Assembly (NCBI GenBank): GCA_903869345.1
Contig: CAIPYM010000029.1
Location: 1 to 59,741, forward strand
DNA: 59,741 bases
Reading direction: 5' to 3'
From: an uncultured Pseudomonadota bacterium
Lineage (GTDB): Bacteria; Pseudomonadota; Alphaproteobacteria; UBA9219
Every line of letters starts with the position of its first letter. Within the stretch, counting starts at the first letter, position 1. The position numbers and the translations under genes were made by a program. This document shows, in pieces, positions 1 to 59,741 of the stretch. The notes beneath the pieces are model-generated. The model was not told the origin of the DNA, made no database searches, and saw only the letters and a list, made by a program, of their open reading frames with translations.

Positions 1-53
1 CAACGGTCCGTTGAGCTCCACAACGCCATGCACGTCTTTGTTCTGCAAGGCCC

Positions 54-82
54 TTGAGTCCCGCAAGGGTTGGCCCTATGTA
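54..82 (+). promoter_or_regulatory. candidate sigma70 promoter for phaR
   Basis: TTGAGT at 54-59 and TATGTA at 77-82 are separated by 17 bases. The site sits about 40 bases upstream of the phaR start codon. The hexamers match the consensus only partly, so this is a pattern-based call. Confidence 0.45.
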
Positions 83-122
83 GAGAGGGAGGCCTTCCCT
101 GCGCACCCCGAGGTTTTCCGCC

Positions 123-1145
123 ATGACTGAAGCTGCCGATTCGCCCGCCCGCATGATCAAAAAGTACCCCAATCGGCGTCTCTACGACACCGAGGACAGT
201 CGCTACATCACGCAAAGCGACCTGGCGGACATGATCAAACAACGGCAAAACGTCGTGGTGTTGGATGCGAAGACGAACGAAGACATCACGCGGTCCGTCC
301 TGGGGCAGGTGATGCTGGAAGAAGAGGGTCGGTCCGGCGATGCGGCGCTTTTGCCGGCCGGTCTCTTGCGCCAACTGATGGGGTACTACGGGGACAGCCT
401 GCAATCGATTGTCCCGCAATATTTGGAAACAAGCATGAAGGCGCTGGAGCAAAACCAGGAGCGCTTGCGCACGTGCCTCCAAACAACCTTTGGTCAAACC
501 CCGTTTTGCAAAACGATGGAAAACATTTTTTCCGTCAGCACGATGTTGGAGCAGGTCAGCAAGCAAAACATTGCGATGTTTGAGCAAAGCCTCCGCCTGC
601 TAGCAACCCCGCCAGTGGCGGGGTCTGACGAGGCGGTTGTCGCCGGTTGTGCCGCCTTGTCCACCCCGTGCGCGGAAGAAAAGGGGTGTGCTGGGGAGCC
701 GTCCTCAACAGCTTCCTCATCCCCCTCGACGTTTCTAAAACCCGTGCCCACGCCAGCCCCCGCGCCCGTGGAGGCTGTCCCTACGTCTGCCGCTGAAAAT
801 CTTGCCCCCCTCGCGGCGGGTCTTCTGAGCGCGGCGGATGCGCGTGTGGCCGCTGCCGCCGAAGCTCTGGCGTCGGCCGCCTTTGCGTTTGGATCGTCTA
901 AGGCGGCGAAAGAACCGGCTCCCGAGGTGAACGCCGCGCCCACGCCCGTGCCCGACGTGTCCGCACCGCCTGCGCCGAATCCGATCGTGGCGCCCACCGT
1001 GACGCTCGTGCCCGACGCCAAGGCGGTTGTTGCGTCGGCCCCGTTGCCCTCGCCTCTCGCAGCGGCCCTGGACATGCAACAAAAGATCGTCGCGCTTCAA
1101 CGGCAATTGGCGGACATGGCCAAGGGACGTTCATCCGGGACATAG
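123..1145 (+). CDS. phaR: PhaR, polyhydroxyalkanoate synthesis repressor
   Basis: DNA-binding repressor that senses polyhydroxyalkanoate (PHA) granules and controls phasin and its own gene. Residues about 11-75 form the PHB/PHA accumulation regulator DNA-binding domain, with the signature KKYPNRRLYDT and then SRYIT and VLDAKT. Residues about 75-165 fit the second PHB_acc domain. The C-terminal half (about 190-320) is a long Pro/Ala/Val-rich low-complexity region, making the protein (340 aa) longer than the usual 150-200 aa family members. A phasin gene lies convergently 1 kb downstream, which fits the known PhaR-phasin regulatory pairing. The ATG follows an upstream GAGG-like sequence. The function of the tail is unknown. 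Confidence 0.93.
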   Translation: MTEAADSPARMIKKYPNRRLYDTEDSRYITQSDLADMIKQRQNVVVLDAKTNEDITRSVLGQVMLEEEGRSGDAALLPAGLLRQLMGYYGDSLQSIVPQYLETSMKALEQNQERLRTCLQTTFGQTPFCKTMENIFSVSTMLEQVSKQNIAMFEQSLRLLATPPVAGSDEAVVAGCAALSTPCAEEKGCAGEPSSTASSSPSTFLKPVPTPAPAPVEAVPTSAAENLAPLAAGLLSAADARVAAAAEALASAAFAFGSSKAAKEPAPEVNAAPTPVPDVSAPPAPNPIVAPTVTLVPDAKAVVASAPLPSPLAAALDMQQKIVALQRQLADMAKGRSSGT

Positions 1146-1165
1146 CGGCCTCAGAGGTTTTCGGT

Positions 1166-1477
1166 ATGCGCGTGCGTCTCTACCGTCGGGGTCGATCGCC
1201 CACGCAGTCCGGTGCGCGGGGGGCCTTGGTGTGGCATCTTGAGCCCGAGCTCGTGACGTCCCGCGAACCCGAATGTCTGATGGGGTGGGCATCGGCGGGG
1301 GATCCGTTTGGTGCGTTGGGGCGTGCGTTGACCTTCGCCTCCGTGGACGAGGCCCTGGCCTTCGCGCAACGGCAAGGATGGTCGGTCCGCGTGGAAGTCG
1401 CCGAGGCGCGTGTTGTCGTTCCCCGCAATTACCGCGACACGGTCATCGCTGATTCGCGGCCAAGGACCGGGGGCTAG
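1166..1477 (+). CDS. NDUFS4-like complex I accessory subunit
   Basis: A 103-aa protein matching the ETC complex I subunit conserved region, the bacterial relative of mitochondrial NDUFS4 (18 kDa), an accessory subunit of NADH:ubiquinone oxidoreductase found in alphaproteobacteria. Visible family features are a central GW.SAGDP segment, a stretch like F.S.DEALAFAQRQGW, and a short C-terminal part ending in basic residues. It begins 20 bases after phaR and is probably co-transcribed; AGAGG lies 8 bases before the ATG. nuoABC are about 5 kb away on the other strand. Confidence 0.8.
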   Translation: MRVRLYRRGRSPTQSGARGALVWHLEPELVTSREPECLMGWASAGDPFGALGRALTFASVDEALAFAQRQGWSVRVEVAEARVVVPRNYRDTVIADSRPRTGG

Positions 1478-1485
1478 GATTCAAC

Positions 1486-1520
1486 AAAAAAGGGGAAGCT
1501 CCTTGAAGCTCCCCCTTTTC
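1486..1520. terminator. bidirectional terminator between phaR/NDUFS4 and phasin
   Basis: An inverted repeat (AAAAGGGGAAGCT and AGCTCCCCCTTTT, one mismatch, short loop) has A and T runs at its two ends. It lies between two convergent genes, so it can serve both strands. Confidence 0.75.
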
Positions 1521-1564
1521 TCATCATCCCCCTCACGGGCCAAACCCGTGGACGGTTCGCGAGC

Positions 1565-2095
1565 TTAGGCCACCTTGTTCTTAAAGGCGCTCCGCACTTC
1601 GTCGAGGCTCTGGCACACCCGGTTGCCCACCACGTCGAGCGCTTGACATTGATTGCGGGCGATGAGGCTCGTCAGTTCCTTGAGGCTTGCCAAGGTCCGC
1701 TCGAGCGCACCACGCACGAAATCGGCTTGACGGTTGAGCTTATCTTCGGGGCTCACATTTTCCACCAGGGATTGCGAGAAGCCGCCGAACGATTCAGCCG
1801 CTTGGCGCGCCATCTCAGCGTAACGCTGCGAGAGGTCTTGAGCGCTCTCAAACGCGAAGCGTTGAGCCTCGGCGAGGGCTTCCAGGTTCTTGCGGTGAGC
1901 GCTGATGATCGGGTCCATATCCACGCTGGGAAGCTTGTCCAAGCCTGGCATTTTGTTGAAGGCAGGCGCTTTTGCAACGTCGCCAAAAAACTTTGACATG
2001 TCCCACGCTTGCATCATCTGCGAAAGGTCGGGGAACTTAGCAAAGCTGTTGAACGCTGCGGGATCGAGAAAGGGGTTGGGGCCGGACTGGGGCAT
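1565..2095 (-). CDS. phasin family protein
   Basis: Small amphipathic protein (176 aa) that coats intracellular polyhydroxyalkanoate granules. The sequence is mostly alpha-helical, rich in Ala, Glu and Gln, with no membrane segment. The middle (QRFAFESAQ, then AEMARQAAESF) is typical of the phasin family, as is the C-terminal region. An in-frame ATG three codons upstream exists, but AAGGA lies 8 bases before the ATG at 2095 and overlaps the earlier one, so the later start is chosen. A promoter at 2207-2235 and the convergent terminator make it a single-gene unit. Likely repressed by the PhaR encoded nearby (inference from the known pairing). Confidence 0.88.
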   Translation of the reverse strand: MPQSGPNPFLDPAAFNSFAKFPDLSQMMQAWDMSKFFGDVAKAPAFNKMPGLDKLPSVDMDPIISAHRKNLEALAEAQRFAFESAQDLSQRYAEMARQAAESFGGFSQSLVENVSPEDKLNRQADFVRGALERTLASLKELTSLIARNQCQALDVVGNRVCQSLDEVRSAFKNKVA

Positions 2096-2206
2096 GGCAC
2101 ACATCCTTGAAGGGCAAGAGGGAGCAAAGAGGAACCAAAAAGGAGAAGCTGGGCGACCCCTGCTTCGACCAGACGCCGAGAGAAAGGAGGCGAACCAGCC
2201 AGAAGC

Positions 2207-2235
2207 ACTATGGGGTGATTCTCCTTCGTTGTCAC
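2207..2235 (-). promoter_or_regulatory. candidate sigma70 promoter for phasin
   Basis: On the minus strand, GTGACA (2235-2230) and CATAGT (2212-2207) are separated by 17 bases. The -35 overlaps the last codons of the upstream TetR gene, which fits independent expression of the phasin gene. Confidence 0.5.
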
Positions 2236-2966
2236 GTCTTTTTTGCGGAGCAGCATTCGGGTTCGATCCCGGTGGGGGCTAGGGCGTGTGCGAAGGGTTC
2301 TGCGTGGTGCAAGACGCGGTCCAGCGTCGCGAGAGTCGGTGCGAGGTCGGGGGTTTCATCGCTGCACCACCGTCGAAAAACAGCGACATACAACGCCCAG
2401 AATCCCAGTGTTTGCACAAACCCTTTCCAGGGAACGGGTGAAAGGACGTTGGCGTGAGCCAGCAGGGATCGCACCGCATGAATTTGCGCCTGAACGACAT
2501 CCGCCACGAGGGGGGGCTCGGCTTGCAGGGCGCGCGTGAGCCCGAGAATTCCGGCGCGATGGGTTTGCAGAACATCAAACCGCGTCATCAGCAGGTCGCC
2601 CAAAAGGTCGCGGGGGGAAAGCTCCTCGTCTGGCAAATCCGGAGGGGAAGAAAACGCTTTTTCGGATTCGCGCGTGATGAACTGAACGACGGCGGGTGGC
2701 ACGGCCTCAAGGTCGGGAAACGCGGCCTGAACCGATGCGAAAGGCAGGCCCGCCGCGTGCGCAAGATCCTCTAACGTGACGTCGCTCCACGGATGCTTGG
2801 CGGCAAGCTGAAGGGCGGCACGTGCAAGCTGATCGTCACGGGACAGGGGCGGAGACGAGGCTTTGGCTGCTTTCGCTTTTGACGTTTTGGCTTTCGCGGA
2901 ACCGGCTTTCACTGTCGAGGGCTTGGCGCGGACTTTAGCTTGGGAGGAGGGAGCTTGACGGGGCAT
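2232..2966 (-). CDS. TetR-family transcriptional regulator
   Basis: Residues 1-45 are a Lys/Ala/Ser-rich low-complexity leader. Residues about 48-95 form a TetR-type helix-turn-helix: a first helix RDDQLARAALQLAAKH, then a recognition region near VTLEDLAHAAGLPFASVQAAF. The rest is a helical ligand or dimerisation domain that I cannot assign to a ligand class. The start overlaps the 3' end of bioA by 58 bases, an unusually long overlap, so the two are very likely co-transcribed. AGGA lies 4 bases before the ATG. The target is unknown; the neighbouring bioA or phasin genes are possibilities only by position. Confidence 0.8.
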   Translation of the reverse strand: MPRQAPSSQAKVRAKPSTVKAGSAKAKTSKAKAAKASSPPLSRDDQLARAALQLAAKHPWSDVTLEDLAHAAGLPFASVQAAFPDLEAVPPAVVQFITRESEKAFSSPPDLPDEELSPRDLLGDLLMTRFDVLQTHRAGILGLTRALQAEPPLVADVVQAQIHAVRSLLAHANVLSPVPWKGFVQTLGFWALYVAVFRRWCSDETPDLAPTLATLDRVLHHAEPFAHALAPTGIEPECCSAKKT

Positions 2967-4318
2967 GGGATCCTGGACCTTTCACGCTTACAATGCGGAT
3001 GCACATTCTTGGAAGCAGGCTTTTGGGGGCCGCGCGGGGGATGGAGTTTCGCGATAACCTTATGGATCGCGCGGGTCAACATCCGGACGTCGTTCCGCGC
3101 AATTGTGAGCGCGGGCGTCAGGTAAAGAATACGCCCAAACGGACGAATCCACACACCCTTCTCGACCAGCGCGGCCCGAAGACCTCCCAGATCCAGCGGG
3201 GGGCGAAGCTCCACCACCCCCACAGCCCCCTTAACGCGCACGTCCTGCACGCCAGGCAGTGCTTGGCACGGAGCGAGGTCCTCGCGTAGCCAGGATTCAA
3301 GTCGGCGGGCTTGCTTTAGGCGCGGCGTGCGCTCGAACAGGTCCAACGAGGCGTTGGCGGCGGCGCAGGCCAGGGGATTGGCCATGAACGTGGGGCCGTG
3401 CATCAGCGCGGCCTCCGGGCCGCCGTTCTCAAACGCCGCGAAAATCGGCGCACGCGCCACGGTTGCGGCCAACGGCAGAACCCCGCCCGTCAAGCCTTTG
3501 CCGAGGCACAAAAGCTCCGGCACGATGCCCGCTTGTTCGCACGCGAACAGCGTTCCCGTCCGGCCAAAGCCCGTGAAAATTTCGTCCGCGATCAGCAAAA
3601 TGTTGTGACGGTGGCAAAGGTCCGCCACGCGCCGCAGCGTCGCGGGGTCGTGAAACAGCATCCCGCCTGCGCCCTGAATCAGGGGCTCGATCACGACTCC
3701 GGCCAAGGTGTCACGGTGTCGGGCCAACGTTTGGTCCAGCGCGTGCGTGGTGGCCGAATCGCGGGGTAGGGTGGCTTGGACAGCCATCGGGTGCGCGTAA
3801 GGCGTCAAAAGGCCTTGAAAGCCAGAGGCAGGGTCCGAAAGCGCCATGCAGGCCCGCGTATCGCCATGGTACCCCCCTTTGAAACAGAGGAACCGAACGC
3901 GACGCGTTTGGCCCTGAAGCTGGGCGTATTGCACGGCGATTTTGAGGGCGACCTCAATGGCGACCGAGCCGGACTCGCTGAAAAAGACGTGGGTCAGATC
4001 CCCCGGCGTCAGGGCTGCAAGCCGCCGGGCGAGCCGAAGCGCGGGCTCGTGCGTGAGGCCTGCGAACATGATGTGCGGCAAGCGCTCCAGCTGCGCTTGG
4101 ACCGCGTGCACGATGCGCGAAGGGCTGTACCCGTGGCAGGCCGTCCACCACGACGCGAGCCCGTCCACCAGCGTACGTCCGTCTTCCAGATAAATCCGGC
4201 TTCCCTCGGCCGTGCGGACGGCAAGCGGCGTCGGGGCATGCTCCAGCGTGGCGTAAGGGAGCCAAACATTCGCCCCCCCTCGTTGAAGGTACGCACGGCG
4301 CGAGGCGGAGGGCTTCAC
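2909..4318 (-). CDS. bioA: adenosylmethionine-8-amino-7-oxononanoate aminotransferase
   Basis: PLP-dependent class III aminotransferase converting 7-keto-8-aminopelargonate to 7,8-diaminopelargonate in biotin synthesis, with S-adenosylmethionine as amino donor. The BioA signature SWWTACHGY is at residues 56-64. The PLP lysine in LGKGLTGG is K274, and ADEIFTGFGRTG at about 244-255 carries the cofactor-contacting Asp. At 469 aa it is about 40 residues longer than E. coli BioA; the excess is a basic, Pro-rich C-terminal tail that overlaps the tetR start. Its ATG overlaps the stop of the upstream regulator gene (ATGA). No other biotin gene is in the window. Confidence 0.93.
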   Translation of the reverse strand: MKPSASRRAYLQRGGANVWLPYATLEHAPTPLAVRTAEGSRIYLEDGRTLVDGLASWWTACHGYSPSRIVHAVQAQLERLPHIMFAGLTHEPALRLARRLAALTPGDLTHVFFSESGSVAIEVALKIAVQYAQLQGQTRRVRFLCFKGGYHGDTRACMALSDPASGFQGLLTPYAHPMAVQATLPRDSATTHALDQTLARHRDTLAGVVIEPLIQGAGGMLFHDPATLRRVADLCHRHNILLIADEIFTGFGRTGTLFACEQAGIVPELLCLGKGLTGGVLPLAATVARAPIFAAFENGGPEAALMHGPTFMANPLACAAANASLDLFERTPRLKQARRLESWLREDLAPCQALPGVQDVRVKGAVGVVELRPPLDLGGLRAALVEKGVWIRPFGRILYLTPALTIARNDVRMLTRAIHKVIAKLHPPRGPQKPASKNVHPHCKRERSRIPCPVKLPPPKLKSAPSPRQ

Positions 4319-5007
4319 GAACCGCCCCCCGGTTTTCCACGCCAGGTGGGTGTAAGCGCGTAGCCGCCGCGTGTGACCTCAAACGGGTCGGACCCTTCGC
4401 GCGGGTTCGCCAACTTGCGGCGAAGGCGGTAGATGTGCGTTTCAAGGGTGTGCGTGTCCAGACCTTCCGTGTAATGCCACACGGCGTGCAACAGATCGTC
4501 GCGGGATCGGGGCGCGTTCGCCGAAGCCTCCGCGAGGTACGTCAACAGGCGCGATTCTTTGTCCGTGAGAATAACCTCCGCACCCGTTAGCGCATCCCTA
4601 AGACGTCCGGCCCCTGGCGAAAAGAGCCAGGGCCCTACGGGGCGCTCAGTCCGCGATTCCCGATCCTTCAGGCGATCCGCTTCGTTGTGGACCGCCCGGA
4701 TCAGTGCTTCCAACCGGAAGGGTTTGGCGAGGGCACGACGCACGGTCTCGGGTGGCAAAAAGGCAGGGGACTGGCCAAGAACGATCAAGGCTCCCAGACA
4801 TTCCACGTCGCGCGGAACCGTTCCCGTCTCTGCTGGCAGGGCCGTTTCGTCCACGACGGCCAGGGTGGAGGTTTTTTCTCCAGGGTGGAGGGTCTCGGCA
4901 AAGGCCTTCCAGGTTCCGAATCCACGCGGGGTTTCGGGGCGCAACGCTTCCATCAGCGCGTCGCGCACAAGAGGCTCCGGAACCACGATCACAAGGGCAA
5001 GGCGCAT
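4315..5007 (-). CDS. winged-helix response-regulator-like protein with degenerate receiver
   Basis: The C-terminal 100 residues form an OmpR/PhoB-type winged helix: LTDKESRLLTYLAE, then THTLETHIYRLRRKL, then a final hairpin near VTRGGYAL. The N-terminal 110 residues have receiver length and hydrophobic pattern, but the acidic pocket and the usual Asp-MP-x-x-G segment are absent, so it may act without phosphorylation. It lies 6 bases after the membrane-protein gene and overlaps bioA by 4 bases. No histidine kinase is adjacent. The target genes are unknown. Confidence 0.8.
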   Translation of the reverse strand: MRLALVIVVPEPLVRDALMEALRPETPRGFGTWKAFAETLHPGEKTSTLAVVDETALPAETGTVPRDVECLGALIVLGQSPAFLPPETVRRALAKPFRLEALIRAVHNEADRLKDRESRTERPVGPWLFSPGAGRLRDALTGAEVILTDKESRLLTYLAEASANAPRSRDDLLHAVWHYTEGLDTHTLETHIYRLRRKLANPREGSDPFEVTRGGYALTPTWRGKPGGGS

Positions 5008-5013
5008 GGCGGT

Positions 5014-5496
5014 TTACGGGGATGACGCGGAAGAACCGCGTTCCATGAGGGTTGTGATCACCAATGCTTCGGCGGCGGCGATCAGACCCCAGAAGAGCAT
5101 TTCAAGAGCGATCAGTCCCAGGGGCTCCCCCAAAAGGTTGAAGGGCGTGAAGAACTCCCAAAAGGCGAACCCCGCGAAAAGCCAGAGAAACAACCGTGCG
5201 GCGCGAGGGCCAACGCCCGAGGGCCAGGAAGGGGTGCTCATGCGGTAGAGGAACGCGTGCGCGACACCGAGAAGGACCAGCCCCAGAATCATGCCCAGCG
5301 GTTGGTTCACGATTCGCGGCAAGGGTTCCAGACTCGTCCACACGGCAATGAGTTTTGCGCTTTGCAGGGGCGAGGTGATCAGGATGCCGTGACCGTCCAC
5401 CCCGAAGCCGAGGAGACGAAAAGTGAGCAGCATCACAAGGTTCAGGGCCACACCGCCGCCAAAGCCCGCGCACAGGGTTCGTTGCCAGGACGCCAT
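5014..5496 (-). CDS. four-segment membrane protein of unknown function
   Basis: A 160-aa hydrophobic protein with about four predicted membrane segments: around residues 8-30, 62-85, 100-118 and 125-150. I do not recognise a family motif. It is the first gene of a minus-strand operon followed by the winged-helix regulator, bioA and tetR, with a 6-base gap to the next gene. GGAGG-like purines precede the ATG. The conserved-looking polar positions (WTSLEPLPRIVNQP) lie between segments. Confidence 0.65.
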   Translation of the reverse strand: MASWQRTLCAGFGGGVALNLVMLLTFRLLGFGVDGHGILITSPLQSAKLIAVWTSLEPLPRIVNQPLGMILGLVLLGVAHAFLYRMSTPSWPSGVGPRAARLFLWLFAGFAFWEFFTPFNLLGEPLGLIALEMLFWGLIAAAEALVITTLMERGSSASSP

Positions 5497-5592
5497 GGGG
5501 TTCCTCCAAAGGCGAGATCGTGGATCGTCACGGGATTCATGACACGGTTTCGCGTCCGCGCCAACCGCACCGGTCTTATGCTACACGAGCGC

Positions 5593-6120
5593 ATGACGTG
5601 TTCTCCTTTCCGTGTGGCGCTGGCCTTAGGTTCCAACCTTGGGGACCGTCAAGCGCATTTGGACGCCGCGCGGCGAGCGCTCTCGGCGTTTGTGACCGTG
5701 GAGGCCTTTTCGCCTCTCTACATGACGGCCCCGGCGTACGTCACGGATCAACCGGCGTTCCTGAATGCGGCGGCGGTGGGAACGACCGCCCTTGCGCCCC
5801 GCGAACTTTTGGAGCGCTTGAAGGCTGTTGAGCGGGCCGAAGGGCGGGTTCCCGGTGGCGAACGCTATGGTCCGCGTGTGCTGGATGTGGACCTGATTTT
5901 TTACGGGGATCAGGTTTGGGCCGAGGGGGATTTGATCGTGCCGCACCCTCGCTTGGCCGAGCGGAGTTTTGTTTTGCGCCCTCTGGCCGATCTTGCGCCT
6001 GATTGGTGTCACCCCCTCACGGGTCTGACCGTTCGTGCGATGTTGGCTGCTCTCCCGGATGCCGATGCGCCGCAACGCCAAGACTCGGCCAGGACGTTAC
6101 AACGGGGGACGGACTCCTGA
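5593..6120 (+). CDS. folK: 2-amino-4-hydroxy-6-hydroxymethyldihydropteridine pyrophosphokinase
   Basis: HPPK transfers pyrophosphate from ATP to 6-hydroxymethyl-7,8-dihydropterin in folate synthesis. Seen here are ALGSNLGDRQAHL at the N-terminus, YGPRVLDVDLIFYGD with the two metal-binding aspartates, and PHPRLAERSFVLRPL. The open frame extends far upstream (to 5257), but the ATG at 5593 places the conserved LGSNLGD a normal distance from the start; ATGs at 5539 and 5578 are alternatives and none has a strong Shine-Dalgarno. The 3' end overlaps the nuoC 3' end by 24 bases in the opposite direction. folP and folB are not in the window. Confidence 0.9.
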   Translation: MTCSPFRVALALGSNLGDRQAHLDAARRALSAFVTVEAFSPLYMTAPAYVTDQPAFLNAAAVGTTALAPRELLERLKAVERAEGRVPGGERYGPRVLDVDLIFYGDQVWAEGDLIVPHPRLAERSFVLRPLADLAPDWCHPLTGLTVRAMLAALPDADAPQRQDSARTLQRGTDS

Positions 6121-6801
6121 GGTCCGGGATCCTTCATCTCTGGAGGGCACCGCCGCGCCTCCCTCGGGGGTCGGTCCCACCCCTGATTTTAAGCTTCTTT
6201 GATCGGAGGTTGGCTCTATTTCTCCCCGTCCCTTGTCCGCTCTACCCTCCCAGGGGCTGAGGGTATCGAACGCGCGGAAATCCTGCATCAGGTGCAAGGG
6301 CTCGTGGACGACGCGTTCCTGCACAGGGTCGTAGCGGACTTCGGTGTACCCCATCAGGGGAAAGTCTTTGCGCAAGGGGTGGCCCTCAAACCCGTCCTCG
6401 GTCAACAAACGGCGAAGATCCGTGTTGCCTTCGAACAAGAGCCCGAACATATCCCAGGCCTCGCGTTCAAACCACACGGCGCAGCCGTACACCTCCCGCA
6501 CCGAGGGGATCGGCGTGGTTTCATCCGTCCGCGCGATGACGCGCACGCGAACGTTGTGAACGAGACTCAGCAGGTGATAGACGACGTCGAACCGTTCGGT
6601 CCGCGCGGGATAGTCCACCCCGCAAAGGTCCATAAGCTGCACGAACGCCAGGGCGGGCGTATCGCGCAGCGTGGTGAGGACCGCGACGATATCCTCGCGC
6701 CGAACGACAACCGTCACCTCGCCGCCGGGGGCCGTGACCTCCAGGGCCTGAGACCCCAGGGTGCGCCGAACCTCGGCCATCAGGGTGTTGGGCGGCATCA
6801 T
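6097..6801 (-). CDS. nuoC: NADH-quinone oxidoreductase subunit C
   Basis: Peripheral-arm subunit (30 kDa type) of respiratory complex I. Family features are [10 protein letters not shown], the YHLLSL segment, [19 protein letters not shown], then [24 protein letters not shown]. The ATG at 6801 overlaps the nuoB stop as ATGA; the longer open frame upstream is not needed. After FDTLSPWEG, where alphaproteobacterial NuoC normally ends, this protein continues for about 50 Gly/Pro/Arg/Ser-rich residues, running into the 3' end of folK on the other strand. nuoD does not follow, so the operon is cut after C. Confidence 0.93.
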
Positions 6802-7379
6802 GGACGTACCCCCGCGGACGCTCGCCGTCGGTCCTCTTCCCGTGCGGGGATGTTGAGCACCGGGCGACCGCGTTTGATCTTGCGTTGCAGTTGCAAGAGC
6901 CCATAAAGCAGCGCCTCGGCGGTCGGGGGGCATCCGGGAATGTAAATGTCCACGGGCACAATGAGGTCACACCCGCGCACGACGGAATAGGCGTAGTGGT
7001 AATACCCGCCGCCGTTCGCGCAACTGCCCATTGAAATCACCCAACGCGGCTCCGGCATTTGATCGTAGAGCCGTCGCATTGCGGGGGCCATTTTGTTGGT
7101 CAGCGTTCCCGCGACGATCATGACGTCCGATTGGCGCGGGCTGGCACGGGGCATCATGCCGAACCGGTCGAGGTCATACCGGCTCATGTAGGCGTGAATC
7201 ATCTCAATTGCGCAGCACGCAAGACCAAACGTCATCGGCCACATCGAGCCCGTGCGGGCCCAGGCCAAAATATCATCAAACGCCGCGACGAGGAATCCGT
7301 GATCCTGCAAAACCTCGGTCATCTGCTGACCCGCGCGGCCTGCAGCCTCGCGTTCAGTGGGGGGAAGGATCAATCCCAT
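6798..7379 (-). CDS. nuoB: NADH-quinone oxidoreductase subunit B
   Basis: Complex I subunit carrying iron-sulfur cluster N2. The ligand pattern is present: the double cysteine in GLACCAIEM, then [14 protein letters not shown], then [14 protein letters not shown]. The start is taken at 7379 because AAGGGGG lies 7 bases upstream; a Met seven codons earlier is possible. It overlaps the nuoA 3' end by about 10 bases and nuoC by 4, so A, B and C are translationally coupled. Confidence 0.96.
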
Positions 7380-7741
7380 GCGAGCGCCCCCTTGATCCAT
7401 TCATAGGCCAAGCCCACGGTGAGGACGCCCAGAAACACCATCATCGACGCGAACCCCACCCAGCCGATCACGCCCAACGTTGCGGCCCAGGGGAACAGAA
7501 ACGCGATTTCCAAATCAAAGACGATGAATAAAATCGCCACACGGCAAAACCGCACGTCGACTTTGGCCCGCGCGTCGGAAAAAGCGTCAAAGCCGCATTC
7601 GTACGGTGTCTCGCGTCCGGCTTCATGGGACGTTGACCGCGCGACGAGGAACGGCAGCACCGCCGCTGCCGCCGCAACCGCAAACGCCATCGCCATGAAC
7701 ACCAAAACGGACCCGTAAGCCCCAAGATTCGCGCTGATCAT
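7370..7741 (-). CDS. nuoA: NADH-quinone oxidoreductase subunit A
   Basis: Small membrane subunit of complex I (123 aa, three membrane segments at about 10-34, 64-84 and 93-113). Family landmarks are [10 protein letters not shown] in the first loop, [23 protein letters not shown] across segment 2, and a final YEW near the C-terminus. It is the first gene of a minus-strand nuoABC group. Confidence 0.96.
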
Positions 7742-7918
7742 GATTCGTGGTCCCCGATCATCGCCTCCAGGGTCCTACGATAAGGGAGCGAAAGCAAGAC
7801 GTGTGTTCCGTATCCCACCAGGATTCTATAAGAAAAGCGAGGAATCGACCCAGGCCCCATCCTGCACTTGGCATTCAAGTGTTTGACGCACACGAGGCCA
7901 GCGCCATTGGCCCCAAAC

Positions 7919-7953
7919 GTGCAACACCCGAATGTGCAACGGTAGCGTTGCAC
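7919..7953. promoter_or_regulatory. triple GTGCAAC motif, possible operator or hairpin
   Basis: The 7-mer GTGCAAC occurs at 7919-7925 and 7934-7940 as direct copies, and as its exact complement GTTGCAC at 7947-7953. The last two form a perfect 7-base-pair stem with a 6-base loop. The group lies in the 274-base divergent gap between nuoA and the first glycan gene. No T run follows, so a terminator is less likely than a protein-binding site. Confidence 0.45.
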
Positions 7954-8015
7954 GGGGAGGGGAGTTTGATGGTGGGATGTTTCAAGGAAGACGGATGGGA
8001 ACGGAAGGACAAAGA

Positions 8016-9128
8016 ATGAACGCAGGACAATTCCTCGACGAGGTGCTTCGCCAATTTTATGCCCTCACGACCGTGCAGGTGGAGGACAATATTGATTTGT
8101 ACTTCTTTCCCGGAGTTGAAATCGATTCGGTTTCCTGCCAACTGCGGCCACAGCACATACAATACCTCAAGTTTTTTATGCAGAACCACGATCGTTTCTT
8201 TTCGGTTTGGTCCGCGTTACAGAACCTGGAATCGAAAAAACTCTTTGTGAAATTGATTCTTTACCGCCTTTTAGGACCTGGTCATGTTCGAATCCATCCC
8301 CATTGGGGATGGAAGGAAGAAGCGGCCTTGCTGGAGAAGGCGCGTTCCTACCGAAAAGAGCCCTCGGCGATTTTGCTACCACAACACCCTCGCTTTGGCC
8401 CTCTTTTCCATTATGAAGGGGTTCCCTGTGAGGGGGGGACAATTAGTTTTGATGGCTGGGACATGAACGTTGCCTCTTCGTTCCTTAAGAAGCAGTATTT
8501 TTTTGATCGCAGCAGCCCTTCCATTCGTCCCGAGCCAGGGGATTACGTCATTGATGCAGGGACGTGCCTCGGAGATTCAGCGCTGGCTTTTTCGCAAGCC
8601 GTTGGGGATTCGGGGCGTGTTTTTTCTTTTGACCCACTTCCCGTCCATATTGAATTAGCTCAACATAATCAGTGGCTTAATCAGTTTAAAAACACTTTGT
8701 TTCTTGAACAAGCCCTTGGCGAGAGTACACGCGAAAAAGAAAGGGTGGTTTCAACTGATCACACCGTGAGTCCCGGCCTTCGTGTGACGGAGCGGGATAA
8801 CCAATTTTCGTTCGTGACCCTTGATGATTTTATGGAAAAACATTCTGTTCCCCATCTTGACTTTATCAAGATGGATATTGAAGGCTCCGAGATGCAGGCC
8901 TTAAAAGGTGCGCACATCACACTCGAGCGTTTTCGCCCCAAATTGGCCATCTCTCTCTACCATAATCCCGTTGATTTTCTGGTGATTCCCCAATTTCTTC
9001 GGACCTGTTTTCCTTTTTATGAATTGTATCTTGACCACTACACAATTCACGAGGAGGAAACCATCCTTTATGCCCGACCGCGGGATGAACAACCACCTGC
9101 TGTACCCCAGCCGCTCACGCTTGTCTAA
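8016..9128 (+). CDS. FkbM-family methyltransferase
   Basis: SAM-dependent O-methyltransferase of the FkbM family, commonly modifying sugars or lipids in surface-glycan clusters. The Rossmann SAM motif is VIDAGTCLGDS (about residues 180-190), followed by FSFDPLP, then LDFIKMDIEGSEMQALKG, the hallmark of the family. The N-terminal 150 residues are unassigned. The start at 8016 has GGAAGGA 6 bases upstream; an ATG at 7995 is an alternative. It opens an operon running to 16717. Codon use is AT-richer than in the flanking nuo genes, suggesting acquisition. Confidence 0.85.
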   Translation: MNAGQFLDEVLRQFYALTTVQVEDNIDLYFFPGVEIDSVSCQLRPQHIQYLKFFMQNHDRFFSVWSALQNLESKKLFVKLILYRLLGPGHVRIHPHWGWKEEAALLEKARSYRKEPSAILLPQHPRFGPLFHYEGVPCEGGTISFDGWDMNVASSFLKKQYFFDRSSPSIRPEPGDYVIDAGTCLGDSALAFSQAVGDSGRVFSFDPLPVHIELAQHNQWLNQFKNTLFLEQALGESTREKERVVSTDHTVSPGLRVTERDNQFSFVTLDDFMEKHSVPHLDFIKMDIEGSEMQALKGAHITLERFRPKLAISLYHNPVDFLVIPQFLRTCFPFYELYLDHYTIHEEETILYARPRDEQPPAVPQPLTLV

Positions 9129-9134
9129 AACAGA

Positions 9135-9812
9135 ATGGGCGATTCTAGAGAAGAAACTGGAGATACTGTGATCGAAAACGGTTTTTATTCACAAAAAGAA
9201 CTGAAAAAACTGGGCTTCTGCCATGTGGGAGCACAGGTTCGTTTATCGCGACGCGCATCCGTCTATAATCCATCGTGTCTTTCGCTGGGCGATCACTGTC
9301 GAATTGATGATTTTTGTGTCTTATCCGCGAGCACAGGCGGGATCCACGTGGGAGCCTACGTGCATATCGGGGCCATGAGCCTTTTGGTCGGGCAAGAAGC
9401 CATTCATCTGGAGGAGTACAGCGGGATTGCAGGGCGCGTGTGCGTTTATTCCTCAAGCGACGACTACACGGGAGAGACCCTGACAAACCCGACGATTCCG
9501 GACGCCTACAAGAACTGTCATCATGCTCCCGTGACCCTGAAAAGACATGTCATTGTAGGAGCCGGGTCTGTTATTTTGCCGGGGGTGACGATTGAGGAGG
9601 GGGGCGCCGTGGGGGCTCTGAGCCTTGTCACAACCTCTCTGGCGGCGTTTGGAATTTACGCCGGCATCCCGGTCAAACGGCTCGGGGAAAGACGGCGTGA
9701 TTTGTTGGCGTGTGAACAACACTTCCGCCGGGATCAGGGGCAAGAACGAGGGCCATGTGTGGAAGACATTGATTCGTCAGACCCCGGCGGAGGAGAGCTA
9801 AATGTCCCTTGA
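9135..9812 (+). CDS. hexapeptide-repeat acyltransferase (O-acetyltransferase type)
   Basis: A 225-aa left-handed beta-helix protein of the sugar O-acetyltransferase class. Hexapeptide-type repeats run from about residue 45 to 185: SLGDHCRIDDFCVLS, then IHVGAYVHIGAMS, VIVGAGSVILPGVTIEEGG, ending in GIYAGIPVKRLGERR, typical of this family. A His-rich stretch near NCHHAPVTL may hold the catalytic His. It starts 6 bases after the FkbM gene and overlaps the next gene by 11 bases. The acceptor sugar cannot be told from the sequence. Confidence 0.82.
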   Translation: MGDSREETGDTVIENGFYSQKELKKLGFCHVGAQVRLSRRASVYNPSCLSLGDHCRIDDFCVLSASTGGIHVGAYVHIGAMSLLVGQEAIHLEEYSGIAGRVCVYSSSDDYTGETLTNPTIPDAYKNCHHAPVTLKRHVIVGAGSVILPGVTIEEGGAVGALSLVTTSLAAFGIYAGIPVKRLGERRRDLLACEQHFRRDQGQERGPCVEDIDSSDPGGGELNVP

Positions 9813-11493
9813 TGCGTTGCTTTCTGTCGTTTGTCGTCGCGCTCTCGCTTTACACGCCTGCGGGAAGACGGATCTTGCTATCACGTGTTGTAATCGAGCC
9901 TTGGCCAACAACCCCCAGGACGGGGAAGTGTTAACATTGCTGACTTATTTGCACAGCGAAATAGAAAATTTTGAACAGGCAATTCACTATGGACAGAAAA
10001 CACTACAGCAAAACGCACAAACAGCTTTTGTTTGGGCTTTGTTGGGAAAATGTTTCCACGAACGCGGGGCGCACGAGGAGGCGCGGCGTGCTTATGAAAA
10101 CGCTTTTTGTGAGTCGCCATCCTCTCAGCATGCGTGCGGGTTGCTTACTGCAACGCAACTGGCCCTCGGTCCCGAGGCTACGCGCCTTGTATGGTCCCGG
10201 ATCAAAGCAGCCTTCAACCCCACTCCTAACATTTTTTTTACTTATCTTGCATTAATGATGGAATCAGAGGGCCAATCCTGGGTACAAGATCAGCTGGCCC
10301 ACTCACCTTTGACCCTACCACCCCTTGATTCTTACAAGCTGGAGTCCGTGCAAGCGTGGGCAAAAAAAAGGGGGTGGCCCGTAAGATCGTTGGGAAATGT
10401 TGAAACAATCCCTGTGCCTGCTTTGGCGGCCCTTGGCCCCGAGGGATATCAACAGGAAGCTTTCGAACCCCGCATGCTTCAGGGATATGCTGCCCCTTAT
10501 CTGGCGGATTTATCCGATGTGAAAGTGATCTCACAGTGTAATGCCGTGTTGACAGACGAAGGGATGGCTTTAAATGACTTGGTCACGCTTCCTCCGCATG
10601 GACCTCGTGTGACCCTTGAGTGGGAACGTGGTGTGGAGGGGCACCACGGCAGGACCTTGTTTATGAGGTCTAACGCTTGTGACATTTGTGAAATGGAATC
10701 TGGTTTTTTTCTCGCCGGAAGATCGTCGAGTGAATTTGGACACTGGGCCCCTGAATACATGATGCGCCTGCGTTGGTTTGAGCAGCATCCCCAATTTTCC
10801 AACACGCCGCTTGTGGTGGATGGTGCTATGCCTCAGAGTCATTTTGATTGGCTACGACACATTACGCATCAACCAATGATCATTTTAGATCACAAGAAAT
10901 ATGTTTTTTACCGATTCAAGACGTTGATCGTGTCATCCCTTTCGGCTTTTTGTCCCATTTATTTTGTCGGCCTTTCCACGGACCCGGGCCCCACGGGGGC
11001 AATGGCCTGTGTCGTGTCTCCCGAAGGCCTTCGCTTTTTGCGGGAACGCACCCTGGCCTCTGTTCCTGAAAGGCCAAGTCCCTCAGGGGAAAAACTTTAT
11101 ATTACCCGCCGAGGTTCATCGTGGCGAAGGCTTCTGAACGACCCTGAAATTAGTACTTTTCTTGAAAATCAAGGGTTCACAACGGTCGCGCCTGAGAAAA
11201 TGACGTTTGCAGAGCAGGTGTCTTTGTTTCGAAACGCCCGTGTTATTGTTGCACCAGACGGGTCAGCCCTTAACAACCTCATGTTTGCGCCCACGGACGT
11301 ACGGGTTGCCATTTTGACAGCGCGACTTTCGAGAAAGTGGCACAATGTTTACAGGGCCTGGTATGGCGCGTTTCAGACTCTCGGGTGTCGTCTTCTTTTT
11401 GTATTTGGGGATACAGTGGCTCCGCACAAGCACGCGGATTATGAGGTGCCTGTTGACCGGGTCAAACAGGCTTTGGCCATTTTGGGGTCATGA
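9802..11493 (+). CDS. TPR-GT61 family glycosyltransferase, copy 1
   Basis: A 563-aa two-part protein. Residues 1-120 contain two to three tetratricopeptide-like repeats (ALALHACGKTDLAITCCNRAL, then NFEQAIHYGQKTL). Residues about 290-550 match the GT61/DUF563 glycosyltransferase family: EFGHWAPEYMMRLRW, KLYITRRGSSWRRLLND, EQVSLFRNARVIVAPDGSALNNLMF. No signal peptide or membrane segment is seen. The ATG has GGAGGAGAG 4 bases upstream. It is paralogous to the gene at 12659 with the same architecture. The linked sugar is unknown. Confidence 0.83.
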   Translation: MSLDALLSVVCRRALALHACGKTDLAITCCNRALANNPQDGEVLTLLTYLHSEIENFEQAIHYGQKTLQQNAQTAFVWALLGKCFHERGAHEEARRAYENAFCESPSSQHACGLLTATQLALGPEATRLVWSRIKAAFNPTPNIFFTYLALMMESEGQSWVQDQLAHSPLTLPPLDSYKLESVQAWAKKRGWPVRSLGNVETIPVPALAALGPEGYQQEAFEPRMLQGYAAPYLADLSDVKVISQCNAVLTDEGMALNDLVTLPPHGPRVTLEWERGVEGHHGRTLFMRSNACDICEMESGFFLAGRSSSEFGHWAPEYMMRLRWFEQHPQFSNTPLVVDGAMPQSHFDWLRHITHQPMIILDHKKYVFYRFKTLIVSSLSAFCPIYFVGLSTDPGPTGAMACVVSPEGLRFLRERTLASVPERPSPSGEKLYITRRGSSWRRLLNDPEISTFLENQGFTTVAPEKMTFAEQVSLFRNARVIVAPDGSALNNLMFAPTDVRVAILTARLSRKWHNVYRAWYGAFQTLGCRLLFVFGDTVAPHKHADYEVPVDRVKQALAILGS

Positions 11494-11505
11494 TAAGGAG
11501 ACGTC

Positions 11506-12636
11506 ATGGAACCATCCAATGCCCCCCGTTTTGCAACGGTGCCTGTGTTCAAACCCACGTTGCCGACCGCCGAGAAACTTCTGCCTTTTCTCAAACAGAT
11601 CGACGCCAACCACTGGTACACCAACCAGGGCCCCTTGGTACATCTTTTCGAACGTAAGCTCGCGGACCATTTTGGTGTCTCGGTCGACCGCGTGGTCACA
11701 TGCGCGAACGGAACGGTAGGTCTTACCCTAGCGCTGCAAGCGCTTGGCCTTCCACCAGGGTGTTTGTGTCTGATGCCATCGTGGACGTTTGTGGCAACGC
11801 CCGCCGCAGCTCTGCAAGCCGGCTTGCAGCCTTTCTTTGCGGATGTTGATTCCCAAACCTGGGCGCTTGACCCCCAGCACGTTCGTCAAATCGTGCGGAC
11901 GCAGCGCATCGGGGCCGTGATTCCCGTCGCTCCTTTCGGAGCCCCTTTGGATCTGGCGGCGTGGGAGTCTTTTCAGACGGAAACGGGGATCCCCGTTCTT
12001 GTGGATGCGGCCGCAGGATTTGACACGTTCGCCGCAACAAAAACGACCCTGCCTTTTGTGGTGAGCCTGCATGCAACCAAAGTCTTTGGGATTGGGGAGG
12101 GCGCTGTTGTCGTCAGCCCCCATGACGACAGGGCACGGACTGTTCGTGCGTTCAGCAATTTTGGATTCGACGGATCGCGGGAAGCTCGCCTTCCCGGAGG
12201 GAACGCGAAGCTTAGCGAATACGGGGCCGCTGTGGGTCTGGCCGGACTGGAAGCTTGGCCCTCGACAAGACGTCGATGGCAACGCCTGACCAGCCTGTTC
12301 CGCACGTTTTTAACCGAACGCGCGGAAAAAATGGTTTCATCACCGAGATTCGGGGAAGGTTGGGTGTCGTCCTACGGCTTGGTACGGCTTGCCCCCCTCT
12401 TCGAGGCCACCGAGATCGAACGGGGCTTGGCAGACAGCGGCGTTGAAACGCGTTTGTGGTGGGGAAATGGCTGTCATACGCACCCCGCGTACAGGGATTG
12501 TCCGCGCGAGTCTCTGATGCAAACGGAAGCCCTGACCCCAAGCGTATTAGGGCTTCCCTTTTGGCTCGGGTGCAACACGAGAATCCTCGATTCTGTTTTT
12601 CGAACCCTTGATCCGATCCTTGAACGGAAGGCATAG
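11506..12636 (+). CDS. DegT/DnrJ/EryC1-family aminotransferase
   Basis: PLP-dependent sugar aminotransferase fold type I, class V-related. N-terminal residues LPFLKQIDANHWYTNQGPLV match the family start. TCANGTVGLTLALQALGL contacts the cofactor, and the Schiff-base Lys is expected in SLHATKVFGIGEGA (about 190). The protein is 376 aa, a normal length. AAGGAG precedes the ATG by 5 bases. Flanked by the two GT61 genes, it may make the amino sugar or a perosamine-type residue of the glycan. It differs clearly from the second DegT gene at 15587. Confidence 0.87.
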   Translation: MEPSNAPRFATVPVFKPTLPTAEKLLPFLKQIDANHWYTNQGPLVHLFERKLADHFGVSVDRVVTCANGTVGLTLALQALGLPPGCLCLMPSWTFVATPAAALQAGLQPFFADVDSQTWALDPQHVRQIVRTQRIGAVIPVAPFGAPLDLAAWESFQTETGIPVLVDAAAGFDTFAATKTTLPFVVSLHATKVFGIGEGAVVVSPHDDRARTVRAFSNFGFDGSREARLPGGNAKLSEYGAAVGLAGLEAWPSTRRRWQRLTSLFRTFLTERAEKMVSSPRFGEGWVSSYGLVRLAPLFEATEIERGLADSGVETRLWWGNGCHTHPAYRDCPRESLMQTEALTPSVLGLPFWLGCNTRILDSVFRTLDPILERKA

Positions 12637-12658
12637 TCGTCCGCTCCAGGAGTTCGCG

Positions 12659-14380
12659 ATGCCCCCCCCTTTTTCGTCCGTTGCCCCCCCTCAGATCAGC
12701 CAAAGAGCCCAGGCGCTGATCAAGCGAGGGAACGTTTTTTTGGCCATCGAGCTTTGCCAAAAGGCTTTGCAGAAATTCCCGAACGATGCCGAGCTTTTGG
12801 CTCTTTTGGGATACGCGCATTTGCAGATGCGGGAGTATGAAGCGTCCATTCGTTTTTGCACCCAGGCCCTGAACTGTGGGGTGCAGACAGGGTTTCTTTA
12901 TGAGACCCTTGGGATCAGTTATTATGAGCTGGAACGCTACGACGAAGCGCGACGCGCCCTCGAGACTGCTTATCGGCTGGAGCCTGCACCGTTTCATGCG
13001 AGTCTCTTTCTGAAGGCCACGCAGAAGGCCCTTGGGACCGGAGCTGTGCGCGCTTTATGGCCCCAGATTGATGCGAAATTTCATAGCCGGCAGATGTGGA
13101 ACGTGTACCTCGGGCTTTTCCTCGCCCCCGAGGACCGGGCCATTCTGCACGAGGAACGCGCCCGTGCTCCGGCAGAGATGCTTGAGCCCGCACAATTCTA
13201 CCGTCTGAGTTCCGTCCGTGCCTGGGCCGAGCACAAGGGTTGGCCCGTGCAGACGTTCGGTGAGGCCGAGACCATTCCCATCATGCCCCCGGCGATCATG
13301 GGCCCCGAGGGTTATCGCCCGAGTCCTGGGGTTACAAAAACCGTCCACGGTTTCGAGCCCTACGTGGCCGAATTGCACGATGTCACGGTGTTGCCGTTAT
13401 GCAGCCCCGTGTTCACAGACGAGGGCGCGGCCCTCAACGACATGGCCACGCTGCCGCCGTATGGATCCCTTGTTACTCTTCAAGCAGAAACGGGCGTTTG
13501 CGAGCATGCGGGGGACGGTCTTCTGGTTGATTTGCCAAGCTATGAAATTCGCACGTGCGAAAGCGGTATTTTTCTCGGCGGCCTGTCGTCAAAGATTTTT
13601 GGCCACTGGATTCCCGAACATCTCATGCGGCTCCAGTGGCTTGAGAAGCATCCGCAGTTTTCACAATGGCCTCTGGTCGTGAACGAAAAAATGCCGCCCA
13701 GCCATTTCGATTGGCTCCGGGCCCTTGTGTCCAACGACCTTTTAAAGTTGCCCTCTTTGCAAAAAACAGCGTGGAGGTTTCGCAAGCTGCTCATCGCTTC
13801 ACCTCCGACGTTCTACCCAACCTATCTTTTCCCCAACTTTGAGCGGGTTCTTCCGGCGGACGAGAACATCCCCCTCTCGCCCCAAGGTCTGCACTATCTG
13901 CGTGAACGTATTCTCGGAGCTGTGCCTTCGCGTCCAAGCCCCTGGGGAGAAAAGATTTACATTTCGCGGCGCAACATGAAGACGAGGCGGCTCGCGAACG
14001 ACACAGAAATGACTTCTTTTTTAGAGGAGCAAGGGTTCAAAACAGTCCTGCCTGAAACACTGTCCTTTGAGGAACAGGTGCATGCCTTTCGTCATGCGCG
14101 TGTGATTGTCATGCCGCAGGGCGCGGCGATGATGAATCTGATTTTCGCGCCCAAGGACTGCAAAATTCGGATCCTTTTTCAACCTGGTTTTACGGAAGGA
14201 CTGGCCTCCTGGTACGGTCCGTTGAAGGCCCTCGGGTACAACGACATGGCCTACGTCGTGGGGGGGAATCAAGCCTCGGCTTACGTACACAACGACTACA
14301 CTGTCTCGGTATCAACTCTCCAGCAGGCGCTCGACCTTGTCACGGAAGAACGGTCGTCCGTCTGTGGGAGTGGCGCGTGA
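12659..14380 (+). CDS. TPR-GT61 family glycosyltransferase, copy 2
   Basis: A 573-aa paralogue of the 9802 gene with the same layout: N-terminal TPR-like repeats (AQALIKRGNVFLAIELCQKAL, YEASIRFCTQAL, RYDEARRALETAYRL), a linker, and a GT61/DUF563 domain with IFGHWIPEHLMRLQWLE, KIYISRRNMKTRRLAND and EQVHAFRHARVIVMPQGAAMMNL. The start at 12659 has AGGAG 6 bases upstream; the longer frame from 12608 would overlap the aminotransferase. It overlaps the next gene by 4 bases (GTGA). The two copies probably add different residues of one repeat unit (inference). Confidence 0.84.
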   Translation: MPPPFSSVAPPQISQRAQALIKRGNVFLAIELCQKALQKFPNDAELLALLGYAHLQMREYEASIRFCTQALNCGVQTGFLYETLGISYYELERYDEARRALETAYRLEPAPFHASLFLKATQKALGTGAVRALWPQIDAKFHSRQMWNVYLGLFLAPEDRAILHEERARAPAEMLEPAQFYRLSSVRAWAEHKGWPVQTFGEAETIPIMPPAIMGPEGYRPSPGVTKTVHGFEPYVAELHDVTVLPLCSPVFTDEGAALNDMATLPPYGSLVTLQAETGVCEHAGDGLLVDLPSYEIRTCESGIFLGGLSSKIFGHWIPEHLMRLQWLEKHPQFSQWPLVVNEKMPPSHFDWLRALVSNDLLKLPSLQKTAWRFRKLLIASPPTFYPTYLFPNFERVLPADENIPLSPQGLHYLRERILGAVPSRPSPWGEKIYISRRNMKTRRLANDTEMTSFLEEQGFKTVLPETLSFEEQVHAFRHARVIVMPQGAAMMNLIFAPKDCKIRILFQPGFTEGLASWYGPLKALGYNDMAYVVGGNQASAYVHNDYTVSVSTLQQALDLVTEERSSVCGSGA

Positions 14381-15105
14381 CAACCCTCAGCTCTCGCGCC
14401 GTGATCGAAACCGATCAGGTGGGAATGGACGTCGTTGTTCACCCCTTTGCCGTTATCGGCAAGAATGTTGTGTTGGGCGACCGTGTTGTTGTCCACCCGC
14501 ATGTCGTTATCGCTGAAGGTGTTGTGATCGGGAACGACACCGAGATTTTCCCCGGAGCCTTTTTAGGCAAAGAGCCCAAGGGGGCGGGGGCAACCGCACG
14601 GCCGTCTGTTTTCGCAAAACGCCTGACGGTCGGCGCATCGTGCAGCATTGGGCCCAACGCGACCCTCTACTATGACACGGAAATCGGGGCCAACACGTTG
14701 GTGGGCGATGGGGCGTCGGTGCGCGAGCAAACGCGTATCGGCTGTTTCTGCCTTGTGAGTCGTTGTGTGACCATTAATTACAACACGCTGATCGGCGATT
14801 ACACGAAGATTATGGACGGATCGCACATAACGGGAAATGCCGTTCTGGGACATCACGTTTTTATCAGCGTCCTGGTCAGCACAACAAACGATAATGCCCT
14901 CGGACGGCGACCTGTTTCAGAAATCTCCCTGCAGGGTCCACGTTTCGGGGATTACGCCGCTGTTGGCGCGGGGGCCACCATCCTGCCTGGCGTCACCGTC
15001 GGAGAATACGCCCTTGTCGCTGCGGGAGCCGTCGTCACGCGGGACGTTCCTGCACGAACGTTGGTCGCGGGTGTGCCCGCGCGTTCCGTACGGGTTATTG
15101 CCTGA
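14377..15105 (+). CDS. LbH-type sugar N-acyltransferase (FdtC/WxcM-N-like)
   Basis: Left-handed beta-helix acyltransferase, 242 aa, of the kind that N-acetylates nucleotide-linked 3-amino-3,6-dideoxyhexose. Hexapeptide repeats fill almost the whole length: VVVHPFAVIGKNVVLGDRVV, VVIGNDTEIFPGAFLGKEPKG, then AAVGAGATILPGVTVGEYAL, ending TLVAGVPARSV. The start is GTG overlapping the previous stop. The downstream neighbours are FdtA- and FdtB-like genes, which supports the specific role; without them LpxA- or WbpD-like functions would be alternatives. Confidence 0.8.
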   Translation: MTTLSSRAVIETDQVGMDVVVHPFAVIGKNVVLGDRVVVHPHVVIAEGVVIGNDTEIFPGAFLGKEPKGAGATARPSVFAKRLTVGASCSIGPNATLYYDTEIGANTLVGDGASVREQTRIGCFCLVSRCVTINYNTLIGDYTKIMDGSHITGNAVLGHHVFISVLVSTTNDNALGRRPVSEISLQGPRFGDYAAVGAGATILPGVTVGEYALVAAGAVVTRDVPARTLVAGVPARSVRVIA

Positions 15106-15137
15106 TCAAGCGCCGGGTGAAAGGATCTACCTCCCCC

Positions 15138-15590
15138 ATGCCCCTTTCCGCCTCCCGCTTGGTCCCCCTTTGGGGGTATGACGATCCTCGGGGGCGGCTG
15201 ACGTCCTTGGAAGAGGGGCGGGAGGTGCCGTTCACGGTGCGTCGCGTGTACCTGCTGCACGACGTGCCGGAGGAAGCCCTGCGGGGCGGGCATGCGCACA
15301 AGGCTCTGCATCAAGTTGTGCTCGCGGCGGCGGGGTCGTTCACGCTGCGTCTGGATGACGGGATTCAGCACGAGTCGTTCACGCTCGCAACGCCCCGGCT
15401 GGGGCTCTACATAGGTCCGGGGCTCTGGCGAACCTTGGAGTCCTTTTCGCCGGGGACCGTGGCGTTGGTGCTCGCTTCGGCGGCGTACGACGAAGGGGAT
15501 TACATCCGCGATTACGCGGACTTTCAGCGGTTCGTCGGCGTTCCTGTCACGTCGGACGGACCTCCCGCCGCGCCCCCCGTCGCACCATGA
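15138..15590 (+). CDS. fdtA: dTDP-4-oxo-6-deoxyglucose 3,4-ketoisomerase (FdtA/WxcM-C-like)
   Basis: Cupin-fold isomerase, 150 aa, that shifts the keto group of dTDP-4-oxo-6-deoxyglucose to C3. Family landmarks are [24 protein letters not shown] with the catalytic histidines, and [13 protein letters not shown] at the C-terminus. The ATG at 15138 gives the normal N-terminus; a GTG seven codons upstream is possible. AAGGA lies 12 bases before the ATG. It overlaps the following aminotransferase by 4 bases. The related QdtA and Tyl1a isomerases are alternatives that differ in product stereochemistry. Confidence 0.85.
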
Positions 15591-16717
15591 CTCCTTCGTC
15601 CCTGATCCCCTTCTTCCCCCTGGGGGACATGAACCGCACCCTGCGTGAGCCCTTGCACAAGGCACTCGACCGCGTGCTCGATTCCGGGTGGTTTATCCTG
15701 GGCCCCGAGTTGGAAGCGTTCGAATCCGAATTCGCCGCGTTGTGCGAAACGCAACATTGCGTAGGCGTCGGGAACGGGCTGGAGGCGTTACGCCTCCTTC
15801 TTCAGGCCTCCGGCATCGGGCCGGGGGACGAGGTGATTGTGCCCTCGCACACGTTCATCGCGACGTGGCTCGCGGTCAGCGCATGCGGCGCGACGCCCGT
15901 TCCCGTCGAGCCTTGCCCGGACACGTTCACCCTCGATCCCGCACGGACCGAAGACGCTATCACGCCCCGCACACGCGTCCTGATGCCGGTGCATCTTTAC
16001 GGCCAGCCCGCCGACATGGATCCCCTCAATAACCTTGCGCGGCGTCACGGCTTGCTTGTGATCGAGGATGCGGCCCAGGCGCAAGGGGCCCTCTACAAAG
16101 GGCGGCGCGTGGGAAGCCTGGGCCACGCGGCGGCAACCAGTTTTTACCCGGCCAAAAACATCGGGGCGCTGGGGGACGGTGGGGCCGTGGTGACGAACGA
16201 CGCCGAGCTTGCGGCGCGGGTTCGCAAGCTCCGAAATTATGGCTCCGAGGTCAAATACCGGCACGAGATTCCGGGTGGCTGCAACAGCCGCCTTGATGAA
16301 CTTCAGGCCGCGTTCTTGCGCGTTAAGCTGCCGAGCCTGGAGGCCGACAACGCGCGTCGCCAAGCGCTTGCGACCCGGTACACGAAGGCGCTCGCGCCCT
16401 GGGCGGGGCCCGCGTTGACCCTGCCGTTCGTGGCCGAGGACCGCTGTTCGGTTTGGCACCTCTATGTCATCCGGACTCCCCACCGCAAGGCGTTGCGTGC
16501 GGCGCTGACAAAGGCCGGAATCGATACGGCCGTCCACTACCCGACCCCGGTGCACAAGCAGCTTTGTTACCCCGAATTCGCCGGACTGCGCTTGCCCCTG
16601 GCTGACAGGATGGCCGACGAGGTTCTCAGCCTGCCCCTCTCGCCTATGATGACCGAGGACGACGTGGACCGGGTTGTCCAAACGGTTCAGGCCTTTTTGA
16701 GACCCCTTATGCGGTGA
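15587..16717 (+). CDS. fdtB: dTDP-3-keto-6-deoxyhexose aminotransferase (FdtB-like)
   Basis: DegT/DnrJ/EryC1-family PLP aminotransferase, 376 aa. Key features are FFPLGDMNR at the start, [36 protein letters not shown] with the cofactor Asp, the Schiff-base Lys in [15 protein letters not shown] (about 187), and [18 protein letters not shown]. It directly follows the ketoisomerase (ATGA overlap), the arrangement used to make dTDP-3-amino-3,6-dideoxyhexose. RmlA and RmlB, which would supply the substrate, are not in this window. Confidence 0.88.
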
Positions 16718-16749
16718 TGGTGTTGACGAAATCCTGATATATCCAACAG

Positions 16750-17904
16750 TTAGCCAGGGCCCCGCTGTCCCCCTGGCCCTTCCCTGCCCGCCTGTCGGAG
16801 GGAAGCGGGCGCTCCCGGAGCGAAGGGGGGCTGCAGTGAATCGATGAACGATCTTATATATCCTGCCAAGGTCTTCACGGTTGTTGGTAATTCGGCTGTC
16901 AGACCGTGTCGTCCGTCCACCGTTTTTCTTGTGCATTGCGTGAACGTTGTTGCACACGTCCTCCGTGACTGCGCCGAATCAACAACCCGCTCGTCGTTTG
17001 GCTCAACAAGAAGGGTTGGCATGGAAATTGATCTCGCGGAAAGGCGAGCAAGGGCCTGCATCATTCTTAGATTGTCGGAAAACCACCCCCAGGTCACACC
17101 ATAACTTCTGAGACGGGGTTCTCGTTGCATGTTGTCGAGTCGTTCCCTTAGGGCTGGGATATTGCGGCTTAAAAGGTTTTGTGGCGTAGGATCACGAAAG
17201 GGCCGTTGCAAAAGATCTTGCCCAGGAAGATAGGTGTTGATCCCAAGCCATGTGCTTATCAAACTGGTCATTGTGTTTGCCACATTGGCTCCCGTCCCCT
17301 GTAGAGGGACGCCAGGCATGCCCAGCGCAGGGGCGAGGAGGATAGCCGCATCGGGCACAAGCGTCCCGCTCGCCAAGCCGTACACAACGGCCGCGCCTCC
17401 CATGGAGTGCCCCAGAATAACGAGAGGCCCCGCTTGTTGAGGGGCAACAAGTTTTTTGATCACACAGGCCATATCTGCGGGATGAACCCGCGGATCCACG
17501 TTGATTTTCTGTGGGTCAGGGTCCGTGCGGCCTGACAATCCTTGTCCGCGCAGATCGGCGCCAAAGACCAGGATCCCCTGTTGCGCTAAAAGAGTCGCAA
17601 GCCCCTGCAAATCTTCAACCGTGCCTCCCGTGCCCGAAACAGCCAGAAGAGTTGCCCGTGGTGTCATCCCCGTCGGAGGCGCAAACTTGGCCACACGCAA
17701 CGCGATTCCGTCCGACATTTTAACAAAATTCACTTCCGGCGTAATGCCCCCTCGTGCGTGAAGAGCCTGCGAGGGAGGGGCTTGATCGTAATTGTAGACC
17801 CTCGCTGACGGCTCGCTTTTCTGCAGCCCATGGGAACAGGCTACCAGAGCGCAAGCCGCAAAGGCGATTGAAAGAACGGCTCCGGCTCTCTCGTGCCCTT
17901 TCAT
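16750..17904 (-). CDS. lipoprotein alpha/beta hydrolase (monoacylglycerol-lipase-like)
   Basis: A 384-aa protein with an N-terminal lipoprotein signal (hydrophobic stretch ending LVACS, Cys about 23). The hydrolase fold shows FGADLRGQGLSGRTDPDP, a nucleophile elbow GHSMGGAAVVYG, a probable Asp in VEPNDERVVD and a probable His in DGRHGLTAE. This pattern matches serine hydrolases of the lysophospholipase/monoacylglycerol lipase type. The last about 20 residues are Gly/Pro/Arg-rich and look like read-through of non-coding sequence. AGGTGG lies 7 bases before the ATG. Confidence 0.82.
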   Translation of the reverse strand: MKGHERAGAVLSIAFAACALVACSHGLQKSEPSARVYNYDQAPPSQALHARGGITPEVNFVKMSDGIALRVAKFAPPTGMTPRATLLAVSGTGGTVEDLQGLATLLAQQGILVFGADLRGQGLSGRTDPDPQKINVDPRVHPADMACVIKKLVAPQQAGPLVILGHSMGGAAVVYGLASGTLVPDAAILLAPALGMPGVPLQGTGANVANTMTSLISTWLGINTYLPGQDLLQRPFRDPTPQNLLSRNIPALRERLDNMQREPRLRSYGVTWGWFSDNLRMMQALARLSARSISMPTLLVEPNDERVVDSAQSRRTCATTFTQCTRKTVDGRHGLTAELPTTVKTLAGYIRSFIDSLQPPFAPGAPASLRQAGREGPGGQRGPG

Positions 17905-17940
17905 CTTTTGTCCACCTCAGATTTCTCTGTACAGACACAA

Positions 17941-17969
17941 AGGATAGCATGAAATTGTTGCATAATCAA
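17941..17969 (-). promoter_or_regulatory. candidate sigma70 promoter for the lipoprotein hydrolase
   Basis: On the minus strand, TTGATT (17969-17964) and TATCCT (17946-17941) are 17 bases apart, about 40 bases upstream of the ATG. The surrounding 60 bases are AT-rich compared with the neighbourhood. I see no gene or other signal in the remaining gap up to 18236. Confidence 0.5.
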
Positions 17970-18236
17970 TAACAAAACAGGATGTATACTTTCTGATCTT
18001 CGCTTACCCCTGACTGAAACAATGGCCGAGTAGGTCATCAGCCTGCCCCTTTCCTCCGTGATTCCCGTGGTCTGTTTTGGGGTCAAGGAACTCCCGATCA
18101 GACCAGCCTGACGTCGTCGTTCAAGCGGTTGAGGGACTCGGGAAAAAAGGAGGGGTGTGTTAGGCTGCGCCCCGCGTTGGGAGAGGCGGGGGTCGCGCTC
18201 CCGGCGAGGTTTGCGTTCAAGCCGGGATGGTTGTTC

Positions 18237-19166
18237 ATGATCCGTCGTTTCGTCGCGCGCGGCACAGGGGCCGCTGGTTGGGGACTCGCCCTTGTTCTGG
18301 TCGTTGCGGTTCTAGGCGCCGCCTCGGAAGGAGCGCTCGCGCAAGTTCCCGAGGAAGGGGGGGGCCCGCTTTCCCCCGCATCCGGGTTTGAGCAGCGCTT
18401 GTCGGCCCTTGAAGCCCAGGTGCAAACGATGACCGGTGCTTCCGAGCAGACCAACCACACGGTTGAGCAAGTGCTGAAAGCCCTGCAACGCCTGCAAAGC
18501 GACACGGACGCGCGGCTCACCAAACTCGAGGCAACACCCACCCCGGTTGCCTCCGCTCCCGCCACGCCTCCTCCGTCAACCCCCAAGCCGACGACTCCCT
18601 CCGCGCCGGCTGCTCCCCCTGCAAACCCCGGCACCGAGTCGGCGGGAAGCCTGAAGGGGGACGACGCCAAAGGGACTCTTGGGGCGCTCACGGTGCAGGA
18701 TGGCAAGGTGACCCGCGCGACCAACACTCCCAAGGCCCCCCCGTTACCTCCAACCTCGTCGGACGGTGGCCTGACCGCACGCGAGCAGTACGAAAAAGCC
18801 TTTGGCCTCCTGCGCCAAGCGGATTACGCGGCGGCGGAAGCTGCGTTGAAGGGCTTCATCACCAAGAACCCCCAAAACGCGCTCGTTGGCAACGCGCGGT
18901 ACTGGTACGCCGAGACTTTTTATGTTCGCAATCGGTTTGACGAGGCCGCCGTCGCTTTTGCGGAAGCCTATCAACAGGATCCCCATGGAAGCAAAGCGCC
19001 CGACAGCCTCTTTAAAATGGCCCTGGCCCTTGCGGGGCTTCACCGCACCGCCGATGCTTGTGCGACGCTGGATGATTTGACCAAGAATCATCCAACTGTC
19101 CCGCCCGCTCTGCGCGTCCGTATTAACCAAGAACGCGCCCGTATGACGTGTTCCAAGGCGCATTAA
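18237..19166 (+). CDS. cpoB: CpoB/YbgF, Tol-Pal system coordinator
   Basis: Periplasmic protein that links outer-membrane constriction by Tol-Pal to septal peptidoglycan synthesis. Order of parts: signal peptide (about 1-35, ending near GALAQ), a coiled-coil trimerisation segment (about 45-95, QRLSALEAQVQTM), a Pro/Ala-rich linker, then C-terminal TPRs starting at AREQYEKAFGLLRQADYAAAE and including ARYWYAETFYVRNRFDEAA. The frame is open upstream to 18129, but ATG 18237 directly gives the signal peptide. tolQRAB and pal, its usual neighbours, are absent. Confidence 0.88.
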   Translation: MIRRFVARGTGAAGWGLALVLVVAVLGAASEGALAQVPEEGGGPLSPASGFEQRLSALEAQVQTMTGASEQTNHTVEQVLKALQRLQSDTDARLTKLEATPTPVASAPATPPPSTPKPTTPSAPAAPPANPGTESAGSLKGDDAKGTLGALTVQDGKVTRATNTPKAPPLPPTSSDGGLTAREQYEKAFGLLRQADYAAAEAALKGFITKNPQNALVGNARYWYAETFYVRNRFDEAAVAFAEAYQQDPHGSKAPDSLFKMALALAGLHRTADACATLDDLTKNHPTVPPALRVRINQERARMTCSKAH

Positions 19167-19226
19167 GGCGCATGAGGGTGGAGCGTCACCGTCATTCCAC
19201 AGAAGGACACTCTCAAAGGATCCCCC

Positions 19227-20069
19227 ATGACTCCTGAGGCCCCCTGGACGATCCCAGCCCTTCGTACGTACAAGGTCCGCGACGGACGGACTCCGCTCGT
19301 GATGCTCACGGCGTACACGGCACCCTTGGCGCGGCTTTTGGATGGCCACGCGGACATGGTGCTCGTGGGCGATAGCCTGGGCATGGTGGTTTACGGCTTT
19401 CCGAGCACCCTGCCTGTCACGTTGGACATGATGATCGCGCATGGCAAGGCTGTCGCCGGGGCTACGCGACGCGCGTTGGTTGTCGTGGATATGCCCTTTG
19501 GCCGTTACCAGGCCTCGCCTGAGTCCGCGTGGACGAGCGCTGCGCGCCTTCTGGCCGAGACCGGCTGCGCCGCCGTGAAGCTGGAAGGCGGCGTCGTCAT
19601 GGCCGAGACCGTGCGGTTTCTGGTTCAGCGCGGGATCCCCGTCATGGGGCACCTGGGGCTCACCCCTCAATCGGTTCAGATCTTGGGGGGCTACAAGATG
19701 CAAGGTCCCACGCCCGAAGCTGGGCGGGCTTTGCGCGAGGATGCGAAGGCCCTGGAAGACGCCGGAGCGTTCAGTGTGGTGGTGGAGGCCGTGCCCGAGC
19801 CTCTTGGCCGCGCGATCACCGAAGCGGTTTCCATTCCCGTGATCGGGATTGGCGCTTCGCCCGCGTGCGACGGGCAGGTGCTTGTCACCGAGGACCTTCT
19901 CGGCTTTTCGGGACTTGCAACCCCGCCTCGGTTCGTTAAGCGCTACGCTGATTTGGGCCGCGCCACCGACGAGGCGATCACGGCCTTTGCCGCCGATGTC
20001 CGCGAAGGCCGCTTTCCGGGGCCTTCAAACGTCTACGCCTCCCCGCGTCCTAAAAAAAAGCGTGTTTGA
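19227..20069 (+). CDS. panB: 3-methyl-2-oxobutanoate hydroxymethyltransferase
   Basis: First committed enzyme of pantothenate synthesis, adding a hydroxymethyl group from methylenetetrahydrofolate to alpha-ketoisovalerate. Family motifs seen are [25 protein letters not shown] with the metal-binding Asp, [30 protein letters not shown], and [16 protein letters not shown]. Length 280 aa is standard; the C-terminus is short and basic. panC is not adjacent. AAAGGA lies 8 bases before the ATG. Confidence 0.96.
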
Positions 20070-20180
20070 ACTCCTACGAATCCCTTGTTTTTTACGCCCT
20101 CTCACCCTCACCCTGCTCCCTCAGGGGAGAGGGAACACCGCCGTGCTTTCCTCAACTCTTGTGCTCGAAAATCCCTGATC

Positions 20181-20199
20181 CTTTTATCGGAGGTTGGCT
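20181..20199. repeat. 19-base element shared with the nuoC tail
   Basis: The sequence from 20181 to 20199 matches 6197-6215 at 18 of 19 positions (ATCGGAGGTTGGCT is identical), and CCCTGAT stands shortly upstream of both copies. Here it lies just before the IS5 remnant; the other copy lies inside the NuoC C-terminal extension. The rest of 20070-20200 shows no gene. Confidence 0.5.
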
Positions 20200-20201
20200 A
20201 T

Positions 20202-20402
20202 AACGGGCCGATCATCCCAGGACGGGTGAACCGTCGGGACCCTATCACGTAGGAAGAAACCATCTACCGCTTGCGACGGCGCATTGCAATGTTCTTCGGA
20301 AAAATTAAGGAAAACAGACGGTTGGTCGTTCGCTACGAAAAAACAGACAACGCGTTCCTCGGCTTCATCGCCCTCGCCGCCATCCTTCTCCATCTTTGCT
20401 AA
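20202..20402 (+). pseudogene. IS5-family transposase C-terminal remnant
   Basis: One reading frame gives PGRVNRRDPIT, a TAG stop at 20250-20252, then EETIYRLRRRIAMFFGKIKE, NRRLVVRYEKT, FLGFIALAAILLHLC and a TAA at 20400-20402. This is the C-terminal end of an IS5-type DDE transposase: the RNRxE-like helix with the catalytic-region Glu position, then the KxxRRxxxRY motif and the hydrophobic end. The TAG sits where a conserved Tyr-Asp pair is expected. The N-terminal three quarters are missing. No terminal inverted repeats were recognised. Confidence 0.75.
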
Positions 20403-20532
20403 CAGTGCCTACTCCTTTACTCACGCATACGTCGAACTTCCTTTATTCGCTCCGTCCTAGGCGGAGGTTTTGCATGTCTGATAAAAGCGCACGAAGTCTA
20501 TTTTCCCCTTTGATGACAATGGGTTGAGATGG
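20403..20532. other. intergenic, IS-remnant flank
   Basis: No open gene. A small inverted repeat (CTCCG and CGGAG around CCTAGG, 20450-20466) followed by GTTTT could be a weak terminator on the plus strand after the transposase remnant. Nothing else is recognised up to the tRNA. Confidence 0.3.
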
Positions 20533-20607
20533 TGGTGCTGCCGCGGGGAATTGAACCCCGGACCCCGTCCTTACCAAGGACGTGCTCTACCCCTGAGCTA
20601 CGGCAGC
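20533..20607 (-). tRNA. tRNA-Thr (GGT)
   Basis: Complete cloverleaf on the minus strand. The acceptor stem GCTGCCG pairs with CGGCAGC. The D-arm is TAGCTCAGGGGTAGAGCA. The anticodon stem CGTCC/GGACG encloses TTGGTAA with anticodon GGT. The T-arm has GGGGTTCAATTCCCC, and CCA is encoded at the 3' end. Length is 75 bases including CCA. Confidence 0.97.
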
Positions 20608-21045
20608 GGTGTGAAGAACGGTCCGGGTTGTGCCACAGGCGCGGATAACGCGCAACTTTCCCTGCTCTTTCCCCAGGGCTGTTCAGTACAGGAACGACTT
20701 GGCAGAGGGCCTCGATTGCGAGTGAGGGACGAAAGAGACGCAGAGCCTTGGTGTGATCTCCCCTTTTCTCAGTCCCACCCCCGTCATCAACGCTGTTGGA
20801 GGGGGCCTGAAGCAGCGGGGTGGAGGGTACGGGCCGCTTACACCCCCCTAAAAAACTAAACAGGGACGAACCTTTTGATGATCAAACTTAATGGACGTTT
20901 TGGACGTAAGGCGAGAGCCTTCTTTCCGATCGAAAAGAGGTTAAAACAACAATGGCCATGCCGGAAGAGTTTTTTAAAGAGGAGGGCGTTTTGATCAGAA
21001 TCAGGTGCCCGAGCACCAGGAAGGCACCCGCTGTCTGTGCCATGC
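20608..21045. other. intergenic region upstream of the atp operon
   Basis: About 440 bases with no convincing gene; an open frame through it is an extension of atpI. It contains two small hairpins (AAGGC/GCCTT at 20908-20921; GGTGC/GCACC near 21004-21018). No RNA family was recognised. Confidence 0.4.
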
Positions 21046-21074
21046 TTGACAGGCTACGGAGGGCTCCCTACCGT
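21046..21074 (+). promoter_or_regulatory. sigma70 promoter of the F0 ATP synthase operon
   Basis: A perfect -35 TTGACA (21046-21051), 17 bases, then TACCGT (21069-21074). A transcript from here would begin near 21081 and reach the GTG of atpI after about 27 bases. This also argues that the open frame upstream of 21108 is not translated. Confidence 0.65.
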
Positions 21075-21107
21075 CCCTCCAATTCGGCAAGGGTAAGGCG
21101 AGGCCCC

Positions 21108-21407
21108 GTGGATCAATTCCCTGCTCATGCCACGCTGGCACGTCGCATCGCGGAAGCCCGCTTTGCGGCTCGACGCGCATCGTTGGGCGGGGCGTCTGCC
21201 GAAGGGCCTCGCAAGGGCTCCGGGCGTCCTTCGAGCCTGGGGCGGGCCGGGGTGGATTTGGGCGCGTCGGTGGTGGGTGGGGCTCTGGTCGGGTGGATTC
21301 TTGATGAGGCGTTCGGTACGATGCCGTGGGGTCTGATCGGGATGATGTTTCTGGGATTTATCGCGGGGTTCGTGCAAATTCTGCGGTCGTTCGGCACGTT
21401 ACGTTAG
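21108..21407 (+). CDS. atpI: AtpI, F0F1 ATP synthase assembly protein
   Basis: Small membrane protein (99 aa) helping assembly of the ATP synthase c-ring. The family core is LGASVVGGALVGWILDEAFG followed by MPWGLIGMMFLGFIAGFVQILR, two membrane segments joined by a short loop. The start is set at GTG 21108, with GGCGAGG 4 bases upstream and a promoter 34 bases upstream; the frame is open back to 20952, but that part would contain the promoter. The N-terminal 40 residues are charged, as in other alphaproteobacterial AtpI. Confidence 0.85.
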   Translation: MDQFPAHATLARRIAEARFAARRASLGGASAEGPRKGSGRPSSLGRAGVDLGASVVGGALVGWILDEAFGTMPWGLIGMMFLGFIAGFVQILRSFGTLR

Positions 21408-21416
21408 GCAGGGGTC

Positions 21417-22169
21417 ATGACGTCGCCCATTGAACAGTTTGAAATCCACACCCTGACGGCCCCCCTTTTCCATGTGGGCGCCTCGCCCGTGGCGTTCACG
21501 AGTTCGGCCGCGTGGATGATCGTCGCCGGAACGCTCTGTTTGGGGGGCATGGCGCTCGCCCTTCGCAAACAAGCCCTGGTGCCAGGACGGGCTCAGGCCG
21601 TGGTTGAGGCCCTTTACGACATGATCGTGGACCTGGTGGACAACGCGGCCGGTGAAAAGTCGCGCCCCTTTTTCCCGTTCATCTTTGCTCTGTTCCTGTT
21701 CATCATGGCCTGCAACCTGATGGGCATGATGCCCCATGTGCTGACCGTGACGAGTCACCTGGCCGTGAATCTTGCCCTGGCTGGGATTCTCTTCCTCGTG
21801 ATTTTCACAACGGGGTTGGTGCGGAACGGGCTTGGGTTTTTTCGCCTCTTTCTTCCCCCCGGTGTTCCGATGCTCTTGGTGCCGTTTATGGTTCTGATCG
21901 AGCTGGTCTCGTTTCTGATCCGCCCGTTCAGTTTGTCCATGCGGTTGGCCGCGAACATGTTCGCGGGGCACATCCTCATGAAAGTTTTTGCGGGCATGAC
22001 GGCGGGTCTTGTGGCGACCATGAGCGGTTTGGCGGTTGTCGGAATCTTGCCCCTGGTCCTGAACGTCGCTATCATCGGGTTCGAGTTTTTTGTGGCTCTT
22101 TTGCAAGCGTATATCTTTGCCATCCTTTCGGCGGTTTACCTTCGAGACGCCCTTGAAGTTCACCACTAA
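21417..22169 (+). CDS. atpB: ATP synthase F0 subunit a
   Basis: Proton-channel subunit of ATP synthase, 250 aa, with five to six membrane segments. The essential Arg lies in RPFSLSMRLAANMFAGH (about 160-176), and a conserved helix near the end reads FVALLQAYIFAILSAVYL. It starts 9 bases after atpI. Together with subunits b, b' and c it forms the membrane sector; the F1 genes are elsewhere, as usual in alphaproteobacteria. Confidence 0.97.
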   Translation: MTSPIEQFEIHTLTAPLFHVGASPVAFTSSAAWMIVAGTLCLGGMALALRKQALVPGRAQAVVEALYDMIVDLVDNAAGEKSRPFFPFIFALFLFIMACNLMGMMPHVLTVTSHLAVNLALAGILFLVIFTTGLVRNGLGFFRLFLPPGVPMLLVPFMVLIELVSFLIRPFSLSMRLAANMFAGHILMKVFAGMTAGLVATMSGLAVVGILPLVLNVAIIGFEFFVALLQAYIFAILSAVYLRDALEVHH

Positions 22170-22209
22170 CACCCCCTTTTCCCCCAGCCCCTCGTGAGGA
22201 GATAACATT

Positions 22210-22440
22210 ATGGACGACGGTTCAACCATCAGGTTTCTTGGCGCCGGAATTGCCATGGTCGGAGCTCTGGGGGCCGGGATTGGCCTCGGCGCGGTGTTCT
22301 ATGCCTGGCTGGGGGCCATTGCACGGAATCCTTCGGCGGATGCCAAGCTCAAGCAAGTCGGCCTGATTGGTTTTGCGGCGACCGAGCTCGTCCTTTTGAT
22401 GAGCTTCACGGTCGCGGCTCTGCTGATTTTCGCCGTTTGA
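22210..22440 (+). CDS. atpE: ATP synthase F0 subunit c
   Basis: Ring-forming proteolipid, 76 aa, with two membrane helices. Helix 1 is Gly-rich (GAGIAMVGALGAGIGLGAVF), the polar loop has ARNPSA, and helix 2 carries the proton-binding Glu in FAATELVLLMSF (about residue 59). GAGGAG lies 7 bases before the ATG, a strong site consistent with the high number of c subunits needed. It overlaps the next start as TGATG. Confidence 0.97.
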   Translation: MDDGSTIRFLGAGIAMVGALGAGIGLGAVFYAWLGAIARNPSADAKLKQVGLIGFAATELVLLMSFTVAALLIFAV

Positions 22441-23078
22441 TGCCGCCAAGGGTCGGACAACAGGCTGTGGGTGCGTCCCTCCTTTTTTCGCGTCCCGGTG
22501 AGCGGTCCTGGGGAGGCTTTGCGCAGGGCCGCGTGAGCGGAGCCGCCCTGGGCTTTGCCGCTGGCGGGGTGGGGACGGGGATTCCGTCCGCCCTGGCCTC
22601 CGGGGGGGAGCGCACCGAGCCGGGGCTGCCGCAGCTCGACCCCACCTTGTACGCGGGACAGGTCTTTTGGCTGGTCGTTCTCTTCGGCCTTTTCTACCTT
22701 GTCCTACGGTTTGGTGTGTTGCCGCAAATGCGGCGAATCCGGGACAAACGCCACATGGCGCTTGAGGTGGATTTGACCGCAGCGGCGGCGGCGAATGACC
22801 GCGCAGCGGCGATTCGGTCCCAAATCAAGGACCTGTTGGCCGAAGCGCACGCCGAGGCGCGGGCCAAGATCGTTGCTCGCACTGCTGACATCAAGCAGGC
22901 GATTCAAAGCCGTGAAGACACGAATCAGGGTGCTCTGCAGCAGCGGATTCTTCAAGCCGACGAAACACTTGCGACCTCGCAGGAGCAAGCCATGCAAGAG
23001 CTTCCCAGGGATGTGACATCCCTGGCCGAAGGGCTTGCACAGCGCGTTCTTGTAGCCGCCGGAGGGCGCGACGGATGA
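22440..23078 (+). CDS. atpF': ATP synthase F0 subunit b'
   Basis: One half of the b/b' peripheral stalk. The membrane segment (QVFWLVVLFGLFYLVL, about 74-90) is followed by a long charged coiled coil with many Ala, Arg, Glu and Gln residues (about 95-200). LPQLDPTLYAGQ just before the membrane segment is typical of b'. The N-terminal 65 residues are a Gly/Ala-rich extension that is longer than I expect for the family. The ATG overlaps the atpE stop and its 3' end overlaps atpF (ATGA). Confidence 0.9.
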   Translation: MPPRVGQQAVGASLLFSRPGERSWGGFAQGRVSGAALGFAAGGVGTGIPSALASGGERTEPGLPQLDPTLYAGQVFWLVVLFGLFYLVLRFGVLPQMRRIRDKRHMALEVDLTAAAAANDRAAAIRSQIKDLLAEAHAEARAKIVARTADIKQAIQSREDTNQGALQQRILQADETLATSQEQAMQELPRDVTSLAEGLAQRVLVAAGGRDG

Positions 23079-23611
23079 CGATCTCCCCTGCATTTCCCAG
23101 CGTTCTGGCGTGGTTGCTCAATCCCCTGACGTGGTACACGGTCGCGCTTGGGATGTTTCTAGGGGTGTTTCTGAAATTCGCCGGACGTCCCGTCGGCAAG
23201 GCCATTGATTCCCGCATTGAGAGCGTGCGCTACGAGCTTGACGAGGCTCAGCGTCTTCGCGCCGAAGCCCTGGCTCTTCTGGAAAGCGCACGGGTTGAAG
23301 AAACCGAGGCGCATGCACGGACCCAGGCGCTCCGGACTGAGGCCGAGCAGGAAATTGCCCGGATACGGACCGAAGCGGAAGCCAACCTGGAGCAGACGTT
23401 GCGCCGCCGAGAAGTCCAAGCCAACGACCGCATTCGCCTGATGATCGAAGACGCCGAGCGCACCGTCTACGCGACGTTGCGGGATCGTGCCCTGGCCGAG
23501 GCCCAACGCACGCTGGCCGAACGTTTGACGCCCGCTCAGGCCGACGCGGTCGTTGATCGGGCGCTCGATGACCTCCCGCGCCTTTTGGAGGCCGCACCCC
23601 GTCGGGGGTAA
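23075..23611 (+). CDS. atpF: ATP synthase F0 subunit b
   Basis: Second peripheral-stalk subunit, 178 aa. One N-terminal membrane segment (about 18-36, WYTVALGMFLGVFLKF) is followed by IDSRIESVRYELDEAQRLR and a long coiled coil. It is coupled to b' by an ATGA overlap and is the last gene of the operon. Having two different b-type subunits is usual in alphaproteobacteria. Confidence 0.94.
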   Translation: MTISPAFPSVLAWLLNPLTWYTVALGMFLGVFLKFAGRPVGKAIDSRIESVRYELDEAQRLRAEALALLESARVEETEAHARTQALRTEAEQEIARIRTEAEANLEQTLRRREVQANDRIRLMIEDAERTVYATLRDRALAEAQRTLAERLTPAQADAVVDRALDDLPRLLEAAPRRG

Positions 23612-23785
23612 TGCGGTTTGCCCTTCGAGGGGAGACACGCCCGTGTTGCGCCTTGGTCTTCAGTCACCGACTCCGAAAAAGCCCTGGTGTGAGGAACGGC
23701 GCATTTTGAGCACACGAGTTGCGAGAATCACGGCAGTGTCCCTCTTGAGGGTGAGTTAGGGGGCTTGGAACTCTACAAAAACAAG

Positions 23786-23900
23786 CCTTTTTTCTCACTC
23801 GGCTCCGTCTCGCGGACCCTGACGAAAGCCGGAATCCCAAAGGAGTCGTCTACGCTCTTCTCAGCCTTTCGGGGGCCCGGCCTTCGCCAGAACAACGGGG
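23786..23900. repeat. decayed REP-like palindromic repeat
   Basis: From about 23820 the sequence resembles the family-1 repeat (GAAAGCCGGAATCCC, then CGGCCTTCGCC) but with substitutions that break both stems. Immediately before, CCTTTTTTCTCACTCGG matches a stretch near 38472 almost exactly. The rest of the gap 23612-23994 contains no gene. Confidence 0.55.
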
Positions 23901-23994
23901 GGCGACGACGAAGAGGCTGTGCTTTGTGCCCCCCCAGAGGCGTGGTAGAATGAGAGCCTGTCCAGGCTCACCGTCTCGCACGAGGGGAATTTCC

Positions 23995-24780
23995 ATGAAC
24001 GACGACACTTTTAGCGATTCCTGCGATCGCTCGACCGCTTTTGGGTGGAGTCGGTTTCTGTCGGCGATGGTGCTGGCGATGGGGCTCGCGGCGATTGGGT
24101 ATTTCCCCAGCATGGCGGCTCTGCGGTGGGTGGCCAACACCCACACCGTGACGGTCAAGGGCCTGGCCGATCGGACGGTCAAGGCGGATCTCGCGCTTTG
24201 GCCGTTGCGTCTGGTGGTTGTGGATGATGACATCACGCGGGCTCAAGAGCAGCTTCAACGCAACAAGGCCACGCTCCTCGCGTTTCTCGTCAAACAGGGC
24301 TTGACGGAGGACGAGGTGACGGAGGGCAGCACCCTCCTTCGCGATCGTTTGGCGGCGGAGTATGTGAGTCGGGATTCGGTGACTCCCGGCACGCGGTTTG
24401 TGCTGACCTCCGATGTGCGGGTGCGCTCGCCGCGCATTGAGGCCGTTCAAGCGGTTGCACGGCAGACGAGCGACCTGGCCAAGGCGGGGGTTGTGTTGGC
24501 CGCAGGGGAGGGGAGCTCGTCCCTGGTTGCGCCCTATTTCCTGTTCACCAAGCTCAACGTCATCAAGCCTGAGATGGTTGCTGAGGCGACCGCGAACGCG
24601 CGAATCGCGGCCTTGCAATTCGTGCACGACTCGGGGGTTGCGCTCGGTCCGTTGGTCAGCGCCTCGCAAGGGCAAGTGGAGATTCTCCCCTTTGATCCCA
24701 CGCCCGGCGCTCAAGAGGAACTTCAGCCGACCAAGACGGTGCGGCTCGTCTCCACCGTGACGTACGCCGTAGGGCCGTAG
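23995..24780 (+). CDS. SIMPL-domain (DUF541) envelope protein
   Basis: A 261-aa protein with one N-terminal membrane anchor (about 20-43) and a SIMPL/DUF541 domain in the rest, related to COG2859/YggE. Visible elements are TVTVKGLADRTVKADLALW at the domain start, the segment with LTEDEVTEGSTLL, and YFLFTKLNVIKPEMV near the end. It probably faces the periplasm; the molecular role of the family is not established. The ATG at 23995 has GAGGGG 7 bases upstream, so the longer frame is not used. Confidence 0.8.
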   Translation: MNDDTFSDSCDRSTAFGWSRFLSAMVLAMGLAAIGYFPSMAALRWVANTHTVTVKGLADRTVKADLALWPLRLVVVDDDITRAQEQLQRNKATLLAFLVKQGLTEDEVTEGSTLLRDRLAAEYVSRDSVTPGTRFVLTSDVRVRSPRIEAVQAVARQTSDLAKAGVVLAAGEGSSSLVAPYFLFTKLNVIKPEMVAEATANARIAALQFVHDSGVALGPLVSASQGQVEILPFDPTPGAQEELQPTKTVRLVSTVTYAVGP

Positions 24781-24913
24781 GTTCGGGACGAAAGGGTTTA
24801 CGGAGGGCTCGGGATCGGGGGGATACCAAGGTGGCATTGGTTTGGTGTTATGGGAGAGAGATGGACAAAATCATGGGCTCTTTGTCGGGTTTGCTGTTCC
24901 CTGAAAACAAAGG

Positions 24914-26599
24914 CTAACGGGCGTCGGACACACAGAGATTTTTCGTTTGAAACACGGCCTTGGACGAGTCGGACTCACCGCAGAAATCAATCACAAACGC
25001 CAAGTTGTGCTGTCGCGCGTAGGCGAGTCGTTCATCGTGGGTCCGCAGGGCTTGAACTTCGGTGAGTCGTTGTCGCCAGATCGGGTAGTAGGAAGGACTC
25101 CACATCACGGCCGCGCCCCGTTTTGTATCAACCCAGACCGAACGGTGGGCGGTGTGTTCAAAAATCAAGCTGCTGGAGAACCACGGACCTGACGATGATA
25201 ACTCCACAAGGAAAACCGCTTCGGGTGGTGTATGGGCACGAGCCCATGTCCCGACAGTGGCCCATTTAGCAAGAACGGTGTCCTCGGCCTGGATCTCTTG
25301 CCACATCGAAAGACCGCGAAAGAGAGCCACGACGGGCAAGCAAGTAAGAACCATGAACAGGATGAACCCCTGGGAACGCTCAAACCTTTTGCCTCCTGCC
25401 CAGGACAAAGCGGACTCGCCACGCCACACGCTTAAAATCACCACAAGAGGCGCAAGAACCAATGCGGAAAAATTCACGGCACACATTGAAAGACCCAGCA
25501 AAGCCCCTAAGCTCCGCTCGACAGGGGTTTTCGGGGTCAACAACCACCGCGTAGCCACGGCTACTCCGCCGAGCACGGCCAACACATGCAGGAACGCGCC
25601 GACACGCAACAGGTGAAGATTCAGCGCTAACGGATTTGATGTGATCCAAGGAAGAACAATCCCTAGTCCATAAACGGCTCCGTAGGCGCCCAGTAACCGC
25701 AAGAACGGTCGCGCGGGGTCTTTCAGAATCGTCAACGCGAAGCCCGCGAGCACAAACACAGTGGCCAGGGCTAACATCTCGGAAAGGGGACTCGACAAAA
25801 ACAGAAAATGGAACGGAAAGTACTCCTTAAGGTAGGCGACATAATCGAAGGTAAGGGGTGCCCCTACCTCGGGATTCGCCCCCACGTTGACCAGCACAGG
25901 GACGGCACACGCCAGAGCCACACTCAGCCCCAGCGCGGTTTGACCCCAGAAAGCCTTTGTTCGCCACCTTTGCCGCGCCAACGTTCCCCCGACCAGGGCG
26001 AGCGGAACGATGTTCCAGACCGCAACAAAGGGCGTGAAGAAAAAAACGACCCCGTTCAACCCCAGCGCCCGTGCCCAATGCCCACGCGCAAGCGAAGCCA
26101 ACATCAACAGAGTCAGGCCTAACGTGAAGCTGGTGTGCGTCAACGCGATACTGAACAGGTCCCCAATCCCTGCGTAGGACCCCTCTCTGCGCAGCAACAG
26201 CGGAGTCAGAGCAATCATGGCCGCAAAAAGGGCACGGGCCTCCCGCGTGCGGAGGCCTAAACAATCGGCGCACGCTAAAAAGCCCACAAAAGCCAGAAAA
26301 CGCGCGGCGATGTGCAGCCCCAAGAAAAGCCAAAACGGATCCATGGAGCGCCCCACGCCCCGCAACGCCAACCAAAGGCCGGACGCATAGAAACGCAGGG
26401 ATTGAATGAAGGGGTCGTGCGCGAACGCCGGCTCATCGTAAAGCGCGTCCACAATGGGCAAGTGAAAGACGTTGTTATCGGCCCCAAACAGAAAACCCGA
26501 CACCGCGACAGAGAGCAGGGCACCGAGCAGCGCGATGATCAGACGTTCCCCCAGATCCGCGCGGGCCGAGGGGGGGGGTGTCGTCGGGTCCTCAACCAT
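24914..26599 (-). CDS. polytopic membrane protein, GT-C-like
   Basis: A 561-aa protein with about ten or more membrane segments filling residues 20-440 and a soluble C-terminal part (about 440-560). An early periplasmic loop has DEPAFAHDPFIQ, of the kind where GT-C glycosyltransferases carry acidic residues. The C-terminal domain has TVGTWARAHTPPEA and SSSLIFEHTAHRSVWVD, patterns seen in membrane proteins of glycan metabolism. I do not recognise a specific family. The ATG at 26599 is chosen because the frame upstream encodes a low-complexity Arg-rich stretch antisense to ugd. It is divergent from ugd. Confidence 0.65.
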   Translation of the reverse strand: MVEDPTTPPPSARADLGERLIIALLGALLSVAVSGFLFGADNNVFHLPIVDALYDEPAFAHDPFIQSLRFYASGLWLALRGVGRSMDPFWLFLGLHIAARFLAFVGFLACADCLGLRTREARALFAAMIALTPLLLRREGSYAGIGDLFSIALTHTSFTLGLTLLMLASLARGHWARALGLNGVVFFFTPFVAVWNIVPLALVGGTLARQRWRTKAFWGQTALGLSVALACAVPVLVNVGANPEVGAPLTFDYVAYLKEYFPFHFLFLSSPLSEMLALATVFVLAGFALTILKDPARPFLRLLGAYGAVYGLGIVLPWITSNPLALNLHLLRVGAFLHVLAVLGGVAVATRWLLTPKTPVERSLGALLGLSMCAVNFSALVLAPLVVILSVWRGESALSWAGGKRFERSQGFILFMVLTCLPVVALFRGLSMWQEIQAEDTVLAKWATVGTWARAHTPPEAVFLVELSSSGPWFSSSLIFEHTAHRSVWVDTKRGAAVMWSPSYYPIWRQRLTEVQALRTHDERLAYARQHNLAFVIDFCGESDSSKAVFQTKNLCVSDAR

Positions 26600-26723
26600 T
26601 GCGCAAAATCTCCAGAGGACGAACCAAAACGGGTGAGGTATAACGCATCCTAGCCTTCGGACAAGCCGGGGGTGGGCTTTCCAACAACGCGGATCTCGCG
26701 AAAGGATGAAGGGACGTACAGCC

Positions 26724-28037
26724 ATGCGCATCGCGGTCATCGGCGTCGGGTATGTCGGCCTTGTCTCGGCGGCGGGATTCGCTGAGTTCGGGGTGCCCGT
26801 TGTTGCTGTGGACCGTGACGCGGCCCGGATTGAAGGCCTGCAGCAAGGGCGCATGCCCCTGTTTGAACCTGGCCTGGCCGATCTTGTGGCCCGTGGGACC
26901 CGCGCGGGCCGCCTGACGTTCACGACGGACCTGGATAAGGCTGTTGCCGAGGCCGACATCGTCTTTATCGCCGTCGGCACACCCTCGCGACCCGGTGAGG
27001 ACCGCGCGGACCTGACGTTTGTGCTGGACGCGGCGCGGGATATTGCCAAGGCCCTTCAGGGCTACACGGTGATCGTGACCAAATCCACGGTGCCGGTGGG
27101 CACAGGCCGCGTGATCGAGGACCTGATCCGCACCGCGCGGCCCGAGGCCACGTTTGATGTGTGCTCGAATCCAGAGTTTCTGCGCGAAGGCTCGGCAATT
27201 GGGGACTTTCTGCGCCCCGACCGCGTGATCCTCGGCAGCGCCAGCGAACGGGCCACGTCCGTCCTTCGCGCCCTCTACCGGCCCCTTTACTTGATCGAGA
27301 CGCCGATTGTGGTGACGGACCGCGAAACGGCGGAACTTACGAAGTACGCGGCAAATGCGTTTTTGGCGATGAAGGTTGCGTTCATCAACGAAATGGCCGA
27401 CGTGTGCGAAAACGTCGGGGCCGATATTCAGGCCGTCGCGCACGGCCTCGGGCTTGATCGCCGCATCGGTCCCAAGTTTCTGCACGCGAGCCCAGGGTTT
27501 GGAGGATCGTGTTTTCCCAAAGACACACGGGCCCTTCGGCAGGGGGCGCGGGAGGCCGGGGCCCCTTCGCGTTTGGTCGAGGCCGTTGTCACCTCCAACG
27601 AGGTGCGCAAACACGGCATGGCGGGACGCGTGGTCCGTGCTCTCGGGGGCTCGGCTTCGGGGAAAACGGTGGCCCTTCTGGGGCTGACGTTCAAACCCAA
27701 CACGGACGATGTGCGCGAGAGCGTAAGTCTGGACCTTGTCCCAGCTCTGGCCACCGAAGGCGCCGCGTTACGCCTTTATGATCCCGAGGGCATGGACGCG
27801 GCGAAGACCGTCCTGCCCCCTCTCCCGTCGCTGACCTGGTGCCGCGACGCCTATGACGCGGCAACCGGCGCGGACGCTGTTGTGATCCTGACCGAATGGA
27901 ACGAGTTCCGCGCCCTTCACCTCGCGCGCCTGAAAGACGCAATGCGCCAGCCCGTGCTGGTGGACTTGCGCGATATCTACCTCCCCGCCGAGGCCCGCGC
28001 CGCCGGATTCCGGTACGTCTCGCTGGGCCGTCCTTAA
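26724..28037 (+). CDS. ugd: UDP-glucose 6-dehydrogenase
   Basis: Oxidises UDP-glucose to UDP-glucuronate with two NAD. The N-terminal Rossmann motif is IAVIGVGYVGLVSA. Further motifs are IAVGTPS, TKSTVPVGTG, NPEFLREGSAIGDFL, KYAANAFLAMKVAFINEM, and the catalytic Cys263 in GFGGSCFPKDT; LLGLTFKPNTDDVRES opens the UDP-binding domain. A Met six codons upstream is possible. UDP-glucuronate could feed the surface glycan made by the 8-17 kb genes (inference). Confidence 0.96.
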   Translation: MRIAVIGVGYVGLVSAAGFAEFGVPVVAVDRDAARIEGLQQGRMPLFEPGLADLVARGTRAGRLTFTTDLDKAVAEADIVFIAVGTPSRPGEDRADLTFVLDAARDIAKALQGYTVIVTKSTVPVGTGRVIEDLIRTARPEATFDVCSNPEFLREGSAIGDFLRPDRVILGSASERATSVLRALYRPLYLIETPIVVTDRETAELTKYAANAFLAMKVAFINEMADVCENVGADIQAVAHGLGLDRRIGPKFLHASPGFGGSCFPKDTRALRQGAREAGAPSRLVEAVVTSNEVRKHGMAGRVVRALGGSASGKTVALLGLTFKPNTDDVRESVSLDLVPALATEGAALRLYDPEGMDAAKTVLPPLPSLTWCRDAYDAATGADAVVILTEWNEFRALHLARLKDAMRQPVLVDLRDIYLPAEARAAGFRYVSLGRP

Positions 28038-28068
28038 CGTGAACGCCCCAACCAAGAAGGCCCCAAGC

Positions 28069-28680
28069 ATGCCCCCCGTTGCTGCCCCCCATTCGCTGCC
28101 CCCGACGCCCAAGACGGTGTGTATCTATTGCGGGTCCTCCGCGCATATCAGCGCCGCTTACGCGGAACACGCCGCCACCCTTGCGCGGGCGTTGGTCCAC
28201 GCGGGGTTTCGTCTTGTGTACGGCGGCGGGCAGGTCGGGCTCATGGGTGTCGTGGCGAATGCCGCACTTGATGCCGGCGGCTATGTCATCGGAATCATCC
28301 CCGAGTACATCCGCGTCCACGAGCTTCAGCACTTGGGCCTTTCCGAACTTCACGTCGTCGAAAGCATGCACACGCGCAAACGCATGATGATGGACCGCTC
28401 GGACGCCTTCGTCATTCTGCCGGGTGGCTTCGGCACGTTGGATGAAATGTTTGAAGTGTTGACATGGAAGCAGCTGGGACTTCACCGCAAGACGGTGGTG
28501 ATTGATAACGAGGATGGCTTTTGGACGCCTCTTTTGGGACTGATTGACCACCTGGCGCGTGAAAACTTTGCGCCCCGCGCCACGTCCCTCTTTCGTGTTG
28601 CGACCTCGCTGCTCGAGATTCTGGAAGCCCTTCGCGCCCCGCAAGACCCCGCCTTCGATCCCGCCGTGAAGTGGTCCTAA
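28069..28680 (+). CDS. LOG-family nucleotide 5'-monophosphate phosphoribohydrolase
   Basis: Rossmann-like protein of the LOG/TIGR00730 family, which cleaves nucleotide 5'-monophosphates, including cytokinin ribosides, to base and ribose phosphate. Motifs are VCIYCGSS, LVYGGGQVGLMGVVANAAL, TRKRMMMDRSDAFVILPG and the signature PGGFGTLDEMFEVLTW. The start at 28069 has AAGAAGG 8 bases upstream; an in-frame GTG at 28039 is an alternative. Its 3' end overlaps the yggS 3' end by 4 bases on the other strand. Confidence 0.9.
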   Translation: MPPVAAPHSLPPTPKTVCIYCGSSAHISAAYAEHAATLARALVHAGFRLVYGGGQVGLMGVVANAALDAGGYVIGIIPEYIRVHELQHLGLSELHVVESMHTRKRMMMDRSDAFVILPGGFGTLDEMFEVLTWKQLGLHRKTVVIDNEDGFWTPLLGLIDHLARENFAPRATSLFRVATSLLEILEALRAPQDPAFDPAVKWS

Positions 28681-29375
28681 GTGCGGTGTAAGGATGTCTC
28701 GCGTGCACCGAACAGGACGCTTCCGACGCGCACGCACGTCGCGCCGCAGCGAATGGCCGCCTCAAAATCCGCGCTCATCCCCATGCTGAGACCCGCAAGG
28801 TTGTGCTCCGCCGCGAGGTCCCGAAGAGCGCGGAAAAAGGGCTCGGGCGGCTCCCCCTGGGGGGGGATCGCCATGAGGCCTTCGATCGTGAGGCCATGGG
28901 TCTTGCGGCACGATTCGAGAAAAGACCCAAGATCCTCCGGCATAATCCCCGCTTTCTGCGGCTCGCGCCCGATGTTCACTTCCACAAGCAGCCGGGGCCT
29001 CTTCCCCGTTTTGGCCATCGCCACGGCCAGGGCAACGGCCAAACGCTCCCGGTCCAACGTGTGAATCACGTCAAACAATCGGACGGCGTCTTCCGCCTTG
29101 TTCGTCTGCAAAGGCCCGATAAGGTGCAAGGATAGATCCGGAAACCGAGGACGAAGGGCCGCAAACTTCGCCTTCGCCTCTTGCACGCGGTTCTCGCCGA
29201 AAACCCGCTGCCCCGTCGCTAAAGCCTCTTCAACCGCCGCGAGAGGGTGCGTCTTGCTGACCGCAATCAACGTGACATCGGATTCCGCGCGGCGGGCGGC
29301 CTGTGCCGCGTCCCGCACACGCGCCCGCGCGGTCGCCAGCCGGGACGCGATGGTTGAGGATTCCACGGGATTCAT
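28677..29375 (-). CDS. yggS: YggS/PLPBP pyridoxal phosphate homeostasis protein
   Basis: Alanine-racemase-like TIM-barrel protein that binds PLP and controls PLP and amino-acid homeostasis. The PLP Lys is K41 in LIAVSKTHP. Other family landmarks are FGENRVQEA, LHLIGPLQTNKAED, LLVEVNIGREPQKAG, LSMGMSADFEAAI and VRVGSVLFGARE. The start at 29375 has GGGGGAGGG 4 bases upstream. It probably shares a transcript with the RNase J gene 25 bases upstream. Confidence 0.94.
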   Translation of the reverse strand: MNPVESSTIASRLATARARVRDAAQAARRAESDVTLIAVSKTHPLAAVEEALATGQRVFGENRVQEAKAKFAALRPRFPDLSLHLIGPLQTNKAEDAVRLFDVIHTLDRERLAVALAVAMAKTGKRPRLLVEVNIGREPQKAGIMPEDLGSFLESCRKTHGLTIEGLMAIPPQGEPPEPFFRALRDLAAEHNLAGLSMGMSADFEAAIRCGATCVRVGSVLFGARETSLHRT

Positions 29376-29400
29376 GCGGCCCTCCCCCGCCGTTGGTGCC

Positions 29401-31095
29401 CTACGATGCGCGGATGATGTGCGTTTCAATCAGGGGTTCGCGGCCGTATTCATCCCGCAAGAACGCTCGGATCGCCTTCATCAACGCCTTGCGGATCGCC
29501 TCATCGTCCCGACCCATGCCCTGCGGGACTGTCCGCAGCGAATCCTCGGCCACTTCGCCCAAAGCCGTGCGGAGATTGGCCCCGTCGGGCGATGATCCAC
29601 CTTCGAGTCCCAAAAGCGTGATGCGCGGGGGTTGGGTGCAGCGCCCCTTGCCGTCCACCACCACCGTCAGAACCACCGCCCCGACACGCCCGAGTTTGAA
29701 CCGTTGATCGGCCCCCGTATGGGCCAGGGGCTTGAGCACCGTGCCCTCCAGCGCGAGGCGATGGGTTGGCACCTCCGCGATGATCTCGGCGGGACCAGGG
29801 CCCAGGCGCATCAGGGCCCCATCGTGGGGCGTCAAGGTTTGAACCACACCGCAGGCCTCGGCCAGCCGCGCATGCGCGACCTGGTGGCGAAGTTCACCAT
29901 GCACCGGCACCACCAAGCGAGGCTTCAGCCACGCGTAAAGTTTTTCCAAATCGCCACGCGGCGGATGGCCGGAGACGTGAACCTGCGCATCCTCCGGCGT
30001 CACGAGGTGGACACGCTTGTGGGTCAACAGGTTCTGAACGCGCCCCACGGCGTGCTCGTTGCCGGGAATGACTCGGGCCGAGAAAATCACGGTGTCGCCG
30101 GGATCTAGGCGCACGGTGGGGTGCTGTCCGGCGGCGATGCGGGACAGAGCCGCCCGCACCTCCCCCTGCCCGCCCGTGACAATGATGGCCGCCGATTCGG
30201 GCGGAAGGCGCATGATTTCCCGGTCGCTCACGGTCGTGTTGTGGAGGGGCAGGTACCCACAGTCCGCGCCAATACCCGCATTTCGCCGCAGCGAGCGCCC
30301 CACCAGCGCCACTGTCCGCCCGCATTGCTCGGCAACTTTCATGGCGGAATGGACGCGGGCGACATGGCTTGAAAAACAGGTAAGAACAAGCCGCCCCGTC
30401 ACGGTCGGGAAAAGCCGCTCCAACGTCTGCTGAACGCTGAGCTCGGTCTTGGAGATTCCCGGTACGAGGGCGTTGGTTGAATTGCTGATGACGGCCAGGA
30501 CACCCTCTCGTCCCAGCGATTCGAGCCGTGCAACATCGGTCACAGGACCGACGACGGGGTCCGAATCCAGCTTCCAGTCGCCCGTGTGGACGACGATCCC
30601 ATGCGGCGTGCGCAAGACCAGCATCTGCGATTCGGGAATCGAGTGCGTCACGGGCACAAACGCGCAATCAAACGAGCCCGCCGTGAAAGCTCCTCCGCTG
30701 GGGATTTCAATAATCGGCACATCGTCTTCCAAGCCCACGTCCACAAGCTTGGCGCGGAGAATCTCCGCCGCAAAGCGCGTCGCGTACACGGGGCACCGCA
30801 GCGAGGGCCAGAGGTACATGATCGCCCCCAGGTGATCTTCGTGCCCGTGCGTGATGACAATCCCGTCCAGCAAATCACGCCGCTGCGCGATGAACCCCAC
30901 GTCGGGCATGATGACCTCGATCCCCGGCGTCTGGTCGTCCGGGAACGTGAGGCCACAGTCCACCATGAGCCAGCGACCGTTGGTCCCGTAAAGGCCGAGG
31001 TTCATGCCAATTTCGCCCGCCCCACCGAGCGGCAAAAACCACACGGCATCCGGGGGGGGTATGAGGGGATCATGGTGGGGATTTTGTTGTTTCAC
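29401..31095 (-). CDS. rnj: ribonuclease J
   Basis: Metallo-beta-lactamase/beta-CASP ribonuclease with endonuclease and 5'-exonuclease activity in RNA decay and rRNA maturation. The zinc site is HGHEDHLG (H83, H85, D87, H88), preceded by LPLGGAGEIGMN. Further beta-CASP landmarks are VVHTGDWKLD, TCFSSHVARV, VTGGQGEVRAALSRIA, VHVSGHPPRGDL and PVHGELRH. Length 564 aa is standard. It begins with GTG preceded by GGAGAG 6 bases upstream. In many alphaproteobacteria it follows the nuo operon; here nuo is far away. Confidence 0.95.
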   Translation of the reverse strand: MKQQNPHHDPLIPPPDAVWFLPLGGAGEIGMNLGLYGTNGRWLMVDCGLTFPDDQTPGIEVIMPDVGFIAQRRDLLDGIVITHGHEDHLGAIMYLWPSLRCPVYATRFAAEILRAKLVDVGLEDDVPIIEIPSGGAFTAGSFDCAFVPVTHSIPESQMLVLRTPHGIVVHTGDWKLDSDPVVGPVTDVARLESLGREGVLAVISNSTNALVPGISKTELSVQQTLERLFPTVTGRLVLTCFSSHVARVHSAMKVAEQCGRTVALVGRSLRRNAGIGADCGYLPLHNTTVSDREIMRLPPESAAIIVTGGQGEVRAALSRIAAGQHPTVRLDPGDTVIFSARVIPGNEHAVGRVQNLLTHKRVHLVTPEDAQVHVSGHPPRGDLEKLYAWLKPRLVVPVHGELRHQVAHARLAEACGVVQTLTPHDGALMRLGPGPAEIIAEVPTHRLALEGTVLKPLAHTGADQRFKLGRVGAVVLTVVVDGKGRCTQPPRITLLGLEGGSSPDGANLRTALGEVAEDSLRTVPQGMGRDDEAIRKALMKAIRAFLRDEYGREPLIETHIIRAS

Positions 31096-31261
31096 GGGTA
31101 TCTCTCCTGAAGATCAGGGTCCTCAGGGCCCCGGCAGCTTTCCGTTTGTCCAGGGGACAAAGCCCGGATACACCCCCTCCGTCAAGTCCTGGAGCCGATT
31201 CCGGGATTCGTTACGGGTGCGAACATTCTGAATGTGCAAAAATCAGCAAGTGTTCTCACGC

Positions 31262-31290
31262 TTGTGGCAAAAACCGGCGAGAGGTACAAT
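31262..31290 (+). promoter_or_regulatory. candidate sigma70 promoter for the 31375 gene
   Basis: TTGTGG (31262-31267) and TACAAT (31285-31290) are 17 bases apart in the 279-base gap divergent from rnj. The start codon is about 85 bases downstream. Confidence 0.5.
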
Positions 31291-31374
31291 AAGGAGACGT
31301 AGAGAGGGGAGGAGGCAAAGCTCCCAAGGCTTTTCCGGAGCCCAAGCGCTACGGGATCGACATCCGAGGGCAGC

Positions 31375-32229
31375 ATGGCGGACGCGCAAAAGGACCAAGC
31401 CAGCGATCAAGGGGCCCCCCTTCAAACGGCGCTCGCGGCGTTTCGCCAGATCGGCATGCCGCTCGTGCAGGCTTTGGTGGAGGCGACGCCCGGCGGCGGT
31501 GCGCCGACGGACGGGGAAAAGCCGCCCCTGGACACCGCGCCGTTCGCGGAGCTTGTGGACAGCACCGTGACGTTCAGCCGGGAGCTCGCGGCACGGCTCG
31601 GCGCGGACGAGAACGCTCTGGATTCCGGGGTGCGGTGGGCTCTGGCGGGCTCGGCCAGTCAGGTGGTCGCGGCGCATTACCGGGCACGAGGCAAACCGCT
31701 GTCGGCCGAAGAAGCCCAGCATTTGGCGAGCGTCGCGGCCACGTTGCAGCAAAAGTTCAAGGCCCAGATTCCCGCGGGCGGGGAGTCGCTGCCCAACACC
31801 GTCGCGACGTTCCGCGCCAAAATGACGGAAGCCATTGTTCCCGTGATCGGGGCCGTGGCCCAGTATTCCTTTGGGCGGGCCGAACACGCTCTTTTGGCCG
31901 AGATTGCCGAACGGCTCATCCGAACCGCCGATCAAGTCACGCGGGCGCTGGCCCCCGCAGGGACCACGGCCGAAGATTGGCGCATTTTGTGCTGGAACAT
32001 CTTGCGCGCGGCGGGGCAGGTTTACACCGAATGCCATTACGCCGAGGCCGACCGCCTTTTGTACATGAACCCGGAAGAACGCACGGCCTATTTCGCGCAA
32101 AACAACAATGTCGTTCCCATGACCCAGGTGTGGCAGGCCTTTAATCAGCGTATGGCGATGCTGGCCACGCTCGCCACGTACCTGGACGTGCCCGCCTCGG
32201 CGAGGCTGGACCAGCAAGCCTGGCCCTGA
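31375..32229 (+). CDS. unknown protein, first of a four-gene envelope cluster
   Basis: A 284-aa soluble protein with no signal peptide, membrane segment or recognised motif. It is Ala-rich and mostly helical by composition. Residues 60-110 (VTFSRELAARLGADENAL) and the C-terminal half (ILCWNILRAAGQVYTECHYAEADRLLYM) look structured. GAGGG lies 4 bases before the ATG. It is followed after 42 bases by a lytic transglycosylase, then a DsbC-like protein and a small membrane protein, all in the same direction. The company suggests an envelope or secretion role, but the sequence does not prove it. Confidence 0.6.
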   Translation: MADAQKDQASDQGAPLQTALAAFRQIGMPLVQALVEATPGGGAPTDGEKPPLDTAPFAELVDSTVTFSRELAARLGADENALDSGVRWALAGSASQVVAAHYRARGKPLSAEEAQHLASVAATLQQKFKAQIPAGGESLPNTVATFRAKMTEAIVPVIGAVAQYSFGRAEHALLAEIAERLIRTADQVTRALAPAGTTAEDWRILCWNILRAAGQVYTECHYAEADRLLYMNPEERTAYFAQNNNVVPMTQVWQAFNQRMAMLATLATYLDVPASARLDQQAWP

Positions 32230-32271
32230 TCGTCGGGACGTGACGAGGATCGGAAAGAACAGGAGGCGTTT

Positions 32272-32733
32272 GTGATTACCGCTCAAGCTCTTGCGGCGTG
32301 CCTGATGGTGGCATCGCACACTTACCAGGTGCCGCCTGCCGTGATGATTGGCATCATGCACGTTGAAGGGGGGCGCGTTGGCCAAGAAGTTGGCCCCAAT
32401 GTGAATGGGACGTACGACCTCGGCCCGATGCAGGTGAACACGCATTGGATGCCAATGTTGGCGCGGGCGTGGCGGGTTTCAGATTCCCACGCACACAAAG
32501 CCGTGCGTGACGATGGTTGCGTGAACGTCCATGTTGCGGCGTGGATTCTCAGCCGCGAGATCAAACGTTCGGGATCGCTCTACGGGGGGATCGCACGCTA
32601 CCATTCAGCAACCCCCAGTCTTGGGTACCGTTATGCGGCAAAAGTCATCGCGGCCATGGATAAGAAGGGCTTGATTAAACGCGGCCATGCGGCCAATTAT
32701 CCTCTTGTCCCTCGGCGTTATGCCCAGCGCTGA
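32272..32733 (+). CDS. lytic-transglycosylase-like (SLT) protein
   Basis: A 153-aa lysozyme-like protein of the type that opens peptidoglycan for secretion systems (VirB1/IagB class). The likely catalytic Glu is E32 in IMHVEGGRVG; YDLGPMQVNTHWM matches the conserved GxMQ(I/V)N motif, and ARYHSATPSLGYRYAAKV matches the C-terminal Y-x-x-x-V helix. No cleavable signal peptide is obvious, so export would be unusual. GTG start with AGGAGG 5 bases upstream. It overlaps the extended frame of the following gene but not its likely start. Confidence 0.8.
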   Translation: MITAQALAACLMVASHTYQVPPAVMIGIMHVEGGRVGQEVGPNVNGTYDLGPMQVNTHWMPMLARAWRVSDSHAHKAVRDDGCVNVHVAAWILSREIKRSGSLYGGIARYHSATPSLGYRYAAKVIAAMDKKGLIKRGHAANYPLVPRRYAQR

Positions 32734-32767
32734 GTCGGCTCGTTTCGTTTTCGCGGGAGGTCTCCTC

Positions 32768-33790
32768 ATGGCGCTTCGTTGTTCGGTTCCAAAGACCTTT
32801 GGAAGGGTCGGCCTTGTCCTCGCGCTGGGTGTTCTCGGAGCCTCCTCCGCTCAGGCCCAGAAGTCTCCGGCAACCCCGTTTGTCGGGAGCAACGCCCTTT
32901 TCGACACCCAGACTCCCCCGCTGGACATCAAGGGGATTCCGCTTTTGAACGCGCTGGTCAAGCAGGGGGCGACGCTGCATTACCTCGGTGCGCGGTCGGG
33001 TCTGCGCGGGTGGCTGATCCTGAAGGATGGCCAGCTTCAAATGGCCTACGCAACGAGCGATGGCAAGACGATTTTGGTTGGTGGCCTGTTCACCGAGGAT
33101 GGCGAAAACGTTTCGTCCGTTCAGATCAAGAACCTCGCGGACACGGACCCCAACGTCCGCCGTCTTCTGGATGACGCGATTGAACGAGGGAGGACCCTCA
33201 GTCACAACGAAGGGGGAGACACTTCGTCCGCGAACGCCGAAAGCATCGGGCCCTTGCCCGGTCAAGCCCCCTCTTCGCCCGAGGCAACCGCCACGGCCCT
33301 GGCAAAGAACTTGCCCACCGTTCCCACATCACCGGGCGAGCGGCTTTACCAAGACTTCAAGAGGGCCTCCAGCATTTCCGTCGGTGCCAAGGACAACAAG
33401 GCCGAAGTGCTGATGGTGATCTCCGCGTCGTGCCCGTACTGCAAAGAAGTCTGGAAAATGCTTCGCGATGACGTGAAGGCGAATAAATTGCAAATACGGC
33501 TCATCCCCGTGGCGTCGGCGGGTGAAAACATCAACCCTGCCGCGCGGCTTCTGGAAAGCGACCAGCCCCTTGAGGCCTGGGATAAGCACGTCAACGGCGA
33601 TGCCAGCGCTCTTTCGGGAACGCCTGCCGAAGTTTATCGGCAAGCCGTTGGAGGGAACAGCAACATGGTGGAGCGGTGGAACATCAACATGACGCCGTAC
33701 CTTGTTTACCGGGACAAGAGCGGGCACGTGAAAATTATTCAAGGCGTCCCCGCGCACAAGAGCGACCTGCTCAATGACTTGCCGTCCTAA
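32768..33790 (+). CDS. DsbC/DsbG-like periplasmic thioredoxin-fold protein
   Basis: A 340-aa exported protein: signal peptide about 1-31 ending SAQA, an N-terminal region (about 40-130) that resembles a dimerisation domain, a low-complexity linker (about 150-190), and a thioredoxin fold from about 205 with the active site CPYC in ISASCPYCKEVW and the cis-Pro near NMTPYLVYRDKSG. This suggests a disulfide isomerase or reductase. GGGAGG lies 7 bases before the ATG at 32768. Dsb-like proteins with an adjacent transglycosylase occur in type IV secretion clusters, but no secretion channel gene is in this window. Confidence 0.78.
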   Translation: MALRCSVPKTFGRVGLVLALGVLGASSAQAQKSPATPFVGSNALFDTQTPPLDIKGIPLLNALVKQGATLHYLGARSGLRGWLILKDGQLQMAYATSDGKTILVGGLFTEDGENVSSVQIKNLADTDPNVRRLLDDAIERGRTLSHNEGGDTSSANAESIGPLPGQAPSSPEATATALAKNLPTVPTSPGERLYQDFKRASSISVGAKDNKAEVLMVISASCPYCKEVWKMLRDDVKANKLQIRLIPVASAGENINPAARLLESDQPLEAWDKHVNGDASALSGTPAEVYRQAVGGNSNMVERWNINMTPYLVYRDKSGHVKIIQGVPAHKSDLLNDLPS

Positions 33791-33813
33791 CCGACGGAAA
33801 AGGACCTTTGCCC

Positions 33814-34200
33814 ATGGCCGATTCCCCGGACCCCTCCTCGCCTTCCGCCGTGATCCCTGAGTCCTCCGGACAGGGGGGGCCATCCAGCGCGTCGGGCGGG
33901 GGGTCGCCCGCGTCGGTTCTCGTTAAGGGGCTTGCCTACGAAGGGGGGGGTGTGGCCCCTTCGGAAGGCCAAGGAACCGAAGAGTCGGGAGGCATGCCTC
34001 CGTTAGCCACCGGGAAAACCCGCTTCATTGCCGGGCTTCCAGCGTCATGCCTGGTCTACGGAATCGGCGCCGGGGCCCTGTTCGCGGCCTGTATCCGACT
34101 CGCGTTAAGGGGGCACTGGATTTCAGTTCTCTTGGTTCTTCTCCCCGCCGGGTGCCTGGTCGGGTTTTCGATCCTCAGCCTGAAACGGAAGATTGACTAG
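33814..34200 (+). CDS. small membrane protein, unknown
   Basis: A 128-aa protein: residues 1-65 are a Ser/Gly/Pro-rich disordered stretch, then two membrane segments (about 75-94 and 100-120), ending with KRKID. No family recognised. AAGGA lies 9 bases before the ATG; a TTG two codons earlier is in frame. It follows the DsbC-like gene after 23 bases and is the last gene of the cluster. Confidence 0.6.
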   Translation: MADSPDPSSPSAVIPESSGQGGPSSASGGGSPASVLVKGLAYEGGGVAPSEGQGTEESGGMPPLATGKTRFIAGLPASCLVYGIGAGALFAACIRLALRGHWISVLLVLLPAGCLVGFSILSLKRKID

Positions 34201-34286
34201 ACCCTTCAAGACCGTTGTGAGGCGCCGTCACACGCGATCGAGGGGGTTGTCCTACGTGCTGGATTCCCGATGGTCTTGCGGCCCCC

Positions 34287-34316
34287 TTGTTTCTTCCACA
34301 TCCTGACACCCATAAT
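34287..34316 (+). promoter_or_regulatory. candidate sigma70 promoter for hfq
   Basis: TTGTTT (34287-34292), 18 bases, then CATAAT (34311-34316; one mismatch to the consensus). Transcription would begin about 30 bases before the hfq ATG. Confidence 0.55.
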
Positions 34317-34352
34317 GGACCTGACCCCACGCGTGATTTTCCGAGGCCCGCT

Positions 34353-34601
34353 ATGACCGACCTTTCGTCGTCCCTGCAAGATTCGTTCCTGGAGCAACTT
34401 GTCGCGACCAAAGTTCCGACAACCCTTTTCTTGATCAACGGCGTTAAGCTGCAAGGCATCATCGCGGGGTTCGATGACACCGTTGTGGCGCTGCGCCGCG
34501 ACGCGCACACCCAGCTGGTCTACAAGCACGCTATTTCCACCGTTCTCCCGAGCGAACCCCTGGCGTTGCTGGGGGAAACTCCACCTGTCCCCAGCGCCTA
34601 A
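34353..34601 (+). CDS. hfq: RNA chaperone Hfq
   Basis: Hexameric Sm-like RNA chaperone for small RNA and mRNA pairing, 82 aa. The Sm1 motif shows [22 protein letters not shown] and Sm2 shows [10 protein letters not shown], including the conserved YKHAIS. CGAGG lies 6 bases before the ATG. It is followed 4 bases later by hflX, the common alphaproteobacterial order. Confidence 0.97.
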
Positions 34602-34605
34602 CGCG

Positions 34606-35958
34606 ATGGGCTCGTCCAACGCGGTCGAAACGCAGGATGCGCCTTTGCGGGCGGCGGTTGTTCACCCCTTTATGACGGGTCCGCGTGCCTGGCCCGGCGA
34701 ATCTTCGCCGGAACGCTCCCTTGATGCGCAGTTGGAAGAAGCCTGCGGCCTCACCCGCGCCATTGGCCTGCACATCGCGGTGAGCGACGTGGCGCGGCTG
34801 GCGCATCCCTCTCCCGCGTTTCTGTTCGGTTCGGGGTGGGTCGAAACATGGGCCGGGATTGTGAAGGCCGAACGCCTCGGGTTGGTCATCATCAACCACG
34901 TCCTCACCCCGACGCAGCAGCGCAACTTGGAACGCGTCTGGGCGTGCAAAGTGATTGATCGCACGGGACTCATTCTGGAAATTTTCGGGGCGCGTGCCCG
35001 GACTCGTGAGGGCCAGCTGCAAGTGGAACTGGCGGCGCTTTCCTACCAAAAATCGCGGCTCGTGCGTTCGTGGACTCATTTGGAACGGCAACGCGGTGGC
35101 CATGGGTTTCTGGGCGGCCCCGGCGAATCGCAGATCGAACTCGATCGCCGCAACATCACCGAGCGCATCGCACGTCTCAAGGTGGACCTCGCCCAAGTGC
35201 GCCGCACGCGAGGCCTTCAACGCTCCGCCCGGACACGGGCCGAGCGCTCCATCGTCGCGTTGGTCGGGTACACCAACGCGGGCAAATCCACGTTGTTCAA
35301 CCGACTGACGGGCGCGTCGGTTCCGGCCCAGGACCTTTTATTCGCGACATTGGATCCCCATGTGCGCGGGCTTGCCTTGCCGAGCGGACGGGCCTGTGCG
35401 CTGTCGGATACCGTGGGGTTTATCGCAGACCTGCCGACGTCGCTCGTGGAAGCGTTTCGCGCCACGCTGGAGGAAGTCACGAGCGCGGATCTCATCATTC
35501 ACGTGCGCGACATTGCGCATCCCGACGTGCGCGACCAAAAGGCCGCCGTTGAATCCGTGCTCGCCGAGTTGGGCATCGCGCCCGACGACCCACGCCTGAT
35601 TGAGGTATGGACAAAAGCGGACCTTCTGGACGAGGGGGCGCGTCACGCGTGGCGGGCGCGAGCGTCCTCGGATGAGCTGGGGGAAGGGCCGGATCGTGCG
35701 GTTCTGGTCTCCGCTCGCACGGGGGAGGGAATCGAGGCCATGCTCGCCCTTGTGGACGCACGTCTTACGGCAACGAATCAGGTCTATGGTCTCGAGGTTC
35801 CGCTCACGGACGGGGCGGCGCTCGCGTGGCTTTACGCGCACGGCGACGTGCGTGATCGGCACGACAAGCGCACCCATACGCGCTTGCACGTGGCTCTGAG
35901 CGAGGCCGACCTTGGCCGCTTTCTCGCCCGGTTTCCGGGACGGCGTTATAGACTGTGA
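34606..35958 (+). CDS. hflX: HflX, ribosome-associated GTPase
   Basis: GTPase that binds the large ribosomal subunit and splits stalled ribosomes. The HflX N-terminal domain has SGWVETWAG and LTPTQQRNLERVW, then a glycine-rich GHGFLGGPGESQIELDRR. The G-domain has the P-loop GYTNAGKSTLFN, then DTVGFI (G3), and WTKADL at the G4 position where NKxD is usual. The C-terminal domain has an ordinary length (450 aa total). It starts 4 bases after hfq. Confidence 0.94.
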   Translation: MGSSNAVETQDAPLRAAVVHPFMTGPRAWPGESSPERSLDAQLEEACGLTRAIGLHIAVSDVARLAHPSPAFLFGSGWVETWAGIVKAERLGLVIINHVLTPTQQRNLERVWACKVIDRTGLILEIFGARARTREGQLQVELAALSYQKSRLVRSWTHLERQRGGHGFLGGPGESQIELDRRNITERIARLKVDLAQVRRTRGLQRSARTRAERSIVALVGYTNAGKSTLFNRLTGASVPAQDLLFATLDPHVRGLALPSGRACALSDTVGFIADLPTSLVEAFRATLEEVTSADLIIHVRDIAHPDVRDQKAAVESVLAELGIAPDDPRLIEVWTKADLLDEGARHAWRARASSDELGEGPDRAVLVSARTGEGIEAMLALVDARLTATNQVYGLEVPLTDGAALAWLYAHGDVRDRHDKRTHTRLHVALSEADLGRFLARFPGRRYRL

Positions 35959-35981
35959 CACGGCACAAAAGGGCCTTTTTT

Positions 35982-37145
35982 TCAGCCCTGCCCCCGTTCG
36001 AGGTACCGCAAAATCGCCTCAAGGCGCTGAAGCCCGGCGGGGGTTGTTCGGAATCCTTGGGCGTCTTTGACGGCGAGCCCCTCCCGCACCAGACGGTCCA
36101 CGCGGGGACTATCAAGGGATTGGTCGAGGTCCTCGTTGAAAAGCCTTCGCCACCGATCGGCGTTCAGCCCTTCAACCAGCCGAAGCCCCATGAGCCGCGC
36201 TTCGCGCTGCGCCTCCTCGCGGGTCAAGGCCTGCCGTCGCACAGCGCCGTGTCCATAGGCCGCCACGCGCTCGGCCCAAACATCGGGTCGTCCGGGGTTT
36301 TCCGTGGCAAAGCGCACGCCTCCGTCCCGTAGGCGGCCATGCGCGGCCGGGCCAATGCCGAGGTAATCCTGGTAACGCCACACCGCGCGGTTATGCCGGC
36401 TTTCCTCGCCAGGGCGGGCGTGGTTAGAGACCTCGTACGCCGGAAACCCGGCCTCGCGGAGAATCTCTTGCGTTGTTTCAAACAACCGGGCGCTATCCTC
36501 GGGCGCGGCTTCCAAACATGCCCCGTCGTGGCGCACACGAGTCGCAAACGCGGTCCTAGGATCCACCGTCAGCTGGTAGAGCGACAGATGCTGCGCCCCC
36601 ATCGCCAGGGCCTCACGCACCTCGTCCGTCCAGGCCTCAGGGGTCTGCCCAGGGCGCGCGTAAATGAGATCCAGCGAGAGTCGCGGGAAAATCCGTACGG
36701 CAGCTTCAATGGCCTGTCGCGCTTCCTTCACGCCGTGAATCCGGCCCAAAAAGCGCAGAGCGTCTTCCCGCAGCGCCTGAATGCCGAGGGATAAACGCTT
36801 AACTCCGGCGTCTCGAAACGCCTGAAAATGCGCCGCGTCCACCGTGGCCGGATTAGCCTCCAGCGTAATTTCAACGTCGGATTCCATCGGCCAGAACCGC
36901 GCGATTGTCGCCAGCAGTCGTTCCAACGTCGCCGGATTCATCATCGAGGGGGTTCCGCCCCCGATGTAGACCGAGCCCACACGCCTTGCCGAAATCCGTG
37001 CAGCGTAAAACGCCAGTTCCGTCTGGCAGGCCTCGCGCCACAGGTCCTCGTCCGGCGGCGTTGCGAAGCTTGTGAAGGCGCAATACGGGCACTTGGCTAA
37101 ACACCAGGGCCAATGGATGTAAACCGCCAGCCCTTCGTTCGCCAC
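35982..37145 (-). CDS. hemW: HemW-type radical SAM heme chaperone
   Basis: Radical SAM protein related to HemN but now assigned to heme trafficking. The cluster motif is CLAKCPYC (C15, C19, C22), just after VYIHWPW. GGGTPSMMNP follows, then LSLGIQAL and the DLIYARPGQTPEAW segment. The start is taken at GTG 37145 with AGGGG 7 bases upstream, which gives a normal N-terminus; the frame is open to 37196 but would overlap secB. It lies 10 bases downstream of secB. Confidence 0.9.
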   Translation of the reverse strand: MANEGLAVYIHWPWCLAKCPYCAFTSFATPPDEDLWREACQTELAFYAARISARRVGSVYIGGGTPSMMNPATLERLLATIARFWPMESDVEITLEANPATVDAAHFQAFRDAGVKRLSLGIQALREDALRFLGRIHGVKEARQAIEAAVRIFPRLSLDLIYARPGQTPEAWTDEVREALAMGAQHLSLYQLTVDPRTAFATRVRHDGACLEAAPEDSARLFETTQEILREAGFPAYEVSNHARPGEESRHNRAVWRYQDYLGIGPAAHGRLRDGGVRFATENPGRPDVWAERVAAYGHGAVRRQALTREEAQREARLMGLRLVEGLNADRWRRLFNEDLDQSLDSPRVDRLVREGLAVKDAQGFRTTPAGLQRLEAILRYLERGQG

Positions 37146-37155
37146 GGGAAAGCCC

Positions 37156-37653
37156 CTAATGCGTCGTCGCGTCCGATGAGGCGTAGAGGGACCCAAAATC
37201 CAGGGGATTCAGCATGACCGGGGGAAATCCGCTTTCCTGGACAAGCCGAGCCACAAGAGCCCGCGCGAAGGGGAAAAGAAGGCGCGGCGCTTCAACGAGC
37301 GCAAACATCTTCACGGCCTCTTCCGGCAGGTTCGGCAACGTGAATACGCCCACGTAAGCCAGCTCCACGATGTACCCCACCACATCGCCAAAGCGGGATT
37401 CAAAGCGAAGGTTCAACGTTACTTCATGAACGTTCGCCGCCAAGGGCCTGGACTGCACGTTGACCGAGAGCGGCGTCATCGCCCCGCGTGCGCTTCCCCG
37501 CGCCAACGCCTCAAACGCTTGCGCTGCAGAGGGGCATTCAAACGACAGGTCTTTGACGTACTGGTGGTTGACCGTCACCGCCACGGGAGTCATGGCGTCA
37601 TCCTCGTCCTCGGACGCATCAGGGGCGGACGGCGGAAGGGGGGTCTCAGACAT
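37156..37653 (-). CDS. secB: protein-export chaperone SecB
   Basis: Tetrameric cytosolic chaperone delivering preproteins to SecA, 165 aa. Family landmarks are VNHQYVKDLSFECP near the N-terminus, AYVGVFTLPNLP, ALVEAPRLLFPFARALVARL, and GFPPVMLNPLDFGSLY. It is preceded by a 126-base gap from the nudix gene and followed closely by hemW. I see no promoter of its own. Confidence 0.97.
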   Translation of the reverse strand: MSETPLPPSAPDASEDEDDAMTPVAVTVNHQYVKDLSFECPSAAQAFEALARGSARGAMTPLSVNVQSRPLAANVHEVTLNLRFESRFGDVVGYIVELAYVGVFTLPNLPEEAVKMFALVEAPRLLFPFARALVARLVQESGFPPVMLNPLDFGSLYASSDATTH

Positions 37654-37779
37654 GCGACATTCCTTAACAGGGCCAACGGCAAAAGGGCCCCTTGGGTAGC
37701 ACGCTCCCCTCCCAACGTCGAGGAGGTGCCGCGTTTCAAATTAAGGCGCGGGTTTTGAGGGGAAGGGCCGATTGCGCGC

Positions 37780-38382
37780 CTAGGTCCATGCTCGACGCAA
37801 CGTGTCGCGATGCAGGGCCATCCATTGCAGCGTGATCGTCGTTGCGGCCTCGTGGATGCGTCCTTCGTCGAGCCAGCGAAGTGCCTCGGACATGGGGAGC
37901 ACGTGAACGCGCAAGTCCTCGTTTTCGTTTTCCAAGCCGTGCAGACTGCCCTGCTCGGGCATAGCGTCTGCGCGGCCCACGAACACCGTCCACCGTTGGA
38001 CGACCCCTCCAGGAGCTGGATAGAGATTCATCACACGGTGCAAATCGGTGAGGGTACAACCTGATTCTTCCAGCGCTTCGCGTCGAGCGGTGTCCTCGGG
38101 CGTTTCGCCCGCGTCGAGCCGACCCGCCACTTGCTCAATGATCCAGGGAGGGTCCCCCAACACGGCGACGGTCAAACGGAATTGCTCCACAAGCACCACG
38201 CGATCTTCACGGGGATCGTAAGGCAAAACGCTGGCAATCGCGGGGTGAAGGGGGGTTTCCCGCTCCAGCGGCTCTGTCCATGCGCCGGAAAAACGGCGGT
38301 ACTTAAACTTCACCCGTTCCACGCGCCGAGCACCTTGAAACACAACGGTTCGATCCAAAAGCGTGTAATCGCGTTCATCCAT
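37780..38382 (-). CDS. nudF: ADP-ribose pyrophosphatase-type Nudix hydrolase
   Basis: A 200-aa Nudix protein of the ADP-ribose/ADP-sugar pyrophosphatase group. The complete Nudix box is GRLDAGETPEDTARREALEE plus SG. Upstream residues VVLVEQFRLTV and IIEQVAG match the NudF pattern, and downstream YPAPGGVVQRWTVFVG is typical of ADP-ribose pyrophosphatases. It is the first gene of a minus-strand group with secB and hemW. Confidence 0.9.
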   Translation of the reverse strand: MDERDYTLLDRTVVFQGARRVERVKFKYRRFSGAWTEPLERETPLHPAIASVLPYDPREDRVVLVEQFRLTVAVLGDPPWIIEQVAGRLDAGETPEDTARREALEESGCTLTDLHRVMNLYPAPGGVVQRWTVFVGRADAMPEQGSLHGLENENEDLRVHVLPMSEALRWLDEGRIHEAATTITLQWMALHRDTLRRAWT

Positions 38383-38748
38383 CGGAACTCTCCCGTGTCA
38401 TAACAACGGTTGGAATGCGGGAAAGGGTATCGTCACTTCCCATACGAAATCAATACAGCTCGCGAAAGTATCCTTTTTTCTCGCTCGGTACGCAAAAAGT
38501 CGCTCCTCATGTACTGCAACAGGGCACAAAATGATTTTTTAGCCCCGCCCTCTCCTCCGTCAATCACGTTGTTCGCGATGACGACAGAAAGGACAGAATA
38601 AAAAGGAGAACTCCTGCCGTGCCGCAGGATCAGAATGGCGGACCCGGTGGGGGGATGTTTGTCACACCTGTGCGTTCTTGATACGCTAGAGACTCGGTTT
38701 TGAGGAGGAAGGGTCGTCCTGCAAACCCGTGGAAGAAGGGACTCAGAC
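38383..38748. other. intergenic gap with repeat-like fragments and promoter-like sequence
   Basis: No gene found in 366 bases. It contains CCTTTTTTCTCGCTCGG (near 38472), almost identical to a stretch at 23786, and TTCGCGATGACGAC (near 38570), which resembles a decayed family-2 repeat. TTGATA at 38678-38683 is followed by CGCTAGAGACTCGGT at 38684-38698, a motif also present upstream of rpmJ. Confidence 0.4.
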
Positions 38749-39354
38749 ATGGTGTTTTTGCAACAGGGGCCAAGGGGTGCCGGTACGTTGGGCCTAAGCC
38801 TTGGCCTGGCGATCGTTTGCAGTTTCGTGTTTCTGTCCGGAGCCTCGGCCCAGACGATGAACCTCGGCACCGCCCCCAGCTTGTCGGGAGTGACGTCCAT
38901 CCTGACCCAAGTTCCGGTTGTCAACGACGCCGAGGTTGCGTCCTCGTGCGGAACGGCGGACCCCGATCTGATCAACGACATGGTGGGCTACCTGCAGGAT
39001 CGAGGGTTTCCCGTTGTCAGACCCCTCGATGCCAAGCCCTTGATCCTGGGCGAAGCGCGCGTTGAACTGGTGCCGGAGGTTGTCTCGTTTAACAACCAGG
39101 GGCTTGATTGCGTGTCGTGGGTGGCGCTGACGGCGCAATCGCAGAAAACGCTCGTTATTCTTCCCGTCGCTCAGCCACGCGCCGTGACCATCACCTATTG
39201 GCGGCGAGGCTTGTTGGTCTCCAGCAACGTGGCGACCCACGGCCGCGTTGTGGCGGAAACCCTTTACAGCCTCGGCAAGAAGTTTGGTGATCGCTACAAG
39301 TCCGACCAGCCCCCCGCCCTGCCGGACCTTCGGCCTCCGTCGAAGAAGCCCTAA
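38749..39354 (+). CDS. exported protein of unknown function
   Basis: A 201-aa protein with a signal peptide (about 1-35, ending SGASA). The mature part has two cysteines (SSCGTADP and LDCVSWVAL), probably a disulfide, and a beta-rich central region. The last 20 residues are Pro/Lys-rich. I do not recognise a family. GGAAG purines precede the ATG. It lies 6 bases before rmuC, so the two may be co-transcribed. Confidence 0.6.
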   Translation: MVFLQQGPRGAGTLGLSLGLAIVCSFVFLSGASAQTMNLGTAPSLSGVTSILTQVPVVNDAEVASSCGTADPDLINDMVGYLQDRGFPVVRPLDAKPLILGEARVELVPEVVSFNNQGLDCVSWVALTAQSQKTLVILPVAQPRAVTITYWRRGLLVSSNVATHGRVVAETLYSLGKKFGDRYKSDQPPALPDLRPPSKKP

Positions 39355-39360
39355 GCCCCC

Positions 39361-40635
39361 ATGGAGTCTTCTTTTCCGGCTTTCGTGGTACTTGGCGCGT
39401 TTGTCATCGGGGCGGCCTGCGGGGGCGGATTCGTCGCCTGGACGCTGCGTCTTCGGCGACAGGATGAAACCGTTTTGGCCGAACGGTTTAAGGCGCTCGC
39501 GGCGGACACGCTGTACCAAAACAGCGCGCTGTTTTTAACGCTGGCCGAAGAACGCCTGAAGGAAGGCGAAAAGGCCGCCGTAACCGCTCTGGGGACCAAG
39601 GAAGCGGCGATCGAGGCCTTGGTCAAACCCATGCGGGAAACCCTGGAGCGCATGGACACGCACGTCCGGGCGCTGGAATCCAAGCGGGAGGGGGCGTACC
39701 GCGAGCTCCTGGCGATGGTCGCGGCCTCGCGCGAAGGGCAAAAGCTGCTTCAAAAAGAAACGGGCCAACTTCTGCAGGCGCTCCGCGCTCCATCGGCGCG
39801 GGGACGGTGGGGGGAGATTCAGCTGAGGCGAATCCTGGAAATCACGGGGCTTGCAGCGCACATCGGTGATTTCACGACGCAGGCGCACATCGTCGGCGAG
39901 GATTCCAACGCCCGCCCCGACTGCATCGTGCATTTGCCCGGAGCGCGGTGCGTCGTGATCGACAGCAAGGTGCCCCTGATGGCGTACCTGGATTCGGTGG
40001 AAGCGACGACCGAGGAGGCACGCCTTGAGGGACTTGGACGCCACGCCAAGCAACTGAAACAGCACGTGCGCCTTTTAGGGGCCAAGGGCTACGGAAGCCG
40101 CGTCGAGGGGGCTCCCGAGTTTGTGGTGCTCTTTTTGCCCGGCGAGCATTTCCTGAGCGCGGCGCTGGAAGCTGATCCGGGGCTTTTGGATTACAGCGCA
40201 GAAAACAACGTCGTCCTGACGACTCCCACAACGCTCGTGGCCCTTTTGCGCATGGTCGCATGGGGGTGGCGGCAGGAGGCCCTGGCCGCCAACGTCCGCG
40301 AGGTTGCCGACGCCGGACGCAAGCTGCGCGAGGCGCTCGAAGCCTTTCTGGAACCTCTCGGCAAGGTGGGGCGGCAACTCGCGCTCGCGGGAACGGCCTA
40401 CAACAAGGCGATGGATCTTTTGGGCCGGTCGGTTTTGGACAAGGCCGAGGTCCTCAGTGCTCTCGGAGCGGGCAGCGCCGATGAACGCCCGCTCATGCCC
40501 CCACCCCGCGTTCGTATCGCGCGGGCCCCGCGTGGCGAGGCCTGGACGACCGAATCCGCCGACGAGGACCTCCCCGAGGGGGACGATTCGTCACGAAGCC
40601 CGCCTCCCTCACCAAGCGGCGCAATCTATCCCTGA
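39361..40635 (+). CDS. rmuC: DNA recombination protein RmuC
   Basis: A 424-aa protein with an N-terminal membrane anchor (about 8-28), a coiled coil (about 40-140), and the RmuC nuclease-like domain. Landmarks are GRWGEIQLRRILEITGL, RPDCIVHLPG, VVIDSKVPLMAYLDSVEA and FVVLFLPGEHFLSAALE. RmuC limits DNA inversions and is associated with phage defence in some bacteria. The C-terminal 60 residues are disordered and acidic. Confidence 0.92.
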   Translation: MESSFPAFVVLGAFVIGAACGGGFVAWTLRLRRQDETVLAERFKALAADTLYQNSALFLTLAEERLKEGEKAAVTALGTKEAAIEALVKPMRETLERMDTHVRALESKREGAYRELLAMVAASREGQKLLQKETGQLLQALRAPSARGRWGEIQLRRILEITGLAAHIGDFTTQAHIVGEDSNARPDCIVHLPGARCVVIDSKVPLMAYLDSVEATTEEARLEGLGRHAKQLKQHVRLLGAKGYGSRVEGAPEFVVLFLPGEHFLSAALEADPGLLDYSAENNVVLTTPTTLVALLRMVAWGWRQEALAANVREVADAGRKLREALEAFLEPLGKVGRQLALAGTAYNKAMDLLGRSVLDKAEVLSALGAGSADERPLMPPPRVRIARAPRGEAWTTESADEDLPEGDDSSRSPPPSPSGAIYP

Positions 40636-40699
40636 CAAACACTTGCTTTCACGGCGTTTCTGCGGCACGTTAGGCAAACGTTAAGGAGCGTAGAACACA

Positions 40700-41392
40700 A
40701 TGCGTCGTTTTCCGTTGACGGGACTTTTCGGGGTTCTTGGCCTTTGCGTCTTGCTCGTGCTGGGCAGTTGCCGCAGCTCGGGCGAGTTCGGCAGCGAGCC
40801 CGAGCAGCTGATCAGCAACGCGCGCATCACGTTCCAAAGCATGATGAGCGACTCCCAGTACCCCGGCCTTGTGGACATGATGAGCCGCGCCAAGGCCGTC
40901 GTGATCATCCCCCGCCTCTTGCGCGCCGGGTTCTTTTTCGGCGGGCGTGGCGGCAACGGCGTGATGCTGGCTCGCAACGCAGCCGGGGCCTGGAGCTCCC
41001 CTGCGTTCTACACCTTGGGCGGCCTCAGCTTTGGGTTGCAGTTTGGCGGATCGTCCTCCGAGATTGTTCTGGTGATCATGACCGACAAGGGCTTGAACGC
41101 CGTTTTGGATCGGCAAGTCACCCTCGGCGGGGACGCGGGCGTGGCCGTGGGCGAGCTGGGCGAGGGCGTCAACGCGGCGACGGGCCTGGGCCTCAAGGCC
41201 GACATGTACGCGTTTGCGCGGTCCCAGGGCTTGTTTGTCGGCGTGTCGCTGGAGGGATCCGTGATCGCCCCGCGCAACACGTGGAATCAAACGGTTTACG
41301 GGCTCGACGTCACGCCGCACAGCATCCTCGTGGATCAAACGGCGCACGCGGACCTTCCCGCCGTCGGTGAGATCATCAAGGCGATGCCGTAG
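40700..41392 (+). CDS. SYLF-domain lipoprotein (Ysc84-like)
   Basis: A 230-aa lipoprotein: signal peptide with lipobox LGSC (Cys 24). The rest is a lipid-binding SYLF/Ysc84 domain, COG2930. Family landmarks are AKAVVIIPRLLRAGFFFGGRGGNGVML, SSPAFYTLGGLSFGLQFGG, IVLVIMTDKGL and AGVAVGELGEG. It probably sits in the outer membrane or periplasm. AAGGAG is about 12 bases before the ATG. Function not known in detail. Confidence 0.87.
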   Translation: MRRFPLTGLFGVLGLCVLLVLGSCRSSGEFGSEPEQLISNARITFQSMMSDSQYPGLVDMMSRAKAVVIIPRLLRAGFFFGGRGGNGVMLARNAAGAWSSPAFYTLGGLSFGLQFGGSSSEIVLVIMTDKGLNAVLDRQVTLGGDAGVAVGELGEGVNAATGLGLKADMYAFARSQGLFVGVSLEGSVIAPRNTWNQTVYGLDVTPHSILVDQTAHADLPAVGEIIKAMP

Positions 41393-41400
41393 GGACAACG

Positions 41401-41820
41401 ATGGGGTTCAAACGCCTGAATGCGGGGGACCTGGACCGGGCGCTGAGCGTGTCGCCGCGTCAGTACCTCGTGGGTCGGCTCACACGCCCGCAAGAAATCA
41501 CTGAGATGGTTGACGACCGCATCGAGGTTGGCCTCTCGCGCTACCCGTCCGCATCCACCGAGCAACCCCACCGCCACACGCACGTGACCGAGTACCAGTA
41601 CGTCATTTCGGGGCTCACGGAATACCTGGACGTGGCCACCCACGAGGTGCATCGGTTCGCGGCGGGCGATTTCTACGCCACCTCGCCGGAAACGTCGTAC
41701 GCCCAACGCATCAAGGCGGGCACGTTGATTTTGTTCATCAAAGTCCCCGGCCAAAACGACAAGGTGCCCCTGGAGGCCTCTCCCACCGTCCGCGCCTGGA
41801 TGGACGACCCTGCGTGGTAG
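41401..41820 (+). CDS. small cupin-fold protein
   Basis: A 139-aa cupin. Metal-binding-type residues appear in PHRHTHVTEYQYVISG (H, H, E pattern of cupin motif 1) and the second motif follows in HRFAAGDFYATSPETSY. No fused domain. The substrate is unknown; many such proteins sit near sugar metabolism. It begins 8 bases after the SYLF gene and is likely in the same transcript. Confidence 0.8.
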   Translation: MGFKRLNAGDLDRALSVSPRQYLVGRLTRPQEITEMVDDRIEVGLSRYPSASTEQPHRHTHVTEYQYVISGLTEYLDVATHEVHRFAAGDFYATSPETSYAQRIKAGTLILFIKVPGQNDKVPLEASPTVRAWMDDPAW

Positions 41821-41946
41821 AACCGCCTTCCGATAAAATGATGATCCTCTTTTGAACACAGGTATTACAGGGGGCACAGCGGGATTCCTTCGCCCCTCGT
41901 GGGCGGGGGTTCGGGTGAGGGGGGCAGCAGCCGTTTGCGAAAAAGC

Positions 41947-41975
41947 TTGACGCGCTAAAGACTCGGTCCTATAGG
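41947..41975 (+). promoter_or_regulatory. candidate sigma70 promoter for rpmJ
   Basis: TTGACG (41947-41952), 17 bases, then TATAGG (41970-41975). The spacer begins with CGCTAAAGACTCGGT, shared (one difference) with 38684-38698 upstream of the exported-protein gene. Confidence 0.6.
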
Positions 41976-42039
41976 GGGCGAGTCGGCGCGGACAACGAGA
42001 TGATTCAAAATGCGCACGGGATACACCAGGGGATCGACC

Positions 42040-42165
42040 ATGAAAGTCGCAAATTCGCTCAAGGCGTTGAAAAAGCGGGATGCCGCCTGCAAGGTTGTGC
42101 GCCGCAAAGGTCGCGTGTACGTCATCAACAAGGTCAACCCCCGGTACAAGGCGCGGCAGGGCTGA
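42040..42165 (+). CDS. rpmJ: 50S ribosomal protein L36 (zinc-less type)
   Basis: A 41-codon gene. The product begins [18 protein letters not shown] and continues [13 protein letters not shown], then NPRYKARQG. This matches the alphaproteobacterial L36 form lacking the four zinc-binding residues of the other L36 type. AGGGG lies 8 bases before the ATG. It is a single gene with its own promoter, as is common for this L36. A repeat begins 30 bases after the stop. Confidence 0.95.
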
Positions 42166-42196
42166 TTCGCGCTGGGAACGGAACTCGAACAAGAGC

Positions 42197-42282
42197 CGTC
42201 GTCCCGGCGAAGGCCGGGACCTCGATGTCTTGGGAGGACGGTTTTCAAATCCTTCGGGATTCCGGCTTTCGCCGGAATGACG
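42197..42282. repeat. REP-like palindromic repeat, family 1
   Basis: Two palindromic units: GTCCCGGCGAAGGCCGGGAC and, in the other orientation, ATTCCGGCTTTCGCCGGAAT, separated by about 45 bases with GTCGT and ATGACG at the outer ends. It lies between rpmJ and mnmG. Another copy of the unit CCCAACTTGCGCC follows at 42304 and recurs at 46400. Confidence 0.85.
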
Positions 42283-42385
42283 AAAGTTCTTTCACTCTCG
42301 GGATCCCAACTTGCGCCGAGGTGACGCCAAGGGGAACAGGCGGAACAGAAAACACTCGTCGGGATGAAAAAAAGGTCGTGGTCCC

Positions 42386-44266
42386 GTGACACATCCTACC
42401 GAATCGGCAACCTACGACGTCCTCGTAATCGGCGGGGGGCATGCCGGGTGCGAAGCCGCCGCCGCCGCCGCGCGGATGGGGGCGAAGACGCTCCTTCTGA
42501 CACACCGTCTCGACACCCTCGGGGAGATGTCGTGCAACCCGGCCATCGGGGGGCTCGGCAAGGGGCACCTGGTGCGGGAGGTCGATGCGCTTGACGGACT
42601 GATGGGCCGCGTGGCGGATGCCGCCGGAATTCAGTTCCGCGTGTTGAACCGCAGCAAGGGCCCCGCCGTTCAGGGCCTGCGCTGCCAAGCCGACAGGAAA
42701 CTCTACCGCCGTGCCATGCGAGCGGCGTTGGAGTTCACGCCGAACCTGACCCTCCGTGAAGGCGCGGCGGCGGACCTGATCCTGGACGACGACGGCATTC
42801 TCCGGGGTCTCACCACCGAAAACGGCCTCAAAATAAACGCAAAGGACATTGTTATCGCAACCGGGACGTTTCTGGGCGGCCTCACGCATGTCGGGGAGGA
42901 AAAGCGTCCGGCGGGTCGCGTAGGCGAAGCGCCCTCCCTGTGTCTGGCGGAAACACTCCGCCGCCTCGGGTTTCCGATGGGGCGGCTCAAGACCGGCACG
43001 CCCCCGCGTCTGGACGGGGCGACAATCGCCTGGGATCGCCTGGAGCGGCAGGAGGGCGATGCGGAACCCGTGCCGTTCTCGGCACTGACGACGACGTTGC
43101 CGAACCCGCAAATCGCGTGCGGCATCACGACGACAACGCCCGAAACGCACGCGCTGATTCGCGCCAACCTCGACCGCGCCCCGCTGTACACCGGCCAAAT
43201 CACCGGACTCGGGCCGCGCTATTGCCCGTCGATCGAAGACAAAGTCGTCCGGTTCGCGCACCGGGAGCATCATCAAATTTTCCTGGAGCCCGAGGGTCTC
43301 GACGACACGACGGTCTACCCCAACGGAATCTCGACCTCCCTGCCCCGCGATGTCCAAGAATCCCTGCTGGCCACGATCCCCGGCCTCGAAAATGTGCGGA
43401 TGATCCGGCCGGGGTACGCGATCGAATACGACTTTTGCGACCCTCGCGCCCTGCGCCCGACGCTGGAAACGCGCCAGGTTCCGGGCCTTTTCTTCGCGGG
43501 CCAGATCAACGGCACGACGGGGTACGAAGAAGCCGCCGCGCAAGGCTTGTTGGCGGGGATCAACGCGGCCCTTCTCGCCCAGGGACGCGCTGCTTTCACG
43601 CTCGATCGTGCCGAGGCTTACATCGGCGTGATGGTGGACGATCTTGTGACGCAGGGGACGACCGAGCCCTACCGCATGTTCACCTCCCGCGCGGAATACC
43701 GACTCACGCTGCGCTCGGACAATGCCGATCAGCGCCTGACACCCCTTGGCCTCCGTCTGGGTTGCGTGGGGCCCGAACGAGCCGAGGTGTTTGGTAAGCG
43801 CCAAGCAGCCTACGAATCGGCGCGGGCGATTCTAGACCGCATTGAGGCGACGCCCACGGAGTTGTTTCGGCGAGGGATGGCCGTGAATCAGGACGGCACG
43901 CGCCGGACCGCGCGGGACCTCTTGGCCCTGCCCGGCATGTCGCTGGCACGCCTGGGGGAACTTTGGCCGGAGCTTCGGGGTATTGAACCGCGCGAGGCCG
44001 CGCTCTTGGAGACCGAGGCGCTTTACGCCGGGTACACCGAGCGCCAGGAGGCCGACATTCAGGCTTTTCGTCGGGACGAAGATCTTGTGTTACCGGAAGA
44101 CCTGGACGTTGAGTCGCTTGGGGGGCTTTCGACCGAGATCAAGCAAAAACTCCTCCGCGTCCGGCCCACAACCCTCGGGGCGGCGGGCCGAATCCCCGGC
44201 GTGACCCCCGCCGCGCTCATCGCGCTTTTGAAACACGTTAAACGAACGGAGAAAGCGCGTGGCTGA
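42386..44266 (+). CDS. mnmG: tRNA uridine-5-carboxymethylaminomethyl synthesis enzyme MnmG
   Basis: FAD-dependent subunit of the MnmE-MnmG complex that modifies wobble uridine in tRNA; 626 aa, normal length. The FAD motif [17 protein letters not shown] is at residues about 14-30, followed by [39 protein letters not shown] and, near the middle, [20 protein letters not shown]. The start is GTG with AAGG 10 bases upstream. Its stop overlaps the rsmG start by 8 bases. mnmE, usually upstream, is replaced here by rpmJ and repeats. Confidence 0.97.
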
Positions 44267-45131
44267 ACAAAACCCCGGTCCGTCACCCCGGCGAACGCCG
44301 GGGTCTATCGAGCCGACGTCACGAGGTCCCGGCCTTCGCCGGGACGACGGGTGTGAGGGTGGGGAGAAAAAGGAATCGTCATTGCGAGGCCCTGAAGGGG
44401 CCGAAGCAATCCATCACCCGCCCTTTCCGCATGCCGCAAAGCCGGGAGATGGATCGCTTCGCTCCGCTCGCGGAGACGAGGAGGGTGGGCATGAGGCTAG
44501 GAAAGAACTCCTCTCTGGCCTCTGGGTTTCACATGAAACGAAGGCGCGGCTGAAGCGCTACGCCGCGCTTGTCGCCGCCGGGAACGAGCGGATGAACCTT
44601 GTCAGCGCGAGCACGGTGCCCCACTTGTGGGAGCGGCATATCCTCGACAGCGCCCAGTTGTTTCTGCACGTTCCTCCAGCCGCGCGGGTTCTCGTGGACA
44701 TCGGGAGCGGAGCCGGTTTTCCGGGGGTGGTCCTCGCGATTCTTGGTGTGCCCGAGGTGCATGTGGTCGAAAGCACCGTGAAAAAGGCCCGTTTTCTGGA
44801 GGAAACCGCCACCGAGCTGGGGCTGTCCAACGTGACGGTCCACCCCGTCCGCGCCGAGGCCGTGCGAGGCCTGAAGGCCGACGTTGTGACGGCCCGTGCC
44901 ATGGCCCCGCTTGTTGAGCTTTTGCCGTTCGTGGCCCCGTTCCTGAAACCAGGAAGCGTCGCCCTCCTTCCCAAGGGGCGTCAGGCCAAAGAAGAGTTAG
45001 CCGCAGCTGGCGCGTTCTGGTCCTTTACGTGTGATTCAACCCCCAGCCTCACCGACCCCTCGGGCACGATCCTCAAAATCGTCCGCCTCACCTACCGCAC
45101 CCCCGCCCACCGCCGGAGCCACCGCCGATGA
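44259..45131 (+). CDS. rsmG: 16S rRNA m7G527 methyltransferase with repeat-derived N-terminal insert
   Basis: SAM-dependent methyltransferase acting on 16S rRNA G527. The core begins at [16 protein letters not shown] (about residue 91), then [19 protein letters not shown], the SAM motif [15 protein letters not shown] and RAEAVRG. At 290 aa it is about 70-80 residues too long. Residues about 5-85 come from a family-1 repeat (44281-44350) and a family-2 repeat (44376-44480) lying in frame between the GTG start and the core. The GTG overlaps mnmG as in relatives, so the start appears ancestral. A parS-like site is at 44525-44540. Whether the insert is tolerated in the protein is unknown; translation could also start internally. 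Confidence 0.85.
44281..44350. repeat. family-1 REP-like repeat inside rsmG
   Basis: Contains ACCCCGGCGAACGCCGGGGT and GTCCCGGCCTTCGCCGGGAC, the two arms typical of family 1, flanked by CGTC and GACG. It starts about 20 bases after the rsmG GTG and keeps the frame open. Confidence 0.85.
44376..44480. repeat. family-2 repeat inside rsmG
   Basis: Begins CGTCATTGCGAGG, continues with GAAGCAATCCA and ends TGGATCGCTTCGCTCCGC. This is the ATTGCGAGG...CAATCC type of inverted repeat seen in many proteobacteria. It is in frame within rsmG. A related shorter copy is at 50507-50546. Confidence 0.8.
44525..44540. promoter_or_regulatory. parS-like ParB-binding site in rsmG
   Basis: GGTTTCACATGAAACG agrees with the canonical parS palindrome TGTTTCACGTGAAACA at 13 of 16 positions, with the inner GTTTCAC and TGAAAC arms intact. 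It encodes VSHET in RsmG, the same place where other alphaproteobacteria have parS inside gidB/rsmG. parA and parB are about 2 kb downstream. Confidence 0.7.
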
Positions 45132-46063
45132 ATCTCGAGACCGCCGCCCTGGCTTTCAGCGCCCTGCTACTCAAAATCCTCCCCCTCTACGCTTTGATGG
45201 TGGCGGGGTTTTTCTTTGGACGGATTAACCCTGCGGGACTCCAATCTCTCGCCCGTCTTCAGATTTACCTGGTTATCCCTGTTTTTTTTCTCCTCAGCCT
45301 TCCCAACCTTGGCCTCACGGGACGGGATTTTTTACTCCCCCTTGTTTGTTTTCTGATGGCAGCTTGCGTGGCCGTTTTAGTGTTTTGGCTCACGCGTCCG
45401 CGTTGGAACGATAAGACCCCGTTTATGCTGACGTACGCCTGCAGCGGCGGCAATGTTGGCTATTACGGTATTCCCGTTGCTCTTGCCGTTTTGCCCCCTA
45501 AATCCTCGGCCCTTTTCATCACGGCCGTTGTTGGTGTCATGGCCTTTGGAGATACCGTAGGCTATTATTTGATGGCGCGGGGACGGCTCACCGTCCAACA
45601 GGGGCTGATAAGGGCCCTTCGCCTCCCAATTTTTTGGGGGATGGCGGCGGGTCTGATCTTGGGGGCTGTGGGCTACAGGCTCCCCGCCCTTGCCGCCGGA
45701 ATTACGCGGGATTTTCAAGGATGCTTCAGTTTGCTGGGTGCAATCCTGGTCGGAGCAAGCCTTGCTCAGCTCAAAACCGTTCACCTGGATCGACGCCTTC
45801 TCGGAGCCGCCCTGGCCGGAAAATTTCTCCTCTGGCCCGCTGTCGCGGGCGCGATCATTGCCGTGGATTATTTCTGGGTTCAGATGCTGCCCCCTGCCAG
45901 CTACATCGCGTTGTTTCTTGTGTCGCTCGTGCCCCTTCCGGGAAATCTCGTCGCCTACGCCGCTGACTTGGGTGTGCACGAGGACGTCGCGGGGGGCCTT
46001 GTGTTTGCGAGTACCCTTGTTGCCCTGATCGTCATCCCGCTGGCCCTGGCGTTTACCCTTTAA
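45128..46063 (+). CDS. AEC-family transporter (auxin efflux carrier type)
   Basis: A 311-aa membrane protein with about ten segments in the two-half arrangement of the AEC family. Visible elements are ILPLYALMVAGFFFGRI at the start, LTYACSGGNVGYYGIPVAL with the conserved NxGxxGxP motif, and SLVPLPGNLVAYAADLG in the second half. It starts 4 bases inside the rsmG end (ATGA). Its position between rsmG and parA is unusual; the substrate is unknown. Confidence 0.87.
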   Translation: MNLETAALAFSALLLKILPLYALMVAGFFFGRINPAGLQSLARLQIYLVIPVFFLLSLPNLGLTGRDFLLPLVCFLMAACVAVLVFWLTRPRWNDKTPFMLTYACSGGNVGYYGIPVALAVLPPKSSALFITAVVGVMAFGDTVGYYLMARGRLTVQQGLIRALRLPIFWGMAAGLILGAVGYRLPALAAGITRDFQGCFSLLGAILVGASLAQLKTVHLDRRLLGAALAGKFLLWPAVAGAIIAVDYFWVQMLPPASYIALFLVSLVPLPGNLVAYAADLGVHEDVAGGLVFASTLVALIVIPLALAFTL

Positions 46064-46135
46064 GCCTTCCCCAAAATTGATAGTCCCGCAGGGATCGGGG
46101 AGAGTAGGAGCGTTAGAAAGAACGACGCCCCCAAC

Positions 46136-46423
46136 CGTCGTCATCCCGGCGAGAAATTAAGTCCCGAGGGTTCAGAAGGAACGTCGTCCCGGCGAAGGCC
46201 GGGACCTCGAGAGGCTTGGCAGAGCGCTCTCGAATCCCTCGGGATTCCGGCTTTCGCCGGAATGACGCAAGCGACGAGGGGACTGAGAAAAAGGTTATTG
46301 TGTGCCGTTCGCAGCATGGGACAAGAAGGCCACGCACAGCCCCGCTTCTCGGGGTCCCGGCCTTCGCCGGGACGACGGGGGGACCCAGCCCTCACGCGCC
46401 CAACTTGCGCCGGGGCGACGGGG
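46136..46423. repeat. cluster of REP-like repeats upstream of parA
   Basis: A half unit at 46136-46154, a full family-1 pair at 46181-46267, another arm at 46351-46380 and a CAACTTGCGCC unit at 46401-46423. Together they fill most of the 376-base gap between the permease and parA. No gene or clear promoter is seen here. Confidence 0.8.
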
Positions 46424-46439
46424 GGAGTAATTCCCTGGT

Positions 46440-47303
46440 ATGCCTTCTCCTGTTTCCCCTCCCTCCCCCCCGGTTCCGCCGATCGAGCTAGCGTCCCCGG
46501 CGTGCCGGGTGATTGCCGTCGCCAATCAAAAGGGCGGCGTTGGGAAGACGACCACGACGGTGAACCTTGCGACCGCCATGGCCGCCGTGGGCAAGCGGGT
46601 CTTGCTGGTGGACGCGGACCCTCAGGGGAATGCCTCAACGGGGTTTGGGTTTGGACGCACTCAGCGCGGTGCGGGGTGCTACGAAGTTCTGTTTGACGGC
46701 CTGGCCATTGCGGGTCTTGTGCGGGCGACGCCGGTGCCGGGGTTGTCGCTCGTCACCGCCTCGGCGGACCTCGCGGGGGCCGATGTCCAAATCGCCTCCC
46801 TCCCCCGGCGCGAGTACCGCCTGCGCGACGCGCTGGAGCGGTGCGCGGCCGACTATGATTTTGTGCTGATCGACTGCCCCCCGGCGCTCAACCTGATCAC
46901 CGTGAACGCGCTTGTGGCGGCGAACGCGATTCTTGTGCCCCTGCAAGCTGAGTTCTACGCGCTAGAGGGCATCAGCAGCCTGTTACAGACGGTGGAAGCC
47001 ATCAAGTCACGGCTTAACCCGGATCTTGAGGTTCAGGGCGTTGTCCTGACGATGGTGGACAAGCGCAACGGCCTGGCCGAGGCCGTAACGCGCGACGTGC
47101 GGGCGTTCTTTGGCCCCCTGGTGTACGAAACCATCATTCCGCGCAACGTGCGCGTGTCCGAGGCGCCCTCGCACGGCAAGCCCGTCGTTTTGTACGACCT
47201 GAAATGTTCGGGCTCGCAGGCCTACCTCGCGCTCGCGGGTGAGGTGCTGCGCCGCGAGGCCCGCCGCGAACCGATTCCGTCTTCCCCTCTTCACGCTTCT
47301 TAA
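46440..47303 (+). CDS. parA: chromosome partitioning ATPase ParA
   Basis: Deviant Walker-type ATPase that moves ParB-parS complexes. The P-loop KGGVGKTT is at residues 31-38, followed by LVDADPQGNASTG, DYDFVLIDCPPALNLIT and VPLQAEFYALEGISSLLQT. The first 22 residues are Pro/Ser-rich. It is followed by parB after 12 bases. The short gap and the shared direction indicate one operon. Confidence 0.96.
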   Translation: MPSPVSPPSPPVPPIELASPACRVIAVANQKGGVGKTTTTVNLATAMAAVGKRVLLVDADPQGNASTGFGFGRTQRGAGCYEVLFDGLAIAGLVRATPVPGLSLVTASADLAGADVQIASLPRREYRLRDALERCAADYDFVLIDCPPALNLITVNALVAANAILVPLQAEFYALEGISSLLQTVEAIKSRLNPDLEVQGVVLTMVDKRNGLAEAVTRDVRAFFGPLVYETIIPRNVRVSEAPSHGKPVVLYDLKCSGSQAYLALAGEVLRREARREPIPSSPLHAS

Positions 47304-47315
47304 AGGACACGCCCT

Positions 47316-48242
47316 ATGACTGCTGCCGCTTCGCGTCTCCCCGCTGTCAAGCCCTCCCCCCTCGGACGTGGCCTCTCCGCCCTGCTGGGCGACGCGCAAG
47401 CCGCTGTTGCTGTTGGCAGCGGAAGCGCCGCCCCCGGACCCGGCGGCGCGTCGGGCAACGGCCCGCGCAAGATCCCGCTCGCCTGGATTCAACCGGGCAT
47501 TTACCAGCCCAGGCGTCGGTTTGACGAGGCCGCGATTGACGACCTTGCGACCTCCATCCGGGAGCGCGGCGTCATTCAGCCGCTCATCGTTCGTCCAGTC
47601 AGCGGGCACGCGGAGCTCTACGAGATCATCGCGGGGGAGCGCCGTTGGCGGGCCTCGCAGCGTGCGGGCCTGCACGAGCTTCCCGTGATTGTGCTGGAGC
47701 TGTCCGACCGCGAGGCGTTGGAAATCGCCCTGATCGAAAACATTCAGCGCCAGGATTTGTCGCCCCTGGAAGAGGCCGAAGGCTACCAGCGTCTGCTCCG
47801 CGAGTTCCACCACACCCAAGAAGCGCTCGCGCTGATTGTCGGGAAAAGCCGCCCGCACGTGACGAACATGCTGCGCCTCTTGAACCTTCCCGAGCCCATC
47901 AAGGCCATGCTGGATGACAAGCGGCTCACGATGGGGCATGCCCGCGCCATCGCCACGGTTCCGAACCCCGTCGCGCTGGCCGAGGACATCGTGCGCAAGG
48001 GCCTCAACGTGCGCCAGGCCGAAGAGCTGGCGCAGCACGCCGCCGAACGCGCTGAGGCCGCCAGTCACCGTCCCAAACGCCACCCGCGCGTGGATGCCGA
48101 CACAGCCGCGCTCAAACGCGACTTGCTGGACCGCCTGGGGCTGCAGGTGCGTTTCAGCGGCACCATCCCCAGCGGCAAAGTCGTCATCACCTACCACACG
48201 CTCGACCAAATGGACGACCTGATCCGGCGGCTCAAGGCGTAA
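47316..48242 (+). CDS. parB: chromosome partitioning protein ParB
   Basis: ParB CTPase and parS-binding protein, 308 aa. The N-terminal KPSPLGRGLSALLG is the ParA-contacting segment. Then come RRRFDEAAIDDLATSIRERG, IAGERRWRASQRAGLHELP, IALIENIQRQDLSPLEEAEGYQRL, and the helix-turn-helix ALALIVGKSRPHVTNMLRLL. The C-terminal dimerisation domain ends MDDLIRRLKA. GAGG-like AAAGGA lies 8 bases before the ATG. Confidence 0.96.
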   Translation: MTAAASRLPAVKPSPLGRGLSALLGDAQAAVAVGSGSAAPGPGGASGNGPRKIPLAWIQPGIYQPRRRFDEAAIDDLATSIRERGVIQPLIVRPVSGHAELYEIIAGERRWRASQRAGLHELPVIVLELSDREALEIALIENIQRQDLSPLEEAEGYQRLLREFHHTQEALALIVGKSRPHVTNMLRLLNLPEPIKAMLDDKRLTMGHARAIATVPNPVALAEDIVRKGLNVRQAEELAQHAAERAEAASHRPKRHPRVDADTAALKRDLLDRLGLQVRFSGTIPSGKVVITYHTLDQMDDLIRRLKA

Positions 48243-48244
48243 GG

Positions 48245-48260
48245 GGGGGCACAAGCCCCC
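48245..48260. terminator. GC-rich hairpin after parB
   Basis: GGGGGC-ACAA-GCCCCC forms a perfect 6-base-pair stem 2 bases after the parB stop. No T run follows on either strand, so it may only stabilise the 3' end. Confidence 0.4.
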
Positions 48261-48298
48261 GCAAGACGTTCCGCTATACGAAACATCCTTTGAAATCC

Positions 48299-48373
48299 TG
48301 GTGGGTGCGCCAGGGATTGAACCTGGGACCCCTACCGTGTGAAGGTAATGCTCTACCGCTGAGCTACGCACCC
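48299..48373 (-). tRNA. tRNA-Val (CAC)
   Basis: Complete cloverleaf on the minus strand. The acceptor stem CGCACCC pairs with GGGTGCG. The D-arm is TAGCTCAGCGGTAGAGCA. The anticodon loop TTCACAC gives CAC. The T-arm has CAGGTTCAATCCCTG, and CCA is encoded. Length 75 bases. It reads toward parB. Confidence 0.97.
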
Positions 48374-48407
48374 GGACCGCGCCCATACAAAGAGGTTTTA
48401 GGCTTTC

Positions 48408-49142
48408 ATGTCAAGCGCCTCCCCGCGGACCTCCGACGCTTTGCCCCACCTTTTGGTGGTGGACGATGATGAGCGTTTGCGGGCTCTGCTGGCTCGTTAC
48501 CTGGAGGGGCACGGATTTCGGGTCACGACAGCTCCCGAGACAGCCTCGGCCCGAATCCTTTTGCAGTCCCTGGTGTTTGATGCGGCCATTGTGGACGTCA
48601 TGATGCCCGGTGAGGACGGAATCGCGTTTACGGCGAGTCTTCAACGCACCCAAAAGGCCCTAACGCCACCGCCTATCTTGCTTCTGACGGCACGCGGGGA
48701 GGCGGGGGATCGCATCGCGGGCCTCGGGGCCGGGGCGGACGACTATTTGCCCAAACCGTTTGAGCCCGAGGAACTGCTGCTACGTGTTCGCGCCATCCTG
48801 CGGCGGACGCGTGGGGGCACGGAAGACGGAGCAACGGGGCCCTTGCGCCTGGGGGCCTGGACGTACGATCCGGACCGCGACACGTTAGAGCGTGGAACCC
48901 AGCGCGTGCGCCTGACGGGGATGGAAGCGAGTCTGATGCGGGCGCTGGCCTCCGCGCCGGGGGTGGCGCTCTCACGGGCCGACCTCGTGCGCAAAACGGG
49001 GCAGGCGGGCAACGTGAACGACCGCACGGTGGATGTTCAAGTGCGGCGCTTGCGGTGCAAGATGGAAGATGACCCCCAGAATCCGCGCTTTTTGGTGACC
49101 GTGCGCGGCGAAGGGTACAAGTTAGCCCCGGAGAGGCCATGA
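48408..49142 (+). CDS. OmpR-family response regulator
   Basis: A 244-aa two-domain response regulator. Receiver residues are LLVVDDDERLRALL, the phosphorylated Asp63 in AIVDVMMPGEDG, LLLTARGEA and the Lys in YLPKPFEPEEL. The winged helix has LTGMEASLMRALA, VNDRTVDVQVRRLRCKM and VRGEGYKL. It overlaps the following kinase gene by 4 bases, so the two form one system. It resembles OmpR of the EnvZ-OmpR type used for osmotic or envelope control. Confidence 0.93.
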   Translation: MSSASPRTSDALPHLLVVDDDERLRALLARYLEGHGFRVTTAPETASARILLQSLVFDAAIVDVMMPGEDGIAFTASLQRTQKALTPPPILLLTARGEAGDRIAGLGAGADDYLPKPFEPEELLLRVRAILRRTRGGTEDGATGPLRLGAWTYDPDRDTLERGTQRVRLTGMEASLMRALASAPGVALSRADLVRKTGQAGNVNDRTVDVQVRRLRCKMEDDPQNPRFLVTVRGEGYKLAPERP

Positions 49143-50497
49143 CGTTTCTGAATGTTCTTCGCGCCCCCGTGCGGGGTCTCAAGCGTTTGACGCCGCGTGG
49201 ACTCTTTGGGCGCACGTTGCTCATCATCGTGCTGCCCACGGTGCTCACGCTTGCGGTCGCCACGTACGTTTTCTTCAACCGCCATTGGTACGTTGTCACC
49301 CAGCGCCTTACGACGTCGGTGGCGGGCGACATCGCGGCATGGACCGAGGTGATCCGCACCGAGCCCGACCCTGCGCGACGCGACGACCTGATCGCCCTGG
49401 CCGCCACGACGACGAACATCACCATCACGTTTTCGCCGGGCGAATCGCTGGCTCCGGGCCGCACCAGATCCATCAACCCGCTGCGAACGTTGCTGAATCT
49501 CGCCCTCAAGGACCAGCTGGACTATCCGTTCGTTCTGCGCTTTGCCAATGCTCCGCGTCGTGTTGCCGTGTCGGTCCAAGCACCCGAAGGGTTGTTTGTC
49601 TTTGAGGTCCCGCTGCGGCGCATCTACACGCCGACGGGCGAGGCGTTCATCGCGTGGATGGTGGGCAGTGCCCTCGCGCTGTCCCTGATCGCGCTGTTGT
49701 TCATGCGCGGGCAGGTGCGGCCCATCCGCCGTTTGGCCGAGGCTGCCGAAGCGATTGGCAAGGGCAGCGACGTCGGCACGTTCCGGCCCGAGGGTGCCGC
49801 CGAAGTTCGGCAAGCGGGCGCGGCGCTTTTGGCCATGCGCGGACGGCTGCGGCGACAAATCACGCAACGAACCTCCATGCTGGCGGGGGTTTCGCACGAC
49901 CTGCGAACGCCCCTCACGCGCATCAAGCTGCAGGTCGCGCTGATGCCCGAAAGCCCCGAGACGAAAGGCCTTGCGGCTGACGTCGCCGAGATGGAGGGCA
50001 TGGTGGGGGCCTACCTCGCGTTTGCGCGGGGGGAAGAAGCCGAGCCGATGGACGATGTGCCGCTGGCCACGTGGCTTAAGGGAATCGTGGACGACGCACG
50101 GCGAGAAGGGCCAACGGGGACAGATCCCGCAAACCTGTCCGTGGACGTGCCGACGAAGTTGCGTGTGATCTTGCGCCCTCAGGCGGCGCGGCGCGTTGTC
50201 ATGAACCTGATTGCGAACGCGCGGCGGTACGGCTCGCACGTACAGGTCGCGGCGCGTGGGCGAACAAACGCCGTGGACATCACGGTGGATGACGACGGGC
50301 CGGGGATTCCCGTGAGCCGCCGCGAGGAGGCCTTTCGGCCCTTTTGCCGTCTGGACGAGGCTCGCACCCCCGGTGAGGGCGGGGTGGGCCTTGGCCTCAC
50401 CGTGGCCCGGGATATCGCCCGTTCACACGGAGGGGACGTTGTGTTAGAAGACAGCCCCCTCGGGGGTCTCCGCGCCCGGTTCTGGGTGCCGCTGTAG
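49139..50497 (+). CDS. EnvZ-like sensor histidine kinase
   Basis: A 452-aa inner-membrane sensor kinase: two membrane segments (about 24-43 and 168-188) with a periplasmic domain of about 120 residues between them, then a HAMP domain. The dimerisation domain holds His253 in GVSHDLRTPLTRIKLQ, matching EnvZ. The ATPase domain has MNLIANARRYG (N box), VDDDGPGIP (G1), and GLGLTVARDIA (G2). It is translationally coupled to the OmpR-type regulator. Confidence 0.92.
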   Translation: MTFLNVLRAPVRGLKRLTPRGLFGRTLLIIVLPTVLTLAVATYVFFNRHWYVVTQRLTTSVAGDIAAWTEVIRTEPDPARRDDLIALAATTTNITITFSPGESLAPGRTRSINPLRTLLNLALKDQLDYPFVLRFANAPRRVAVSVQAPEGLFVFEVPLRRIYTPTGEAFIAWMVGSALALSLIALLFMRGQVRPIRRLAEAAEAIGKGSDVGTFRPEGAAEVRQAGAALLAMRGRLRRQITQRTSMLAGVSHDLRTPLTRIKLQVALMPESPETKGLAADVAEMEGMVGAYLAFARGEEAEPMDDVPLATWLKGIVDDARREGPTGTDPANLSVDVPTKLRVILRPQAARRVVMNLIANARRYGSHVQVAARGRTNAVDITVDDDGPGIPVSRREEAFRPFCRLDEARTPGEGGVGLGLTVARDIARSHGGDVVLEDSPLGGLRARFWVPL

Positions 50498-50506
50498 GGC
50501 ACGCGG

Positions 50507-50546
50507 CCCTGGATTGCTTCACCCCCCTACGGGGGTTCGCAATGAC
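50507..50546. repeat. family-2 repeat, short copy
   Basis: CCTGGATTGCTTCAC, a small CCCCC/GGGGG stem, then TTCGCAATGACG. Same family as the copy inside rsmG. It lies between the kinase and the CZB-GGDEF gene. Confidence 0.7.
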
Positions 50547-50609
50547 GGGGGATAAAGACAGGAACACCCCCTGGCGAAGGGGGCTGGTTTCTTTTACCTT
50601 TTGCCTTCC

Positions 50610-51449
50610 ATGGACACGCCTTCCCCTTCCCGGACTTCCTCGCTGACCGCTGCGTTTGATGATCACCTTGCGTGGCTGATGGCTTGGCACCGTGCGGCGT
50701 TCCTGGCTCCGCCCGGCCAGGCCAAGGCTTCTCCGCCGATGTCCCCGTGTTTCGCCGCGTGGTACGATTCGTGCGTGAACACGGCGGCCGACGAGGAACG
50801 GGAAGCCCTCGATCGTCTGGCTGTTCAGCATGACCATCTGCACCGGCTGGCGAAGGTCCTGTTGGAGCGTCACCCGTGGGGGCCCCTGTCCCCCCGCGAT
50901 TACGAAGCGTTTGCAACTGCCGCGCACGCCTTCACGCAGGCCCTTCGCCAGAGGCTTGCGGATCAGACCCACGCCGCCGTGGGACGTGACAGGGCCACGG
51001 GCTTGCTGAACGCGTACGCGGCGCAAAAAGCCGTGGAACGCGAACTGGAACGTCTTCGGCGCGGCGGCAAACCCTTTGGGCTCGCCCTCGTGCGGCCCGA
51101 TGACGCACCGCCGATCGTAACGGCGGACGCCCGGATTGTCCCGCTCACGACCGTCCTCCAGCCCACGCTCCGGGCCTCGGACGAGATGTACCGCTGGGAG
51201 GGCCCGACGTTGCTGCTGCTGCTGCCCCAGACCGAGCCCGCCGCGAGCCTAGCGGCGCTGGAGCGTCTGCGCGAGGTTGTGAACCGGCCCGAGCCGCCTC
51301 CTGCAAGTCCCCTGACGGCGGCCTTTGGGCTGGTTGCGTCCTCCCCCGAGGCGAGCAGCGAGGACCTTCTGGCCCGCGCCGAACGCGCCCTGAGCCGCGC
51401 CCGCGCGGAAGGTCCGGGCCACATCGTCGCCCTCGGCCCCGAGGGGTGA
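50610..51449 (+). CDS. CZB-GGDEF protein with degenerate catalytic site
   Basis: A 279-aa cytoplasmic protein. Residues about 10-90 look like a chemoreceptor zinc-binding (CZB) domain with the ligand pattern H19, C47, H74 and H78 (FDDHLAW, SPCFAAW, HDHLH). Residues 115-275 have a GGDEF-like fold (RDRATGLLNAYAAQKAVERE, then DEMYRWEGPTLLLLLPQ), but the GGDEF loop is replaced by RWEGPT, so diguanylate cyclase activity is unlikely. The layout resembles DgcZ, a zinc-responsive cyclase. ATG at 50610; an in-frame TTG three codons earlier is also open. Confidence 0.75.
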   Translation: MDTPSPSRTSSLTAAFDDHLAWLMAWHRAAFLAPPGQAKASPPMSPCFAAWYDSCVNTAADEEREALDRLAVQHDHLHRLAKVLLERHPWGPLSPRDYEAFATAAHAFTQALRQRLADQTHAAVGRDRATGLLNAYAAQKAVERELERLRRGGKPFGLALVRPDDAPPIVTADARIVPLTTVLQPTLRASDEMYRWEGPTLLLLLPQTEPAASLAALERLREVVNRPEPPPASPLTAAFGLVASSPEASSEDLLARAERALSRARAEGPGHIVALGPEG

Positions 51450-51502
51450 GAAGGGAGGGGGGCATGGGGCCATCGTCACCTGATTCCTCTCCGCCCTTTT
51501 CC

Positions 51503-51632
51503 CGTCACCCCGGCGAAGGCCGGGGTCCCGAGGGAGTCTGGTCACCTTAAAAAACACCGTCATTCCGGCGAAAGCCGGAATCCCGAGGGAATCATCAACG
51601 TCTCGGGGTCCCGGCCTTCGCCGGGACGACGG
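51503..51632. repeat. three-unit REP-like repeat cluster
   Basis: Three family-1 units in a row: ACCCCGGCGAAGGCCGGGGT, ATTCCGGCGAAAGCCGGAAT and GTCCCGGCCTTCGCCGGGAC, each followed or preceded by a CCGAGGGA or CTCGGG segment. The remainder of the gap 51450-51760 shows only a TATACT promoter-like -10 at 51707-51712. Confidence 0.85.
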
Positions 51633-51760
51633 TGGAGGGGAAGGCTCCGGCCCCCAAAAACCCCCTTGCAAGGATTTTCTTAGGCGTTTTTTCATCCCTT
51701 TTCAGGTATACTCAAGGTCTCGGAGGGGCTTTTTAAGCCTCCCAAGGAAAGGCGGGAGCT

Positions 51761-52342
51761 ATGCGTCGGCGAGATTTTTTAAGACTCGGGGCAGTATTAC
51801 TCGCACCACGCATATTAAGTGGATGCGCAAGTGTGCCCCGGGGGGGGCGGTCTTCTCCCCAAGAACAAGGCCCGAGGTATACAGATCGCCTAAACGGTTA
51901 TGAGTTTACGGCTTGGCAGCCAGTAGACTCACACACTTGGGAAAGGGCCTTTCGACTCGTTGATGCCCCACCGGGGGAAAGCGCCGTAGGGGTCATCCAA
52001 TACACGCCCGCTGAGGTCCGTAACTCGCGTGGAGTGCGTTACCCTAGTCGCGTGCACTTCAGCATGCAGGCACGAACGCCGGATAAGATTCTCGACGCCC
52101 ATGGCGACACCCTTGTACAGGGAAAGACCATCGATCCTCCAAGTGCATCATGGACGCTTACAATGAATATCCATGGGGCTTTGTGCACATTGCCTGGTGA
52201 AGGCGGTGAAGTCGCACAAATAGCTCATGCCGCGCTCGCGGGCGCTTTTGGGATTCCGGTTAAACCGCAAGAGCAACTGCGACTCGGCAAAATCGCTTTT
52301 CTTATTCCTGGACGACATCCCCCGCCATTCCCCCAGCCCTAA
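51761..52342 (+). CDS. lipoprotein of unknown function
   Basis: A 193-aa protein with a twin-arginine-like start (MRRRDFLRLG) and a lipobox LSGC (Cys 22). The mature part is beta-rich, containing YEFTAWQPVDSHTWERAF and LTMNIHGALCTLPGE; a C-terminal stretch (about 145-165) looks helical. No family recognised. Its third codon positions are AT-richer than those of its neighbours, a possible sign of transfer. AAGGA purines are about 15 bases before the ATG. It is convergent with ruvA. Confidence 0.6.
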   Translation: MRRRDFLRLGAVLLAPRILSGCASVPRGGRSSPQEQGPRYTDRLNGYEFTAWQPVDSHTWERAFRLVDAPPGESAVGVIQYTPAEVRNSRGVRYPSRVHFSMQARTPDKILDAHGDTLVQGKTIDPPSASWTLTMNIHGALCTLPGEGGEVAQIAHAALAGAFGIPVKPQEQLRLGKIAFLIPGRHPPPFPQP

Positions 52343-52367
52343 CCGACGGTCGCCTGCTCCTCTTCCT

Positions 52368-53033
52368 TCACCGTGCCGCTCCCTCCTCCCCGCGCTGGGC
52401 GAGGGCGGTGAGGCTTTCACGGATGAGAACCGGGAGGGTTACCGTCGGGCCGAGGCGCGCGGCGATCTTAGCGACGGTCTCCCACGCCTCCAGGCGTTCA
52501 TAGCCGAGGTTCGTCAGCGCCGAGAGTGCGTCGGCCTGCAGGTGACTTTCCGCGTTGTCTTTTCCGGAGGTCCCCACCGACGATCCGGACCCTGCCGCGC
52601 CGGGAATCCCCGGCACGCCCGCGCTCCAAGCGCCCAATTTATCCCGGAGTTCCGTGATCAAGCGCAGGGCCAGCTTGGGCCCCACGCCCTCGGCCCGCAT
52701 CAGCGCGGTCTTGTCCTGCGCGGCTAGGGCCGAGGCCAGATCGTCAGGCCCCAAAAGGCTAAGGATCGCCAAAGCGACCTTGGCCCCCACGCCCTGCACG
52801 GTGGTCAAAAGGCGAAAGGCCTCGCGTTCGGGCTCGTCGGCAAACCCGTAAAGGCTGATCGCGTCCTCGCGCACGTGCGTTTCGATCAGCAACGACGCCT
52901 TCACGCCCGTGCGGGCGCACGCTCGCCCTAACGTCTTGGCCGAGCACGCGACGACGTACCCCACGCCGCCCACGTCCACGATGACGCGCTGCGGGCCGAT
53001 GCTGTCCACAAAGCCTGTGAGTTTACCGATCAT
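52368..53033 (-). CDS. ruvA: Holliday junction branch-migration protein RuvA
   Basis: Tetrameric junction-binding subunit of RuvAB, 221 aa. Domain I begins MIGKLTGFV, with VDVGGVGYVV, then ETHVREDAISLYGF. Two helix-hairpin-helix motifs are VQGVGAKVALAILS and AEGVGPKLALRLITEL. The C-terminal domain III is LTNLGY followed by a helical end. The ATG at 53033 has GGAGG 5 bases upstream; the upstream frame is ruvC. It overlaps ruvC by 11 bases. Confidence 0.95.
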   Translation of the reverse strand: MIGKLTGFVDSIGPQRVIVDVGGVGYVVACSAKTLGRACARTGVKASLLIETHVREDAISLYGFADEPEREAFRLLTTVQGVGAKVALAILSLLGPDDLASALAAQDKTALMRAEGVGPKLALRLITELRDKLGAWSAGVPGIPGAAGSGSSVGTSGKDNAESHLQADALSALTNLGYERLEAWETVAKIAARLGPTVTLPVLIRESLTALAQRGEEGAAR

Positions 53034-53517
53034 GAGGACCTCCATGGTGGGCATGGCACACGGCCACGGCAAGGGCATCCGCCGCATCTGCCGCCAAATC
53101 TCCCGCGCCCGGTAAAAGAATGCGGATCATCGCCTGAATCTGATCTTTGCTGGCGTGCCCGTACCCCGTCACGGCTTGTTTGATGCGATTCGCCGCGTAT
53201 TCGGACACCGCAAGCCCCGCCATGGCCCCGGCCAGAAGAACAACACCCCGCGCTTGCCCCAATTTCAGGGCCGAGGCCGGGTTGCGGTTCACAAACGTCT
53301 CTTCCACCGCAACCTCCGTCGGACCATGAAGCGCGATCACCTCGGCCAACCCGTCGGCCAAAAGGCGAAGACGCTCGGCCATGGGCACGTCCGAAGGCGG
53401 GCTCACCCGCCCAGCAGCCCGAAACGTCAGCCGCGATCCCGCTTGGGCCACCACGCCCCACCCGGTATGCCGCAACCCAGGGTCAAGGCCAAGAATGAGG
53501 CGAGGGGGGAGTGTCAT
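53023..53517 (-). CDS. ruvC: crossover junction endodeoxyribonuclease RuvC
   Basis: Holliday junction resolvase, 164 aa. The RNase H-like catalytic acids are D12 in LGLDPGLRHTGW, the Glu in VAVEETFVNRNP, and the C-terminal Asp pair in DLAADAADALAVAVCHAHH. It is coupled to ruvA. ruvB, normally third in this operon, is not downstream; a plus-strand lipoprotein gene lies there instead. Confidence 0.95.
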   Translation of the reverse strand: MTLPPRLILGLDPGLRHTGWGVVAQAGSRLTFRAAGRVSPPSDVPMAERLRLLADGLAEVIALHGPTEVAVEETFVNRNPASALKLGQARGVVLLAGAMAGLAVSEYAANRIKQAVTGYGHASKDQIQAMIRILLPGAGDLAADAADALAVAVCHAHHGGPHDR

Positions 53518-53578
53518 GGGGGATCCGAGGATTGAGAAGACACGTGATTTCCTCTTCCCCGGCGGGGGCCAAAAAGAA

Positions 53579-53664
53579 CCGTTATTCCGGCGAAAGCCGG
53601 AATCCCGAGGGAGTCATTTACGCTCTCTCGGTGTCTCGGGGTCCCGGCCTTCGCCGGGACGACG
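53579..53664. repeat. REP-like palindromic repeat, family 1
   Basis: ATTCCGGCGAAAGCCGGAAT and GTCCCGGCCTTCGCCGGGAC about 50 bases apart, with CCCGAGGGAGTC between them. It lies between ruvC and hom. Confidence 0.85.
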
Positions 53665-53771
53665 GCCATCTGTGGACCGCCCCCTCACCTCGACCCTCTC
53701 CCCCTCACGGGGGCGAGGGAGTCACGCTGCACCTACCTTCACAACCTACTCTTTATTCGTGCCACACACGC

Positions 53772-55076
53772 TTACGCCCCGTCCTCCGGGCGTTCGATCT
53801 TGAGGCAGAAAGGCTCTTCGCGCACGACGGACAGCTGACCGATGCGACGGCTCGCGCGGCGAAGCGAGGCCTCGTCCACCGCGTGCGTTGTGATGATGAC
53901 GGGCACCTCCCGCGTTTCCGAACGTCCGTGCTGCAAAAGCGACTCGATGGAAATCGCCTCGTCGCGCAAAATGGCCGACACCTCGGCCACCACGCCCGGT
54001 TGGTCCTTCACATGGAGCCGCATGTACCATTCGCCCACGCGCTTGTCGGGCGGAGACGATGGCAAAGACCGCAGGTCGCGCACGCGTACGCCGAAGGGCA
54101 ACACCGTTGTCCCCCGCGCCAGGTCCACAAGGTCCGCGAGAACGGCGCTGGCCGTCGGCCGTCCGCCCGCGCCACGTCCGATCAGCGTAAGGGCCCCCAC
54201 CGCATCGCCCTCGATCTGCGCGGCGTTCAACACATCGTCCACGCGGGCCAAGGGGGATTCGAGCGGCACAAGGCACGGCCCCACGCGCTGCTCCAACCCT
54301 TCGTCCGTCAGGTGCGCAACGCCCAGCAGCTTGATCCGGTACCCCAGACGCGCCGCGTAGAGGAAATCCACGGGCGTGACGCGCTGAATGCCCTCGATCG
54401 TGACATCCGCGAGGTTGGGCGCGGTCCCGAACGCCAGGGCCGCCAGCAGGGACAGTTTATGCGCCGTGTCGTGGCCTTCAATGTCCGCCGTTGGGTCGGC
54501 CTCGGCGTAGCCCTTCGCCTGCGCCCCTTCGAGCGCGACGCCAAAGCTGAGGTTCTCAGCCTCCATGCGCGTCAGGATGTAATTGCACGTCCCGTTGAGA
54601 ATCCCCTGCACCGACCGCACGTGATTGCCCGCAAGCGATTCACGGAGCGTTTTGATCAGGGGAATCCCCCCGCCCACGGCGGCCTCGAACATCAGGCGAC
54701 GGCCCGCGTCTTCGGCCCGGTGCGCGAGCTCCGCCCCCTTTGCTGCCAGCAGCGCCTTGTTCGCCGTCACAAGGTCCTTGCCCGCCGCGAACGTCGCCTC
54801 GGCCAACGCGGGGGCCACACCCGAAGCGCCGCCGATCAGCTCGACGACTACGTCCACGTCCGGGCGCTTGGGCAGATCCAGCGGGTTGTCCTCCCACGCC
54901 AAACCTTCAACCGACACCGCCCGCGCCTTCACCCGTCCGCGCGCGCTAACGGCGGTCACAACCAACGGCCGCCCGGCCCGCAGGGTCAGCGTTTCCGCAT
55001 GCTCACGGAGCAGGCTCAGGGTTGCGGACCCAACGGTCCCGAGGCCCGCCAGTCCAAGACGTAAAGGAGAGGTCAT
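53772..55076 (-). CDS. hom: homoserine dehydrogenase
   Basis: Reduces aspartate semialdehyde to homoserine on the way to threonine and methionine; 434 aa. The NAD-binding motif GLAGLGTVGSATLSLL is at residues 9-24, then VTANKALLAAKGAEL, AAVGGGIPLIKTLRESL and NGTCNYILTRM. DPTADIEGHDTAHKLSLLA carries the catalytic region. The C-terminal about 85 residues are an ACT domain (MRLHVKDQPGVVAEVSAIL). The leader contains a terminator-like hairpin (see below). Confidence 0.96.
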   Translation of the reverse strand: MTSPLRLGLAGLGTVGSATLSLLREHAETLTLRAGRPLVVTAVSARGRVKARAVSVEGLAWEDNPLDLPKRPDVDVVVELIGGASGVAPALAEATFAAGKDLVTANKALLAAKGAELAHRAEDAGRRLMFEAAVGGGIPLIKTLRESLAGNHVRSVQGILNGTCNYILTRMEAENLSFGVALEGAQAKGYAEADPTADIEGHDTAHKLSLLAALAFGTAPNLADVTIEGIQRVTPVDFLYAARLGYRIKLLGVAHLTDEGLEQRVGPCLVPLESPLARVDDVLNAAQIEGDAVGALTLIGRGAGGRPTASAVLADLVDLARGTTVLPFGVRVRDLRSLPSSPPDKRVGEWYMRLHVKDQPGVVAEVSAILRDEAISIESLLQHGRSETREVPVIITTHAVDEASLRRASRRIGQLSVVREEPFCLKIERPEDGA

Positions 55077-55101
55077 CGCGGCTCACCATCTTGCTGAGAA
55101 C

Positions 55102-55135
55102 AAAAAAACACGTCCCCTCGTTGGGACGACGAGGG
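55102..55135 (-). terminator. terminator-like hairpin in the hom leader (possible attenuator)
   Basis: On the minus strand, CCCTCGT (55135-55129) and ACGAGGG (55121-55115) form a 7-base-pair stem with a 7-base loop, followed within 7 bases by a run of seven T. No gene upstream on this strand needs a terminator. GTTGGG just before it could pair with CCCAAC inside it, giving an alternative fold. Confidence 0.55.
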
Positions 55136-55162
55136 CCCCAACCTTCCAACACCCAAGGGACT

Positions 55163-55191
55163 AGAATACAGGGACGCGCTGAACAACTCAA
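55163..55191 (-). promoter_or_regulatory. candidate sigma70 promoter for hom
   Basis: TTGAGT (55191-55186), 17 bases, then TATTCT (55168-55163) on the minus strand. The predicted leader is about 80 bases and contains the terminator-like hairpin. Confidence 0.55.
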
Positions 55192-55324
55192 AGCCTTGTT
55201 GAGGGGGCCTTGGTGCTCCCCGGAACAACGCCGATGACTTGTCGAATACGGGGAAGTCTGTTAGGGCTTCGGCCACCTGATGTTGGTTTCAGGATTCCCC
55301 CTCAATCTCTGAGGAGCCCGTTTC

Positions 55325-55975
55325 ATGTGTCGTTTTTGGACCGCTGGTGTGGCGCGAACCCTGATGGTGCTGGGTCTTGTGGTGGGCTTCGCGGGAAACG
55401 CGGACGCCGTCATGACGGAGTCCTCAGCTCTGCAGATTCCGCAAGGGCAGTTTGTGCAGAACCTCGGGGACCAAGCCATTCACATTTTGGCGGATAAGGC
55501 CTTAAAGCCCGATCAACGCCAAGAACACTTCCGGCGCTTGTTGGAAACAACGTTCGACATGCCCACCATTGGGCATTTTGTCCTGGGGCGACTTTGGAAC
55601 AGCACGGGCGAAGCCCAGCGAATCGAATACATGGACCTGTTTGAACGTCTGCTGCTCAAGTCCTACAGCGCCCGGTTTGCGCTCTACACCGGCGAGGGAT
55701 TCAAGGTGATCTCGGTGCGGCCCGAGGGCGACCGGGACGTGGTGGTTGTCAGCAACATCACGCATCCCGATGGATCGGCCCCGACAACCGTCGAATGGCG
55801 CGTACGTCAAAACGGCACGTCCTTTGGCATCATTGACGTGGTCGTGGAAGGTGTCAGCATGAGCGTGACACAGCGCCAAGAATACGCGTCGGTCATTCAG
55901 CGGAACGGCGGCGAGATTGAAGGTCTTTTACGCGTGATGCGTCAAAACCTAGCCGCCGATTCATCCAAAGGCTAA
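55325..55975 (+). CDS. mlaC: MlaC-family periplasmic phospholipid-binding protein
   Basis: Periplasmic shuttle of the Mla system that maintains outer-membrane lipid asymmetry; 216 aa with signal peptide about 1-28 (ends NADA). The MlaC/Ttg2D fold shows FRRLLETTFDMPTIGHFVLGRLW, FERLLLKSYSARFALYTGEGFKV, and VEWRVRQNGTSFGIIDVVVEGVSM. GAGGAG lies 8 bases before the ATG. mlaA, mlaB, mlaD, mlaE and mlaF are not adjacent. waaA follows after 82 bases. Confidence 0.9.
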   Translation: MCRFWTAGVARTLMVLGLVVGFAGNADAVMTESSALQIPQGQFVQNLGDQAIHILADKALKPDQRQEHFRRLLETTFDMPTIGHFVLGRLWNSTGEAQRIEYMDLFERLLLKSYSARFALYTGEGFKVISVRPEGDRDVVVVSNITHPDGSAPTTVEWRVRQNGTSFGIIDVVVEGVSMSVTQRQEYASVIQRNGGEIEGLLRVMRQNLAADSSKG

Positions 55976-56057
55976 CGTCCCGGCGCAAGAAACCACCTCG
56001 CCCAACGGCCTTTGCGTCACGCGGGGGCGGTTTGTTCGGAACAGGGAGGATCTCTTC

Positions 56058-57341
56058 GTGCTGTCCTCCTCGTTTCTCGCTTCCGCTTATCGCGGGTTGA
56101 TGACCAAGGGCGAGCCCCTCGCGCGGATTTGGCTCGCGTTTCGCGCCCGTCGAGGCCGTGAGGATCCAACGCGGTTGCGCGAACGGCAAGGGTTTGCGGG
56201 ACTCGATCGTCCGTCGGGACCCCTTGTGTGGGCTCACGCGGCCAGCGTGGGGGAAGCCCTGTCCGTCCTGGGGCTGATCGCTCGATTGCGGGAGGTGAAC
56301 CCCGCCCTCACGTGTGTTCTCACCACGGGCACCGTGACCTCGGCAAGGCTCGTGGAATCGCGCCGGGTTCCAGGCGTTTTGCACCAGTACGCACCGCTTG
56401 ATGTGCCGCTCTACCGCGACCGATTTTTGGACCACTGGAAGCCGGCCCTCGCCCTGTGGGTGGAATCCGAGCTCTGGCCCAACTTGTTGGAAGGGCTGAA
56501 ACACCGCGGCATTCCGACTGTTTTAGTGAACGGGCGGCTGTCGGCACGCTCCACCCGTCGGTGGCGATTGGCGTCCGGGTGGGCGCGGGAGGTTTTAAGC
56601 GCCTTCGTGCTGGGCCTCGCCCAGGAAGACGACTCCGCCGCACGGTTTGCCGCGCTCGGCCTCCACCCCGTCCGCGCCGTCGGGAATCTGAAATACGGCG
56701 GCGAACCGCTGGCCTGTGATCCCAACGACTATCAACGGTTGCGGACCGAGATCGGCCATCGCCCCGTGTGGCTCATGGCCTCCACGCACCCTGGCGAGGA
56801 CGAGATGGCTGCGGCCGTGCATCTCGCGTTACGGGCCGCGTTTCCAGGACTTCTCACCCTGATCGTGCCGCGCCACCCGACCCGCAGCGAGGCGATTGCG
56901 ACGCTCTTGCAGGCCCAGGGCCTCACGGTCGTGCGACGCAGCCGCGCGGAACCTGTCGGCCCAATCCGCGACGTTCTTTTGGGGGACACGTTGGGCGAGA
57001 TGGGGCTGTGGTACCGCCTTGCGTCCGTTGTCGTGCTCGGCGGGTCGTTCACGTGGGGAGGGCATAACCCTGTGGAACCCGCGCGGTTGGGGTGCACTCT
57101 GCTGTGGGGACCCCGGATGACAAATTTTGCTGCGATGGCCGAAACGTTCCGCGCCCGTGGAGCGGCGTTGACCGTCGCCAACCGCACGGAGCTGATAGCG
57201 GCTCTGCACCACGTTTTAGGATCGCCCTCCACGGCTCGGGCTCTTGCCAAGGCCGCTGCCTGCCTTGCCGCCGAGGAATCTGTGGCCGAGGACCGGATCG
57301 TGGAGGCTTTACGGCCCTGGGTTCCACCGACAACCCTTTGA
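56058..57341 (+). CDS. waaA: 3-deoxy-D-manno-octulosonic acid transferase
   Basis: Adds Kdo residues to lipid A; GT30 family, 427 aa. An N-terminal hydrophobic anchor is followed by VWAHAASVGEALS with the catalytic Glu, LTTGTVTSARL, PLDVPLYRDRFLDHWKP and WVESELWPNLL. The donor-binding half has MASTHPGEDEMAA, VPRHPTR and VLGGSFTWGGHNPVEPA. It starts with GTG preceded by GGGAGG. A terminator-like hairpin follows. The presence of Kdo transferase implies a lipopolysaccharide core. Confidence 0.95.
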   Translation: MLSSSFLASAYRGLMTKGEPLARIWLAFRARRGREDPTRLRERQGFAGLDRPSGPLVWAHAASVGEALSVLGLIARLREVNPALTCVLTTGTVTSARLVESRRVPGVLHQYAPLDVPLYRDRFLDHWKPALALWVESELWPNLLEGLKHRGIPTVLVNGRLSARSTRRWRLASGWAREVLSAFVLGLAQEDDSAARFAALGLHPVRAVGNLKYGGEPLACDPNDYQRLRTEIGHRPVWLMASTHPGEDEMAAAVHLALRAAFPGLLTLIVPRHPTRSEAIATLLQAQGLTVVRRSRAEPVGPIRDVLLGDTLGEMGLWYRLASVVVLGGSFTWGGHNPVEPARLGCTLLWGPRMTNFAAMAETFRARGAALTVANRTELIAALHHVLGSPSTARALAKAAACLAAEESVAEDRIVEALRPWVPPTTL

Positions 57342-57376
57342 AAAAGGGATAAAAACCAATCATTATCCGGCTTTTT
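57341..57376 (+). terminator. Rho-independent terminator after waaA
   Basis: GGATAA and TTATCC pair (6 bases), extended by AAAAAG and CTTTTT after a 2-base bulge; the loop is about 10 bases. It begins immediately at the waaA stop. Confidence 0.6.
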
Positions 57377-57406
57377 AGACAAAATTAAAGAATAAACAGC
57401 TAGAAT
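57376..57406 (+). promoter_or_regulatory. candidate promoter for the GGDEF-EAL gene
   Basis: TAGACA (57376-57381) and TAGAAT (57401-57406) with a 19-base AT-rich spacer. The spacing is long, so this is a weak call. Confidence 0.35.
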
Positions 57407-57470
57407 AGCGGAGTGGCCCGGAACGCCCTTCGGCAAAGGGGAGAGACAGCCCCTGGAAAGGAACGCACTT

Positions 57471-58868
57471 ATGTTCAATGGGATGGGGAAAACACCTTTT
57501 TTTTCGTCGCGCGATACCCTCACGGGTCGTCCTGATCGGACAGCGCTTTTGGATCACTTGGACAAAAGGTCCGCCGAGAATCTGTCGACGTCCTCGGGGT
57601 GGGGCTACCTCACGGTGGGGATTGACCGCATGGCGTTCATCAATGACGCTCTGGGTATTCCCGGCGGAGATTCCGTGATTTGTGGCGTGGGGGAACGCCT
57701 GGAGGGTCTGAGCCCCGTGGGGTCCATCGTGGCCCGCGTAGGGGGCAACACCTTTGGGATTCTGATTCCCGCGCTTGCAAGTAAGAATCTTGAGACGTTT
57801 GCCGAGTCGTTGCTGCGCACTTTCCGGGAGCGCCCCGTCACGACGACGCGCGTTTCTTTGCACATCACGGTGTCCATTGGCAGCGTTCATCCATGCGACC
57901 TGGCCGAAACAACGCGCGCCGCCGATATTCTGATCCATGCTGAGCAAGCCCTGCACGACGCACGGCACAAAGGACACAACCGTCATGTCGCTTTCCGCGA
58001 CCCTGCGTTGCGGACGGACGTGACGAGCACTGCGCTGGCGCTGGGCGAACGTGTCAAGCAAGCCTTGAAACACGGCACTCTGCGCATGGCTTATCAACCC
58101 GTGGTGGATTCGAAGACGGGCGAACCTCTCTTTTACGAGGCCCTTGCGCGGCTTTTCGGCGACGACGGCAAGTTGATTCCGGCGGGCGATTTTGTCCCCG
58201 TCGTGGAACAGCAGGGGCTGGCCGACGAGTTCGATCGTCATGTTCTCGGCCTTGTGATCCAAGAGCTTGCCGAAACATCGGAGGTCCGACTCGCGGTGAA
58301 CATCTCGGGCGAGACGGCGATGAACCCTCGCGCCCCCGCGTTGTTCCACGACGTGTTGCAAGGTCGGCCGGACATCGCCCGACGCCTGATTGTCGAGATC
58401 ACGGAAACGGTGGCCATCACGGATGTTGAACAAACCCAGCGCCTCATTCAGACTCTGAATCAGCTGGGAGCGGAAGCGTCGCTTGATGACTTCGGATCGG
58501 GGTTCACATCCATCCGGCACCTGCGTTCGCTGTCGCTCAGCATTCTCAAAGTCGATAAAGAGCTTCTGAACAACCTGTTGGACGACCCCGAACAAGAGCA
58601 CCTCGTGCGCATGATTCTCGGCATTGCCAAGGGTCTCGGCATCAAGACGGTGGTCGAAGGCATTGAGACCGCCGAGGTCGCCGGGTGGCTTCAGCGGGAA
58701 CAGGCCGACATGCTGCAAGGGTACTATTTCGGCCGACCGTCCCTGAATCGGCCCTGGGTCACGCCACGTCGGACGGGAACGCCGCCCTCAGCTTTGACGC
58801 GGGTGTGGGCCAGCGCCCCCGTGCACAACCTTTTTCCAACCGCCGCCAACGTCCGGGCCAGCGCTTGA
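57471..58868 (+). CDS. GGDEF-EAL protein, likely c-di-GMP phosphodiesterase
   Basis: A 465-aa cytoplasmic protein. Residues about 15-185 are a GGDEF domain in which GGDEF is replaced by GGNTF (ARVGGNTFGIL), so cyclase activity is improbable. Residues about 195-440 are an EAL domain whose catalytic set is intact: EAL in FYEALARLFGD, Asn in AVNISGET, Glu in VEITET, Asp pair in LDDFGSG, Lys in LKVDKE, Glu in VVEGIET and Gln in LQGYYFGRP. It should hydrolyse c-di-GMP. AAGGAA lies 7 bases before the ATG. Confidence 0.92.
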   Translation: MFNGMGKTPFFSSRDTLTGRPDRTALLDHLDKRSAENLSTSSGWGYLTVGIDRMAFINDALGIPGGDSVICGVGERLEGLSPVGSIVARVGGNTFGILIPALASKNLETFAESLLRTFRERPVTTTRVSLHITVSIGSVHPCDLAETTRAADILIHAEQALHDARHKGHNRHVAFRDPALRTDVTSTALALGERVKQALKHGTLRMAYQPVVDSKTGEPLFYEALARLFGDDGKLIPAGDFVPVVEQQGLADEFDRHVLGLVIQELAETSEVRLAVNISGETAMNPRAPALFHDVLQGRPDIARRLIVEITETVAITDVEQTQRLIQTLNQLGAEASLDDFGSGFTSIRHLRSLSLSILKVDKELLNNLLDDPEQEHLVRMILGIAKGLGIKTVVEGIETAEVAGWLQREQADMLQGYYFGRPSLNRPWVTPRRTGTPPSALTRVWASAPVHNLFPTAANVRASA

Positions 58869-58877
58869 GGACGATTC

Positions 58878-59456
58878 ATGGACTCGCGTAAGTCTTCCCG
58901 TTCGGAGACCATTACTCCGACGTTCCACAGTGAAACCGAGCGTGATCGTGCCTGGCTTGCGCGGGCCGAAGCCCTTGCCACCGCCCCCGTGGACCAAGGG
59001 GGAAGTCCGCATCCCACAACCCGAGTCGGAGCCCTTTTTGTCGATTTACAGAATCGCGAAGTGGCGGCAGCGTCCAACCGATTCGCGCAGGGGGTCAACG
59101 GAAAGGCTCCGGACCGTCTGCGACCTGGGCACAAATCTTTGTGGGTGAATTGCGCCGAGCAAATGGCCCTTGCCCAAGCCGTCGCCCAGGGAGCCACCCT
59201 TCGCGGGACTCGTCTGTACGTCACCCTTGAACCTTGCGCCGTCTGTGCAGGGTTGGTGATCGAGGCCGGGGTGCTCGAGGTGATTGTGCCGGCAACGTCC
59301 GTCAACAAAGTCGCGGCCCTGCAGGCCAAATGGAGGACAAGCCTTGAGGTCGGGCGCATCAAATTGGCCGAAGCGGGTGTACGTGTTCGGCGGGTTCCCT
59401 CACCGGGGACCCAGAACATCCCTCAAAACGCCTTGCCAAAAGACCGAACACATTAA
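58878..59456 (+). CDS. zinc-dependent nucleoside/nucleotide deaminase, Cys-type first ligand
   Basis: A 192-aa cytidine/dCMP deaminase-like protein. The zinc site appears as C92-A-E94 in NCAEQMALAQ, then C120 and C123 in TLEPCAVCAGLV. The first ligand is Cys as in cytidine deaminase, whereas the PCxxCA segment resembles dCMP deaminase/TadA enzymes, which use His-Ala-Glu. The substrate is therefore uncertain. It begins 9 bases after the EAL gene with GAGGAC upstream and is probably co-transcribed. Confidence 0.7.
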   Translation: MDSRKSSRSETITPTFHSETERDRAWLARAEALATAPVDQGGSPHPTTRVGALFVDLQNREVAAASNRFAQGVNGKAPDRLRPGHKSLWVNCAEQMALAQAVAQGATLRGTRLYVTLEPCAVCAGLVIEAGVLEVIVPATSVNKVAALQAKWRTSLEVGRIKLAEAGVRVRRVPSPGTQNIPQNALPKDRTH

Positions 59457-59519
59457 GCGCGATAACGTCTACCTCTTCTACCACCAAAGGGCGGGGTCGT
59501 TCACCCCACACCTCTGGTC

Positions 59520-59555
59520 CCACCTTTCCGTCAGCTCGCGGACTCGCTACAGTCG
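59520..59555 (+). promoter_or_regulatory. candidate promoter for the exoprotein gene
   Basis: TTTCCG near 59525 and TACAGT near 59548, 17 bases apart, about 80 bases before the ATG of the exoprotein. Only half of the positions match consensus. Confidence 0.3.
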
Positions 59556-59633
59556 GAAGGGAAGTGGCCTCTGTTCTTCCGGGCGGGTTCGGCTTCCAGG
59601 GGATTTCTGCACGCGGGGCTTTGACGCGCCACG

Positions 59634-59741
59634 ATGTTGTCGCTTCGGTTTTCTTCAGGGCTTTCGCTGTTGGCCGCGGTGTTGACGGGGGTGGCTCCGT
59701 GCGCGGGGCTGGCCAACCCGCAAGGCGGAGTCGTGGCGGCG
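59634..59741 (+). CDS. N-terminus of a filamentous-haemagglutinin/TPS-type exoprotein (partial)
   Basis: The last 36 codons of the window read MLSLRFSSGLSLLAAVLTG, a hydrophobic signal peptide, then APCAGLANPQGGVVAA. The sequence ALANPQGG...VVA right after a signal peptide matches the start of the haemagglutination-activity (TPS) domain of filamentous haemagglutinins and related secreted adhesins. The rest lies beyond the window. Such proteins are exported by a TpsB outer-membrane partner, which is not visible here. Short evidence, so moderate confidence. Confidence 0.5.
   Translation, partial: MLSLRFSSGLSLLAAVLTGVAPCAGLANPQGGVVAA

What the first reader, a model, noticed from the sequence alone, without database searches (positions are those of the whole stretch)
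31375..34200. Four-gene cluster: unknown protein, lytic transglycosylase, DsbC-like protein, small membrane protein
Same direction, short gaps and a single promoter. A peptidoglycan-cutting enzyme beside a periplasmic disulfide protein is a pairing seen at type IV secretion or conjugation loci, but no channel genes are here. The 284-aa first protein and the disordered two-segment membrane protein have no recognised family. The transglycosylase lacks an obvious signal peptide.
Basis: partly seen in the sequence, partly recalled or inferred. Interest (0 to 1): 0.55.

Follow-up and report, generated by a model that had tools for sequence, protein, structure and literature searches.

The report
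Detached part of a secretion machine
These four genes are a wall-cutting, protein-folding accessory block of a Legionella-like secretion machine whose channel genes sit elsewhere in the same genome, and the block includes a new protein family that travels with a wall-cutting enzyme that has no export signal.

Summary
The four genes are real. Close relatives carry the same genes directly in front of dotD-dotC-dotB-icmT and type IVB pilus genes, in 20 of 21 loci with room. In this genome the machine is scattered: DotI x2, DotD, DotC, DotB, IcmT and pilus genes on C19; DotG and DotH on C14; DotO on C8; a DotL/TrbC-type coupling protein on C22.

Gene 2 is an EtgA/PilT/TrbN-type lytic transglycosylase without a signal peptide. 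Gene 3 is a DsbG-like isomerase. Gene 4 is a small membrane protein. Gene 1 founds an all-helical family without Pfam, NCBIfam or PDB match. It occurs almost only in genomes with DotC (26 of 28 and 10 of 10), nearly always directly upstream of gene 2.

I read the block as the wall-remodelling module of a chromosomal type IVB system, with protein 1 a cytosolic partner of the leaderless enzyme. The machine link is well supported; the role of protein 1 is inferred. Leaderless relatives exist without protein 1, which weakens the chaperone idea.

The parts
31375..32229 (+). gene A: 284-aa all-helical protein without leader, new family, partner gene of B
   Evidence: No Pfam/NCBIfam match above cut-off; no PDB sequence match (profile best E 0.5); AF2 model pLDDT 82, pTM 0.55, ten helices, no significant PDB fold match. 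Homologues in 28 of 59 relatives and 10 of 385 class genomes, plus G121 on closer look.
32272..32733 (+). gene B: lytic transglycosylase of the EtgA/IagB/PilT/TrbN type, no signal peptide
   Evidence: TrbN E 2.5e-22, IagB 2.9e-12, both below their cut-offs; EtgA by profile E 2.8e-14 and by fold 8urn E 7.3e-6; AF2 pLDDT 86, pTM 0.80, helix 4-18 confident; E32, D49, C10, C83 present in 46 of 46 aligned enzymes.
32768..33790 (+). gene C: exported DsbG-like disulfide isomerase (CPYC at 222-225)
   Evidence: DsbG equivalog E 8e-31, below its cut-off (107.2 against 124 bits); PDB DsbG E 8.7e-17; CxxC invariant in 19 of 19; N-terminus looks like a Sec signal by eye.
33814..34200 (+). gene D: 128-aa protein with a polar N-half and two hydrophobic segments
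   Evidence: Hydropathy; 14-row alignment with P32, P76, Y82, W102 invariant; no family match and no PDB match.

Best explanation
The block is the accessory, wall-remodelling module of a chromosomal type IVB (MPF_I, Dot/Icm-like) secretion system with an R64-type IVB pilus. SHOWN by sequence: linkage to dotDCB-icmT-pil genes in relatives, the presence of the machine elsewhere in this genome, the identity of B (EtgA/PilT-type lytic transglycosylase) and C (DsbG-like isomerase), and near-constant A-B adjacency. INFERRED: B opens peptidoglycan where the channel or pilus crosses it; C forms or corrects disulfides in B (C10-C83) and in the Dot/Pil envelope proteins; D is an inner-membrane anchor or assembly factor; A is the cytosolic partner of B, holding it until it is handed to the machine or membrane. 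I put A-as-partner-of-B at about 0.35, and the module assignment above 0.9.
For: Order A-B-(C)-(D)-DotD in 20 of 21 loci with room, of 27 loci found; 6 end at a contig edge. Genes downstream are DotD, DotC, T2SSE ATPase DotB, IcmT, TcpQ/PilL, secretin, PilO (families read on the C19 homologues). Co-occurrence: 59 relatives, A in 28, DotC in 27, both in 26 (Fisher p 2.4e-13); 385 class genomes, A in 10, DotC in 14, all 10 A genomes have DotC (p 5.7e-17). These p values ignore relatedness. C-A-B or A-B also recur in other families (G348, G267, G167, G133, G121). Own genome machine. 31 of 32 B enzymes from A-bearing loci have only 7-11 residues before the first conserved Cys, while 6 Dot-linked plasmid enzymes without A have leaders (5 as annotated, Kozakia only from an upstream start). 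TrbB, the thioredoxin-like protein of an MPF_I plasmid, is needed for its transfer (PMC6112013, passages and section 9).
Against: In this genome the block lies apart from the other machine genes, so its link rests on relatives. Three class genomes have DotC but no A found (G077, G249, G318). Two relatives have A without DotC (G021, G023; 82% and 79% complete) and one DotC without A (G032, 89%). Leaderless enzymes occur without A: two BfpH-like, an Aeromonas MPF_F, a Vibrio and the G019 enzyme, and pCTX-M3 TrbN is also reported without a signal peptide, so A is not needed for leaderlessness in general. C was not recognised in L067 or L076 and D not in several loci, so the four are not one fixed set. 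No binding or activity is tested.
Confidence: 0.8

Rival explanations
1. A is a structural or regulatory cytosolic subunit of the type IVB coupling or ATPase complex (working like DotY/DotZ, DotN or IcmS/W of Legionella), and its place next to B is only operon order.
For: A has no leader and is all-helical and tracks DotC. Accessory coupling-complex proteins DotY/DotZ are described for Legionella (PMC9300119 and PMC7280309 seen as search listing; PMC12857230 passages). On a Thalassospira plasmid a same-size gene with weak similarity to A sits in the order A?-transglycosylase-DotM-coupling protein.
Against: The Thalassospira similarity is not significant by profile comparison (hhalign probability 0.7%). 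No PDB fold match to a coupling-complex protein was found, which does not exclude one. A keeps B as its neighbour even where both are apart from the dot genes (window; G133, G121).
Confidence: 0.3
2. The system is a DNA-conjugation machine and the block is its ordinary PilT/TrbN plus TrbB set.
For: B and C have counterparts on MPF_I plasmids: PilT and, weakly, TrbB of ColIb-P9, TrbN/TrbB of pCTX-M3 (paper passages), and transglycosylases beside dotDCB-icmT on Acetobacteraceae and Methylocapsa plasmids.
Against: No relaxase of family PF03432 in the genome at E <= 0.1 (other relaxase families not tested). The genes are dispersed over five contigs (C29, C19, C14, C8, C22). A and D have no significant counterpart among the 25 ColIb-P9 proteins tested.
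Confidence: 0.15
3. B serves only the type IVB pilus (as PilT or BfpH do), and A-D belong to pilus rather than channel assembly.
For: Relatives of B include BfpH and PilT; pil genes follow dotDCB-icmT in relatives and on C19.
Against: G121 has C-A-B and DotD-DotC-DotB-IcmT but no pil gene recognised in the 20 kb around its dot genes (the rest of that genome was not searched for pil genes).
Confidence: 0.25
4. B is exported by Sec using its weakly hydrophobic N-terminus uncleaved, so the missing signal peptide means little.
For: Residues 4-18 form a helix that is partly hydrophobic; BfpH-like enzymes share the short N-terminus.
Against: That helix is part of the fold and carries the conserved Cys, aligned with the first Cys of the crystallised EtgA domain; most orthologues have no Lys/Arg before the Cys and B has no hydropathy peak. 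No signal predictor was available.
Confidence: 0.3

Closest known systems
IncI1 plasmid ColIb-P9/R64 transfer and thin-pilus system (MPF_I)
   Same: TraH/TraI/TraJ and a TraK-like protein correspond to DotD/DotC/DotB/IcmT, plus PilL/N/O/P/Q/R; PilT is a relative of B (E 2.7e-11 among 25 proteins); TrbB a weak relative of C (9e-4)
   Different: PilT has a leader (40 residues before the Cys); no significant A or D relative among the 25 proteins tested; genes on a plasmid
IncM plasmid pCTX-M3 trbC-trbB-trbA-trbN
   Same: The paper's table lists TrbN as 131 aa, lytic transglycosylase signature, no signal peptide; TrbB thioredoxin-like, homologues putative disulfide isomerases (PMC6112013 passages and section 9)
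   Different: No A reported in the passages seen; its sequence was not compared here
MPF_I-like plasmids of Acetobacteraceae (Gluconobacter, Acetobacter, Roseomonas, Lichenicola, Kozakia) and Methylocapsa
   Same: Transglycosylase close behind DotD/DotC-DotB-IcmT
   Different: A short hypothetical protein (139 aa in Gluconobacter, 144 in Acetobacter) precedes the enzyme, with no match to A in those two; enzymes carry leaders
EtgA (type III secretion lytic transglycosylase)
   Same: Fold, catalytic Glu and Asp, Cys pair
   Different: Serves another machine; B lacks a leader (that EtgA has one is recalled)
Legionella Dot/Icm with DsbA2 and DotY/DotZ
   Same: Same machine class; depends on a disulfide enzyme (PMC4273665 passages); has accessory coupling proteins
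   Different: No transglycosylase-A pair known to me (recalled); A not shown homologous to DotY or DotZ

Membership tests
Type IVB (Dot/Icm, MPF_I) secretion system, as encoded in this genome | DotD, DotC, DotB, IcmT present | tested here: met
   C19 genes: DotD 1.6e-29, PF16932 2.9e-73, T2SSE 3.1e-37, IcmT_TraK 87 bits over cut-off 40
Type IVB (Dot/Icm, MPF_I) secretion system, as encoded in this genome | Core DotG, DotH, DotI and ATPases DotO, DotL | tested here: met
   TrbI just over cut-off (35.1 against 35 bits) and DotH 6.2e-67; DotI x2; DotO by a relative's protein 1.4e-296; coupling protein by TrbC model 356.6 bits, below its 800 cut-off
Type IVB (Dot/Icm, MPF_I) secretion system, as encoded in this genome | Block A-D physically linked to dot genes in this genome | tested here: not met
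   Block on C29, dot genes on C19, C14, C8, C22; linked in relatives
VirB1/EtgA/PilT-type lytic transglycosylase (B) | SLT fold with catalytic Glu and second acidic residue | tested here: met
VirB1/EtgA/PilT-type lytic transglycosylase (B) | Sec signal peptide | tested here: not met
   (by reading frames and alignment; no predictor)
VirB1/EtgA/PilT-type lytic transglycosylase (B) | Peptidoglycan cleavage | not testable with these tools
   Needs an enzyme assay
DsbG (C) | CxxC thioredoxin domain with conserved cis-Pro position, and N-terminal DsbG domain | tested here: met
   C222, C225 and P310 invariant in 19 rows (that P310 is the cis-Pro is recalled); N-domain chain 2iy2 aligned to residues 60-120, E 0.0015
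DsbG (C) | NCBIfam DsbG equivalog cut-off | tested here: not met
   107.2 against 124 bits: called DsbG-like, not filed as DsbG
DotY/DotZ or other known coupling-complex protein (A) | Sequence or fold similarity | tested here: inconclusive
   No significant match in PDB sequences or folds
Conjugation system | Relaxase | tested here: inconclusive
   PF03432 absent; other relaxase families not searched

The most novel reading that the evidence does not exclude
A is a dedicated chaperone-adaptor that keeps the leaderless transglycosylase inactive and unoxidised in the cytosol and feeds it into the type IVB machine or its pilus, so that the machine exports its own wall-cutter instead of using Sec, as the flagellum does with FlgJ (recalled); C then oxidises it outside. 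In these small-genome Alphaproteobacteria, two of them deposited as Micavibrio, such a cutter could even act on a neighbouring cell.
Probability: 0.17. Interest if true: 0.72.

Novelty: new variant of a known kind. Interest (0 to 1): 0.45.

Why it matters
It assigns a context to an orphan gene block, shows a dispersed type IVB system in a 1.74-Mb alphaproteobacterial genome, and names a protein family (A) that tracks this system across several alphaproteobacterial families without any annotation. It also makes a question testable: how does a wall enzyme with conserved cysteines but no export signal reach the wall, and is A its carrier?

Tried and rejected
Rejected: A as a housekeeping or phage protein (only sub-cut-off hits; the one PDB profile hit, a phage tail protein, E 0.5). 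A as an IncI TraE/TraF/TraG relative (no match). A related to the Thalassospira 282-aa protein: HMM E 6.8e-5 against 13 sequences only but hhalign probability 0.7%, so left as a candidate. A in plasmids: no match with P0001 or the G121 protein, only itself for Thalassospira. A in a 398-genome phylum sample: 3 hits, two from the window's family and one marginal 64-residue hit in the same class (G740, E 4.6e-4). The class sample missed the G121 homologue later found by locus inspection, so absence calls are soft. Fold of A: Foldseek best E 0.38, VIA Z up to 7.8 to designed helical repeats, too low for helical bundles; no coupling-complex protein is listed; residues outside 138-272 were barely tested. 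Contig-end artefact for the split: the block and DotD both lie inside contigs among other genes, though a mis-assembly cannot be excluded without reads. Papers: searches listed no report of this block or of a type IVB system in these bacteria; the phrase 'dot icm' may not match the slashed spelling, so this is weak. PMC3189940 (Micavibrio aeruginosavorus genome, passages only) mentions type IV pili and ICEs and has no DotB. PMC11338181 (passages) discusses the system in Gammaproteobacteria.

Full report
Check. The four ORFs stand as described, on the + strand, with gaps of 42, 34 and 23 bases, between a divergent RNase J-like gene upstream and an Hfq-like gene downstream (names by eye). B starts with GTG behind AGGAGG. 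A consensus scan shows no sigma-70 promoter, so 'a single promoter' is not supported. The window is contig C29 of a 1.74-Mb, 76-contig genome, 99.3% complete.

What the genes are. A: no family above cut-off, no solved relative. B: TrbN and IagB models, EtgA by profile and fold. C: DsbG-like, below the DsbG cut-off, PDB DsbG E 8.7e-17. D: no match, hydrophobic stretches within residues 71-124.

Neighbourhood in relatives. A was found in 28 of 59 relatives and at 27 loci of the GTDB contig collection (most titled only as uncultured Alphaproteobacteria or proteobacteria, two as Micavibrio, one, probably misbinned, as Propionivibrio). In 20 of 21 loci with room, A-B-(C)-(D) is followed on the same strand by DotD; in L076 A is inverted about 3 kb from a B-D-DotD-DotC-DotB-IcmT run; 6 loci end at contig edges. 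Beyond DotD come DotC, DotB, IcmT, a TcpQ/PilL protein, a PilN secretin and PilO (families on the C19 homologues). None of the window's flanking genes tested (UGD, LOG, YggS, RNase J, Hfq, HflX, HemW, SecB) was found in those 27 loci.

The machine in this genome. C19 carries two DotI genes, DotD, DotC, DotB, IcmT, then TcpQ/PilL, secretin, PilO, a T2SSE ATPase and a T2SSF protein. C14 carries TrbI/DotG and DotH. C8 carries DotO. C22 carries a TrbC/DotL-type coupling protein. No PF03432 relaxase was found. Thus the block is a piece of this machine that lies apart from it here. The same separation of A-B from the dot genes occurs in G133 and G121.

Co-occurrence. Relatives: A in 28 of 59, DotC in 27 of 59, both in 26, neither in 30. 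Class sample: A in 10 of 385, DotC in 14 of 385, all 10 inside the 14; locus inspection adds G121, where C-A-B stands alone (hhalign 96%, E 2e-9), making 11 of 14. G077, G249 and G318 have DotC and no A found. Fisher values treat genomes as independent, which they are not.

Leaderless enzyme. Of 32 B-type enzymes from A-bearing loci (L076 and the cut L082 were left out; in L084 and G078 A is cut by the contig end, and in Thalassospira A is only a candidate), 31 have 7-11 residues before the first conserved Cys; G133 has 47 from its first start codon but 8 from an internal Met. In the window no start codon lies in the 14 open codons upstream. Of 14 comparison enzymes from loci without A, which I picked and which are not a random draw, the six beside DotD/DotC-DotB-IcmT have leaders (Kozakia only from an upstream start), as do PilT, Rhodanobacter and Pseudomonas Leaf58; five do not: two BfpH-like, Aeromonas, Vibrio and G019. 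TrbN of pCTX-M3 is also listed without a signal peptide (PMC6112013 passages). So leaderlessness goes with A almost without exception but is not unique to it. Glu32, Asp49, Cys10 and Cys83 are present in all 46. The model places residues 4-18 in the first helix of the fold with high confidence.

How it most likely works. B cuts peptidoglycan where the channel or pilus passes; C handles disulfides of B and of envelope parts; D sits in the inner membrane; A stays in the cytosol as partner of B. The first two follow from known families (VirB1-type enzymes, PMC12857230 passages; disulfide dependence of Dot/Icm through DsbA2, PMC4273665 passages; TrbB needed for transfer in pCTX-M3, PMC6112013 section 9). 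The role of A is inference from adjacency, short or overlapping junctions with B, absence of a leader in both, and the A-B pair persisting where the rest of the locus lies elsewhere.

Verdict. A new variant of a known kind: a type IVB accessory module with one new protein family, displaced from its machine in this genome. The strongest open point is A.

Noticed in passing
L094 9283-10401, L095 9358-10710, L096 9175-10353: In three genomes of family f138 protein A has a long proline-rich tail with two copies each of a PMSFFK-like motif, the last near the C-terminus; a possible docking motif.
   Followed up: partly
L076 6499-10801: In the MAG titled Lab288P3bin233 the A gene is inverted and about 3 kb from B-D-DotD-DotC-DotB-IcmT, and C was not recognised.
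   Followed up: partly
L084 1-3313: A contig filed under Propionivibrio carries A-B-C-D-DotD-DotC closely like the alphaproteobacterial loci; probably a misbinned contig.
   Followed up: no
L132 7265-7726: G019 lacks A and DotC but has a leaderless transglycosylase inside what looks by eye like a VirB-type locus.
   Followed up: partly
L057 6565-8039: On C19 two tandem DotI/IcmL genes stand where relatives have the A-D block, directly upstream of DotD.
   Followed up: no
L033 14388-15638: A 416-aa protein with an SLT-like stretch (E 2.5e-4, just under cut-off) lies upstream of A in G005, a possible second transglycosylase.
   Followed up: no
L135 3135-6408: Thalassospira xiamenensis plasmid: a 282-aa protein overlapping a leaderless transglycosylase, then DotM and a coupling protein; weak similarity to A.
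   Followed up: partly
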